Source: Akanthomyces muscarius (taxonomy: Eukaryota > Ascomycota > Sordariomycetes > Hypocreales > Cordycipitaceae). Taken from it: DNA of 64,000 nucleotides. A model generated the notes under the pieces. That model had not been told where the DNA came from. It saw nothing but the letters and a program-made list of their open reading frames with translations, and searched no databases. The stretch lies in contig NC_079241.1 in the NCBI RefSeq assembly GCF_028009165.1, forward strand, positions 5,580,001-5,644,000, given 5' to 3'. A program made the position numbers and the translations under genes. Below, one piece after another: positions 1-64,000 of the stretch (its first letter is position 1; every line of letters begins with the position of its first letter).

Positions 1-749
1 ATCTGCTAGATATTCTCAGTTCCATCGATTTGGGACAACTATTAATTTAATCCCCCCCCAGCCTGTGTGGCTGACGTCCGTCAGTCACTTGTCCTTTATC
101 AGATTTGACTCGGCGTTAGCATTTGAAGGAGGAAAACTCCTGTAAGCTGAAAGATCGGTGGGCCATCCTATACTTGCTTTAAGACCATACCGGCCTAGGG
201 CCCCATCAAAATCGGGTATCTACGACTTATAGACAATGCCGCTCGACATTAGCTTTCTGCAGCGTCTCGCGAGTTTACCCACTGTCGCTCGTACTTGTAA
301 GTCACTCGGAGAAACTGCAACACAGTAGCACTATGGCTGTAGACCAGAGCCTAATATTAAACTGGATTATTTCATTATTCTCCTTCACTTGAGATTTTGG
401 CCAACTTGGGGGAATACATTTTAAGTAGCAGAACTGCGAGACATGACGAGGGCTCGAGAAGTGGTGGTTCCGCCCACGCAAGCAGGGGACAAGAAAAGGA
501 GCGATCTTCTTTGTCTTGTTTATTTTATGTTTTCTTCACTTTTATATCTGTTTTATCATTATTGTTATTCTCATCTTCGTTATTCATGGGAACTGATCGC
601 CCCCGGCCTCTTTTCAACTGCTCCTGGCGCCGCGCAAGACCCACCCCGCCGGAGCAGACCCGCCTCCTCGTCGTTTGCAGGAATCAACCAACGTCCAAGA
701 CTCGGCAGAACCGTGCGCTTCAATCATCTGTCGCACAGAATCATACACA
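1..749. other. Intergenic, no gene seen
   Basis: No reading frame here has the look of a conserved protein. The stretch from about 500 to 590 is T-rich and pyrimidine-rich, as expected for a promoter or 5' untranslated leader of the DnaJ-domain gene that starts at 750. Confidence 0.6.
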
Positions 750-1573
750 ATGGCGACCGAACAAGACAAGGAAGACAAGGCTGCGCTTGATGCGCTCGAG
801 ACGGAGGCCAAAGAATGGGAAAAGGTATGTCCGCCCTGACCCGACCAGGCACCCAGCCCGTGTCGCGCGACCACCGAAGCGTCACTGACCAGCAAATCTC
901 CAGGATGCGGAAATCGACAGAGTCTTGAAAGCCTTTCGGTTGGATGCGTACGAACACCCTCTTCCCATCTACAATCACCACGTTACCTAACCGCACCTCG
1001 AACTACAGATACGCAGTCCTCGACCTCCAGCCCGGCGTCCCCGAGTCCGACATCAAAATCACGTACCGCAAAAAGTCGCTCCTCATCCACCCGGACAAGT
1101 GCAAGAACCCGCTCGCGCCCGACGCCTTTGACCGGCTCAAGAAGGCGCAGACGGAGCTCATGGACGAGAAGCACCGCGAGCGCCTCGACGAGGCCATTGC
1201 CGACGCGCGCATGCTGCTCCTGCGCGAGCAGAAGCTGACGGTCGACAGCGAGGAGCTCAAGACGGACCTGTTCGCCAAGCAGTGGCGCGACAAGGCCCGC
1301 GAGGTGCTCGTCGACAACGAGCAGCGCCGCCGGCGGCAGATGAAGGCCCAGATGCAGGAGGAAGGGCGCGAGCAGCGCAAGCAGGACGAGGAGACGGAGG
1401 TGCGCAAGCGCAAGCGCCAGCACGACCAGGACTGGGAGGCCACGCGCGACGAGCGCATCAGCAGCTGGCGCACCTTTCATAAAGGCAAGACGGGCGCCCC
1501 CAGCGGTGGTGGTGGTGGCGGCGGAGAGCCGGACAAGAAGAAGAAGAAGAAAAAGGTAAAGCCCATTGGGTAA
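750..1573 (+). CDS. J-domain protein, DNAJC8/Spf31-like (splicing-associated)
   Basis: Three exons fit splice consensus: 750-824, 904-947 and 1009-1573, giving 227 residues. The introns (79 and 61 nt) are GT-AG and the reading frame continues through both. The J domain is at about residues 34-95 and contains the HPD tripeptide (in LLIHPDK), the motif that stimulates Hsp70 ATPase. It is followed by a long charged helix rich in Glu, Arg, Gln and Lys, then a Gly-rich run and a Lys-rich C-terminus that resembles a nuclear localisation signal. This order matches the DNAJC8/Spf31 family, nuclear J-proteins found with the spliceosome. The nuclear, splicing-related role is inferred from family resemblance. 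The start ATG is the first in frame, and exon 1 encodes an acidic leader. The gene is convergent with the Mdj1-type gene downstream. Confidence 0.85.
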
Positions 1574-2128
1574 AGGGAGCGCGGTGCGTGTACAGTCCGT
1601 TGAGCGCACAACACGCTGCGAGCAGACACCGGCTTTTAGAGATAAAATTACGACAACTATAGATACCCAAATACAAGAAGCATAGATTCACTGTATCCTT
1701 GCCGCCATGGCAGCACATCACTTGCAAGTAAGCATGTAAATACTCGAAGGACTATATTTAAAGAAGCGGGGGATTTGTCTCCGACTAAATAGATTGGTCT
1801 CTCCATATACAATTGAAATGTGCTCTATTGGCTTGCACTGCGCAAATATCATGCGCTTCCTCCAACAGATCGAACCGCCTGCTCAATAATGGCGCTTTTG
1901 TCACAGGACAAGCATACTGTATGCCAGCTGTTGGAAACAAAACGCCGTTTTCTATCTCCTGGTTCGTATCTTTTCTCCTGTCTTTTATAAAAAATTAACC
2001 GGTTTTAAAACACCTTTGTGAATGCAAAAAAAAAAAAAAAAAAATGCAGGCCCGATGACAAGTGCAGGACCTGCGCGGTGCGAGACCGCTCAAATATGGT
2101 ACAGGGTTTTTTGTCGAAACCGTCATGC
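1574..2128. other. Space between convergent genes, with poly-A run
   Basis: This is the 3' space between the two J-protein genes. It holds a run of about 19 A at 2026-2044 and AT-rich DNA that could serve as polyadenylation signals for either gene. No gene is seen. Confidence 0.6.
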
Positions 2129-3864
2129 CTAGGCAGAGTCCGATTTCTTCTTTGGCTCTTCATCCTTGGTCTTCTTCGTCGAGGACTCTTCAGTGGAGGA
2201 CGTCGGTTCGCCGTCTGGCTTCTTTTCATGCGCCGGGTGGTGTGTCATCTTGTGCCAGACCGACTTCAAGAAGCCTTCATTTTCGTGGGAGGCGGGGTCG
2301 TCACTAGGGGGAGTATTTCTGTCAAGGGTCAGCATGTCATTTCCTAGCCCAGTGCGACGCGGCAAGACTCACCTAGACGGTGAAACATTCATAACTCGTC
2401 GCGCAGTCTTGTCGTCCATTTCATCAGCAAGCATCTCAACAATGGTGCGCTGGTTGGCGCTGAGGTATTTGGGCATGTTGACTCGGAACTCGACGCGCAG
2501 GTCGCCGGAGCCACCGCGCCGGGAGCCGAGGCGTTTCATGCCCATGCCGGAGAGCGTAATCTTGTCGCCAGTGTTGGTGCCGGTAGCGACCTTGACGTTG
2601 ACAGCACCGTCAAGTGTGGGAATGGAAACCTGGCCACCCAGGAGGGCTGTCGTCAAGGGAATGCTGGCCGTGTGAAGAATATTGGAGCCTTCTCTCGTGA
2701 ATTTGGGATCTTTGGCGACGCGAACAAAAACGTATAGGTCACCACGCTGGCTGCGGGCGTTGGGGTCGGCGGATCGGCCGGTCGCTGGCGCATCACCTGC
2801 GCCATCAACTCGGAGTCGCATGCCGTCTTCGATACCGGCGGGAATATCGACGGTAATGGTCTTGCGCTCGCGGACTACACCATGACCGGAGCAGGTTTTG
2901 CACTCGGAGCCCTTGGGGATTGTCGATCCAGAACCCTCGCAAGTACCGCAAGTGGAAGCCATCTGGAACCCACCCTGCATAAAATGCAGACGAGTTCCTG
3001 TGCCGTTGCAAGCCTTACAGGGCGCGCGCTGGGATCCAGTTTTGAGGCCACTTCCTGTGCATGTGCCGCATTCGACGGTTGGTGTGATGGAGATTGTTTT
3101 ACTCGCACCCTTGGCTGCTTCCATGAATGAGATGCTAGCCTGTACTTCAATGTTTTCACCAACAAGGACCTCCTGCTGAAAAGGGTTCGAACGCCCGCCG
3201 CGACGTCCGCCACCGAAGGGGCCGCCTTGACCACCCGTAAAGGCGGAAAATATATCGTCGAAGTTGAAGCCGGCGCCGCCAAAGCCGCCCTGGCCACCGC
3301 CTCCGAAACCGTGGAAAGGGTTTCCTCCTCCACCAAAGGGATCCCCGCCAGCAGGATTACCGCTGGGATCGAAGCCAGCGGCACCAAACTGGTCGAACTG
3401 TTCCTTCTTCTTGGGGTCGGATAGAATTTCGTAGGCGGATTGGATATCGCCGAATCGGTCCTTCGCAGATGCATCTTTGTTTGTGTCTGGGTGGTACTTC
3501 TTTGCGAGGCCATAGTACGCTTTCTTAATCTCGGAAGCGGATGCGCTCTTGTCGACCCCAAGAGCCTTGTAAGGGTCCTTGGAGGAGACTTTGTTCGTCG
3601 TGTGGAAGTTCTAAAGGCGTAAATTAGCACCTACCCCCATCCAATTCAGCAACTTTGCTGGTGGCCACATACGCGTAACGATGAAGGTATTCTGGTTCCT
3701 CTAGCGCTGGAAGACTTGGCCGATGGCGAGGTTGCGCGAGACGGCGCAGTGTGAAGTCTGGCGCATTTCGTCAAGGGGCCGGCAATCTTGCGAGCCGACG
3801 CCGCGTGGTTGTGCGCCAGGGCGCGCGCGGGCGCCGAGGATTTTAGCAAAACGCTTGAATTCAT
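2129..3864 (-). CDS. MDJ1: Mitochondrial DnaJ chaperone (Mdj1 type)
   Basis: Three exons on the minus strand, 3864-3673, 3610-2373 and 2318-2129, give 539 residues. Residues 1-64 are rich in Ser, Ala and Arg and lack acidic residues, as in a mitochondrial import presequence. A J domain follows (about 72-135) with the HPD motif in [10 protein letters not shown]. Next come a Gly/Phe-rich linker, a zinc-binding region with four CxxCxGxG repeats (the fourth has GHG) and the DnaJ C-terminal substrate-binding domain. This is the full type I DnaJ architecture. With the presequence it matches Mdj1, the matrix co-chaperone of mitochondrial Hsp70. The last exon adds a Lys/Glu/Ser-rich tail of about 60 residues. 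Both introns are GT-AG (62 and 54 nt). Confidence 0.92.
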
Positions 3865-4446
3865 ATCGTAAAGTATCGATTCATTTGATTCACCAGCTAC
3901 TCGATCAACAGAATGGATGAGGGACGAGGGTTGAGTACTGTGACATGGGCGTGGTTCTAGGAGGTTCTCGCGGGTTGGAGGGCTCGACTTTTTTAGCCGG
4001 TCTTAAACCGGGTCAAGCTGCCTGAGGCGTTAATGCCGTCATAAGCCGCCCGATACCGCCCTGCATTGGCAAGCATGTTATTGGTCAGAAGGGAGTAAAG
4101 AGATAAGATCATCAAGATGAAGAAGAAATCAATTTCAATGAAAATGCAACAGATAGCCTTTTAGGCCAATTTCTCATGTTGAGGTCGAATGTGCAGTAGT
4201 GACCTCCAGAGACGTTGGCGCCTTGACGCTAATAAAGAAATAAAAATACCCTGCCGCTAAAGGAAGCAGTTGCGCCATAGGGGAGTTGTCGCCTCCGACC
4301 CAATTGGTAAAAATGAATAGAAAATAAACATCCTTGTTGTTGTAATTTCGAGAAGAGCTGTTGTGTATCCCAATGCCAGGTATCAAAAACCACCATAAAC
4401 GCCATAGTCATGAATCGTTGCGCTGTCGAGCGTGGCTCGAGCCGGG
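3865..4446. other. Intergenic, no gene seen
   Basis: This space contains the promoter of the Mdj1-type gene and the 3' end of the SAP30-like gene. No reading frame of convincing quality was seen. Confidence 0.5.
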
Positions 4447-5087
4447 CTAGTCGGCAAACAGAGCCTCGTTCTTGCTCGGCCCTATCAGCTTGACAGTCTT
4501 GCTATGACGGATTTTGCTGATAAATTCAACAATAACGTCGTTCTCCTGGATGCCGACCCCATTAAAGTGCTTGCGCACAGCGAGTGCCAGGTGGTCTTTG
4601 TTCTGGCGACGGGCCCTCTTCTTGCGCACCATGGTAGGCGAGTACAGGCCGATGCCGGCTTTTTCTGAGAGGACGTATTGGTGATATGTGCTCGCAAACG
4701 ACGTCGCGGAAGGGAGGTCGTGTTCTCGTCGGTAGGCGTGCAGGGCGTCTCGCTCGAAGGTGGCCCAGGGGATCTATGGGCGCGGGGAGAAGTCAGCTTT
4801 CACTCTCGTGAGGCGGGGTGCAGAAATCGGAAATGGCCGCGATCGGAATTACAGCAAACTCGGGAAGTTTGGGAAGAGCAGAGAGAGCTTACGGTAGGAG
4901 GCGCGGGCTCGGACAAGCCAGGGGCGGGCGCTGAAGTCGGCGCACTGGTCGGCGCTTCGCGAGGTTGGTTGTTGCTGGTCTGGCTGGCGTTGCGACGCAT
5001 CTTTGCGGAGGATGCTGAAGGGCGTTCTTTTGTAGCGGGGCCGTCTGGCTTGTCATCCTGCCCTCGGGCAGAGGTTTTGGGGGGCAT
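4447..5087 (-). CDS. SAP30-like Sin3-binding protein (HDAC complex)
   Basis: Two exons, 5087-4893 and 4773-4447, separated by a 119-nt GT-AG intron, give 173 residues. The first 65 residues are low-complexity (Ser, Ala, Pro, Thr). Exon 2 begins with a segment containing PWATFERDALHAYRREHDLP and continues to a KKRARRQNKDHLA segment and a C-terminal helix region. This pattern is that of the fungal SAP30 Sin3-binding domain, which docks onto the Sin3 scaffold of the Rpd3-type histone deacetylase complex. The function is therefore transcriptional repression in the nucleus; this comes from the family, not from a catalytic motif. The start at 5087 was chosen because the frame upstream reads as low-quality sequence, although it remains open further 5'. 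Confidence 0.78.
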
Positions 5088-7204
5088 GGCGAGTGGTTCG
5101 CGGCTGGTGTAGACAGAAGTTGAAGAGGAGGAGGAAGAGGAGGAAACTGGCGGCGGTGCGAGCGACGCACTTTGGCGCAGGTAAGGCTGCACCGCAGTAC
5201 TGGTACACTCACTGACTGTACTGGTAGGGCGGCCAAAAATTGCAGGGTGGGACGCTAAAGCACCAGGCAAGACGCTGTACTGGTAAGCCGTACCTACTGA
5301 TAGGCAGGCGTGTGACTCGCTCAGCAAATCGCGGTGGGGCATCAACAGTAACAAGGTACCAGTGATGCGTGGCGTGCAAGCCGTTGAACTCAAATGAGGG
5401 GCAAAAAAAGTGAGAAAAACACTGCGAGATGTTCCTGTAAGCGCTGAAGCTGACTGCTGCCAGAAACAAGCGGTAAATTAGTAGAATCGGACCTGTCGAA
5501 CCGCCCTTCCAGTGGTCCAACAGTGTACCTGTTCTTGCCCCGCATTCTGGAGGCGGAGACGTCACTGTGCCGCGGTATCGTCTGGCCATTCCTGATGACT
5601 GGTTGGGCTTACAAGAAGCCGTTGTCTTTGCGAACTACAAGGCGAGGTTTGAGGAGTGTCATTGAGGTCTCTAGAGCTCAATTGAGCCCGGCGTCCGATG
5701 TTTATATGTAGATGCCCCCAATGCACGTGTTCAAAGCGCGTACGTCGTAGACCATGGCGTTTGTCCACGACCGATTACAAGCCAAACAAAAAAGTTGCGA
5801 GTAGAGAAACAAAATCATCAAATTGTCAGCAAATTGTTCAACGTGAAACAACATGTCGCGATTGATACCCAGGTTAGCTACCATGCTATGATCTGTGCTA
5901 GAGTTCATGTGTTGAGGCATACCTAGGAAAGAGGTACCCTACACAAATCGGGGTACTACATCCCACTACGTACGCAGTCGTAGTTTTTGGGCGTGTAATT
6001 TACACAACTTTATGGTGAGAATGATGCCGAATACAGAATGCGCTGCATAATATAGACTTGGCTGCCTACCTGCCTACCTACCTACCTTGTGATGGCGGCT
6101 CACGCCTTGATACCCCGCATGGCCGTCTCCAACTCTGCTTCTCCAACCGGCAGCCCGCCAGCTGTCATGACCATCGTGTGCTGGGTGGGGCGGCAGCGGT
6201 GGTACCGAAACTTTGAGATTCTGGCCCTGAATTTGTGTAGCCGGATGGCCGGCCGCGTACGTTAACCAAGCTCCCAACCTACGCGGTCTGTCCGTCATAT
6301 GCCGCTGCCCTGGAGGCGCAAGGCGGTTGCGAAACGTCCCGGCAGACTTTCCGGAGACGCCGACTGGGGGCTGTGGGAGGTCTGCCTGTATCTAGTTACT
6401 CCCAGTACTGTACCCAAGCAACCAAGCAACAAGGTGCTTGACTTGGGGCACTGCCCCGGCTATTTCGTTAGGTAGTATTTGCCGCTGCAACAACACGGGC
6501 CTGCAGGCTTCCGGCTGCACGGGCTTTGGGGGCTCTTGGCGCAGGCTTAGGGCCGTCTGCGCCCTGTAGCCATCCTGGAGCGTACGTACGCCACTACGAC
6601 CACCAGACCCCAGAGCCACTCAGGCGCTGTGCCGGTCGGTACGGATTGCGGAGTGCCTGCAAAGAGCATCAAGCCGTGCCCCCACTCGCTAGCCGGCCGT
6701 CCCAGTGTCTTTTCAGACCAGAGAGAGATGCGCCTCACTTCTCTTCACTAAACATTGCTCTTTATCTAGAATCAACTAGGAAACGCAACGGCGACGTGCT
6801 ATATGCCATATCTACAACGACCCTGAAACCGTGTCCCCCAATTCGTACCGCTTCCTCCACGGCCGGAGCTCGGCTCCCTTCTCCTCGGCCATCTCTCGCC
6901 CTCGTCACCAACCACCAATTGTCCTCACCAAGTCCTCACCAAGCCCGCCCGAGCAATCGTTTTGATGGTTGCGCCGTCAAATATCGGAACAGGACCTGCA
7001 TCTCCAAGGAAGAGACTGGTGCATCTTGAACCTACCTACTCCACGCGCTACAAGAGCACCGTCTCTTGCCGCGTCTGGATAAGCCACAGCTCAGCCGACC
7101 TGCCATCAACTGGGTGACGGCAGCCAGGCATTGACGCCATCAAATCATACGCAATGAGACACTGTCCATGACGAGGCAAAAACCCAGCGGCATTGGTGCT
7201 GAAG
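5088..7204. other. Long intergenic region, no gene supported
   Basis: About 2.1 kb between divergent genes. Open frames exist but have no recognisable composition or domain. Around 6060-6090 there are repeated CTACC/CTGCC units (TAGG-type motifs on the other strand), a feature shared with other spacers in the window. The segment should hold the promoters of the SAP30-like gene and of the C2H2 regulator. Confidence 0.5.
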
Positions 7205-9990
7205 ATGTCTGACCCCCCTGGCTCACTGAGCCCCCACAATGGCATGGCGAGCCCAGGTCCTGCAAGGAAGCGCAAGAGAAAGAGCCGAAAAGGTCTCGAA
7301 AAGAGATTCACTTGCGAAATAGATGCATGTGGCAAGGTTTATTCGCGCGCAGAACATCTGTAAGCAACCCTGGACACCATCCCGACATCTTGTCTCAGGC
7401 TGACCCTGCTGTCTCAGTCAGCGGCATCAGCTCAACCACAACTCACCCCAGACTTTCCGCTGCGACTTTTCCGACTGCAGCCGTACCTTTGTCCGCCCCG
7501 ACTTGCTCAAGCGTCACTTAGACAGACATGTCGCCAAAGGGACTCATGGAGTCGACACCAACGCCGCTGAAGCTCGCTCACCTTCACCACAGACACCGGA
7601 GGCCCCCATGCACGCGCAGGGGTATACCCAACAGGCTCATGTGCTTGCCGTAAACGATGGATATCGAGTGACCGCTGCGACGAGACAGTTTCGCAGCAAT
7701 GCTACAGGCTCTCACATGGTTCCCGCCGACACTGTCGCCAGAGGAGGAACCCAAGTTCCACTTCAAAATCTTCCCAATCACAACCCACATCAGGTCGATA
7801 TGGGCTACGGCTTAGCAACAGCAAGATATACGCAGGCACCGGAGAGGCGAAGCACTCCCCTCCAAACTGCGCCAGCAATGAACCAGATGGCTCTCTATGA
7901 ACCCATGCCCTTGGGAGATGCCGGGCCAGTGTTTGGTGCCGATGCTGGGCTTCACAAATCTCCCACTGGCGGCATGCCTGAAGACTTTATGGCCTATTTA
8001 TTTGATACTGCGTCGAATGCTTCTGGCGGGGGAACCGGGATGCTGCCAGCAGCGTCGATGAAGTAAGGAACCTGATCATTTGCCCAAGACAACTCGAGCT
8101 AACTGGCGCTGCAGCTATGGGGATCTCAACCATAATCAGAACCCAAATAGCAACTCCTATTTTGGAAGTCAGTCTGGCCCAATCCAGCAAATAGGACCGC
8201 AGCAAATTATGTCGGTGTACAATCTTTTGGAACCCAACATGCCAGAAGCCAGCATGTCTGACACCAGGAGCCAAGAATTGTTCGACTACATAAAAGCTCG
8301 GTTCCACGGCCACGAAAATGACGATCTCTGTCACACAAAAGACTCTATTATTTCCGGCGACAGAAGTAGCAGTGAGCATATGCTGAGCAAGCGAATGATG
8401 CAAGCCTACATCGGGTCATTTTGGAAGCACTTTAGCGCTCAGATGCCAATCCTGCACAAGCCGACCTTTGTCGCCGACAAAACACCGACGATTCTACTCT
8501 TGGTAATCATGGCCATCGGAGCTGCCTGTCTGGACAAGAAGCGCGGAACCGAAGTGACCCTGGCAGGGGTGCGCCTCTCAAACTTTCTCGTCACGCACCT
8601 GCGGTGGGAAGTTTTCATGGATCCAGGCTTCCGCCCCCCGGCGAAGCTATGGGTCTTTCAAACGCTCATCTTCCTAGAACTGTATGAGAAGATGTGCTCG
8701 ACGAGAGAATTACATGAAAGAGCGCACATTCACCACGCCACCACCATTACCCTCATGCGGCGTGGTCGCAGCTTGATAGGAAAATCGTCTTCTGATTCAC
8801 CGATTCATGCAGGTGGCTCCGCACCCGCAAAGACTGCAGATGAGCAGTGGGAACAATGGATCATCAATGAGTCAACTAGACGAGCTGCTTGCGCGGCGTT
8901 CACGATTGATTCGCTCCATGCGACCATGTTCGGTCATTCAGCTGTCATGGCCGCTCATGAGATGCGCTTACCACTGCCCTGCGACGACTCGCTTTGGACC
9001 GCCACGAGCAGTGCTGAATTTAGCAGGGTAGAGAAGAGGCTCATGAAGCAGGGCGTGACGCCCATCTCCTTTCTGGAAGGGCTTAAGAAAACCCTCAACA
9101 AGCAGCACGTGCACACAACCTACTTCGTCAGAGGCGTGCTCATGGCAGGTCTGCTCAATGTGACATATCATCTAAACCAGCGCGACTTGCAAGCCAATGT
9201 TCTCGGTGGCGGCATGGCGCATACGCCTGGCGGCCGAGACAAGTGGCGGACTGCACTGACACGCGCATATGACTTTTGGAAAACAGATTTCGACTGTTTC
9301 CTGACAGGAAAAGAGCCGCCACGAGACCCATACGGCGACGATGAAGTGGACACGGAGATATGCACCATGTTTGAGAGCCGCACAGTGCTGCATCACCTGG
9401 CGCACATGGCTATGCACGCCGACATTGTCGATTGCCAAATCTTTGCAGGTGCCAAGCGACTGCTGGGCCGACCGGTTGGCGCAAATGAGTTTTCAGCCGC
9501 ACAGCGGCGCATCAAAGAGGACTGGGCACCATCGGCGAAAGCCCGCGACGCCGCCTTTTACGCGCTCAAGGTCCTTCGCTTCGTACTGGCGCCCGACCAG
9601 ATCGGACGAAAGGAGGACGTGCCGGTGCGGTCGCAGCCTGGTCAACCGTACGAGGTCCGAAACGACATTTTGCTCAACCGTCCGTGGGTCCTCTACTTCG
9701 CGGCGCTGATTATCTGGTGCTACGGATACGCCTTGGAGGGGCCGACCCTGCGGTATGCGGAGCCGACGACGCACCGGGATCGGTGGGCGCAGATGCGCGG
9801 CTATCTCTCTGTGCATGCCAGCCTGGACGAGCCGAGCGAGCTGCAGGACATGAGAGGTTTCAACGGGAATATAGCGCTGCTCATGGTGCTGCGGGACTCG
9901 CTGGGGCAGTCGCGGTGGGAGCTGCTGCACGAGGCGGGCAAGCTGTTGCAGAACTGCATAGCGCTGAGCCAAGGCCGTGGGACTCCATGA
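7205..9990 (+). CDS. C2H2 zinc-finger transcription factor with fungal-specific regulatory domain
   Basis: Three exons, 7205-7359, 7418-8062 and 8115-9990, give 891 residues. Both introns (58 and 52 nt) are GT-AG. Two adjacent C2H2 fingers lie near the N-terminus (about residues 35-90). The first begins FTCEIDACGKVYSRAEHL and the second FRCDFSDCSRTFVRPDLL, and the first intron splits finger one. A basic stretch KRKRKSRK precedes them. A poorly conserved linker of about 200 residues follows, then a region typical of the fungal-specific transcription factor domain (Fungal_trans), from about residue 380: a KRMMQAYIGSFWKHF-type start, then hydrophobic helices with the LxxAExHHA-like element ERAHIHHATTITLMRR. 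The family acts as a nuclear DNA-binding regulator; the target genes are unknown. No metabolic cluster lies beside it. Confidence 0.88.
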
Positions 9991-10296
9991 TGTTGTAATG
10001 ATAGGGAATGGATGTACGTGTCAGAAGTAAACTAACCGTCAATCTAAGCCAAAAAAATACGATTTTCAAAATTTAATCTCCAAAAGAAAGTCATGGTCTA
10101 AAAACCCCCCCCCAACTCCATCACTATAATAAGAAACAAGATAAAGAAGGATAAAAAAAAGGATAAATAGAATCAATGAGAAGAATAAGAATAAAAAGGG
10201 GAAATACATTTGACTAAAGCTACTAGCTACTATAAGTTTAACATGTTTATTCATACACTATTCCTGATTATTTCAATTCGTTACTTTGCCAATTCC
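9991..10296. other. AT-rich 3' spacer
   Basis: A strongly AT-rich space between convergent genes, with a run of nine C at about 10105-10113. It probably carries the polyadenylation signals of the flanking genes. No gene is seen. Confidence 0.5.
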
Positions 10297-12277
10297 TCAC
10301 ACGTCGTCCTCTCCCGGAGGCGCCGCCGTCAGCATCTCCATGCTCATGTTCGCGTCCAGCAGCAGCGCAGGTAGCTCTCCCCTGAGCGTCTCATAGTCCA
10401 CCTCGAGCTCCTCCTCCTCCTCAAGGTCCTCGCCGGCCGAGTAGTCCATCTCGCCCTCGGGGTCCGAGTCGTCGACGGAGACGAGCGCGCTGTACGCCAG
10501 GAAGCCCGTGGGCAGCATGTCGGCGAGGCGGCCGTAGGGGGCCTCGGAGTCGCTCGCCTTCCAGATGGCGGTCGGGCCGACGGGCCCGTGGGCGTCGTAC
10601 TCGCTGTCGAACCAGAAGCCGACGACGCCGCGGGCGGAGCGCACGCCGCCGACCTGGACGCCCTCGCTCTTCCAGCGCTCCTCGCCGTTGTAGAGGGAGG
10701 ACGACGTCCAGCGCACCTCGCCTTCTTTTGTCAGGCGGACCGTGCCTGAAGCTTGTTGAGTCAGTCCAACTAGCCAACGAGAAACGTCTTCTTTCAACAG
10801 GGGCGCCTGATGAAAGTCGTGCTCACCTTTTAGTTCAGAGGACGCGTTGGCGTCCCAGCCATCGTCCAGCAGCCTCGAGTCGCCCGCAAAGTGCACGACG
10901 GGGAGTTCTTGCCCGTCGTCTGGCCCTGGCGGTTCTATATGCGTGACGCGCAGTTTCAGGATGATGAGCCGCGTGGCCTCGCCGACGCTGATGCCTGGCC
11001 GCGGCAGGTTTGTGGGAAACGGATCGCCCATGGGAAAGTTGTAGTTGAAAAAGTCGTTGTAGTCGAGAAAGCACACCACCTAAACACGGCTGTCAGTCCG
11101 AGATTATTTGTGTACAAAAAAAAAAAAGAAAAGCCAAGTCACATACTCGGTACCATGTCCCCGTGATGCCGTACGGATCGCTGAGCTCCAGCGACGACAG
11201 CTCCGGCGCCGGCGACGGGGTCGGCGTCGGCATGTAGCTCTGCGCCCACGATCCCGAGAACGGCGTGCTCCACACGTCGCTAAAGAGCTTGGCGACGAAG
11301 CGCTTCGACTGGATGTTGTAGCCGAGGACAATCATGACGGCCTCGACCTTTTCCCAGTCGACGCGGCCGGAGCCGTCGTCGCGAAAGGGGCCCCAGCGGG
11401 TGCGCGCCGTGTGGCCGCGCATGTCGTAGACGGTCGAGCAGGCAAACGGGTAGGTGCGCTCGGAGCGCAGCCGGCCGACGTTTTGGATGGGCGTGCCGTA
11501 GAGGCAGTGGAGCTGCGCGCTGCGCTGGTGAGTCTTGGTCTGCTCGTTGTCGTCGTCGTCGTCGTCGTCGTCGCCTTTGTTGCCATTTTGATCGTCGTGG
11601 GCGTGAGGAAACTGGAGCGGCCGCTCGCAGCGCACGCGGTCAAACAGAAAAGAGCGCTCGAGAAAGGCTGCGCGCGTCGAGTCGCTGCCGGCAAAGAGCT
11701 GCCGCAGGAAATCGGCGTTGCGCGAGGCGCTGTGCGTGTTGGAGTTGTCGTTGGTGTACCCGCGGGAGGAGGCGCGTGAGAGTAGGTTTGTGACTGTCTT
11801 GTAGACGAATGCCAGCTCTGGCTCCTTGTCTGATGCCGCTGGGCGTTGACATATAAGCTGGAGCCGGGCAAAGTCATGCAGGGCCTGCTCCCAGTCTATG
11901 TCATTGCTGTTGTGTGGTTTATCCTACATGGGTAGTTAGATTGAGTTGGTCAGGGGAAGAATCACGAAGAAGGCCACTAAGAACAACAAGGCTGATAAGA
12001 AGCATAACCCGGATAAACAGGACAATCGATGAACAGGGTACGATGAAAAAGAAGAAAAAGCACGAAATTGACATTACTTCTAGGACTCTAATGCGACAGC
12101 CTTGCCATGTTTACTCACTAGATGGTTGAGGTATACGTCTTGGCACAGCTTCCAGTTGCCCTTGACGTAGTCGTTGAGCACCTTGCAGACACGGGGCAGG
12201 GCGCCGAGATCTGTGGGGTCCAGCCAGGAAAATATGTAATGTAGGAGCTCCGCGGGCAGCGTTGTGAGCCGCGGCAT
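10297..12277 (-). CDS. F-box protein, putative substrate adaptor
   Basis: Four exons, 12277-12119, 11923-11147, 11079-10827 and 10745-10297, give 545 residues. All junctions are GT-AG and frame-consistent. The N-terminus contains a classic F-box (about residues 4-45; LTTLPAELLHYIFSWLDPTD), the element that binds Skp1 in SCF ubiquitin ligases. The rest has no domain I recognise. It has an Asp-rich run of eight residues (from a GTC repeat near 11548-11571), several Trp/Tyr-rich segments in the middle that look like a beta-rich domain, and a Glu/Asp-rich C-terminal region. The architecture resembles fungal F-box proteins with an unassigned C-terminal domain. The role as an SCF adaptor is inferred from the F-box alone. 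Confidence 0.8.
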
Positions 12278-12909
12278 CGTGTTTGGTCTTCTTTGACTGA
12301 GAAATATGAGCTTCAGTCCTTGCAAGAGGCAAGATGAGGAAGCGTGAAGTGCACTTTTTGATGGGGCCGTTTGCGTGATGACGATGGATGGACGGATGGA
12401 CCGTCTTGGGGGAGCTTCGGACTTAATGGTGCCCCACCATCCCTCCCTGCCGGATCCGCTCAAGGAATGGCTTTAAGAGAGAGAAAACGCGGCTTTAAGT
12501 TGGCGTGCAGCTCGACGGAGTTTTAGACCATCTATCTGTGCATATGGTGTTCTACCGAGATGGATTTGCTCCCAGCGCAGTGCAAATCAGTCATGACTCT
12601 CCCCGCCATCGGAGAGCCGTGCTGTACCAGATCGGGTTCCACCCCCACTCTGCCATCGTGGGCGCGTCGCTTTTGATGTCTATTAATGTTTGCTCTATAA
12701 TGGTTAAAATCACAAAACAAACATTTCGGTGCTATGCTGCCTGGTATGTGTAAAGTCTTCAAGACATGCTCAGAAACTTGTTCACAAAAGAAACGTTTTG
12801 GAAGGGACTATGCTGCCGTTTAGTTGTATGTGAAATCTATAAAATCTATTCAACGCTGCACAAGGCGAGAGAAAAAAAGTGGCCATATTACGTCTCCGAA
12901 ATAACCTCT
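12278..12909. other. Intergenic, no gene seen
   Basis: Upstream of the F-box gene and downstream of the thioesterase gene. No reading frame with protein-like character was seen. Confidence 0.5.
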
Positions 12910-13463
12910 CTACATCTTCGAAACTGGCGGATCCGTGTTGACCTTGTCGTGGTCGCACGTCGCCAGGACAGCGCCGTCCGACTTGCGGCGGAGCGTGCCG
13001 CGAAGCAGGGCCATGTTGCGGCCGACCGACACAATCTCCGTCTCGAGCAGGCACTCGGTGCCGACGGGCGCGGGGCGGAGGTAGGAGACGTCGAGCTTGC
13101 GGCTGACGCCCATGAAGCTCCAGTAGCCTGGCTTGCAGACGAGGGCGAGGGGCATCGACGTGGCCCAGTCAAAGAGCGTGGCGATGGCGCCGCCGTGCAT
13201 GTTGCCGCTGGCGTTGTTGTGGCACTCGTCGACAGTGAAGGAAAAGGTGACGCCCGGGTGCGGCCCGTCGGGCTTGACTGACTGGAGCTTGACAAAAGGC
13301 GAGATGCGACTCTGCCAGTTCTGGGTTGATGAGGTGCGGTTTAGCGAGGTGAGATGAGAGAGGGAGGGAGGGTGCTGCTGGCGTGCTTTCTTACCGTGTT
13401 GCTATTGGTGGACCAGTCGAGGAACATCTGGATGCGCTCCTTTGGGCTTGCGTCGGTATCCAT
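12910..13463 (-). CDS. Hotdog-fold thioesterase (PaaI/ACOT13-like)
   Basis: Two exons, 13463-13395 and 13320-12910, give 159 residues. The 74-nt intron is GT-AG. The protein contains the hotdog-fold signature NASGNMHGGAIATLFDWATS, with the HGG motif of the PaaI/ACOT13 group in the long central helix. This is followed by the strand pattern LDVSYLRPAPVGTECLLETE usual for the family. Such enzymes hydrolyse acyl-CoA thioesters, commonly as small homo-oligomers in the cytosol or mitochondria. The acyl substrate cannot be read from the sequence. A TATA-like box lies about 83 bp upstream of the ATG. Length is typical for the family (about 140-170 residues). Confidence 0.87.
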
Positions 13464-13545
13464 CTTGACGATTGGCTTTGTAGGTGAGTAGGGAGACGAC
13501 GAGGTTGGTGATGGAATGCGAGATGGATCGTGGACAGCTGCCGGG

Positions 13546-13551
13546 TATATA
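13546..13551 (-). promoter_or_regulatory. TATA box of the thioesterase gene
   Basis: A TATATA element on the minus strand, about 83 bp upstream of the thioesterase ATG, which is suitable spacing for a core promoter plus short leader. Confidence 0.45.
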
Positions 13552-14304
13552 GCCGAGCTCTGTTGGCGAAGGCAGAGGGTAGAATGCGTGGATATCCTAG
13601 AGTTGATGGCAGGGAAAAATGAAGCGAGTCTGCTAGCTTCTCACGCTGCTGACGATGCTGTATAGTTGAGTAAAAGGGCAAGATGGGAGACTGATTGTGT
13701 GTTGGGATGAGTGAATGTCTGAGTCTTGATCCAACTCGACACAAACGCGCAATTTGACTGGCTGCGACGACCTCGGGACACGGACTCGTCGGCGCCCTTG
13801 CCAGAACTCCATGGAGGACTTCCAGGCGGGTACCTGGCGCTGCATTTTGCGGAGACATGTCCGATTAGTTACAGGGCGTTACTGCGTCTTACAGGGGAAA
13901 TTTGACAGATACCATATTACCTACAGCGCCTGTGACACGCTATTGGCAGCTCGCTACAGGTCGCGCTAGTGCCCCGGACCGCCGCCGGTTGCGGGTGCCC
14001 GCGCAGCTTAGAGCTTCGGCCCCGTACGACTGCCGAGGTCCTTTTCACATGAGACACCCTCCACGCATCATTATTCAGCCCTTTTTCCATCAATCGCTTC
14101 TTCGTCACCATCCGAAAGCTTCTCTACCGCCATGCCTTGATACGAATCTACGACTGTCCACTACCGACTACAGCTTCCTCTCGACTTGCTCTTCGTGCGC
14201 CGCCCCGTCGCGGCTTCAAACGCCGTCTGCTGGCTGTGCCTCGGCCGACTCCGACGCCATAATCCTACGCAACAACCTGCCGCCATCACATCCCATCCGC
14301 CAGC
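13552..14304. other. Divergent promoter region, no gene seen
   Basis: The space between the divergent thioesterase and peroxin 12 genes. From about 14040 to 14300 it is C/T-rich on the plus strand, typical of fungal 5' leaders. Confidence 0.5.
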
Positions 14305-15606
14305 ATGGAGTTCGTCACGGCCCTCCGGGGCACCTTTGACGACCAGAAGCCCTCGCTCTTCGAGGTGCTGTCGGAGCAGCAGCTCAACCACCTGCTGCCG
14401 CTGACGCTGCGCTACCTCCTCACCGTCGCCACGCAGCGCCACCCGCGCTACCTGCTGCGCGCGCTCAACTCGTTTGACGAGCTGCACGCGCTGCTCATGC
14501 TGCTCGTCGAGCGCCACTACCTGCGCTCCCGCGGCGGCTCCTTCACCGAGCACTTTTACGGCCTCAAGCGCGAAAAGGCCCTCCGCGCCGAGGTGCCCCG
14601 CGCCAGCATGGCCGCGCCGCACCTCGTCCGCGACACCCTCCGCCTCACCACCCGCGACGTCTGGATGAACCTTGCCGTCCTCGTCGGCGTCCCCTACCTC
14701 AAGCGCAAGCTCGACGAGGCCCACGAGGTCAACGCGCCCCGCGCCCTGCTCGGCGCTGCCTACACCCGCATGCCCGACAACCCGACCCTGCGTGACCGCT
14801 TCATCCACTACTACCGATGGTTTCTCACCAACATATACCCCTCCGTCAACGCAGGCTACTACTTTGCCATGCTGGCGTTCAACCTCGCCTACCTGTTTGA
14901 CCGCACAAAGTTCCACAGCCCGCTCATGTGGCTCATCGGCACCCGCCTCCGCCGCATGACGGCCGCCGACTACCAGGCCATTGACGCCCTGTCGGCCAAG
15001 TCGACGGCCGACAACCGACCGGGACAGTCGCTCTTCTCGCCTCGCAACTTGGGCACCAAGGTGCTCTCGAGCCTGTCGATTGCCCTGCCCATGAGCATTT
15101 TCGCGCTCAAGTTTCTCGAGTGGTGGTACCAATCCGACTTTGCCAAGCAGCTGACGCGCAAGGCGACCGAGAACATTGAGCTGCCCCCTCCCATCATTTC
15201 CGGCCTCCTGGGCAAGCACCTGAAGAAATCCAGCTCGACGGCATCAGACGAAAAGCACGCTGCCGGCGCGGACAATGAGGCCACTGACTCGCCGGAGACG
15301 GAAATTGCTGCCAAAGACGCCCCCGTCGCCAAACCCTCCCGGCTGCCCATATTTGTCGTCTCATTCCCTGAAGACTCGGCGTGCTGCCCCATTTGCCTCG
15401 AGGATATCGTGACCCCGACCGCCTGCCAGACCGGGGTGGTCTACTGTTATACTTGTATTCACAGGTGGATCGAAGGGATGCATCCCAAGCAGGAGACGTT
15501 TATGGAGACCAAGGCCGGCAAATGGGAAAGTGGTCAGGGCCGCTGCGCCGTTACCGGGAGACGCGTCCTGGGCGGCACGGAGGGTCTGCGACGCATCATG
15601 GTCTAA
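14305..15606 (+). CDS. PEX12: Peroxin 12 (RING-type peroxisome import factor)
   Basis: A single exon of 433 residues. The N-terminal region (about 1-300) matches the conserved peroxin region shared by Pex2, Pex10 and Pex12, with several hydrophobic helices. One is [16 protein letters not shown] and another is near [19 protein letters not shown] Ser/Ala/Glu-rich linker (about 300-345) precedes a C-terminal RING-like region that starts [20 protein letters not shown]. Pex12 with Pex2 and Pex10 forms the peroxisomal membrane ubiquitin ligase that recycles the import receptor Pex5. The RING here has the first Cys pair and the YCYTCI pair, but only one further Cys ([10 protein letters not shown]). 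This incomplete zinc set is the usual state of Pex12. The start codon has a good upstream context (CAGCATGG). Confidence 0.93.
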
Positions 15607-16896
15607 GATTGCGTGGGCTGCGAACGAAGCGGAAATATTGAAAATCTCGGTGATCCGAGAATAGCAACCAAAGGGCAACGCGTGGGCCAAGCGTTCCAGC
15701 CAGGAACAAGGGGTTTAGATCAGCCCACTGACTCATCCCCCTTTTATGCTTGGGCGGGGGATTTTGAGAAGAAAAAAAGTCTACTTGGTTCGCCATGCTT
15801 GGGAATGGGGAGACGCAATGTACATTACAGCAAGGGGTTTTCTTTTTTTGTCCCTTTTTATAAAGGTGGGCGATTACATATCTCGCGGCGTTTCAAGTTT
15901 TTTTATACCCTACTAGTACAATAAAAAAAGAAGAATGAACCAAGAACCCGTGGTCTACCGGCGAGCGGTGTGCTGCGTCAACCATGCTGAGGCATGCAAA
16001 ATGCGTCGTGAGCCAATCAGGTGGCGTCGTTGAGGAATCGACGGCGGTGGTCTGGAATGTTGGCGATGGCGTCCCGGCCAGGCACGGGCATGGATGGGGA
16101 TGGTCAACCACCACCGCCCCGGCACGACGACAACCGGGGGTCCGCTTCAGCTAGCAAACGCCAGCCAAAGGCGCGAGGCGCTCTCCATGTCTTGGAAAAT
16201 TCTCCAAGGCGTCGTGGGCGTGTCGACCCAGTGACCGCATCTGGACTTTCTGTCTGAGACATGCACCCTCCCTCGTCGTCATCATTGGCCGGGACCGAGC
16301 AGGCCAGGAACCCAATGTCTCCGCTTCCATGCGAGACAGGGTAGATTGTCTCAGCTCATTCACGATCAGAGACCCTACTGACCAGTGCAGGGCCATTGTT
16401 CCCGGCAGGCGTACGCCACGGCATTGTTCGCCGCGCCGGAGCCTCGCCCAGGCACTTTACGAATCGCCTCGCGCTGGAATGCTCCCTGGCGTTGCCAACC
16501 TCTGCGTGGCGTGATTACGGGCCTTTTCCTGGCCTATTCTTCCAAATGGCCCTCGAAAGCGGCGAAACCGCCAACACCCACCCAGCCTCACCTGGACAAT
16601 CATTCATTCCTGCAAGATGCTGGGGACAAGGACTTTGTCTGGCCCATCGCCAAGGATCGTCATCTGCCTTGCGTATATAGTCTTGCCGTCGCTGTCCGGA
16701 CAACTCATCTCTTCGAACCCCTTTCCCTTCTTCTTCATCAGACTTTGAACCATTCATCTGTTCACCGCACACACTGGAGACTTTGAAGAGCATTTCTTGA
16801 TTCCTTCGAGAAACTCTCTCATCACCCAGTCTCTAGGGTTCAACAGTCAGACTCATACGAACCAGACGACGTCTCCTACTTTTCACGTTGCCTACC
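15607..16896. other. Intergenic region and promoter of the GH16 gene
   Basis: No gene supported. A TATATA element lies at 16674-16679, about 220 bp upstream of the GH16 ATG, followed by a C/T-rich leader. In the leader there is a frame continuous with the GH16 ATG, from 16837, that reads as basic then hydrophobic residues but has no ATG (see findings). Confidence 0.5.
16674..16679 (+). promoter_or_regulatory. TATA box of the GH16 gene
   Basis: A TATATA element about 220 bp upstream of the GH16 start codon, followed by a pyrimidine-rich leader. Confidence 0.45.
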
Positions 16897-19800
16897 ATGG
16901 CTTACTCTCTGGTAAACTCGTATGCTGGAGACGCCCTCATCAGCGGCTTCAACTGGATAGACACGCCCGACTACTCAAACGGCTTCGTCCGGTATCAGAG
17001 CCAAGCCAACGCGGCTAGCCATGGCCTCTTCGCCGTCGACGAGCAAACCGGCGTCGTCCGCATCGGCGTCGACCACACCAACACATATGACGTTTCCAGC
17101 GGACGCCCGAGCATCCGCATCGAGAGCAAGGATGCCTACAACCACGGCCTCTTCATCGGCGACTTTCTTCACATGCCACCGTCTCAGTGCGGTGTATGGC
17201 CAGCTTGTAAGTTTTCTCTCTCATCACCAAACGGCAAAACTTGATCTCTCACTAACACGACCGCTTCTTCAGTCTGGGCGTATGGAACCAACTGGCCCGC
17301 CGGCGGCGAGATTGACATCATCGAGGGCGCCAACACGGCCCACCGCAACATCATCTCGGCGCACACCACGCCGGGCTGCCAGCTTGGCCCCGACGTGCTG
17401 AGCATGGCGTCGGGCGCGGCGCAGAGCACAAATTGCGACGTCGGCACGCAAAACATTGGCTGCGGCTACGTGCCCGCCGCCGGCGACACCTCGTCGTACG
17501 GCGACACCTTCAACGCCGTGGGCGGCGGCATCTACGCCATGCAATGGGACGACGAGTACATCAAGGTCTGGCACTTTGACCGCGCCTCGGCGCCCGCGGA
17601 TATCGCCGCCAAGAAGCCTAAGCCTGACACCTGGGGTAAGCCACAGGCCGTGTACGGCGGCAAGAGCTGCGACGTCAAATCGCACTTTCGCGACATGAGC
17701 ATCGTCCTCAACATCAACTTTTGCGGCGACTACGGCAACGCCGTGTGGGCCAACGACGGCTGCGCCGCGCTGGCGCCCACCTGCTCCGAGTGGGTGGCCA
17801 AGAACCCGGCCGCCTTTGCCAACGCCTACTGGGACGTCAACTACATTGACGCGTATGTCCAGGGCGCTGCCAGCCCATCTGGTAGCAGCGTCCCGTCTGG
17901 CATCTTCCCGTCTGCCAGCGGCATCGCCAATCCCAACCAGCCGAGCAACATCCAGACCGCTTCCTTCACGCGCCTCCCCGGCACTGCTCCCAGCAACAAC
18001 GGCACCTTCACTCGCTTCCCCGTGGCCAACAACTCCTCCGCCTCCATGCCCAACCCCACCAACCCATCCTCCTTCGAGTCCACCACCTGGACGACCAAGA
18101 CCTCGACCGACACCCGCACCGTCACCGTGCCCAGCGGCCCCATCCCGACCGCGACGCTGCCCTCGCCCAGCGGCAAGCCGCACGCCAACCCGGCCAACCT
18201 CGACGGCTTCTCCTACCTGGGCTGCTTCGGCTCCAGCAGCGGCTTCAAGTCGTTTGACAAGGTGGCCGACAGCGCTGACATGGACCTCGACAAGTGCATC
18301 GACCTCTGCCGCGGCAAGAAGTACGCCGGCGTCTTCGACACGACCTGCTACTGCGCCGCCGAGCTCGACGCCGACACGCGCGTCAGCATGGATACCTGCG
18401 ACACGGCCTGCCCCGGCGACAGCAGCCAGTTCTGCGGCGGCCGCGTCAAGAGCAACGGCAAGTTCATCGGCGCTACGGCCAACATTACGCTTCCGCGGAC
18501 GTCAAGCGCCGTCTCCGGCGGCGTGCCCATGCCCATTGCGACTGAGGGTGAGTACATGCCGGGTGGCGGCGCTGTCAATGGCACCTCGGGCAACTCTACC
18601 AGGCCGGAGCAGCCCGCCCCCAGCGGCAGTGGAAGTCCCATTGCCAAGGGCAACTCTACCGCTGCTCCCGAGACTCCCAAAGTCGCCAACACTGGCGCCA
18701 AGTTCAACTCGACTGGTCCTGAGATTCTCCCCGCCTTTTCCAGCTCGCCTGCGTCTAGCTCGTCTGCTTCTGGCGGCACTAGGTCCAGCTCTTCCATCGC
18801 ACCTCCTACCACTGCCATCAACCCTGTTGCCAAGTTCAACTCTACTGGCCCCGAGATCCCGGCTCCCGCTCCCGGCAGCTCCAAGACTACCTCTTCTGAC
18901 ATTCCGGAAGTCACCATTCCTGTCTACCCCGTCGAGGCCAAGGTAAAGAACGCAACTGCACCCGAGAGTACGCAGCAGACGAGCGGCAGCCCCAGCCTCG
19001 GTAGCAGCAGCCCTAGCAGCAGTAGCGCGGCGCCCGCGTCGAGCGCCCCTGCCCCGGCACTGTTCCGCAACTCGACCTTTGTCGGCCGCGGCGTCCACGG
19101 TGCTCGTTGGGCGATGCTGAAGAATGCCCGCCGCGGCATGCCGGTCCGCCGCGAGGCTGCCGACTTTCTGCTCACCGTCTACGCTGCGGTTGCCAAGGAA
19201 GAGCCTCCCAAGCAGCCTCCTGGTATGGGCCTTCAGACCCCCCACTCCTCCGCCACCATCATGCGCACCCTCGACGCCTCTGTCGGCGCCGGGGGCAGCA
19301 TCAGCACTACCAGCAGTGGCAGCGGTAACGGCAACGCCGCCACCAGCACCACCAGCACTGTTGTGACGACCATTACCTACCAGACTGTCCACCCGTCCAA
19401 CCCGTCCAAGATCATCACGGAAAAGTACGTCACGACCATTGTCAAGGCTCACTGCGGCTGCACCGAGACCCCCCTTCCCGTCATGACTGTGCCCATGGAG
19501 ACCAAGGTCGTGTCTTGCTCAGCCTGCGGCCACAAGGGCGCCAACACTGTGACTGTGACTGTCCCTTGCTCGGTCTCCATCGCCACACCGACTGCCAGCA
19601 ACGTGCCACCCGCTTCTCACGGAATTGCACCGCCTGCTTCCCACAGCAATGCCCCCCCCTCTTCGGATGGCAACGCCAATCCCTCCTCCAACGGCCAGGT
19701 TCTCCCCTCTTCGAACGGCAACAAACCTGCCCCTTCGAGCGGCAATGTGCCCGCCGCCGCTAATAGCAACGCACCTACCGCCTCTAACGGCAACACGCCT

Positions 19801-19926
19801 CCTGCTTCGAGTGGCAACGTTCCTACTGTGGCACCCTCGACCGTCCCTACTGTTGCCGGTGCCTCGGGCCTGAAGGTGACGTCGCTGCTCTTCAGCACCA
19901 TGCTGGCCATGGCTCTTCTTCTGTGA
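16897..19926 (+). CDS. GH16 wall glucanase/transglycosidase with WSC domain and GPI signal
   Basis: Two exons, 16897-17206 and 17273-19926, give 987 residues. The intron is GT-AG (66 nt). A GH16 catalytic domain spans about residues 1-320. Its active-site strand reads GEIDIIEG at about residues 114-121, with the two Glu expected as nucleophile and acid/base. A WSC domain follows at about 415-492 (YLGCFG to FCGG, eight-Cys pattern), a carbohydrate-binding module of cell-surface proteins. After it comes a long Ser/Thr/Pro/Asn-rich stalk with short repeats (AKFNSTGPEI occurs twice; SNGN/PPAS-type units near the end). The last 16 residues are hydrophobic (VTSLLFSTMLAMALLL), as in a GPI attachment signal. 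This suggests action on beta-1,3-glucan in the cell wall. The signal peptide expected at the N-terminus is missing from this start codon (see findings). Confidence 0.87.
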
Positions 19927-20970
19927 AGTTGAGGAAAAGAAAAGCAACAGATTCATTTTGGATATCTTTGGATTGGAGGGGAAACTGAAACAGATTGAAC
20001 ATGATACCACATGGAGGAAATCAAACAGAATTAACCAACACAGCATCAGCGATTTTGAGATTTACTTTTTCTTTTTCTTGGGTTATTATTAATTAGAATA
20101 CACAACTGTACGAAAGGCGTACGACAATTTGTTGCGCACTGCGCTTGCAGGCAATTTTTAATCTAGATCGTCGATAGAGAGATCTTATTAGCTAGAAACT
20201 ACAAACAAATGACAAAAACATTTAAAATACTTTTACTTGCCCTTGGATACCGCAGCACAGGACTGGGTAGCATAGAGTAACACACGCACCACACAGCATA
20301 GCACATGAGCACCAACCCGTCCTTCGTCGCCCGCATCGGAGAGAGTTAAAATTCGTGCCCCCTTTTCCTAGGGGCACTGCAGTATAAGAGGTAGTAAAAA
20401 AACTATCCTGATCATTGGAAGCCGCTGTTTCTGCGTCCTTCGCCTGACCCCTAGCCATTCCGCGGAACGTCGAGCAGCATCATCCGAAGGCAAACCAATC
20501 TGAACTTGTCATGCAAAATAGTGCCGCTAAAATACGGGTTGCAAGATATTGTGGTAGATGTGCGAAACATATCCGTGCGTGTGGCTGAGGTACTGTATTA
20601 CTTTTGCCAGGAAAGATTGTTCACAAAAAGTTGCGGGGAGATGCCGAACGCTGGGACAAAGGAAGAAAAAGCAAGACACGGGCCTCCCTCAATGGCCACA
20701 CGGGTGCATATCTTAGACGGCAAGACCAAATGAAATATGCAGACATCTCTGCACTGCAACCCAAGGACCAGCTGAGCTGATATTCGGTATCAACCCCAAG
20801 TTTCAGCCCCCAGTGATGCTTCCGAGACACGTTGTGCAAAGAGATAACTATTGGCAAGACGGTGCAGAATAATTATAAAATCTGGTCGCGACCGCTCCGT
20901 TTTGACGTTTCCATACTGCTTCCTTATTCTTCTACACACGTCTTTACAGCTCTACAACTACACCGTTATT
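19927..20970. other. Intergenic, no gene seen
   Basis: About 1 kb between two secreted-protein genes. A TATAAAA box lies at 20874-20880. No protein-like frame was seen in the remainder. Confidence 0.5.
20874..20880 (+). promoter_or_regulatory. TATA box of the small secreted protein gene
   Basis: TATAAAA on the plus strand about 91 bp upstream of the ATG at 20971, followed by a pyrimidine-rich leader. Confidence 0.5.
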
Positions 20971-21482
20971 ATGCGTTCTATGTTGGCAGTCACCCTCCTA
21001 GCCTTGGGCTCTGCTCAAATGGCTCTTGCTACCAAGGCGGTAAGATTAAACCACACTCTCCTTGTCAAAACGGCGATTGAGAAGGAAAGTACTAAATTCT
21101 TCGAATAGGCAACCTTTGTGCATGCTAGCGGAACGTTAACCCTCCAAGTTCAGGACAACATCTGCACCAACTTTAAAACCGACCAGTAAGTACCGCCACT
21201 CCGAGGCATAAGACTCTACTCCACTGTACCTGTTTTTATTAAAGCTTTGCCCACCAGGCCGAATTACGTTGCCTTGAACATTGAGAAGGGCTTTGACTGT
21301 GTGTTGTTTGAGTGAGTTGAGAAATATCAATATTGAGACACGTCTCGATTGGAAAAAAGAGATTCTAACAGGATGGTAGCAAGAAAAACTGTGTCGGCAA
21401 AGGTACTGGCCTTGAGGCAGACAATCACAATGTGGAGGAGCTCAAGTTCAGATCAGTTGCATGCTTTCAAGCAGCAGCTTGA
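20971..21482 (+). CDS. Small secreted four-cysteine protein (effector-like), splice model uncertain
   Basis: Four exons can be built: 20971-21039, 21109-21185, 21258-21300 and 21372-21482, giving 99 residues. Residues 1-20 form a signal peptide (MRSMLAVTLLALGSAQMALA). The mature part has four Cys, in NICTNF, DC, KNCVGK and VACFQ, enough for two disulfides. I do not recognise a domain. The first two introns have strong GTAAG-type donors. The third is a problem. The best donor (GTGAGT at 21312) leaves the frame one base out of step with the clearly coding last exon, and the only frame-preserving donor is a weak GTGTTG at 21301. Either a weak donor is used or the gene carries a one-base lesion. 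Size, secretion and cysteines suggest a secreted effector or antimicrobial type protein; that role is inference. Confidence 0.6.
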
Positions 21483-21956
21483 CTGTTGAACAACTCAAAA
21501 TCTTGAGTAATTATAACATGCAAAGAATTGCTAAAAAACACTCAATTTCCCCCCTTGAACTTGCCGCCTCCAAGACTTGTGATATGCTCGTACATCTACA
21601 TCTTTTATAAACCTCCACTTCCACTTATACCCCGGAGCCACTTTGCAGCTTCAGCCCCAGCGGGCGGAGGGTACAACACCCAGTAAATCTGCGGAGGAAA
21701 CGGAGTGCTTAAATGCCCCGGCATCCGTTTCTAAATACATGTTTTTCATCTCAAGTCCGTCCCTTTCACTGACCAATCTATCAACAACCGTGTTTCCAAA
21801 CCTAGGCTGCCAATTGGACCGTGTTTTTACGACTCACCATGTAAGTGCCATTGTCCGCCCATCCACACACCCATCTCGGCCGGGAGCTTCCGAGCTGACA
21901 CGAACCTAGCGCGGCTCCTCTCCTCCTCCACAAGCTCTCCATCCCAACCTCCAACC
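21483..21956. other. Intergenic with possible 5' leader intron
   Basis: Upstream of the YhhN gene. A GTAAGT at 21841 and an AG before 21910 could bound a leader intron. The sequence between them does not look coding. Confidence 0.4.
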
Positions 21957-22625
21957 ATGGACTGGAAGCGCCTGCAGGGCAGCAACCCCACGGAGACGGC
22001 CGTGATTGCTGTATCCGTCGCCTCGTCGCTGCTGTACCTCGTCAGCGTCCGCGCCGCGCCCAGCAAGACGCGCATGGCGTACAAGACGCTCTCGACGGCG
22101 CTGCTCGCGTGCTTTGCCGCGCTGCGCGCCGGCCGCACCTCGCCGCTCGTGCCCGCGCTCGCGCTCGGCTCCGTGGGCGACGCGTTCCTCGCGTGGCCCG
22201 GCGAGGCCAACTTTCTCTGCGGCCTCGGCAGCTTCCTGGTCGCGCACCTCTTCTACGTCGCGCTCTTCGCGGGCCTGGGCAGCGGCCGCGAGCAGATCGC
22301 CGCCGACGCCTGGCGGCAGGGCGTGGCGGGCGTCATGATGCTGCTGGCGCCGGGCATGGCAGCCGTGCTGATGCCGCGGGTCGCGGGCGCGCTGCGGGCG
22401 CCCATCCTCATCTACACGGCGACGATCCTGACCATGGTGCTGGCGGTACTCACGGTGCGGAGCGGGACGATTGTGCTGGGCGGCGTGCTGTTTGCGCTGT
22501 CCGACTCGATCCTGGCGACCGAGGAGTTTGTGGTGGCGAGAGACTCGGGTCATCGGCCGTGGATGCAGCATGCAGTATGGATCTTGTATTACTCGGGCCA
22601 GTTTCTGATTGCGGCTGGCTTTTAA
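21957..22625 (+). CDS. YhhN/TMEM86-family membrane protein
   Basis: A single exon of 222 residues with about seven to eight hydrophobic segments covering nearly the whole length. The segment ALALGSVGDAFLAWPGEANF followed by CGLGSFLVAHLFYVALF carries the conserved GDxxL...GxxxFxxxHxxY pattern of the YhhN family. The family includes mammalian TMEM86 lysoplasmalogenases, which cleave the vinyl-ether bond of lysoplasmalogens. Whether a fungal member has this activity is not known from sequence. The C-terminal part (SDSILA, then YYSGQFLIA) also fits the family. The stop codon is only 72 bp from the end of the convergent metallophosphoesterase gene. Confidence 0.87.
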   Translation: MDWKRLQGSNPTETAVIAVSVASSLLYLVSVRAAPSKTRMAYKTLSTALLACFAALRAGRTSPLVPALALGSVGDAFLAWPGEANFLCGLGSFLVAHLFYVALFAGLGSGREQIAADAWRQGVAGVMMLLAPGMAAVLMPRVAGALRAPILIYTATILTMVLAVLTVRSGTIVLGGVLFALSDSILATEEFVVARDSGHRPWMQHAVWILYYSGQFLIAAGF

Positions 22626-22697
22626 TGTAAATAGCTAGTTTCTACTTTCTTGTTTGCAGAGGGTAAAGATATGTACATGTTGTGTGTTTGTGTGTGT

Positions 22698-23778
22698 TTA
22701 AATGTCCACAACAACGGCACGCGACTTGATGCGGCCGGTATCACCGTACATCTGCGCGGCATTGACCATGATGCTGCCCTGATTGCCTCGGGGGCCGCCC
22801 ATGAGCCATTTCCAGGCCACACCCTGCACGCCGTAGTAGATGACCTGCCACATATAAAACCAGGATCGGTTGGGGACAAAGTCCATGATGGGGCCGCGGC
22901 GGGGACGCGAGAGGAGCGCCTCGTACGCGGCCTGCATTTCGTCAAAGTAGATAGGCTCTTGGCCGTAGGCCCAGTGGCAGTGGCCAAAGACGTGCAGACG
23001 TGGCCTGACACGCCAGGCTTCGCGGAGGAGATGTGGGCATCCAAGGTCAAGATCGAGGTGGTGTTTCTGTGCAGTAAGAGAAAATGTTCAACCAGAGTGC
23101 ACGGTTTGAAGTGATACATACGGGCGGAGTATGAGTGACGAGAATGTCTGTCTGCGGCGGTACTCTGTTGTGCCATGGTTGTGTGGTGGGAGTGTATTGG
23201 AAGCTGTTCGGATTAGCACAAGAAACTACATCTGCATTCCGGTGTAGCTCAGCATACGCAAATTCTTGTGGCCCGCATTCAGGAACATCGCCGGCACCAA
23301 AGATGCTAATCTTTCGTCCATTGACCTCTTGCACCGTCATGTCGCCCTGCAGGAACAAGATGTCGCCAAGCTGCACTTTCGCCCTGCTGCGCACGTCCTC
23401 TTCCCTCCGCGACCTGCGGTCAAAGTAGCTGTCGTGATTCCCCGCAACCACAATCTTGACGGGGTGGTCAAAGCTGTTGAGCCAGTCGAGCTGCTTCTGA
23501 ACGTCGGCCGCGGTGCCCTCGTTGGTGAGGTCGCCGGCGTGGACGAGAATATCGCCATCGGGCACGTCCACAGTCAAGTCGTGCGTGTCCGAGATGCACA
23601 CCACGCGGACGGGCTCCTTGCCGCGCGGCGGGCGCAACGGCCGTCCGCGCAGCCACACGAGGATGTGGTAGAGGGTGATGGTGAGGAAGGTGAGCGGCGA
23701 GAGGAGCAGGTGATCGAGCAGGGTGAGGCGCTGCCACTGCGAGGCGCGGCGCAGGCCGAGGGATTGTAGTATCCCCAT
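22698..23778 (-). CDS. Calcineurin-like metallophosphoesterase
   Basis: Two exons, 23778-23122 and 23066-22698, give 341 residues; the intron is 55 nt, GT-AG. Metal-binding motifs of the metallophosphoesterase fold appear in order: SDTHD (about residue 64), GDILVHAGDLTNEG, VAGNHDSYFD, THTPP at the exon junction and FGHCHWAYG in exon 2. These are the residues that hold the two-metal centre. An N-terminal hydrophobic stretch (LLLSPLTFLTITLYHILVWL) before the domain suggests membrane attachment. Fungal members of this group are annotated as Ser/Thr phosphatase-like, but the true substrate is unknown. The start was chosen as the first ATG preceding the hydrophobic segment. Confidence 0.88.
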
Positions 23779-24163
23779 CTCGCGGGGGCGTATTTTGGTG
23801 TGCTTGGGGGGATAAGAGGCGGAGATGGAAAGTCACAAAGGCCGTCTAACTTGCCAGCGCCATTGAGGTTGAGGTTGGAGGAAACATTGTCGATGGGTAG
23901 AGGTTGAGAGGTTGAGCTGGTGAGGGGCGCAGAGCTGCCAGCGAGGTACTTGCTGTTGCACTGTAGCAGTGTGTGGACGCAAGTACCGCCTCTGCTAGCG
24001 GTCGTCACAGTGGACCGACGGCAGAGCGCGCCCTGTCGATCCGAGATTGCTCGTCCAGTGCCGTCGCCACGTTGACAGCTGCCCATTGACGCTGATCCTT
24101 TAAAACCAATAAAGACAACATGTATTTTATACTCCGAAATATCTGCAACTCCTTATACGCCTT
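23779..24163. other. Intergenic, no gene seen
   Basis: Space between the metallophosphoesterase gene start and the end of the first ABC transporter gene. Nothing coding is seen. Confidence 0.5.
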
Positions 24164-27100
24164 CTATTTATTCATAATTTTTTTCTTCAAGAAATCACTG
24201 TTTTGGCTTTCTTGAACCATATCATGGAAGGCTCCATTGCGGCTAAAGAGGTGTGCTGGAGTCCCATCTTCGACCAAAGCACCATCTCTAATAACCAAAA
24301 TTCTGTCAAATGACACAATTGTCTCCAATCGATGTGCTACCACAAGTATTGTATTGCGAAATAGCGTCCGGATGACTTGCTGGATCATTGCGTCTGTCTC
24401 GCTATCCACAGCTGATGTCGCCTCGTCAAGAATGATAATTTTCGGGTCTCTGAGTATAATCCGTGCTAGACAAAGCAGTTGCTTCTGCCCTTGCGACATG
24501 TTTGCGCCGCCTACAGCAATCTGTGACTGGGCTGTACAGCGGCCAGGATTTGTGTCGCTCTCCTCCGCCAGAAGCCCAACATGCCGCAGTGCGTTATTAA
24601 TTTTGTCATCGGACAACTGCTCAAAGTAGTCCATGTTGGATCGTACGGTGCCGCCGAAAAGTGTTGGAGCTTGAGGAATAAAGCCGATTCTCGAACGTAG
24701 ATCTCTCACTTTGATGGTAGAAATGTCAATGTCATCGATGCTGACGCTCCCATTTTGAGTGTCAAGTAGCCGGAGTAGCGACAGCGTCAATGATGACTTG
24801 CCAGAGCCGGTGCGACCGATAATTCCAATCCTTTCGCCAGATCGAACGTGAAAAGATATCGACTTCAAGACTGGAGGAAGACTAGCAGCGTAGCGAACTT
24901 CTAGATCCCGCACGGCAATCTGACCCTCTGACGGCCAATCAGCGGCAACCTCGTTGCCGCTCTGATCCTCTATCTCGAGTTCCGTAAGCCGAACAACGGA
25001 TGATATGGCAGTCATACTTAATTCGAGGGCGCCAAATCTGCTGAACGCGACATTGATCATGTGGCTGAGTTCCATGGCAAATGTCAACGTGAAGCCGATG
25101 CGGGTCACATTGTTCGCAGACTCGGAACAGAGAAGGAAACTTCCCGTGATCATGGCAAACATGATACCCGCTAGGCTCATGTGTAGTGATAGCCAACGTT
25201 GGAAGAGATAAAAGTGTCGCTTCGCCGTTGACTCCGCGTCAATATAACGCTGCATGACTTCGACGCACATATCACTGGTGCCGAATGCTCTGATAGTGGC
25301 TATACCGGCAGATGTAGTCGCAATATGCTCGAGAATGTCGGCCATCGGCCCTCCGTCTGTGCGTTTCACCATAGCACCGGCTTTCTTGTAGCGTGACACA
25401 AGCTGTTTACACCAGCTCACCAGCAGAATTGTCGCTATACTCGTGTATCTGGAAGTGTACAAACTAGGCAAGTTAGCGTTGAATGCTGCATGAGAGTTAA
25501 CAAGGCTTGTTACCCGATACAAATTGCCGTAAGAATCTTCATGAAGCTGTCGGTAAATGACGCTAGACTGGCAAGGGCCGCCTCGTCAACAGATCGTGCA
25601 TCGATCGCGAAAGCTTTCAGAACTGCTCCGGAAGGTGTTGCGTCAAGCCATGTGAGTGGCATTCGGAGTGTTGTGAATGCCATTCGGCGGAACAACACTC
25701 TGGCCGCACGCAGCGTCGCAGCATCTGTGTGAAGTTTTGAGAGCGATGTTGTAATAATGACCAACACAACAGCACCAAGATAGAGAGCAATGCTGTGGAA
25801 AAACTCAGGATCTGCTTTAGCTGTGGAAAACCCGGATGGATGAGACATTGGTAGCCCATGCGACTTGATGCAGCCCAACAGGTACGATGTGAGCGCGTTC
25901 AATAACCGACTCGCAGTCGACCAGAATGCAAAGACGACTCCAAACCGAAGGCCACCAGCAGCGATGAAATAGCTCCTGTAAGGATGCAACAGGCTTTTTG
26001 AAGCTAATTTGATGTGAGCTGCGTTCCCAGTGGCAACCTTGGGGATCATATCGGTGCCGCTCGAGGAAGACAATCCTGCTTCCAGCCCTGAAGTGGGTAT
26101 ATTCTTCGTTTCTGTCTCCAAATACCGCATGCTTTCCGGTCTAGCTTCTGGCACCCCAGAGTATAAAGCCGTGTTGTTCTCCAAGTGAACAAGATATGTG
26201 GCATAAGGCAAGCACAGTGAGACATGGTGTGTCACTAAGATTCTCGTTCGACCTTTGCAGAGCTCACCGGCCAAAGCGCCCAGAATATCTTTCGACACAT
26301 GCGTGTCAAGAGCAGAAAATATATCGTCGAGAATCAATGTTCTGGAAGAAGAGTAGAGCGCTCGGGCAAAGCTGACACGTATGCGCTGGCCTCCGCTGAG
26401 CTTGACACCTCGCTGGCCGATACTCGTCTGGTCTCCCTCGGCAAGAGTCTTGAAATCGGAAAGCAGCGCGCACGCGGCCACCACCCGATGATATCTTCCC
26501 CGATCCAGCGGGCTACCAAATAGGATATTCTCTTGTATTGTTCCACTCTGCAACCAAGGCACTTGCGCCACGTATGCAATTGATTCGGAGCAGCCTGTGG
26601 GGGTAGGCGCTCTGATGTGACCTTGAAGAAGTTCAGCCTCGTCGAGAATGCCTGCGAGCAATAGAGATTTGCCCGCACCTGTCTTGCCAGACACGATGCT
26701 CAGTTCTCCAAATGGAAATTCCATATTCAGGTTCTGGAGTACAAATTTGTCGAGGGCCCTTTTTGTTTCACGGTCACCAACAATCTCACGGACATCTTCT
26801 GAAGGCCACGCAATCGTAGCGTGTTCAAAAATGATGTTTCCAGAAGGAGATGGCCGCACAAGCAATGGTCTTTCAGAGCATGCCAAATATTTGTCGATGC
26901 GACCGGAGGTGTCGGCGGAGTGGAAGTAGTCGTTCAACGCTGTGGGAAGGAAACTCAATGTGTCCTGGAGCTCATGCAGCACAGTAATCATTGGAAATAT
27001 GGTAGAAGTGGTAACATTTCCGCCAACGTATATATATGTGCAAAGCGCGGAAAGGAGCACCACGAACGGAGCAGCCGTATCCCAAATGCCACGAATGGTT

Positions 27101-28527
27101 ACGGCAGTCCGAATGCAGCTCAAATCGCAGAGTTCTTGCTGACGGACAGCCTCGATGTGGCTTTCCCATTGGGATTCCAGGGAAGAAAATTTGATCTCGC
27201 GAATTGAGGAAAAGGCTTCTCTCAAGACAGCCGTGGTGCGATCCTGAGACAACCGCACCTTTCTCCGAGCCGCGGTGGTCCGCTTGACGGTGGAACGATG
27301 GGCAGAAAAGCATGCCAAGGTCGCGATAACAGCAGCGATTGTACTTTGCCACCCAAGAAGCCGGTACAGGAACAAAGCAGCAAAAATGAATTTCAGCAGT
27401 CGGGACGCAATAATGTAAGCGATAGCCGCGTAAAATGAAAGCGCGTGTGAGTCGGCCGAGACAACATTGATGACGTCTGGGACTTGAGACGTTGACTTGG
27501 ACACAGCTGTCTGTTCTTTGGAGTCTTTTCTGTGCAATAGCTTATGGAAGATGGAGGCTATTAGTTGTGCTCTGACAGGGATGGCTATTTCTGACATCTG
27601 GGTCCAAGCTATGTGATGGCTGGCAACAGTTTCGGCAATAGCGGAAGCTCCCATACCGAGGAACCAGAGCCACACCTCACTAGGCCTATCTCCCGAGCTT
27701 TCGAGGCATTTTAGAAGATGTTCCATGCAGTAGGGTGATCCAAAGCTAAATGCAGCACGTATAAAGACGACAACGTACTGCTTGACGAAGAGGGGAAGGC
27801 GTTCGATAAGAATTCGACGCCAAACATACGGCTTGGACGACGGCACGGTAATGATAGATTGGTTTGATGCTCTCGTTTCATAGTTCAACAAGGGCATTGC
27901 GCTTAGCACATCTGACTTGCTCGCAATGTCTAGCGGGAGATGGCACCAGATCATCGAATATCGCACTAGTGCAGAGGAGCTGCCTTCGGCATCAACAGCG
28001 CGCTTTTCACCATTGAAAAGCTGAGGCCGACGTGGAACTAGAAGCTGAGACACGAGGAGAAGGAAGGCACAGACAAGTTGAAGCTGCACGAGTGAGTTGA
28101 CATCCCTAGCTTCTCCGCCCGGTAACTTGGCGAGCAGTGGAGATAGTATCAGTAGTGATGAGAGCATCACACCGCGTAGAGCTGAATGATATGCAGAAAT
28201 AGGGTCTTCCCGCACACAGAAGACAATGCAGTGAATCCATAGAATGGGCTGTGAGTATTCGTCAGTAAAGACGCAGCAGTCTTAAGCGATCCGCCCCGTA
28301 TCCGCTGTTAGACCTACCCAAAGCAACGGCCCAGCGAGATGCCTATTGACTTTCCAAGTAGAGTCCATCAGCTGTTCAAGAGCAGTGCGGCTGTACTCTC
28401 CGCCAATGGTTACGGCACCAAAGCCAATTGAAGAAAGCACGCCGACGGCAAGGCGGAGAAGCCGCATCTGCCTGTCGTATACCATTTGAGACTGCTTGGT
28501 GGCAGTTCCATCGCGGTCGGAGTACAT
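24164..28527 (-). CDS. ABCC-type (MRP-like) full ABC transporter 1
   Basis: Exons 28527-28318, 28248-25514 and 25448-24164 give 1409 residues from the conservative start; both introns are GT-AG. The order is an N-terminal membrane domain, TMD1, NBD1, TMD2, NBD2. NBD1 has Walker A GKTGAGKS, signature LSGGQRIRVSFARAL and Walker B LILDDIFSALD, with Asp where a catalytic Glu is normal. NBD2 has GRTGSGKS, MSQGQKQLLCLARI and IIILDEATSAVD, so it is probably the hydrolysing site. This asymmetry is typical of ABCC proteins, which export conjugates, drugs and secondary metabolites at the plasma or vacuolar membrane. The true start may be upstream. The frame remains open to about 28800 and encodes ALKHIFRLFALLRHPYFVL, similar to the loop after TM1 of relatives, but no ATG is in frame. 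A small 5' exon starting at 28932 (frame MLKGAVGPRY) is possible. Confidence 0.88.
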
Positions 28528-29336
28528 GGTCCTTGTTGTGGGCAGAATATGGCAGTTGGTCAATACAAAGTATGGATGCCGTAGTAGTGCAAAAAGGCGG
28601 AAAATGTGCTTCAGGGCTGCGGATGGCAAGGGATTTGTACTGAGAGGCTGGATGCTGCTGCTCGTTGTTTTGCTGAAGAGCAAGCATGTACCAATATTGC
28701 GTTGGCCGTAGATACCAGCTGTACCAGCTGCGGGCGGCCTGGTCTGGTGACCTCTGCTGCATCGCCCGCCCAATTCCCCGTCGCAGTCGAACAAAGGGCG
28801 TACAACGGGGACTCACACGCTAAAAACGAGGCTGCGGCTCTGAGGTACTGACCAACACTTTACCAGCGTCCAGAATCGGCGGGCAGAATGAGTAGCGCAG
28901 ATAGCGAGGGCCGACGGCGCCTTTCAGCATGCGTTCTGCGCCCTTTCCATTTTAACAAGTCAATCAAGAGGAGCGCCACAAAAACAATAATCATTGCCTA
29001 AAAAGTAAGAATGCGGCGCTGCGAGGAAAAAAAATCGAGCATTCCGTGGCGAACTGTACTAAAGCTGAAATGCCAATGAAAGAGCACCAAAAATTGTACG
29101 CCCCGGCTTACGCCTGATAATAGCTAGCTTACCATTTCAAAACCGATAGTGCATATTTCAAGAGCACTACATGGTTCAAATTTAGTTGCAACTGATTTTT
29201 ATTGAAAAACTTGACAAAATGTGAAATATATAACGTGGTAGAGTATGTACTGCAGTTGGCATCCCCGCACTCTGTCATGCCAAGCGCAAAGCATAATGCG
29301 GCCTGTACGCGCCTGCGAGAAAGTTGATCAAGCATC
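28528..29336. other. Intergenic, possible missing 5' exon of the ABC transporter
   Basis: Contains the open frame upstream of the ABC transporter start used here (to about 28800) and a candidate first exon near 28860-28932. The remainder, 28940-29336, shows no gene and is the 3' space of the S53 peptidase gene. Confidence 0.4.
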
Positions 29337-31164
29337 TTAGACAGTCTTCTGGAGCTTGCCCAGGTTGGGAGAGCCCAGACCGGTGACGGGGTCCCAGCCC
29401 TTGGAGGCCGAGAAGCCGTTGGTTTGGCAGCCAGGGTTGCTACCAGAGGTAATGTCGTTGAGGCCGGAGCCAGCCTTGCTGTACAGCCAGGGGTTGAGGA
29501 AACCCAGAGGAGCCTTGCCCTGAGACATGCGGTAATCGTTGAGCAGAGCAATGACGGCAGCAAATGTGGGAGAGGCAGCGCTGGTACCGCTGACATATTG
29601 GTTGTAGCCCGCGATGACAGTCTGGAAGTTCTCGGCCTGAGCGGCAACATCGGGAATACCACGTCCCTTGGGGTTGTACAGTCCAGAGTACTGGCTGCCA
29701 ATCTTGGAAAGGTAGCCAGAGGTGGCAGAGGACTGGTAGTCGGGGACGGGGTAGTACTCGGAGAAGCCACCGGAAGAGAGACCAGCGGCCGTCTCGGGAG
29801 TACCCTGAGTGCCGCCGACAGCGGTAACCCACGGGCAACTGGCGGGGACTAGTCATATGAGTAAGTAACCTGTCAGAGAAAAAAGTGTCAGTGTCAACTT
29901 ACAGGTGGGAAGGAACTTTCGCTTGCCAGATCCGTCATTGGCCTGGCAGTTGGTAGGCTGACCACCGGAAACACCACCGTCGCCAGAGCTGGCCATGAAG
30001 CTGACACCACGAGCGCCAAGCTTCATGAAGAGGTTGCAGACGTTGTCGGCGTAGTCCTTGGGGACAGTTTGCTCGTCATCACCGTAGGAAGAGGTGACAG
30101 TCTGGGGAAGGTCCGACTTGGCAAGCATATAATTGAGCCAGTCCAAGTAGGGCTCATTGGTGTTGTTGTTGGGGTTGCTGCCAGAGTCCGGCTTCCACGG
30201 GGGGCTACCGCCAGTCGAGTAGAAAACGTTGTTGATGCCAGCGCTCAGGCCAACAGTGTACCTTTTTCTGTTGTTAGAAGACGAATTTTTGTACTATGCG
30301 AAATATATTCACTTACTCAATATCGAGATCAGCTTCGGTGGTGCCGTAGCCGTTGTTGGTACCGCCGTTGACAAGCTCAATCGACAGATCACCGGCGTTG
30401 TTGATGTTGTTCTCCTGCAGGAAATCGCTCAGATCGTCCTGGCTGGCCACTTCGCCGAGGTAGCCGCAGACACCAAGAAGAGAGTTGCTTCTGGAGGGAG
30501 TGTAGTTGATGTTGTACAAGTTTCGCAGGCAGGCCGGGGTGACGGAGCCACCACTGCACCCGGCTCTCTTGGACTTGGGAGTCGTGGCGAACTTGCTGCC
30601 AGTCTTCTTGGAAGCAACGAGCTGACGGTTGATCATGCCCATGTCGCTGAACATGGTGGTGGGCTGGATCATGGTGACCTCGGAGTGCACGGTTTGGGGG
30701 AGACTGTACTCGGTCGTGCGGATGGTATACTTGTCCTCGGCAGCGTGGTGGTAGACCTTGTACTTAGTGCCAAGCATCTTTTCAGCCTGAGAGACCGTGA
30801 TGGTGATGGGCATTAGGCCGTTGGAAACTTCGCCAGCGTCGATGCCGTGGGAAGAAAGCCATGAGGCAACCGACTCCACAGTCTCTTTGGTAGGGGACGT
30901 CAAGGCATCGATTTCCGCCTTGGTCATGTGCTTGCCGTAGTCGGCGTGGTCAGGGGTGCTCATCTCCAAGAGGCGCTTCTGGAGCTGCTCCATGTTTTGC
31001 TCCTTGAGACCGATGTGCATGTTGATCTTTTGGTCGGCGGGAGCATCAGAGTGGACTTCCCAGCCCTGGGGGACCATGTGAAGCGACTGCTTCAGAGTCA
31101 TCTGAAGGTTGGCCGGCGAGGCAACCGCCAGAGCGGCAAGAAGAGGTAGAAGTGAAGCATACAT
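29337..31164 (-). CDS. Secreted tripeptidyl-peptidase, sedolisin family S53
   Basis: Three exons, 31164-30317, 30261-29903 and 29848-29337, give 572 residues; both introns are GT-AG. Residues 1-15 form a signal peptide (MYASLLPLLAALAVA). A pro-domain (about 20-195) has the typical VPQGWEV and HADYGKHM elements and ends near a basic KSKR site. In the peptidase domain, catalytic Glu277 and Asp281 lie in EADLD, split from the rest by the first intron. Oxyanion Asp377 is in SSGDGG and the nucleophile Ser492 is in SGTSAASP. A calcium-binding region at the C-terminus (LNDITSGSN to GWDPVTGLGSP) is intact. All key residues are present, so it should be an active, acid-optimum exo-peptidase releasing tripeptides from extracellular protein. 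A TATAAAA box lies 81 bp upstream of the ATG. Confidence 0.94.
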
Positions 31165-31244
31165 TGCCGCGGCTGAAGAAGATTATTGATGCGAGTGACA
31201 ATCCTGTGCAAATCTACAAGTCAAATTGAGGCGAGCCTGGGGTT

Positions 31245-31251
31245 TTATAGT
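31245..31251 (-). promoter_or_regulatory. TATA box of the S53 peptidase gene
   Basis: TATAAAA on the minus strand about 81 bp upstream of the ATG at 31164. Confidence 0.5.
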
Positions 31252-33556
31252 TAAGCTATCTCGTATCGGTTGTTATAATGAGCAAATTGACCCGCTTCTG
31301 TGTACTGCCGTGACAAGAGGCGGGTGATGCCGTCCGTATTTCGTGGCAGAGCTCGGCACAATCGGGTGCATAGCAGAAGTGGAGGGAGATCGCAGCCGAG
31401 CCAATATCACGGGCGCATCATGCATAGTACAGTCTTGTTCGAGAAGGTCAAAGAACGGCTACCGGCACGAATGGTCCAGTTTTTATTACCCCGCGCAAAT
31501 GCAACGCGCTCGATAGCGAGCTTGGCATCTGTAAAACCGATATAGATGAGCTCTTGCCTATTTGGATCAAAAGGTCCGGAATAATGGTGACAGTGTTGGG
31601 CGTCGCGACACTTGCCGGTTGGGCAGCTGGGTAATGATAGTTTTAAGCGAGGCCGGCTGACAAGCGGAAATTATAAATGGCAGAGTCGCGATATCAGAGT
31701 AGCGTGTACAAGTCAGTTGGAAAGTCGCAATTGTACATTGGACAGGAAGGTAGTATTGCGGTCGGCCTGCCGCCAACTTGGTGTGGCAACACAATCCACC
31801 CAAACCGGAGTCTCGAAATCTAGGTTAAATGATATTTCCACTAATTTTATCTATGGAACTTTTTTAACCCCGGGTAGACACTTGAGATCATGCGCTCGCC
31901 TGCCATTGGCTGGCAATGCAAAGGTACCATAATTCTAGGTGGTATTCTTTACTTGAATCATATCGAGCGCCTTCCTAAACTATCCAGGGTCGATGTCACT
32001 AGCTAATCTAGCTTTACAAAGTCCCGAGGCTGTTGCCAACATTTGCGAATGCCGGAGTTGAAGAAAGAATGCTGGCGAGCAACGCGATTAGCTTCAACGA
32101 GATGACCCTGGTTGTATCATGCGCCGCTACTGAGGATTTATTGGCCTGGTCCGGAAACGGGCTTTGCCGGCGAAACTTAATACAAAGGGCGTCGTAGACT
32201 TGTTTAGGTGTAACACTACGTATTCTCTGGAATGATCTGTGCCTAGACTACGAATCCTGCAAGTCCATAGGGCAGAGGCGGCACGATGAATGCGGGGTTT
32301 TGACCGCAACCTACCCCAGAAAGAAGATCAGATGTATGTATAAGTTAGTGCGGAGGCATGAAAGATGCGTAAGGCGAGGAGGGAGCGGGTAAAACCGATT
32401 GCATAGGGGAATGGCAAGGGAATGCCAAGCAGACGATAACATCCAGGCAGCTGCTGGTATAGTGTAAAAATATATTGACCGGAGATTCTTTTCACAGAAT
32501 AATTTGCTGTGATTGATTCAGGATTTGAGGCCGCGCGAGCCGGCGCAACAACGACAGCGCACAATGCCGCCCCTGCTAGCAGCTTGAGGGTTGTAGTCAG
32601 GAGGTCAACAGGTTGAAGTGCCGCGCCAGCTTCTTCTTTGGGCGAAGGGATCACCAGAGTTACTGATCAAGAGGAAACCCGTGACACATGTAGATGACAG
32701 GCATCTTGTCGTCTCTGTCGCTAATAGAAACCTTTTAGCGGCTGCCTCGATAAAGTCCGCCACGATCCCCAGCGCGCCAGTAAAGATAGCGACCAAGTGT
32801 GGCGTACCTACCAGGTACCTAGGTACCTAGGTACCAGTAGGTAAGTTGCTCTCCCAGTGTGGCTACGCTGGCGGCGATCATCTCAGTGATTCTCTGGGGC
32901 AGCACCGCCACCGCTAAAGTGTCTGTCGCCTTGACAGTGTCTGGCACTGTTCACACTTTTTGTCTTCCACCGTGGCAGAAAACGAGGCCTAGTTCTTTCA
33001 TGTGTGCCCAACATCACCAGTAAATTTCAACAGCGAGGCCTCTCACATACCAGTGATGCGCTCAATGGCACCCTCGGTATGGCGCGCCCATCTCAGCTCA
33101 GTTTGCGCCCCACAAAAGTAGCACCAAGCCACCGGCTTCCCTGCTTGGCTGCTCGGCTGGCTACCTTGGCCTGGGTAACTACCTTAGGCACCTAGGTAGT
33201 GACAGCGTCATGGTGGCTGGTTTTGTCTGTTGTCCAGGCCGCTCGATTTCTTCAATCTGATCATTACCCGCGTCAGAGAAGCTGAGGACGAGCTGTTATT
33301 TTCACAGACGACAGAATTGATGCATGTATATCTGTGTGAATTTATCTTGATACTCGAATAAATTTGCATTGCATCTCCGCTCAACTGCATCTCTATAGTC
33401 TACCAGACGCCGAAGATCCGTGCGGCTGGGACCAAAACTCCACTACAGCTCCCTGTGCAGCTGGCCCACAGCTCCCTCAACCACGTCATTCCACCTCGAC
33501 ACCAGAGAGCTTCTCGTCTCCCCCTCTTCTACTCTTTTTCATGTCCATGGCCCAAG
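31252..33556. other. Long intergenic region, no gene supported
   Basis: About 2.3 kb. A hydrophobic frame on the minus strand at 32328-32654 starts with a non-ATG codon and was not accepted. Palindromic TAGGTACC units are repeated at 32806-32836, and CACCTAGGTAG occurs at 33190-33200. Promoters of the S53 gene and of the anoctamin-like gene should lie at the ends. Confidence 0.45.
32806..32836. repeat. TAGGTACC palindromic tandem
   Basis: Three overlapping copies of the self-complementary unit TAGGTACC in tandem, flanked by further CTACC and GTAGG units. It is not inside a gene. Confidence 0.7.
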
Positions 33557-36063
33557 ATGGACAAATCATCGGATACAATGGCTTCTCCCAAGAACGACGG
33601 TAGTGTCGACGACAATAATGGGTACGCGATTCTCCTAGCTATTATCCGCCCGTCCAACGGCAGCTGCGCTAACTCGTCATGAACACCAGCGTCGACTATG
33701 TTGTCCACTACAAGATTCCTGCCAAAGGTACGGCCCCAGCGCAACCGAATGGGCTCCATCTAGAACAACAAGTTGTCTAATAGTCTTGCAGAAAAGGCCG
33801 AAGCCGAAGCGGGCTACGTCGAGCTCATCAGGGCTTTGACCACGGTCGGGCTCGCCAGCGAAGTTCGACGCGCCAGCAAAGACTCGCTCTACGTCTTTGT
33901 CAAAATAGCCTCGTCCGACTTGCTTCAGAAGCAGATCTACAGGGCCAGGCTACAGGACTGGCTGCACGGCGTCCGGTCCGCCAGCCCCAATCACGATGTC
34001 GCCAAGACGCTCGAGAGCGAACCCGTGACCGAGGCCGAGCGCCTGCGGCTCGTATATCTCATGATGATCAAGCCAGAGAACGAAGGAGGCGCTGGACTGA
34101 CGGAGAACGCGGGTAAATGGAAATATGTCGACGCCATTTTCCCACTTCAGAATCGCGCATTCAACAAGGAGTGGATCTCCAACTGGAGCGGCAAATGGCT
34201 CCTTGAGGAGTCAGAGATCCATGACATTCGCGAAAAGTTTGGTGAAAACATCACCATGTACTTTGTCTTCTTGCGATCATACCTACGCTTCCTCGTTGTT
34301 CCGTCTGCAATTGGCTTCAGCGCTTGGCTGTGTCTGGGCCAATTCTCAATGATCTATACTGTGGCTACCTGTCTCTGGTCTGTCATTTTCTTCGAGTATT
34401 GGAAGAAGAAAGAGCTCGATCTTGCTGTTCAATGGGGCGTTAGACGCGTCTCGGAAATTCAGCAGCCGCGCCCTCAGTTTCAGTGGGATTACGAACAGGA
34501 AGATCCCGTCACTGGCGAAGCTGTCCGAGTCTACCCACCCATGAAGCGACTCCAGACTCAGATTCTTCAAGTCCCGTTTGCTCTGGCATGCATCATTGCA
34601 CTCGGAAGTCTCTCCCTCACGGCTATTTCTCTCGAGATTTTCATCAATGAAGTCTACAATGGTCCTGGAAAGCAATACCTTGCCTTTGTTCCGACTGTGA
34701 TTCTCGTTGTCTGCACGCCAATCATGTCTACCGGCTTGATGGCTGCGGCCAAAGCACTGACGGATCGCGAAAACTATGCCACCGTTGATGCATACCGTGC
34801 AGCTCTGATTCAGAAGCAGTTTGTCCTCAATTTCATGACGTCTTACATGCCTCTGCTCTTCACCACCTTCGTCTACTTGCCATTTGGCCATGTTCTCATT
34901 CCTGCCCTCGATTTCTGGAGACGGACTGCGCAAACCATCACCTTTAGCAAAGCGCCGCTCGCTACGCGCGAGTTCCAGATCAACCCGCAACGTATCTCGG
35001 CCCAGATGTTCTACTTTACTGTCACGGCGCAAATTGTCAACTTTGCCACTGAGCTGGTAGTTCCGTATGTCAAGCAGAGGGCGCTTGCCAAGGCCAAGGA
35101 GATTCAAGCCAAACGAAGCGAGGAAAACGTCCATGATAACCCAGAAGAGACTGAGTTTATGAAACGCGTGCGCAGCGAATACGAAATGGACGTATATGAC
35201 GTGACGGAAGACTATCGCGAGATGGTGATGCAATTTGGTAAGCAGCAGTGAGTGACGTTGAATCAGGTGCTCATGACTAACGGCACCAAGGCTACCTGAA
35301 CCTTTTCTCTGTTGCTTGGCCACTGGCACCGTGCTGCTTTCTGGTCAACAACTGGGTCGAACTTCGCTCCGATGCTCTCAAGATTGCCATGAGCTGTCGC
35401 CGGCCCGTTCCATGGAGAGCTGATTCTATTGGTCCATGGCTGCAGACCCTCGGTGTCCTGTCGTGGCTCGGTAGTGTCACCAGCTCCGCAATTGTCTTTT
35501 TGTGCAGCAGAGACAGGGACGGCGAGCGTGGCGCCGCCTCCAACTTTACAGGATGGGGTCTGCTGCTTAGCATCTTGCTGGTTGAGCACTTTTACTTCTT
35601 GGCGCAGATCATTGTTCGTACCGTTTTGGACAAACTGGAGAGCCCCGGACTGCAGAAGGAGCGCAAAGAGAGATTCCAAATGAAGCGACGTATGCTTCAA
35701 GATCACCTTGGACAGGACGTGGCGGACAAGGCTGCGGCTCCTGGCATCGAAACGTCCGAGAAGATTACGCGAGCTTCTCTCGAGGAAGAGGCACGGCTTA
35801 CTTCCATTCGGGGCAGGAGTTCTCCAGCAGAGATGTGAGCCACATTCTGGTTTAGATGCCAAAGAAATATGACTAACGTTGATTCTAGCTTTTGGCAGCA
35901 CCAGCAAGGCATGCAGGAGACTATCGATGTCGGCCGTATGTTCATTACGCAAATGGTAAGTACATACATGCCGTCACAGACGGAGGTTGACGTGGACTGA
36001 CCGAGATAGGACACCAAAAATGGCAAGCAAGCCGGTGCCGCGCAGCCGAGTCCCAGAGCATAG
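33557..36063 (+). CDS. Anoctamin/TMEM16-family protein (Ist2-like)
   Basis: Six exons, 33557-33621, 33690-33727, 33792-35237, 35291-35834, 35889-35955 and 36010-36063, give 737 residues. All junctions are GT-AG and in frame. After a soluble N-terminal region (about 1-190) come hydrophobic helices typical of TMEM16 proteins, beginning near YLRFLVVPSAIGFSAWLCLG. The segment IRALTTVGL near the N-terminus and the block FNKEWISNWSGKWLLEESEI are typical for fungal members. Family members act as calcium-dependent lipid scramblases or channels, and yeast Ist2 tethers the ER to the plasma membrane. The C-terminus is Arg/Lys/Glu-rich coiled-coil followed by a short polar tail, much shorter than the Ist2 tail. 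Channel, scramblase or tether activity cannot be told from sequence. The start is the ATG giving a short acidic leader before the second exon. Confidence 0.87.
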
Positions 36064-38075
36064 GGAGGATTACTGGGATGCAAGGAAACAAGGCTGTGAA
36101 TAAAGAAGGGGCCTTTTGTTCAGTTATGTACATGGTACGGAGCTCTGACCCATGCATTTTAGAGGGGGGCTACGGATGAATAACACAATTTACTTGCATC
36201 CGCCGGCAAACGATAATGACATCCTAGAGAGACGTGGCGATGGCGTGTAGACTGAAGTGTCTAGGAAGGGGAGGGTGCAGGGATCGAGGATTCGGTCGCA
36301 TGCTCCTTGAAGACACTATCGAACCGATGAATTAAAATACCCCTGTGGCGCGTCTTGAAGACTGGCATGGTGGTGGGAGAACAGGCTGGCTAGCTGGCAC
36401 ATTCTGCAAGCTGCCAGGGGCAAGCATGATGCCAATCTTGTTTGGGGATAGTTCGACGTTGAGCTAGGCAAGGCCTGCATTTAGGACCCTTGAAAGATGA
36501 ACAATGGCCGGGTCTAGTCGAGTTCCATAAACCGTCGAAAGATTGTGTGAGGGGAATTCTGGCCGCTAACATGAAGAGGAGCTCAAGACGAGGATACACG
36601 TGGTGAAGGTCGACGCTGTAAGTGATGGAGCGGGCGCTGGGAGGGGCAGGTCGGTATCGGTTCTAGCGGGCCAGAGTCCACTGGCCATGCACCAGTGTAG
36701 CGTCGCCCCGCCGCACCTGGTGCCTCGTGTGCCTCATGAGCTCCCAGTTTTTCTATTCTACACGCTACAGCAGCTTGAAGAGCTGCTTCAGGTTGGTCGT
36801 GTTTTGATTGCTCTGTGACCGGACTAGCATTCATTCAGATACCGAGCTACAACCCATTCTCGAGTCCCCGGTTTTTAGTTCCGTCCTCTACGCTGCTTCG
36901 TATTGCGCTGGCCCCCGTTCTCCGATGAAATCGCACAGGCAGGCACGTTGTCATGACTTGGAAGCAAACGGCGTTTGATCAAACTGGACAGGCGCATGGG
37001 CAATGGCGTCGAGGATGCAACACACCAGACGGATGAATCCACCACTCACTAACTAATAAATAACTAGTTAGCGCAAACAGTGTGCCATGGTCTGTTCTCA
37101 CAGGAAACGCCCGAGGCGGACACGGCACCCACCACTTGCACACGCGACAGGGCGGACCATGGCCATGGCTGCCTGTTGGCCTCGTCCGATCGTCCGTTCT
37201 TATCCTATCAGCACTATATACGTCACAGTTTCGGGATTTAGATGAAGAGGGACGGCGTCGGTTACTAATTCGGGTGCGGGCTCTGGGCACGGCTTCAGAA
37301 CGGGTGGCTTTCTTTCTGACGGTGGTGGTGGTGGTGGTGGTGGTGCTGCTGCTGCTGCTGCTCTCCCCTCCGTCGGTCTGCCTCACACAGCCAAACAGCG
37401 CCGTCGCCAGCCCGTCAGCGATTGAGCACCAATAGATCTCTGCGTGATAGTGGGCGCCCTGTCGTTTGCTCCCGCCCAAAAGAGCCAAACCCTTGCTGCC
37501 TGCTCCGCAGTTCTCGCATGCAACCATTTTCAGCCGGCGGGCCTCAACCAGCGTCCGGGGATGCTTTCTTGGGTGCGGCTGCGTTAGCGTGCCCACGAGG
37601 CGTCGCCCCGGGCGGGCACCACACCTTGCAGATGCCTGCATCATGCTGCTCATTAGTTGCCATGGCCAGGCTCGCCTCGCCCCAAATACTGCGTGGCGGC
37701 CGAGGAACCACAAACCCGCACATGTCGCTTTTCTTGCCATGCTTCTTTATCTTGCAAAAGGCACGGCTGCTTTCCTGTTGCTCGGCATAATCATCGCTAG
37801 GCGAACTGCATATTTTGCATTGTACCATCAACCTGCAAGCCGCAGCGTCGATTTCAGGCTTGCAGCGGAACGGCCGACTAACACTCACTGAGCCAGTGGT
37901 GCCCCGCGGCCTGTACACAGTGTCACCTACGAATCATCGCCCATTTCGTCCTGACGATTCACTTCCGTCCAACCTAAAAGATCGCTGCAGAGGCTTGTTT
38001 CAATTATTGTCACCCGTCGGCGGCTTCTACGCAACACTCTGCGCCCCGCAACCCGCCTGTGCAGGAACCGTAACA
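36064..38075. other. Long intergenic region, no gene supported
   Basis: About 2 kb. Includes a GGT/GCT trinucleotide microsatellite at 37321-37362. The segment from 37900 to 38075 is the leader of the SH3 protein gene. Several open frames around 37400-37900 lack family features. Confidence 0.45.
37321..37362. repeat. Trinucleotide microsatellite
   Basis: About eight GGT units pass directly into about six GCT units in non-coding DNA, a short slippage-prone tract. Confidence 0.8.
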
Positions 38076-40716
38076 ATGGACGACGAGGTCAACGTACTCA
38101 CACTTAAGCCCTTTCGCGACGTTGTCGAAGAGGCCAGCACGGCCGTGGAAAATGCTGGCGAAAATGACGTTATGCGCAAAGCGGCGAAGAAGCTCCTCAG
38201 AGAAGGTGAAAAGGCAGTAAAGCTCATCGAGCCCCAATGCACCAAGCGACTCGCTGAATATGGCGATAACTTCCTCAATGCCCTTCGAGAAAATGGTACG
38301 CGATTTTATGACCTGTTCTTACTTCCTGAAGTTATCTGCAGGCCGCTGACGTCTTCTTTAGAGGAAATCAAAGGACCCCGAGCGAATCTAGGCCGTCTAG
38401 TATACGGCTTCGACGAATATGTCGACGAGGACGAATTCGAAGCCGACAAATACACCGAGCTCCAGGCCCTCACTCGAGAGGTTGCTTTGAAGATTTACGA
38501 GGTTTTAATCAGCATGAGACTCGAGATGAATTCTTCCAAAGATAACCCTCAACAATCATTTCTCAACGAATTTTCGCCTCCGTCCTCACCTCACCCCCCA
38601 CCGAACTTTCCTGTACCGCCGACACCACCTCGTTCCTCAGTTCAAAGCGCAACCGGTGCGCCATCTAGCCCATTACCAGGAGCTCCGCGACGGGCATTCC
38701 AAAGTGTTCAATATGCGAACGAAGAGCTCGAAAGCTTTCGCGACAGACAGCCTAGCAGCGTGCTAGGGCCAGAAGACGAACCGCTCGTCAGCCCCTCTCA
38801 GCTGGCTCCGCCTCCTCAGCAGCCGCCGCCACCTCGCCCGCCCTCAGCCAACCCATGGGATACAACTATTGCCGGATCAAATGACGAAATTGCGGTCGCA
38901 ATTAGCGGCGAGCCACTTCCGAGGCGACCGCTCGTCGCTCCTCCATCACCTCGCCCTCCTTCTAACTCGGCGACATCGCCCGTCAGCCCGGGTCAGCATA
39001 GGCTCAGCCCTGCACTACAGCGCCGCCCGATAGCATCACCTTCTGTACCGCCACAAGGAGATCCCGATGCATATCCATATGATGAAGCAGAGTGGCGCCG
39101 CCTCACAAATCAGCAGTATGGCCGTCAACCGCACAGTCCACAGCCCAGTCCGTCGCATTTGAATACAAGACTTGAACCCTTCCCAGAGGAAGGCAGCTAC
39201 CAGGAGGGTCCTGAGAACGACCAATCCGTTCGAGGAGCCAAGACGACGCATCACACGCATCAAGTGTCGCTAGAATCTGGTTCGGTTGCTTATGATCATG
39301 ACCCGCAACGCGACACGTTTGGAGGCGCTCCACAACGTCGGTCGAGGACAGAATCGGTTGCTGAAAGTATCCTCGACCCATATCTCAATAATGTTCGCAT
39401 ATCAGACCACTCGCAAGAATCTTCCAGGGCCGTCGATCGCCCACCAATGATTCCCACCCAGAACGTGGATGACGGCCTCATTGTGGTCGAGTCTGACAGT
39501 CGACCATCAGAACCAGCACCGGCTCGGTCACGAAAGGACTGTTCTATTGGAAACAACTCCTCATTTTACCTTTGCAAAGGCTTCTGTAATGGAGCGGAAG
39601 AGGTTATTATGGGTGGCCTAGGTGTCAAGAAACAAAGAAGGCCAGTTGGGTTTACTGGAACAGCGACCGTGGCGCGTTGCACCAGCTGTGTCTTTGAGTT
39701 GTCTTTTCAAGATATTGAAAACGATTTGGGCAAACAGAACTCTGGCAACTTACGGCAAAGCAATGTTGGATACCGTTTGCGGTTTCTCCAAAAGAGTCAT
39801 ATTCAAACTAAACGCCCAGATGACATCCTATACGGCTGCTTATTTTGCATTCGCTTAGGACGCACCATGGACCCCAGCGATGCTACCGTTTTCTTCAACG
39901 TCAAGTCGTTGTTCAACCATCTCGCGCGCCACCCCAGGCCACTACCCGATATACCCGGTGTAGTCATTATTGATGGGCCAGACGTTCCTGAACAATACCG
40001 CAACGATTATGACTTGCACTTCACGAAGCCACCAGTACCACATCCCGCACTGGAGCATGAACAAGAGACAGCCATGATGCCCACGGGTGTCGCCAAGGAA
40101 CCTGCGCGCAGGATGTACGGTCAGAGACTACTGGCAGACCGTACACCAGCTCTCGAGCTCGTGGTTGGCTCCAAAGTTACTGGTCTATCGTGGCCGTCCA
40201 AGTACAATGGAGAGTGGTGCATGGGCTGGTATGACGGTGTCAACGCCTCTGTTCCCTTGGAGGCGCTGAGGCTAGATCCTCCACCGTCCCGCGATATTAA
40301 AATGGATGGAACAAGTCACGTCAGAGCCAAGTCGAGATGGAAGTTTTCCCACAAGGACAAGGACAAGACGGAGTGGCTCAAGTTTGACAAGGACGAAATC
40401 ATCACCAACATTAGCTGTAAGTGGACATACACAAGTACTTGCCCAGAGAGTATGGAAGACGAATTTTATACTAACACGCGGTCCAATAGGGGTATATCCC
40501 GAACACTGGTGCTGGTCAGGCACAAACTCCAAGGGCAAATGGGGCATCTTTCCCCAGGCCTTCCTCGACACCAACACGGTGCAGGAGCTTTCGGCTGTCA
40601 ACTCGCAGCGAGCGAGCAGCTTGAGCAGCGAGAAGAACAAGTCGGCGTCTATCCTTCCGCGGTTCTCTGTCCGCAAGACGCAGGGCCCGCCGAGCATTGC
40701 GTCGAGCCGATCGTGA
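38076..40716 (+). CDS. SH3-domain protein with Pro-rich region and Cys-pair domain
   Basis: Three exons, 38076-38295, 38362-40416 and 40490-40716, give 833 residues. The N-terminal 150 residues are helical (EEASTAVENAGENDVMRKAA onward). Next is a long Pro/Ser-rich region with PxxP-type stretches (about 150-330), then a region with paired Cys: LCKGFC (about 476), RCTSC (513) and GCLFC (565), the last followed by SLFNHLARHPRPL with two His. This spacing looks like a zinc site, an inference. A C-terminal SH3 domain (about 728-785) has the ALYDF-like start replaced by RWKFS, then WVYPEHWCWSGTNSKGKWG and FPQAFLD; the second intron splits it just before WVYPEHW. The protein probably works as an adaptor in actin or signalling complexes. 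The first intron is 66 nt and has no stop, so retention would keep the frame. Confidence 0.8.
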
Positions 40717-41480
40717 CAATCACAGTACGGGAGTGGAGACATGATCGGTCTCGGTTTGTAAGAGCAGATAGGGTTCTTCTGACCTGGACTAGAAACTCTA
40801 CCCCCCGACCCTCGTTTTCCCAATTTTCTTAGCGTGCTTTTCTTCTTTTTTGTACATAGTTATGCGACGGGATTCGCATCGCAGTATGCTGCGATCTGGT
40901 AGTTGAGTTGGCCTTTTTTCTTTTCTTTTTTCTTTTTTGGGGGGGGGGGGGGTTCTGTCGCTTGGATTTGACTCGTATCTTAGAATGGGTATTTCTTTTT
41001 TGTCCAATTTAGACATTCATGTCTGGCTCGCTGGATACCTGTTGGATTTCTTTTCCTCGTCCTTCTCTATAGATCGTCATCACATATACCACAATGAATC
41101 ACAAAGGTTTGCCAATAGAGAGGAAGGATGGCACTGAAGTCAGAATGGCGTGACATGCGGCCGGCCACCTTCCAGCTGTGTTCATAAACCGAAACTTGTA
41201 CAAGATCAGAATTATGCCAAACACCGTAGACCATGGACGGCCAGGTGAAATTTCTTCGAATTAGAGTATGGTATATTGCATTATTCGGGGCATTTTCGTC
41301 ATTCCACGCCGTGAACGTGTATCCAATGTCAGTCGCTTACGCCGCTATCAAGTAGTACATGTGTTTTTGTTTTCACAGAATCAAAAACTCCAACGCCTCA
41401 GAAATCCTTTTTGTGCCTTGCGCTTTAAAATCACCACCTCCTCTCCCAATCCTGTGGTATCTGACAAATCTAGGCTCCTC
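40717..41480. other. 3' spacer with pyrimidine tract and poly-G run
   Basis: Between convergent genes. A T/C-rich tract at 40910-40938 is followed by a run of 15 G at 40939-40953. No gene is seen. Confidence 0.6.
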
Positions 41481-42560
41481 TCATGGGTAGTCCTTCATCC
41501 CAGCCGATTCGCCACTTCGGTCCTTCAAGTAGCCGTACCTCGGGTCGTCTCTCACCAGCGGCGGCAGGTCCTGGTTATTATTCACGCGCTCAAACGTCGA
41601 CGACTTGCGGCCCCAGATGTCGAGCCCTTCGCGGACGGCGTGGGCGATGCGGTCCGGGTCGCGGTACTCGGCGCCATTCATCCACTTGTGGGAGAAGCTG
41701 GCCATTTTGTTGAGGAACAGCTCCATCGAGTCGAAGCAGCTGCTGCAGTGCCAGCTCGAGTTGGCGTAGTTGCCCGACTCGCGCCATCGCGAGATGAAGT
41801 TGCCGCCGCCGCCGGCGCGCAGGTTGTTGGGCGTGAGCGTGCGCTGGCCATCGTAAAAGGTGGCCTGCGGGTGGTGCCACTCGGGCCCGACGCTCTGGAA
41901 CTGGAACGAGTAGTAGTAGAAGCGCGAGGCGAGTGTGAGGCGGCGGGGGAAGCTGCACGCGCGCAGCGTACGCAGCGTATCGGGGCGCGGGATCTCGTCG
42001 ACGTCGGCGACGACGAGCACGTCGCCGAGGCGCGGCGCACGGTCGCCGGTGAGTTTTGGAAAGACTTGCTCGTAGCTCGCGTCGCGCTGCAGAAACTCAA
42101 AGTCCCACGTGCGGTGCGGGTGGAAGCTGCTCGGGAACTCAAGCTCGTGGTAGAGCATCTTGTCGTGGTACTTGGCGAAGCGGTCCCAGTTGTCCTTGGC
42201 GACCATGGGCTTCGAGTGGCCATGGAAAGTCTTGGGCGATTCGACAATGATGAAGAGGTCCACCTCGTCGTAGAGGGCATCGAGACGGATTTCGAGCCAG
42301 TCGAGCTCGGTGTTGATCATGGTGAGGTCGTAAATCTTTCGTCGAGAGGCTGAGGCCGTCGCAGGATAGGCAGTAAAGCCATGGGCGGTGCAGAGCGCGT
42401 GTGTTTCAGGCGAGTCCTGGATGGTGCCGAGAGCGAGCAGGTCCTCATCGTTGCTCAGATACAGCCTCGACAGGACAAAAAAGACGCTGACAAAAGCGAG
42501 GAGGTAGACTAGTGTTCTGTAGGGTTGCTTGGAGGGCAGTGCGCGCAGCGACAGAGCCAT
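41481..42560 (-). CDS. GT17-family N-acetylglucosaminyltransferase-like protein
   Basis: A single exon of 359 residues from the ATG at 42560; the frame is open further upstream but no earlier in-frame ATG exists. A type II membrane anchor is at about residues 15-35 (YRTLVYLLAFVSVFFVLSRLYL). The catalytic region contains KIYDLTMINTELDWLEIRL, VDLFIIVESPKTFHG and the metal-binding acidic motif DVLVVADVDEIPRP. These match glycosyltransferase family 17, typified by mammalian GnT-III, the beta-1,4-mannosyl-glycoprotein N-acetylglucosaminyltransferase of the Golgi. Fungi do not usually make bisected N-glycans, so the acceptor of the fungal enzymes is uncertain. Several Trp- and His-rich segments (WHCSSCFDSM) near the end are conserved in fungal members. 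Confidence 0.88.
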   Translation of the reverse strand: MALSLRALPSKQPYRTLVYLLAFVSVFFVLSRLYLSNDEDLLALGTIQDSPETHALCTAHGFTAYPATASASRRKIYDLTMINTELDWLEIRLDALYDEVDLFIIVESPKTFHGHSKPMVAKDNWDRFAKYHDKMLYHELEFPSSFHPHRTWDFEFLQRDASYEQVFPKLTGDRAPRLGDVLVVADVDEIPRPDTLRTLRACSFPRRLTLASRFYYYSFQFQSVGPEWHHPQATFYDGQRTLTPNNLRAGGGGNFISRWRESGNYANSSWHCSSCFDSMELFLNKMASFSHKWMNGAEYRDPDRIAHAVREGLDIWGRKSSTFERVNNNQDLPPLVRDDPRYGYLKDRSGESAGMKDYP

Positions 42561-45500
42561 GTTACATGGGGATCGCTGCCGTGTGGCAGAGTCGACGAGG
42601 CGCGTGTCGAGAGGTATGAGGGAAAAGTCGGGACAGTCTACGAAGAAGACATCTCTCACGAGCCATTGGGAAATTAAGGCCGTCAGTGTGCTAACGTTAG
42701 GTCGTGCAATCGTTGCCCCCTTTTGGCGGAATGCTGCAATTTTGCGTTAAACAAGGCTGCTAGGGAGCTAAGTTATTTGTTCCAGGGCCGGCGACGAGCC
42801 TATCACCGTCGTCAGATTGTTGGCGTGCGCGTCCGGCTGGGGCCGAAATGGCCGCTAGTTGGGATGAGCGAGAGCAGACTGGAGCAGCCAAGGCTTGCGC
42901 ATGCCACTAATTGAGAGACGCGTTGAGCGGATTTCTGAGAATTAGCTGCGCATGCAGTTGCACTGCCTGCGACTGTGGCTGTTCATGCTCTGTGGCATAC
43001 TAGCACGGACTAGTTACCAGTAGTTAGTTGCTCCCAAGCCAAGCGAGCTTGTGATTGCAGATCGTATGGGGCAGAGGAGCACCCGGTCGCCTGTCAAGAT
43101 GTGGTTCCAGCACTCGCAGTGACTTCTCCATTTGCGCAGCCCTTTGGAACAAAGCGCAGGTGCGTGAAGTGCAAACAATTTCAGGGGAACAGCTGGGCCA
43201 AGCCAGCACTGCGACCGGTATCAGTAAAGGCGTCAGTCAGCCTTGGAGGGCGCAGCGAGTTCCATAATAACAAGTCTCCGTAATAAATGCCGTTAACTAG
43301 TGCAGATTACGGCCTCACTAGCAGGGCACGAAGGCACTTCGAGTACCAGTAGACCAGTCGGCGGCTGTCGATCCGCACCACGGAGTTTGGGAGTGCGTAC
43401 TGATGATATTACGTTTCTGTAACCAAACATTTACAAGAAGCTAAGAAGCTGCATGTAGTTGCGATAGGCCTTAATCGGTTTCCAACGAGATTTCTGGAAG
43501 AGAAGGATCAGAGTCGGTTTGCCAAGCTGCCCTACTTGCAAGCCACTTCGAAATGTGGCAAAAGCCAAGTGGAGGTAGCGCTGTGCCGTAATGAGGGACG
43601 CGTCATGGCCTTGCGCTCGACACCAGGCTTATGAAAAAACGTGGAGGCGGTGCACTGCTCCAAGAACAGCAAGTGCAAGAGAGAGTGCAGAGTACACAGT
43701 GTCGTTGTGAATATTACTGTACAGCGTTAGTGAGGCCACTGGACGTGCCAGAATCACGGATCGTGGCGTGGGTATGATTCGCGATGCGACCACCGTCTCT
43801 CGCCTGGTAAGGCTAGCGCCAGATCTGAGCGGCCCACGTCCACCAGATCGTGGATTTATTAGTGATGCGGCTGAGAATTCGCACGACAATTTTGGCAATC
43901 TGTTGTCGCAGCAAAGGGCCTAGCGGGGAAAGAGGCAGCCTGCAGATACAAACCTCTCTCGTCGGTAGCCGCTTATTGGTGGCAGTAAGCATCCGGCCAT
44001 CGAGCGTGACACAGGAACTGAGTAGCGGTAATGGCTAGAACGGTGCGCAACATCGTCAGTGCTTCTTGGTGCCGTCATTCATTGCTGCAACGAGTCGAAC
44101 GGGCAGGCCTCCTCTGCCGATCACTCTTGATAGTCACTCAACAAAGCGCCGATCAACAAGCTCAAATTGGATCGAATCTTTTTTTTTTGGCGTGACCGCT
44201 CGGCAGGCATAGCAAGGTTCGCAACTGACTCTGATGCAACGGCAAGTACTGCGTCGGCTTGCTTTGGGGGTTAGGTGACTTGTAGGTTGATGCATCGCAG
44301 AAGCTGCAATACAGGCGACAGGCGACGGAATCGAGCACGGCATTTTCCGCATTTCCCTGCAGCACGCTGCGATGTTGTAAGCGGACAGACACGAGTCTCG
44401 GGTCGTCTCAAGATGAACGTAAATAGATAGACACGTAGGTAGGTACGATGATAGCTCCGGGCGTGTGCTACAGCGATAGGTGCAAACGTTGCCGCCGCAT
44501 GCGTGGTTGCATCGGTGCAACCTGCCCGCGAGTCGGAAAAAAAAATGGCTCAGTTAGTGAGACAGGCGGAGCGGGAATTTTGCGATCGTCATTGTAATTT
44601 AAGTATTCGCATTGTTTTTGTCTTTTGATGGCGGGAGTCGCCCTTGGTGTCTTGGAGGCTTTGGCGATCCGCCGGCGGGCAGAAGCAAACGCCGTGGTGG
44701 CTGCCCGGGGGAGGGCACATGACCGCACCTTGTTGCTGGTACCTTGGTTGCTTGGACATCACCTTTGAATAAGCTCATTCTGTCCAATTCGGCCTTTGTT
44801 CATCAATCTCCACTGACGCTGCCCTTGCGCTTGGTAACTAATGGCAAACCGAAAGCACAAATACCCTGGTGGTACTTCAGTGCCAGCGATGCCCCTGCTG
44901 CAGCGCTCTTTGTATGCACCAATCGTCCTGCCTGGCCCGGTCTCCCACCAGAAGACGCTCGCTCAAGTTAAAGCCGCCCGCGATGACGCCAGTCAAACAC
45001 ACAGCACAGCGTGCACACTCCAATGCGCCACTGCGTTACATTGTGTGCCACCCTACCTATCACCGAGAACCCTAGGTACGCAGACCGACATTAAGTGCCA
45101 GCGCATGCACCTACGGCGCACGCTCCCCGTTGCCCGAACTCCAGAGGCCATGAATGGGCTGTTCGATGGCGCAGCAAAATACTGGCTTGGTGTAAACCGA
45201 GGACGGCAACATGACCGCCCTGCCTGCATGCCCACCAACAACACCAACTCACTGCGAGCTGTGCCCCAAGACTTCAGTGGCTCCGGATATTTCCCGCCCA
45301 TCTGTGTACTCACCGGCTCAGGCAATCAGGCTAGCAATTAGCCTGTTAGCTTCATGCGCGCATCCCACCTTATCTTTTTCGCCATGCCGCAATCAGCCTG
45401 GCTTGTCTTCTCTTGCATTTGTAACGGGAGTTACACGGTAGTAGCGCCTTGGCGCTGTACCATCTACTCGCCTACATGCAGGCAAAGGGCACTTGATCAT

Positions 45501-45784
45501 GCACTCCGCACTTGACGCCCATCCGGTGACGCTCCTCTGCACCGAAAGCCTGGCACCAATTGGCTGGGCCTCAGGTCAGCCGACCCTTCCTTTTTCGTTC
45601 GTTGCTGTCAAAAACATGATCGTTTACTCCACTCGTAGCTTCCGGCACCGATGGAGCCAAGAGACAAGGAGCTTTGAAAGGAGGATGTACAAACATGCGC
45701 CCATCTTTATGTGCTCAATGAGGATCCTCCTCTGTCTCACATGCCCACTTACATCTCCCTGCACCACAAGTCCGGCTCTTTGTC
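42561..45784. other. Long intergenic region, no gene supported
   Basis: About 3.2 kb without a gene I can support. There is an open frame of 166 codons at 44841-45341, but its composition is not protein-like. Short CTACC/GTAGG motifs (44433-44445) recur. The 3' end is the promoter of the GH76 gene. Confidence 0.45.
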
Positions 45785-45793
45785 TATATATAA
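45785..45793 (+). promoter_or_regulatory. TATA box of the GH76 gene
   Basis: TATATATAA on the plus strand about 67 bp upstream of the ATG at 45860. Confidence 0.55.
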
Positions 45794-45859
45794 CCCTCCT
45801 CTGGGTATACCACAATCCTCTAAGGTTTTGTGCTGTTCCCCTGTGTCACAATCGGCCTC

Positions 45860-47113
45860 ATGATGCTGTCCTCGTCGTCTTGGACCACGAGCCTCCTCTT
45901 GACTCTCGCAACGCACGCATCTGCTGCGCCTGCCGCAGCCTCATCAACGCCTGGGTCCAACTCTGCCAACTCGCTTCCTGGCTCTTTTACATACGGCCCC
46001 AATACCAGAGACGGTGCAAAGAGTCTGAACCAGAACTGGTACAATCGCAAGACTGGCTTATGGGGTGAGCTTTGGTGGAATAGCGGCAACGCCCTCACCA
46101 CTATTTCCGACTTTGCCAGGCTCAGCCCAGTCTTTTCGCTACCGATCAACCCCTACGATATCATTGAAAACACTTTCAACCAAGCTCAGCATGTTGATGT
46201 CCAGACGGCAAAGTTTCTAAATTTTGACAATGGTGGCATGGTGGAATCTCACTACTGCATCAACGGCACTGGTGTCTGTGCTACGAAGCGAGATGGTTCC
46301 CTGGCCAAACGAGGATTCAAAAACTTTCTCAACAACTTTTACGACGACGAAGGCTGGTGGGCCCTTGCACTCATCCGCGCTTACGACGTTACATACAACA
46401 AAAAGTACTTGGATGTCGCCGTCACCGTATTCGAGGACATGAAGACTGGTCTCGGTGGTCCCTGCAAGGGTGGCATCTACTGGAGCAAGGATCGAGAATA
46501 TGTCAATGCAATTGCAAACGAGCTTTACCTTTCCGTGGCTGCATCACTCGCAAACCGCATTCCGAGCGAACCGGATTACCTGAAAACAGCTCAAGATCAG
46601 TGGACTTGGTTTTCCAAGAGTGGCATGATTAATTCAGACAATCTGATAAACGATGGTTTGGATGGCGATTGCAAGAACAATGGCCAGGCGACTTGGACCT
46701 ACAACCAAGGCGTCATTCTCGGCGGCCTAGTCGAACTGTCCCGCGCTGCTCGTGACGAGAGCCTTCTTGGCGAAGCAGCCAAGATCGCAAAAGCGGCAAT
46801 TGGCAAGTTGTCCAATAAAGATGGCGTTCTTGAGGAAAGTGGAGGTTGTGAATACAAACCTGGTCGGTGTGGTCAGGACGGGCAGCAATTCAAGGGAGTC
46901 TTCATCCGTAACTTGGGCTACTTGCAACAGGCTGCGCCCGATTCACAATTTCGGTCTTTCATTCTCACCAATGCCAGATCCATTTGGAAGAATGATCGCG
47001 AGACCAACTCCAATAAGCTTGGCGTCGCCTGGGCGGGCCCTTACTATAATGCTACGAGCCCGTCACAAAGCAGCGCTCTGGACGCGTTAGTTGCGGCGAT
47101 GGCCGTGGCATAA
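45860..47113 (+). CDS. Secreted GH76 alpha-1,6-mannanase-like protein
   Basis: A single exon of 417 residues from an ATG-ATG pair. Residues 1-24 form a signal peptide ending ATHASAAP. The GH76 domain covers most of the rest. The catalytic pair of Asp is D162-D163 in FYDDEGWWALA, the usual active-site strand of alpha-1,6-mannanases of this family. Supporting elements are KGGIYWSKDREYVNAIANEL and WTYNQGVILGGL. Most yeast and fungal relatives (Dcw1/Dfg5 type) are GPI-anchored and cross-link mannoproteins in the wall. This one ends without a hydrophobic C-terminal signal, so it is probably released. That could mean an extracellular hydrolase rather than a wall-building enzyme. The promoter has a strong TATA box close to the start. 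Confidence 0.92.
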   Translation: MMLSSSSWTTSLLLTLATHASAAPAAASSTPGSNSANSLPGSFTYGPNTRDGAKSLNQNWYNRKTGLWGELWWNSGNALTTISDFARLSPVFSLPINPYDIIENTFNQAQHVDVQTAKFLNFDNGGMVESHYCINGTGVCATKRDGSLAKRGFKNFLNNFYDDEGWWALALIRAYDVTYNKKYLDVAVTVFEDMKTGLGGPCKGGIYWSKDREYVNAIANELYLSVAASLANRIPSEPDYLKTAQDQWTWFSKSGMINSDNLINDGLDGDCKNNGQATWTYNQGVILGGLVELSRAARDESLLGEAAKIAKAAIGKLSNKDGVLEESGGCEYKPGRCGQDGQQFKGVFIRNLGYLQQAAPDSQFRSFILTNARSIWKNDRETNSNKLGVAWAGPYYNATSPSQSSALDALVAAMAVA

Positions 47114-47756
47114 CTGAGATGGGAATGTGTGACCCTGTTTATTTTAAATTGTATTTATTTAGATATGCTACTCAGAATGTTTACTTCCATCCTGGAATTA
47201 GTTGTGGCCCTAACTTTTTCTCAGCACATCGCAAAACTTGGCTCATGAGGACAGACACACCTTGAGACTATGCTTTGATAACTGAACTCGTGCTCCATTT
47301 ATCTTGGGAGAAGGTACTTACTTTATACGCGCGATCAAGCGAAAGTTCTAGACCCAGCGCCGAAACGACCGGCTCTGCACGATTCTCGGGTCATGGCTAC
47401 TGACTACCCTGCATCCCCTCAGTAAGTAAAGTGGATCACAACCTCACTGGCCATGAAGTTGCCTCGAACACACCGTGGGGAGAAATCGTTCCGCATCAAT
47501 TCCGAAGCCAAGTTGCAGGAACCGTGACTATTGCTGAACAAGTGGCGGAAATTTTTGTTTAGAGACTCTGTCGATACTAGGCTGCAGCAGTTGAACCGTT
47601 GGGCCGTCGTTCCGAACAAGGCTCGCTAATTCTGCTGCCTGTTTGCTCACCGCGTTGCCCCGACAGGCTCGCCATATTCACCTCGAAGACATCCCAAATA
47701 CCTGACCCCCGTTCTCCTGGTTTTGCTTCTTGTAGCTACCAAATCAAACTTTCAAG
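47114..47756. other. Intergenic, no gene seen
   Basis: Downstream of GH76 and upstream of tubulin cofactor D. Nothing coding is seen. Confidence 0.5.
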
Positions 47757-50700
47757 ATGAATGCGGCGGATGAGGACCTGGACAATAAGCTCCAGAAGAT
47801 CTCTACTGATCTTCTCGCGGACCTCGACAAGGCGCTCATCACGCATCTCCGCAAGCCTGACGGTAGCGGCGGCACAAGAGTGAGGTCCTTTGTCCGTGCC
47901 CGAGAGGGATTTGCGGCGACATGTGACGTGAGCATTTACCAAACCAATTTCGGGCTGTCTTGTGAGCGTGGCCGAAAGTGCTAACATTCTCCCATCAGGC
48001 AATTGACCACTTCCAAGAGCTCCCTCAGCTGCTTGACCCTCATCTCCCCAAATGGATCCCGCTTCTTTCCCAGTCGTACCTCGAGGACCTGACGACGCGG
48101 CGTCGCGGCGTCGTGAAGCGTGATGGCAGTGCCAAGTCCAAGGCCCTGGCCCCAGTCTCCTTTGCCATTGCCAAAATTCTTTACACATTTTGCAAGGTGC
48201 GCGGCGAAAAGGTCATTGTGCGGTTTCTCAATGCCGAGGCCAAGTACCTAGAGCTGCTGCTCTCCTCCGTCGAAGAGGCAGAGCTGCAAGCAGCGACGGC
48301 GGCGGCTACCGCCCCTGACCAAAGCGACGTGCTGTTCACGCCGGAGAAGAAGGGGTGGGCGTGGGAGCAACGGTATATTGTGCTGCTGTGGCTGTCACAT
48401 CTGCTTTTTGCGCCGTTCGACCTGGCCACCATCTCTTCGGTCGAGTTTGAGGAGAGTGCGGTGCCGCAGATTGATGGGCTGAAGCTGCAGGATAACCTGC
48501 CCGGCATCACGTTGCGGATTCTGCCGTTGGCCATCAAGTATCTCGCGGCGGCTAGTAAAGAGCGCGACGCAGCCAAGGCGTTGCTTGTGAGAATGGCGAT
48601 GCGCAAGGATATGCAAGCGCTCGGCGTACTGAGTAGCCTGGTCGGCTGGGCCATCACCTCGCTCCGTCGGCGAAAGGGTGCCGAGCCGCGCTCATCATAC
48701 TTTTACCTCGGTGTCCTGTCGTTCCTCGCGGGAATTCTGCGATTGTCCTCTGAAACATCCGACTTGGACGCGCACCTCTCTTCCATCTTTACTGCCGTGC
48801 ATGCTCTTACGTTCAATGATACCGATGTGTCCAAAGCTGTCAATACGTTGGCTCTGGCGCGGAAAATGATCATCAAGGTTATCCGATTAGTTGTGGTTAC
48901 ATACCTCCGCAAAAGCAACCAGAGTATGCAGAGCATGGAGGTCACTGAAACCGCCATTGGGTACCTGCTGGAGAGCTTATCAGACAATGACACGCCTGTG
49001 CGCATGTCGGCGAGCAAGTCCCTGAGCGTCATTACTCTCAAGCTTGACCCTGATATGGCGTCTCAGGTCGTGGAAGCTGTGCTCGAGTCGCTCAATCGGA
49101 ACGTGCTCTGGAACAAGGAAGAGATCAAAAAGGGTGCACGACCTGTACGAGACTTGGCGGCTGTCAACCACTTGGAGTGGCACGGCCTCGTGCTCACCCT
49201 CTCACATCTTCTCTATCGGCGCTCACCACCTGCGAAGCAGCTGTCTGACATCATACACGCTTTACTGCTGGGTTTGTCTTTTGAGCAGCGATCTTTGGCG
49301 GGCACCAGCGTCGGTTCCAATGTTCGCGATGCGGCGTGTTTTGGCGTCTGGGCGATAGCCCGCCGCTACACCACTGCAGAACTACTCGCTGTCCCGATTG
49401 AGTCCGTATTCGCTGCCAAGGCGCACGCGTCGGATAGCTCCATCATCCAAGTTCTTGCGACCGAACTGGTCACTGCAGCTTGTCTCGATCCATTTGGGAA
49501 CATCCGCCGCGGCTCCTCGGCTGCTCTGCAGGAGCTCATTGGTCGCCACCCAGATACCGTCGAGCAAGGCATCTTGGTTGTGCAAAATGTAGACTATCAC
49601 GCTGTCGCCAGACGTTCGAGGGCGATCCAACAGGTGGCTTCAAATGCGACACGGCTCGCCCCTCAGTATGGTGATTCCCTCCTTCATGGTATTCTAGGCT
49701 GGCGTGGCGTCGGCGACATGGATGCACCATCTCGGAGAGACTCTGGCATCGCTTTTGGTGCTCTCACTACGATTATGCGAAAACACTCGCCGATAGAATA
49801 TGTCCGCTTCCAAGAGTCGTTTGATCTTATCCGGACCAGGCTCGTGGGGCTGGCGACAAGAAAAGTGGAAGAACGGCATGGCTTGCTGTTGTGCTTGTCC
49901 GCGCTTCTGGATCAGTTCCCAGTGTTTGAGGCGTCAGGTAGTGGAATGGACGCAACTGGAGTTACAGAAGTCTGCCACATCCTACAAGACTGCTACGATA
50001 CAAAGTATAGGCGGCCAGAGCTCATCGCAGAGGCAGCAAGCCGACTCGCTGTGTCAACCGTCCCTCTCTTGCAAGCGCTGTCAGGCTACCACTTGTCAGG
50101 TGAAGATCTGGAGCCTGGAGCACAGTTCCTGTCTCCCACACATCCCGACACGTATGTCAGATTCCTTGGAGCAATCCGCGGGAAGGAACCGCGGAATTCT
50201 ACTATGGCAAAACTTGCCTCGAAGCTTTCAAACGTTGTGGCTCCATGGCTCGACTTTACTGAGCCGGAAACTATCGAGGCCGCTTCCACCGCAGCTCTAC
50301 TTCTACTTATAATATCGACAGACGAAAATCGAACAAAGCTCTTGCTCGAGTGGGCCAAACTTGTCCAGTACCGCCCTGCGAGCCGCGCTGCTATCGTCGG
50401 GCAGGGCTACTTTCACGTGCTGGCCATGGCACAGCCTCTCGCCGAGGCTACATCTCAACACGGCGAATGGGATGATGTGGTGAGTGAGGCGTTTATTGCG
50501 CGCTGGATTGCTGACCGGCAGGTGGAAACGCGCGTGTCTCTCTTGCAGAGCCTGATTCGCGCTCGCGTCTTATGCAAAAAGCCACTTGCTTTCCTGCCTC
50601 TCCTAGTGGACGGTCTGAATGACTACACGACAAACGCCCGCGGAGACATCGGCTCGCAAGTACGCGTGCAGGCGCTCAGAGCGATCCAGGTGCTGTGGGA

Positions 50701-51605
50701 GCGCATCGCCGATGCGACAGGAGAGGAAGAATGGGTGGTGCAGTCGGTAGAAAAGCTATTCTACAGAACTCTGCGACTCTCAGTTGAGAAGCTGGACAGA
50801 GTCCGGCCAGAAGCGCAGTTGGCGCTGTCGCTGGTTATACAAAAGAGGTATATCCCACAGTATTCCCCAAAATTACCCCATATAGTCAGCTAACCTCTAC
50901 CACAATAGCGAAACAAACCTCGGCCAGCTGTCTGCCTCCTCTAAACAGTACTTTATGACACTCCTTGAACTCCTCTCCTATGGCGAACTGCACCTGTCCG
51001 TCGCCGTCACCGCCCGGTCCGACCCTGTCGCTTGGACATCGCAACTCATGGCCGGCCTCGTCACCTCGGCGGACACTGGCCAAGAAGAGCTTGTCATCAC
51101 GAGCCGCGCGGCCCTCACTACCTTTTGCCAGGCCGCTCCCGCGAACCTGCAGCAGGTCTGTGGCGCGCTCCTCCACAACCTGACGGCATACCAGTCCGAG
51201 GACCGCGTCGTCATCCCGACGCTCGAAGTGATTGCGTACCTCTTCCACACGGGGCTCTTTCAGCACTGCAAGCCCGAGACGGTCAACCTGCGGACTCTGT
51301 GTCTGCAGACGCAAAAAGTTGGCTACAAGACGGGCAGCGTGCGCAAGCTGCTCGCGTGTGTCAGGGTCTATGGCTGCGTGGCCGGGCTCGATGCGGCGCA
51401 GGGGCCGCCCGAGGCCAAGAAGAGACTGGGTGCGCTCATGTTTCATCCGTGGCCGCGGGTGCGCATGGCGGTGGTGGACGAGCTCTGGATGCTGGCGGGT
51501 GGTCAGGAGGATGGCGGCGTGGCGGACGTGTTGCTAGGTGTGGATTGGGGTAAGGCGGACAAGAGCAGCGTCAAATCCCTGGTTGAGAAGCTCCAGCTGG
51601 TATAG
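47757..51605 (+). CDS. Tubulin-folding cofactor D
   Basis: Three exons, 47757-47927, 47999-50847 and 50909-51605, give 1238 residues, close to the family length of about 1200. Introns are 71 and 61 nt, GT-AG. The protein is a helical repeat array (HEAT-type). Recognisable blocks include RRGVVKRDGSAKSKALAPVS near residue 90, VRDAACFGVWAIARRY in the middle and HPWPRVRMAVVDELWMLAG near the end, all features of TBCD. The cofactor takes beta-tubulin from cofactor A and joins the complex with cofactors C and E in which the alpha/beta heterodimer is formed. This is cytosolic and is normally required for microtubules. The last exon is more G+C-rich than the middle. No lesion was seen. Confidence 0.9.
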
Positions 51606-51779
51606 TAAAGAGTAGGACAAGAAACCAGTGAGAAATATCAAGATAACTAAACATGGAGCTAAAGTTGAAAACCCCTATATTTTAATCCATATAAGAATAA
51701 TTTAGTGGTAGCTTAATGGGTACCGCGGCTACCGCCAACGACTAGTATTTCTTTGTCATACAGAACCGACACCTAACGC
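51606..51779. other. Short spacer
   Basis: AT-rich space after the tubulin cofactor D gene and before the NRPS remnant, with no recognisable feature. Confidence 0.4.
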
Positions 51780-52470
51780 AAGCAGCCATTACGAAATGTC
51801 TCGCTTCTGAAAATGAACAACTTGACAAGTGACGACAGAACCGGAATTCCGGCTATCCAGTCTTCCATGCAAACAATCTCACATTGTGTGTCAAGGCAAT
51901 CTTTTGTCGAGACCGTTTGGATTTGAGGCACCAAGTACGACAGGAATACTTGTACATAGTTTCCGCAACCAGAGGGGGCAAATATGCAGCAAGTATATCA
52001 ACCGCGTCAGCCATTTTGGCACAAATCTCTGCCAGTTGCGACGCATCGAATCTTTGCGGAAGACGCACGGAGATGTAATTCCATTCGGTTCGCGGTGTGC
52101 CTAGAGAACGACGAACCACGTACTTTTGCAAATCTGTAAGTGGCAAAATATCGGCGATGATGTCTGCTGGCAGAGACAATAAATTGGCAACACTGTCTTT
52201 GCTGGGTAACACCATATCTTCTTCTGAGTCCGCGAAGTTCGATGAGTGCGTTTGATCACAGCTCACCAAATCGTCGCCATTCAGTAGCCGTGCTTTCTTT
52301 CCCGTGACGGCCGATGCCATGTCACGCAGCTGCGGAGATTGGAACACGAGCGCCATGGTCAGCGGTAAACCGTTTTCACACCCAACTCCCACCAAACGAA
52401 TGGCAGTGAGTGAGTCTCCGCCAAGGTCAAGAAAGCTGGTTTCGCGGCATCCTCAATGCTCTGACAACAA
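51780..52470 (-). pseudogene. Decayed nonribosomal peptide synthetase fragment (carrier plus start of condensation domain)
   Basis: On the minus strand the sequence reads as the end of a carrier-domain helix (SIEDAA, near 52443-52460), then the carrier signature FLDLGGDSLTAIRLVG. The phosphopantetheine Ser codon is at 52411-52413. A linker follows, then the start of a condensation domain (LPLTDLQKYVVRRSLGTP near 52091-52142, then a block ending VDIL). Two breaks are visible. One is between SIEDAA and the LGGDS block (about 52434-52443). The other is between VDIL and a downstream block GNYVQVFLSYLVPQIQ, which lies in another frame (about 51970-51995). The second block continues to about 51790. 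No adenylation domain or rest of the condensation domain is found on either side. The identification rests on motif order and spacing typical of NRPS; the product of the original enzyme is unknown. Confidence 0.82.
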
Positions 52471-52477
52471 TCGGAAA

Positions 52478-53325
52478 ATGCTACCCTCGCAGGCGGAAGA
52501 GAAGCGCAGAAAGGATCGTATAAGCAAGCGGCTTTCGAGTAAGTCAAGTCACGCCATTTATAGGATAGCCGCCTAATCTGGAGTCAGGAGAGCGGCAAAG
52601 AAAACAGAAACAGCGAGATCAAGAAATTCAAGAGTCCTCGGACGTCTTTGCGCCGAACCTTATCCCCGACTCTGGGTTGGAGGTTTCGCAGCTCAGCGAG
52701 TCTCCCACCTACCACTACAGCTCACTTCCTCGACCAGAAGCGGGTGATGTGATAGTCTTAAGTCATCACGGCGATCTTTTTACCAAACTCGGGCTCACGC
52801 GAGCAGGAAGCGAGGAGTACAATTTTTCTCATGGGAGGCTCTATGGCCTCTGGCTCACCTGAACTGAACGAGTCACCTGTATCAGCAGACATTACCTGCA
52901 GCTTTGGGGAAATCGGTCCGCAAGCCCCGGCGAATTATTCCTCCAACCCATCAAATTGTGGTTTTGCAACAACCGTTTCTGCAAGCGGAAGTATAAATCG
53001 ATCGAAGACGAACGCGAATAATCGCATTTTACAAACAAAACCACAAACTACACTACATCGAGCTACTGTCACGGGAGACGTAAAAATTGTGCAGCTTTTA
53101 TTGCGGCATGGGGCAACTGTTGATGCGCAAAACCGCGAGGGAATGACGCCTCTTCACTTGGCTGTCCATTGCCGAGATAGAGTGCTGGTAACACTGCTAC
53201 TACAGTGCAATGCGGACTTGGAGACTCGGGACGCCCCGGGGCCAGGAACTGTTGATCTTGCTGTAGAGGCAGGGGACTTTTCCTTTCTGGAGCTCTTGAT
53301 TTCTCACGGAACAAGCATAAAATGA
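52478..53325 (+). CDS. bZIP-ankyrin (bANK) transcription regulator
   Basis: Three exons can be built: 52478-52538, 52588-52748 and 52807-53325, giving 246 residues. The first intron (49 nt) has GTAAGT, a CTAAT branch-like element and CAG. Splicing joins AEEKRRKDRISKRL to RERQRKQKQRDQ, forming a bZIP-like basic region. The C-terminal part holds about three ankyrin repeats (TTLHRATVTGDVKIVQLLL, then TPLHLAVHCRDRVLVTLLL, then a partial one). A basic region at the N-terminus plus C-terminal ankyrins, without a leucine zipper, is the bANK class seen in ToxE-type regulators of fungal NRPS clusters. The second intron uses a mediocre GTGATA donor and is less certain; without it the ankyrin part is out of frame. 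The gene ends 77 bp from the convergent MFS transporter and starts beside the NRPS remnant. Regulation of a neighbouring cluster is inference. Confidence 0.72.
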
Positions 53326-53402
53326 ATGATCTTGGGCTTTATGTGTAGCAAATAGATTCTCTCATTCTATTTCGACACCAACGGCTCTGTATTGCCTGTG
53401 TT

Positions 53403-54982
53403 TCATTCTTCTTCAGTCGCTAATGCCGCACACTGATGGGAGTCGCTGGTCACATCTATGCACCAAGCTAGAGATGTCGCAGCCAAGAAGAGTACTGCTG
53501 CGATAATGTAAGGAAGGCCGGACCACAGGCCATCCAAATCCATGCCACGCTGAAAAGCAGCAGCCATAGACGGTCCAGCGACTAGTGATCCGACACCCGT
53601 CGCGAGACCAATCTGGCCATTGAGGAGTCCAACTTGTGCTTGAGATCCCAGGGCATTGGCGAGACTTCTCAAGCTTGCTAGGTATCCGGAACCTAGAGAT
53701 AGTATCGTGATGCCGATAATGAAAGGGGCGGCTTGCGCCGCGAAAGCCATGAGAGCCAGACCCACCGTCCAGCATAAGACACTGCATTTCACGATTCGTA
53801 GCTCTTTGGCGGCTGCTGGCATGGTTTGGCTCAGGACTCGAGAGATGTAGGGCAAGAACGCAAGGAGGCAAATAATATTGATAGTCCCTTTCAATGACAG
53901 CAATAGGCTGGCTTTCGGAATGGACCAAGAAAACCGCCTAGAGGCATATTGTGTCATGAGCAATAGAGCCGACGACCCAATACTCGCCATGAGAAAGGAC
54001 GCAAATATTAACGTTGTATTAAAACCGCCTTTGCTGCTTCTCGCGGCTTTCCAGTGGGAATTTATGGCGCTGGCCAAGTCTGAGCACTCTTGCCAGAGGC
54101 TGTGACGTTTCGCAGGTGTACCACTGGCCATACTTCCGGCAGCCAGGGGAACAGAAGCTGCAGTGGCCGCATGTTTTGTTTCTGGAAGGAAAAGTGCTGC
54201 CAAAAGTCCAACGGCCTGGCATCCAACTCCCGCCAGGAAAGGCAGCCACGGTGTCCAGGTCATGAGCGACGCGCTCAGCGGAGTCGCCAAAATTTCTCCG
54301 ATGATGATTGCGGCGCTGAGATAAAAGTATACAGATGCGCTGTTATAATATTAGCCATCATTCGAAACGAGGGTTTGAGAAAGTATACACACCGTTCGGC
54401 TGCTGAAAATGTGTCAGTGATGATGGAATATGCCATTGATGTGGCAGTTCCCGGCCCGCCCCCCATCACTTGGAAGATTGGCGTAAGCCAAATCAGTTTA
54501 AGCGATGACGACGCCGTGAAGCTCCACCAAGTGAGCAGACGGATAGAGGCATCCTCCAGGAAAAGGCCACCCAACGAGAGTAGTAATACGGGCTTGCGCC
54601 CGATACGGTCCGCTACCCATCCGTAGAAGAGAACCAGCGCAATGCCAGGAATCTGGTCAAAGGTTCCTTTCCAGCCGAACAGGATGGCAAGTTCGGATTG
54701 AACCTGCGGCGATTTACAAATTGGGTCGTCGTCGTCGGCAGCTACGCGACCAAAAAGCCGACCACAGATGAGCGACTCGTAGAGTTTTAGCTGCGGCGCG
54801 AGCGAGAGCGCGTTTCCAAAGTCTGCCGCGACAACAGACACTAGAACAATGCTCAGCACGAGATGACGGTGTCGGCGCGCTGTTGCAGCTGCAGCTGCAG
54901 CTGCAGCCTCACACGGAGTGCTGCTCTGCTCGCGGTCGCGATCGTCAGCGAGCAAGGCGGTCGTTTCTGTAGGAGACGTCAT
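53403..54982 (-). CDS. MFS transporter
   Basis: Two exons, 54982-54393 and 54339-53403, give 508 residues; the intron has GTGTGT and CAG (53 nt). The pattern of hydrophobic helices fits a 12-helix major facilitator. The loop motif A is GWVADRIGRKP at about residues 122-132, and a large cytosolic loop lies in the middle (about 240-290). The N-terminus has an Ala run of eight residues encoded by GCAGCT repeats (54883-54908) and a large loop DDDDPICKSPQVQSE between the first helices. No substrate-specific feature is visible. It resembles fungal MFS carriers next to secondary-metabolite genes. Export of the lost peptide is possible but not shown. Confidence 0.85.
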
Positions 54983-55830
54983 GGGCGGTGGACTAGGCTG
55001 CCGAGTGGTGAAAAGTTGACAGTTTTTGGCCGACTAAGGATGCATTTAGCCACTGACTTTGCCTATTTATCATCGGCAGCTGCGCCTGCCTGTTTGCGTC
55101 TAGTGTTGGACCTTTTGAAAGTCAGGCTGTGATGCGCTCGCGTTTACGTGCCTGGCATCCTATACTTCGCCTTGGCCCCCCACTTTGTGTAATGCGAGGT
55201 CAACCTGCATATCAGCTCATGAACCAAGCGTGCGATCCTTGAGCCTTCCTTCGAATGAATACGGAAGAATGAATACGGAAGAATGAATACGGAAGAATGA
55301 ATACGGAAGAATGAATACGGAAGAATGAATACGGAAGAATGAATACGGAAGAATGAATACGGAAGAATGAATACGGAAGAATCATGTATCCATCACTATG
55401 TGCGATATACTCCCACCCCGGTGTACGGCTGTCTGTTAAGTTGTAGACGCGGGATTTGTAGTTGTATATTTATGTTGTAAGGTCTCATGTTCACTTGTAT
55501 GAAGACAAAACAGGGTGAGAAAAGTAGACAAAGTTTTGCCCAAAGAAGACCCGCGAAAAGGACATTACGCACAACAGTATCGACACGACACCGAACCTAG
55601 TCCGCTAAGCAATTACGGCCAAAGGAAATGCAGTCGTCCATTATGACATTTACAGGCAATGGCCAACTCCTCACACGGACTACTTGTTGCTGTCCTGGAA
55701 TCAGTTGCTTGAACTCATTCGAGATGGCTCATTTGAGATCAACGGCGAGTCACTTCAAGTTGCAGCTGTAGTAGCAACGGCGAGGTAAGCTTCATTTCTA
55801 AATTCGCAGACTAAATACACCGCTCGCTAT
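54983..55830. other. Spacer with minisatellite
   Basis: Between the start of the MFS gene and the end of the ABC transporter 2 gene. It contains a nine-copy 14-bp repeat (55257-55382), described separately. No gene is seen. Confidence 0.6.
55257..55382. repeat. 14-bp minisatellite, nine perfect copies
   Basis: The unit GAATACGGAAGAAT is repeated nine times head to tail with no mismatch seen, then ends abruptly. It begins after a short half-unit (GAAT). It lies in non-coding DNA of the accessory region. Perfect identity suggests recent expansion. Confidence 0.93.
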
Positions 55831-58800
55831 TTAAGACGTTCCGGCTTGCCACAATGCATGAAATCGTGACCCCTGTTGCTGAGAGAGTATTCTCGGATTT
55901 CCCATTTCCACTATGCGTCCCTGATCCATGACAACAACTCGGTCATAGTCAATAATCATGTTGAGTCTGTGCGCTATCGCGACAACAGTGTATTCTGCAA
56001 ACTGGATTCCGATGACTTCTTGCATCACGAGCTCCGTCTCCTGGTCGATGTTAGCACTGACTTCGTCGAGCAGCAATATTCCACCATTTTGGTCTGCCAC
56101 GCCCTCTCGGTTGTTGTCTGATTGCTTGACACGTAGCTTGTGACGCACGATGGCTCTTGCAAAAGCAAAAAGCTGCTTCTGCCCGGCGCTCAGGGAGCTA
56201 GGATTCATGGCTGATTTCAGTCCGCCACGGTCGTGGACGTATGGCCAAAGGGTGACTGCTTCTAGAGCGGCTTGGCAATCATGAGCGCCGGCTTCGGCGT
56301 ACGGATCTAGATTTTCATGGAATGTTGTACCGTCGGCCAGGAAAACAGCGTCCTGTGAAACTGCGATGAATCGAGCCCGTAGAGTGGAACGGTCTATCTG
56401 GTCCAGCGACAGGCCATCGACCATGATCGAGCTCCCTTCAGTGGGCATTGGATCCAGGAGCTTCAGGAGCAGAGAAATGAGGCTGGATTTCCCACTGCCT
56501 GTGCGCCCGCATATCGCGACTTTTTCACCATCGCGAATCGTCAAGTTTACGTCTCGCAACGCAAGCGCGGGCGGTTTGCCTTCAGTTGGCGTACTGTTTC
56601 ATTGCGGATTAGCAGGGACCTTTGAATGCGCTGTCGAGAATCACTACCTGTAACTTGCGGAAACATTGGTAAGTTCGAGACTCGCATGTTGTGGCCAGCC
56701 TTCGCGTGGTTTGACTACCTCCGAAGTCTTTTCCTCTGAAGTCACATTGGCACCAAAATCTTGTAGCCTTGTGATTGCACCTGTCATTTGTTAGGGGCGG
56801 GCGGTCGACTCTAACTGAGTAGCTCTTACCAAGACTGGTTTCAAGCAGTGTCAAGAAAATCACGATTTGCGTCAATTGATCTCCAAACGACATCAAGGTC
56901 ACGAGTGAAGCGCCTGTAAAGCCTGTACTGGATCGAAGCGTAACGGCAAGCGAGCTCAGCATAGCAGCGATGACCATCGTAACAAAGTCCAGCACCATGA
57001 TAAGCCAGTTCTGAACAATACCAAGAAGGTACGCCGGTCGCTGGGAGTCGTCTAGAAGTTGGAAACCGTTCTCGATGTGTTTGTGCACAAGTCCAAAAGC
57101 GCGAATCGTGACGATTCCTTTCGAAATGTCCGTAAAGTGGGCACTGCAATTCGGTCAGTCATGTAGTTGCTCTTGGAACTGCCAGAACGGAAGGAGGGTG
57201 TGGCTTACTACAAGGGGCTCTTGGCTTCCAGATCCAAGAGCCGTAGCTGACGAGAAGTCCTCAAGTAGAAATGCTGAATAACCCAGAGAAATCCGATGAG
57301 AAAGGGATAGCTGATGGCCAGATAAGGCGACGTGGTGGTGAGGACCGCAGCTTGACCAATAGCCATGGACACTGACATGACGCCATTGAGGAGCGCACTT
57401 GGAAGCTCCGTGTCAATCAAGTTCATATCCTGGCTAAACAGATTGACAATTTTTCCTTGATCTGTCTCTGCAAAGAACGACATGTGAGCGCGCCGAAGTG
57501 TGCTCAGCGCATCGCCATGCAACTTGGCCCCGGCTTTCGAAACAGCAACATAGAATACCGTGATGCCAAGTCCAGCCAGACACATAATGCAGCCCACGTT
57601 AAGAAGCGCATAAATTCCAATGTAATAAGTTGAAGAATGCTGAGACGCGGATGAAGACATGTCATTACCCCAGTAAGTCAACCAGACAGTTGGGAAGTTT
57701 TGCGAGAAACCAATCGCAGCACCCCAGACAAGAATTGAGAGAGAAAGCATATAGCCGACAGTTTGAAGATAATGCTTGTATGTGCCATGACCTCCCTTTT
57801 GTCGCTTTGAGTCTTGGCCGAAACCTTTTGGCTCGCTTTTGATTGCATCTTCTTGCAATGGCTCCTGAAGCCCATCATTGGCAGAGGTGCTGATTGCATC
57901 CTGCTCTGCCACAACACAATCCACAGTATCTGTGTAGCGTGTCTTGATGTACCCGTTTTCAAGTTGCATGAGTTCATAGAAGGACCCCTGTTCAACAACG
58001 CTTCCATCCGGCCCTAAAGCCAGAATGAAATCAGCATGTGAAAAGTGCATCGTGATGTTGGAACATAGGATGACAGTGCATTGACGTTGCTGCTGCAGCC
58101 CTCCACTTCCAAATACATTTTTGAAGAGCTGCTTTGCCGTTTTGTTATCAAGGCCACTAAACACGTCATCCAGTATGATCAGACTTGTGTTTGCGAACAA
58201 AGCTCGCGCTAGGGCGAGACGCTGTTTCTGCCCCCCTGACAGAGCGATGGCGTTGCTTCCGATATTCGTTTGGTCGCCAAGAGGAAGTGATTCGGACTGG
58301 AGGTCTGATTGCAACAAGGTCGCATGTAAAACCTCGTCGTATCTTGCTTTGTCGGGACAGTGTCCACCCAGCACATTGTCCTTGATGGTGCCGTTGAAAA
58401 GAATTGGTTCTTGGCTGCAGTAGGCTATAGGGGCGCTCTTGTTGTCGATGATGATATCCCCGGTGTGGAATGGAACCTCGCCAAGCAACGCGCTGCACAA
58501 GGTTGACTTGCCGGACGCGGTGGAACCGCAGATTATAGTAAACGTGCCCGGTCGAATCTGCATGTCGATGTCCTTGAGGGTCATGTTGCCTGCTTCCCAG
58601 CCAAAACTCCCGTTGCGTACGCTGATGCCACGGCCGGCACGAGCATCATTGTTTTCCTTTTTCTCAGGTTCGCCATTGGAAGATCGGAAATCTTTTCTGG
58701 GTTCTGTTTCTAAGAAGTTTTGAATCCGACTAATACAAGCGACAGCTGAAACGAACTGGGGAATGTCTTGGAATAGCTGGGAGAGAGGGTTTGCCAGTAG

Positions 58801-60493
58801 TACCATATACGAGAGAGAAGTGAATATCTTGACCGAGTCGAGGGACTTTTGTGTGACGGCAAAGGTAAATACGGGCGACATAAGCAATGGAACAAAGCCA
58901 ATTACTGCCGAGACGACGAGCAGCCCTCGGAAGCGGCTTCCAGCAGCCAGCTCTTCGACGCGGAGATTCTGGATGGAGTTGATGATTGGTGTAGCTAGGT
59001 TTGACATTCTCAACGCCTTCATTCGCGCGACAAGAGATGATGTCAGACCTGTCCTTTTCTGAACAGAATCCATCCAGTTCTTCTGCGCACTTCCAATATA
59101 TCTGACTGTCAGAGCAATGACGCCGGCGCAGCATGTCACAACAATAACGGGAGCTAAAAAGGCAAGACCCAATTGCCTGTATAGCAGCCAGCTTGCAAGG
59201 CCAATCTCAATAGGGCTTGCCCATAGATTGTGCATGGATCTCAAGCCAAAGCGAATACGCTCTAGGTCTGCGCTCATGAGGGTCAGAGCTTCAGGCTCAT
59301 CGCCAGTTTGGGGTATTTCAGTGGATTTGACGTAAATGGCGGAGACCAAGCCTATCACTGTTAGATGAAACAGATCCGCAGAGAAATTCGCAAGGGTTTC
59401 TTACATCCGCGCACCATTTGAAGTGATCGGGTGCGTAAATACAAATATGTCGCCATGGAGAAAGCCATGCCACCATATATCAATATGCTTGCGCCAATCA
59501 ACCCATATCCTGTATTTTGTGATTCTTTGCTGCGACTTTGAGAGAGAAAGTCGAGAAGTGTATTGATGAAGAATGGTTGGCAAAAGGTGAAGCCGACGAC
59601 GGATAAACGTGGCGGCACGGCGAGCAGCAAAGACACGGCTATCGTGCGGGCCAGAGCTCTTAACAGCCCATTCTTGTCTCTTTTGAGCAAATCATAGTCC
59701 AGGTTCTGAGCGAAGTTGTGGTATAACTTTCGGCTCCTCATCGCAGTGTCGAGTGGAAACAGTCCTTCTAGGTGCAGGATCTCTCTATAGCCCTGGAGAA
59801 ACAGCGAATTGACCCATGCGTAGGCGCCTAGGCTAATGAGACCCGAGGTCTCTTCGGGGCTGTGCGTTTTATCGTCGTGCCACCGAATCCATTTCCTCTT
59901 GTGTACAGATTCTAGAGCCAGATACATGGCCTTGGTAGCGGTCGCGGCGGTAAAGACTGCTGCGACGGCCTTTTCTCGTCCAACAGCCGAGGCCAGCCAA
60001 AAGGTTCGACACCGAGCAATGTCGAGAAACGTGGTCATCAAGAGATACCCGGCTAGTAGCAGAGATGGCCGTGGTGATCTTTGGTGCTCGAGATAGGACA
60101 AAGCTGTCATGCACAAGGCGGCCAACAATGGACACGCCATGGCGGCAACCAAGGTCGGGGCTGAATCGACGGGCTGCGTCGTTACAAGTGCAACAAGTGC
60201 CACCTGCAAGCATGAAAAAATGATTGATGTAATCTGTATGAATTAGATTCCCGGGTTGTCAGGCTATTAGTGTAGTCGCATACCATTTTGGGGTAGAGAA
60301 CGCCGCCCGACTGAACCATGGCCGGTCTCTGCCGCAGCCGAAGCAAGCGCATCAACGACACGACTACAAACGCAGCCGATGGTGCAATTGCAAAAGTCAG
60401 ATTTTCAAAGTGTATCGTGAAATCAAACCCGTCGCGGCAGTTTCGCACGCTAGGTCCAATTGAGGCATCGTCGCCACACTTGGAGAAGAGCAT
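55831..60493 (-). CDS. ABCC-type (MRP-like) full ABC transporter 2
   Basis: Six exons, 60493-60284, 60203-59405, 59357-57209, 57143-56830, 56780-56648 and 56593-55831, give 1455 residues. All five introns are GT-AG and in frame. The N-terminus (CGDDASIGPSVRNCRDGFDF) is that of fungal ABCC proteins with an extra membrane domain. NBD1 has Walker A GSTASGKS, signature LSGGQKQRLALARAL and Walker B LIILDDVFSGLD, with Asp in place of the catalytic Glu. NBD2 has GRTGSGKS, LSAGQKQLFAFARA and ILLLDEVSANID; the D-loop region SANID differs from the usual TSSVD. The protein should pump organic anions or metabolites at the plasma or vacuolar membrane. It lies within the accessory block, so it could be the exporter of the lost pathway. 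The other window ABCC protein is only distantly similar in its N-terminal part. Confidence 0.9.
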
Positions 60494-61011
60494 CGCAATG
60501 GTTGGCTGAGTTGTAGCGGGCAGAACGTCTCGAGGGCAAATCAACAACCGTTGGGCATTTTGGGTTCTGAACCAGAAAAGGGGAAGTCAAACCAGATAAA
60601 GTTACCGCAAGCCAGAGCAGGTACGTCAGTCACGACAATATTTCAGACATACGTCCATCACGTGGTGTCCGGCCAGCCTGAATTTTAGTGTGCGATGCCA
60701 TCTTCGCTAGCTGTTACGTCACGGCTTGCGCGTTTGCGTATTCTCTGGAGCGACTTTGAGAACTCGGCTCAGGTAGCCGAGTTATAATTCAGCAGCTTCA
60801 TGCATTCGAACCAGTCGTCTTCGTCAAGGGGTACGCATACCAGTACAAAAACAGACATGAGCAGAGAATCAGTATCCATTTTACTGACAAGGGTATACCA
60901 CCAGTAGTTGGCTCAATGTCTCGCCAATACTTTTGTCGCAGAAATATTATTGTTATGTGCAGCTTATTGCTCGCTTGTCCCGAGACATATACACTGTCAT
61001 AGTGGTACAAC
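60494..61011. other. Divergent promoter region
   Basis: Space between the divergent ABC transporter 2 and GNAT genes, which may share a promoter. No reading frame of interest is seen. Confidence 0.5.
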
Positions 61012-61753
61012 ATGCCGCTGCAGGTTCAGCCAGCTCTTCCCGAGGACGCAGCGACAGCATGCGCAATAAAAAAGGCTGCCAGCGAGACAAGTCCTTTCGA
61101 TCGCATCTTTTTCCCACAGATGCCCGACGACGATACCATGCAAGTTCTAGCACGGCGTCTTGCCAGCGAGATTGAGGAGAGTGGCCGTGAGGGTGGAAGC
61201 TGCCGCGCCTTCAAGGTTGTCGACACTGATGTTCTTCTTAATACCGGGGCTTGTGAAATGATTGCATTTGGCAAATGGAAGGTTGAGTGCGCGACAGGCA
61301 CAAGGGACGAGGTCGACGATGACGACCTGGACAGGTTCGGCCCTGGAAGCAATGTCGAGGCCTGCGCTCTGGCATTTGATGGGATGGAAAACATGAAAAG
61401 GGCTCATGTCGGCAATTCCGCCCATATTCGTAAGCAACATGCAACCGAACATATCTAACAGCGTCGGGCTGACGACTATAGATCTCCAAACCATCCACAC
61501 AGACCCGAGACACCAGCGCCGCGGCGCGGGCTTGCTGCTTGTCAAGCGCTGCAAACAAGATGGTGACGCCATGGGACTATCCGTCTGGCTGGAGTCGAGC
61601 GACGACGGACATCGGCTATATCAGAGATGCGGTTTTGAGGATGTCGAGGAATTGGTAACGGACCTAAGCACCTGGGGTGCTTATCATCCGCACCGAAGCT
61701 GGCTGATGGTGAAGCATGCTCGCCCTGCCAGCCTCGACACAGCGAATAAATAG
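61012..61753 (+). CDS. GNAT-family N-acetyltransferase
   Basis: Two exons, 61012-61429 and 61482-61753, give 229 residues; the intron is 52 nt (GTAAGC to TAG). The second exon holds the acetyl-CoA binding core of the GNAT fold: IHTDPRHQRRGAGLLLVK, with the Q/RxxGxG/A loop, then the block VWLESSDDGHRLYQRCGF, the usual helix that follows. The first exon, with the segment LPEDAATACAIKKAASETSPF, gives the substrate part. Fungal proteins of this type often sit beside secondary-metabolite genes or act as drug-modifying enzymes. The acceptor is unknown. The gene is divergent from ABC transporter 2 with a gap of about 520 bp. Confidence 0.88.
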
Positions 61754-64000
61754 ACGCTGCCCAGTAGGTTCAGTCTGTATGTCCAACCTTATTTCAGCAA
61801 AGGTTACGATACACTGTCACAAAACTGTCTGGTTCTAAGGGTTCTACGATCCGGACAACGTCGCAGTATAGGGTAGGCAGGGCTGAACAAGTCGAAGACG
61901 CCGAGGACACGATGGCCGTTGCGTACGCTTCTGGAAAGGTATTCATCTTAGTTTCACCATGACCAGAAAGAAGAGAAGAATCACAAGCCTGCTATCATGG
62001 GAAATTCATCCAGTTGTGAAGATAGAGTGAGTTTCGCGGGAAAGTGCCGCTGGCCTGATGAGTAATGCCATGCCTTGTATACGACGTCTAGTGACCCATG
62101 AAGAGGCGCCGAGAAATTGCGTTTGTCTCGCTTCAAGGGAAGGAAACCCACTCCCGACATCAATTTATCTTGGTGATGTATTTTTAGCATGACGGGTGAA
62201 TCAGAGGCGTCGTTCCCCGCCGGGGTCGCAGTCCAAGACAAACATACAGATTGAAGGGGTATTGAAGAGAGGCAAGAGGCTCTGCGGGCGCCTGGAGATC
62301 ATGGCTCATGGAGTCTCTCAAAGAAGAACAAAGTGCCATGTAGTCGGGGTCAAAGAAGGGATGGAATTCGGGAAAGCAAACTGGCAGAGGTCTTGGCTGA
62401 TACATTGCTCCTGCGCCGACTGACAGCCGTTGTTTACTAGTATCAGTGCTTCGTTCAACACTGGCAAGCCTCAGCTTCGGACAAGGATGTGGTACAAATG
62501 GAGCGCACAGGTCAGCCGTTGGAGTGCGGACAGTGGAGAGGGCGCCTGCAATGTTCCGTGACCTCGTGGCTTTGATAGTGGCACGGAGCGGAATATTACA
62601 GTCTTTGCTGCGTAAACTTGGGTTAAGTGCTTACCAGTATGGTCAGGATTCCGATAGCTGGGCGTACTGGCGGCATACAGGGACAAGGGGCAATCCCGGA
62701 GAATGGCGTTGCGCGAGGCCTGGACTCTGGGGTAATGGACCTGGCAGCCACGCGGCCAATTGGCAACTACTACCAGTAGCTAGTGTCATGTACCCCAGCG
62801 CTCGGCGTTGAATTAGTTCTAGCCCCAGCAGGTTATCAGTCGACGATGGGGTTTTAGTTGGCCGCGTTGGGTAGATGAAGGACAGTGGCGCTTCGAGTTC
62901 ATTCTTTCGTGTCGTACGGTCAATGCGGAATGGCGCGCGCGTTGTGGCTGAGGGGTCAGAGTGTTAATGTAAGTAAGGTGAGCCGGGCGCCTTGCAGCTG
63001 ACTCGTGGTGATGCGCGGGTACCAGTAGTGAGCGGTTGAGGAGAGGGACGCTCGTTCCGAGGGAAGGGGAGAGAGAGAGAGAAAGAGAAGATGGGAAGCG
63101 AACGGACGAGAGAGGGAAATGGCAGAAGCATACGGGAATACGGCAGCGCACGAAGTGGTGGGACAGGATGGGGAGGAATCGGGGGCACCAATAAGGATTC
63201 ATGCTGAAGCGAACCGCGATGTATGATGTCGTGGCACAGTGCAGCACAGCACAGTACAGCGCAGCTCCAGGCAACGAGACTCGCTTCCGCAGCGAAGAGG
63301 CGCCCTCTCTGATCATGCAGGAAGCAAGGGAATAATCGGAAGACGGCCCTGAAAGGGTTGCATGGAGGACGCGAGGCTGACGACCAACAAAATTGCTGCT
63401 ACTGGGCACCACTGATGAGCCGCCCGCCGTTTTTCGTCATCAGTTGGTTTGGCAGCGTGGAAAAGAAATGACGGGTGGGCAATCAAGGTAGCGGACGGGT
63501 ACCTATCGCCGGGGCTACACACTGCAGACAGGCACGACAGGCTGAGCTCGCTGGGGACAATCGACAGTGCCAGTACCTTACCTACGGATACGGGTACTTG
63601 TTACTGATACCAGCAGAGACGCGGCGGGGGCACAACGTTGCGCCAGCACTGATACAGAGGCTCTTAGCGCCCATGGTGCCCACACTTTTTTGCGGACTAG
63701 CAGGCCAGAAAACGTGGTAGCTTTGTCTTGGGGCCGACGACTTTAAAAATATTGTTAAAGTTTGCTGGTGAGAGAAGGCATCATCATCTGATGTTTGCTG
63801 ACAGGTACAATCCAACAATTCACAACGCACTTCTACACATGGAGCTGGGCCTGCACGGATCCGATGCTGGAAAAGGCTGATGAGCGGCCAACGGCGAGCA
63901 GCGGTGATACAGGGTCCTGTGACCTTTTTTCCTACAAGGCAGCCAATCCACTAACGCACGTCGAGTCGGACGCTGTTGGCTGGCCCCAAGCCTCGCGCCC
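61754..64000. other. Intergenic end of window, no gene supported
   Basis: About 2.2 kb. Reading frames such as 62819-63412 (minus) have no protein-like composition. A purine-rich tract (GAGAGAGA, about 63060-63120) and short GGTACC motifs occur. The next gene must lie beyond the window. Confidence 0.45.

Follow-up and report, generated by a model that had tools for sequence, protein, structure and literature searches.

A probable pseudogene remnant of a multimodular NRPS gene in Akanthomyces muscarius

A short stretch of NRPS-like sequence lies on the minus strand of the Akanthomyces muscarius window (the whole stretch of DNA analysed here, 64,000 nucleotides at C1:5580001-5644000), and the question it raises is whether it belongs to a complete synthetase gene, to a small gene in its own right or to the debris of a far larger one. 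An earlier note on this DNA had described a carrier domain and the start of a condensation domain here, and both the position and the strand that it gave proved correct: a single stop-free frame of 199 codons, referred to below as the relic, runs through the site (Table 1). We conclude that the relic is very probably a pseudogene remnant of a multimodular fungal NRPS gene, in which about 460 nt can still be recognised as the coding sequence of an internal carrier-condensation junction.

Table 1 Positions of the relic, its parts and the neighbouring genes in the window
Feature	Position	Strand	Basis and remarks
Stop-free frame with the NRPS relic, 199 aa	52452-51856	-	Flanked by stops at 52453-52455 (before) and 51853-51855 (end)
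Partial peptidyl-carrier (T) domain	52309-52443	-	PF00550; LGGDS core at 52425-52411
Start of a condensation domain, about 55 residues counted from ILPLTDLQ	51988-52152	-	Own-genome profiles; homology ends abruptly
Frame tail without NRPS homology	51856-51987	-	Profile alignment stops at residue 155; same tail in P0001
Tubulin-specific chaperone D (TBCD), left flank, two open frames	47978-51605 (47978-50893, 50955-51605)	+	P0122; second frame by position
Predicted 237-aa ankyrin protein, divergent (head-to-head) neighbour of the relic	52478-53325	+	Hand-made gene model
MFS-like transporter, two overlapping open frames, intron likely	53403-55033	-	PF07690 with 26.9 and 23.7 bits, each below the cut-off of 33.4
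ABCC-like ABC transporter, four open frames	55834-60242	-	Pfam domains

A carrier domain joined to a condensation start

Residues 4-48 of the relic matched the PP-binding profile (PF00550) with 28.5 bits, above the curated cut-off of 20.8, and the Ppant serine motif LGGDS is present. The match spans profile positions 21-66 of 67, with the first ~20 positions missing, and the carrier domain with an LGGDS core that had been proposed earlier is thus upheld, though as a partial one. When the relic was used for a sequence search of the PDB, the top match was a bacterial carrier domain (HMWP2, E 0.0036). A linker leads from the carrier part to the condensation start, and the DNA of the relic is single-copy in the genome.

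The condensation part escaped the standard model. PF00668 (Condensation) gave no match to the whole 199-aa frame at E <= 1 or to residues 61-199 alone at E <= 10, and none of the 62 Condensation matches that a genome-wide Pfam search listed is the relic. The profile-HMM search for both domains that the earlier note had suggested as a check was therefore borne out for PP-binding and not for Condensation. A profile built on eight condensation domains of mixed subtypes, each represented by its first 140 residues, also failed, with -1.5 bits for residues 61-199, a score reached by 552 of 1000 shuffled sequences; the reason may be that several stretches in this profile begin after the start motif.

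Profiles of the carrier-condensation junctions in the fungus's own genome, in contrast, matched the relic. The junction pool consisted of 22 LGGxS stretches in open frames of NRPS loci, or 15 after the removal of duplicates. Ten of these were retained by a motif rule (including two overlapping stretches of one locus), and the resulting profile scored the relic frame at 74.3 bits; among the 2220 pieces of a six-frame translation of the window, the runner-up had 5.2 bits. An 11-junction profile was obtained from the same 15 by removing four by hand: L005 (no true carrier motif by eye), L015 (an overlapping duplicate), and L001 and L002 (another condensation subtype by eye). This profile aligned with residues 3-155 of the relic at 81.1 bits (E 8.1e-24), a score that none of 1000 shuffles attained (best 5.0), and with residues 61-199 alone at 29.7 bits (E 3.5e-8), again without an equal among 1000 shuffles. 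Similarity to the relic had led to some of the loci behind these two profiles, so we built a relic-independent profile from seven stretches of loci chosen in other ways; two of the seven belong to one and the same domain (L007, with a 33-residue shift). Residues 61-199 reached 19.2 bits with it (E 8.8e-5; 0 of 1000 shuffles as high), and in the set of 2220 pieces the relic ranked first, with 18.1 bits against 5.6 for the second.

Open-frame stretches from NRPS loci, 25 in number and each 500 aa or longer, also served as tblastn queries against the window plus 40 kb downstream; these queries overlap each other, represent some of the NRPSs in the genome, and one of them is a long frame on the opposite strand of its locus (L004 -). 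All matches at E < 0.1 fell within 52446-51991, and eleven further matches, with E from 0.12 to 0.99, fell on scattered short stretches. Considering the relic-independent profile together with the tblastn matches, we take the condensation start to be real, and this part of the earlier description probably stands for about 55 residues on the strength of the own-genome profiles, which match where PF00668 and the mixed eight-domain profile do not. Three of the longest queries hold two, three and four AMP-binding stretches, so that a similarly conserved adenylation remnant should have been seen; at E < 0.1, neither an adenylation remnant nor a second NRPS remnant was found in the window plus 40 kb, in agreement with the adenylation domain having been noted as missing. 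As the relic was recovered by own-genome profiles and is unlisted in the genome-wide Pfam Condensation search, profiles made from a genome's own synthetases can recover relics that standard models miss.

Across the genome, 28 other places match the relic frame with 23-46% identity; E is below 0.001 for 19 of the 28, and all except one lie in open frames of at least 613 aa. The Condensation matches in the genome include others that are short or contain stops. The one at C2:1695033-1695392 lies in a 140-aa open frame and the one at C6:903469-904089 has one internal stop, and each may be a further NRPS remnant; at C5:697714-698073, a weak partial match (22.3 bits) lies in a 1395-aa frame.

The breaks on either side and the second copy

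The limits of the open frame and those of the NRPS homology disagree on both sides of the relic. The NRPS homology begins at ~52446, 6 nt inside the frame and shortly after the preceding stop, and ends at ~51988 (residue 155 of 199); the remaining 132 nt of the frame have no such homology. Pieces in other frames were compared with the 11-junction profile: 52456-52548 gave -3.3 bits (286 of 1000 shuffles as high), 51776-51997 gave -2.9 bits (128 of 1000) and 52362-52583 gave no score. Of the two frame breaks described in the earlier note, the abrupt stops are therefore seen on both sides, but none of the other-frame pieces matched the profile better than shuffled sequences did.

Protein searches uncovered a second copy of the relic. 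Among 5.8 billion sequences, with length limits that exclude full-length NRPSs, the 199-aa query gave one match among 142 candidates at E <= 1: P0001, a protein of 167 aa from another NCBI contig (13,190 bp), 99% identical over 84% of the query. P0001 corresponds to residues 33-199 of the relic, with 165 of the 167 residues the same and differences only at residues 96 and 182, and it has the same non-homologous tail, with one changed residue, and the same end. The second break, being common to two assemblies, is thus probably no assembly error, while P0001 begins downstream of the first break and is uninformative on that one. The persistence of 165 of 167 residues in a second contig could mean a recent common origin or constraint. 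A scan of prokaryote genome contigs returned 51 stretches that matched a pattern, with no relative among them.

These observations bear on what the relic is. A complete, intron-bearing NRPS gene, or a complete gene spoiled by an assembly or sequencing error, is exceedingly unlikely, and nothing was found in its favour. The scan for GTRNG-type donors on the minus strand found none from 52700 to 52393, upstream of the carrier core, and the donors at 52123 and 52068, which lie ahead of the second break, could in principle bridge it, but an intron from either of them past 51988 would splice out recognisable condensation sequence. No other NRPS match at E < 0.1 was obtained in the window plus 40 kb, and the shared tail and end of P0001 argue against error, for the second break only. 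The published A. muscarius assembly, of 12 contigs, is described in the text available from PMC10323777 as based on PacBio reads and polished with short reads, which also speaks against an assembly error. The full NRPS gene with introns accounting for the frame changes, which the earlier note had named as one result that would overturn it, was not found, and the homology is confined to 52446-51988. A small living gene derived from an NRPS (167-199 aa, or spliced) with a new role would be in keeping with the 199 codons that are still open, with the near-identical predicted protein P0001 in a second contig and with possible splice sites at 51882 (donor) and 51807 (acceptor); however, the carrier domain lacks its first ~20 positions and the condensation homology stops after ~55 residues, and we consider such a gene very unlikely. 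The same domain lengths make a small NRPS-like enzyme unlikely, since an incomplete carrier and ~55 condensation residues would hardly work as either domain, and they favour the earlier view of a fragment of a far larger NRPS gene.

More serious is the possibility that the fragment was inserted from an NRPS elsewhere, by ectopic repair or transposon capture, and is unrelated to the neighbouring exporters. It would fit the single short NRPS piece in the window plus 40 kb, and among the selected frames scanned nearby (see below) no other enzyme typical of a known kind of biosynthetic cluster was seen. However, the genome holds no DNA-level donor copy, though a donor could have been lost, and the best-scoring paralogue of the relic is 31% identical to it over query residues 3-141. 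We regard an insertion as doubtful, and the remnant of a multimodular NRPS gene remains our preferred reading.

Decay of the relic

Under that reading, a loss of selection would have been followed by ordinary deletions and small changes. The deletions would have taken the adenylation domain and the remainder of the condensation domain, further small changes would have broken the frame, and the relic would now make no peptide. Repeat-induced point mutation (RIP) was considered as a cause of the decay and rejected: the RIP indices of the relic resemble those of the window (TA/AT 0.44 vs 0.68; composite -0.82 vs -0.59), and it carries no RIP signature. In the available text of a study of another A. 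muscarius isolate, the ratios do not indicate active RIP (PMC11354060). No repeat copies of 51610-53400 were found in the genome. Codon usage is uninformative on the coding status, with a CAI of 0.74 for the relic, at the 44th percentile of 2000 random stretches (MFS frames 0.76, ankyrin frames 0.72). Separately, the AT-rich interval 51606-51855 (GC 0.40), between TBCD and the relic, has the only positive composite RIP index (0.44) of nine intervals.

The neighbourhood and comparison with known systems

On the left, P0122 (Akanthomyces muscarius LMH87_006903) matches the TBCD frame 47978-50890 with 100% identity across 98% of the query. On the right, the predicted ankyrin protein has a K/R-rich N-terminus by eye, and its gene has two introns placed by hand (52539-52587 and 52817-52901). 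Pfam found PF00023 in two stretches (55.8 bits) and PF12796 in one (profile positions 21-90 of 90), counts from which diverged repeats may be missing, and no bZIP match at E <= 1 in this hand-made model. The ABCC-like transporter has two ABC_tran domains (71.7 and 73.4 bits) and one ABC_membrane domain (65.8) above the cut-off, whereas TMD0 (22.2) and a further piece of ABC_membrane (23.3) fall short of it; its first membrane domain was uncalled at E <= 0.01, and its 716-aa frame aligns over the full length with fungal ABC proteins. The middle ABC frame (57211-59358, minus strand) shares 80% and 79% identity with proteins from two assemblies, with the next best at 53% and the best paralogue in its own genome at 45%. 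The regulator and exporters that had been reported beside the fragment correspond to a predicted ankyrin gene, as a possible regulator, an MFS-like gene and an ABCC-like gene.

The Pfam scan covered selected frames, ten in the window and six downstream within 30 kb. Besides the ABC frames, it identified a GH76 enzyme, an anoctamin, a fungal rhodopsin domain, an Obg-like GTPase, an NSUN2-like methyltransferase, a Utp21-like protein and a PPIP5K-like protein; four of the scanned window frames had no family match at E <= 0.01, and the matches of one downstream frame (L018:5847-7031) were all weak. That the ankyrin, MFS and ABCC genes are the remainder of the same lost biosynthetic cluster is plausible, with the chances about even: their position agrees with the dismantled cluster suggested in the earlier note, but the window plus 40 kb yielded no second NRPS remnant. 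A further step, in which the synthetase was lost and the regulator and exporters were retained to protect against a peptide that competitors still produce, is improbable; were it true, former NRPS coding sequence would now serve as the promoter of the ankyrin gene, given that the proposed start codon lies 26 bp from the relic.

The relic offers small evidence of the loss of a peptide pathway in a biocontrol (insect-killing) fungus. It looks ordinary, as relics of NRPS genes are already well documented in fungi. In Aspergillus fumigatus, for example, the available text of PMC5711037 reports that 23 of 33 secondary-metabolite clusters carry frameshift or nonsense variants. For the A. muscarius isolate mentioned above, the part of PMC11354060 at hand names antiSMASH clusters for epichloenin A, metachelin, fumosorinone and others, none of which could be tied to the relic locus from that text, and among the papers listed in literature searches, judged by titles and the beginnings of abstracts, none was about the relic.

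The ankyrin gene invites comparison with TOXE. According to the available text of PMC3729494, this regulator combines an N-terminal bZIP with four ankyrin repeats, and its orthologues adjoin four-module NRPS genes in three fungi. As in the HC-toxin (TOX2) and apicidin clusters presented there, NRPS sequence is accompanied by an MFS gene and by an ankyrin protein whose N-terminus is basic. Unlike the situation in those clusters, as far as that text describes them, the neighbour here has no Pfam bZIP match and two ankyrin stretches instead of four repeats, and the NRPS is a fragment only. Because Pfam gives no bZIP and two ankyrin stretches, we do not assign the ankyrin gene to the TOXE type and regard the resemblance as superficial.

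Another parallel is provided by the Clavicipitaceae, for which the available text of PMC3585121 describes NRPS genes that have been lost or inactivated, along with remnants of alkaloid clusters (lps genes, perA). Those losses are documented there by many genomes and by repeat blocks, whereas the relic was examined in this one genome and no repeat was found at it; as in the cases described in that text, a partly deleted or inactivated synthetase gene remains in the genome. Compared with the NRPSs of its own genome, the relic is a junction only, without an adenylation remnant, a complete carrier or a complete condensation domain, but what is left has the same carrier-linker-condensation order as their junctions, with LGGxS and a PxTxLQ-like start motif in common.
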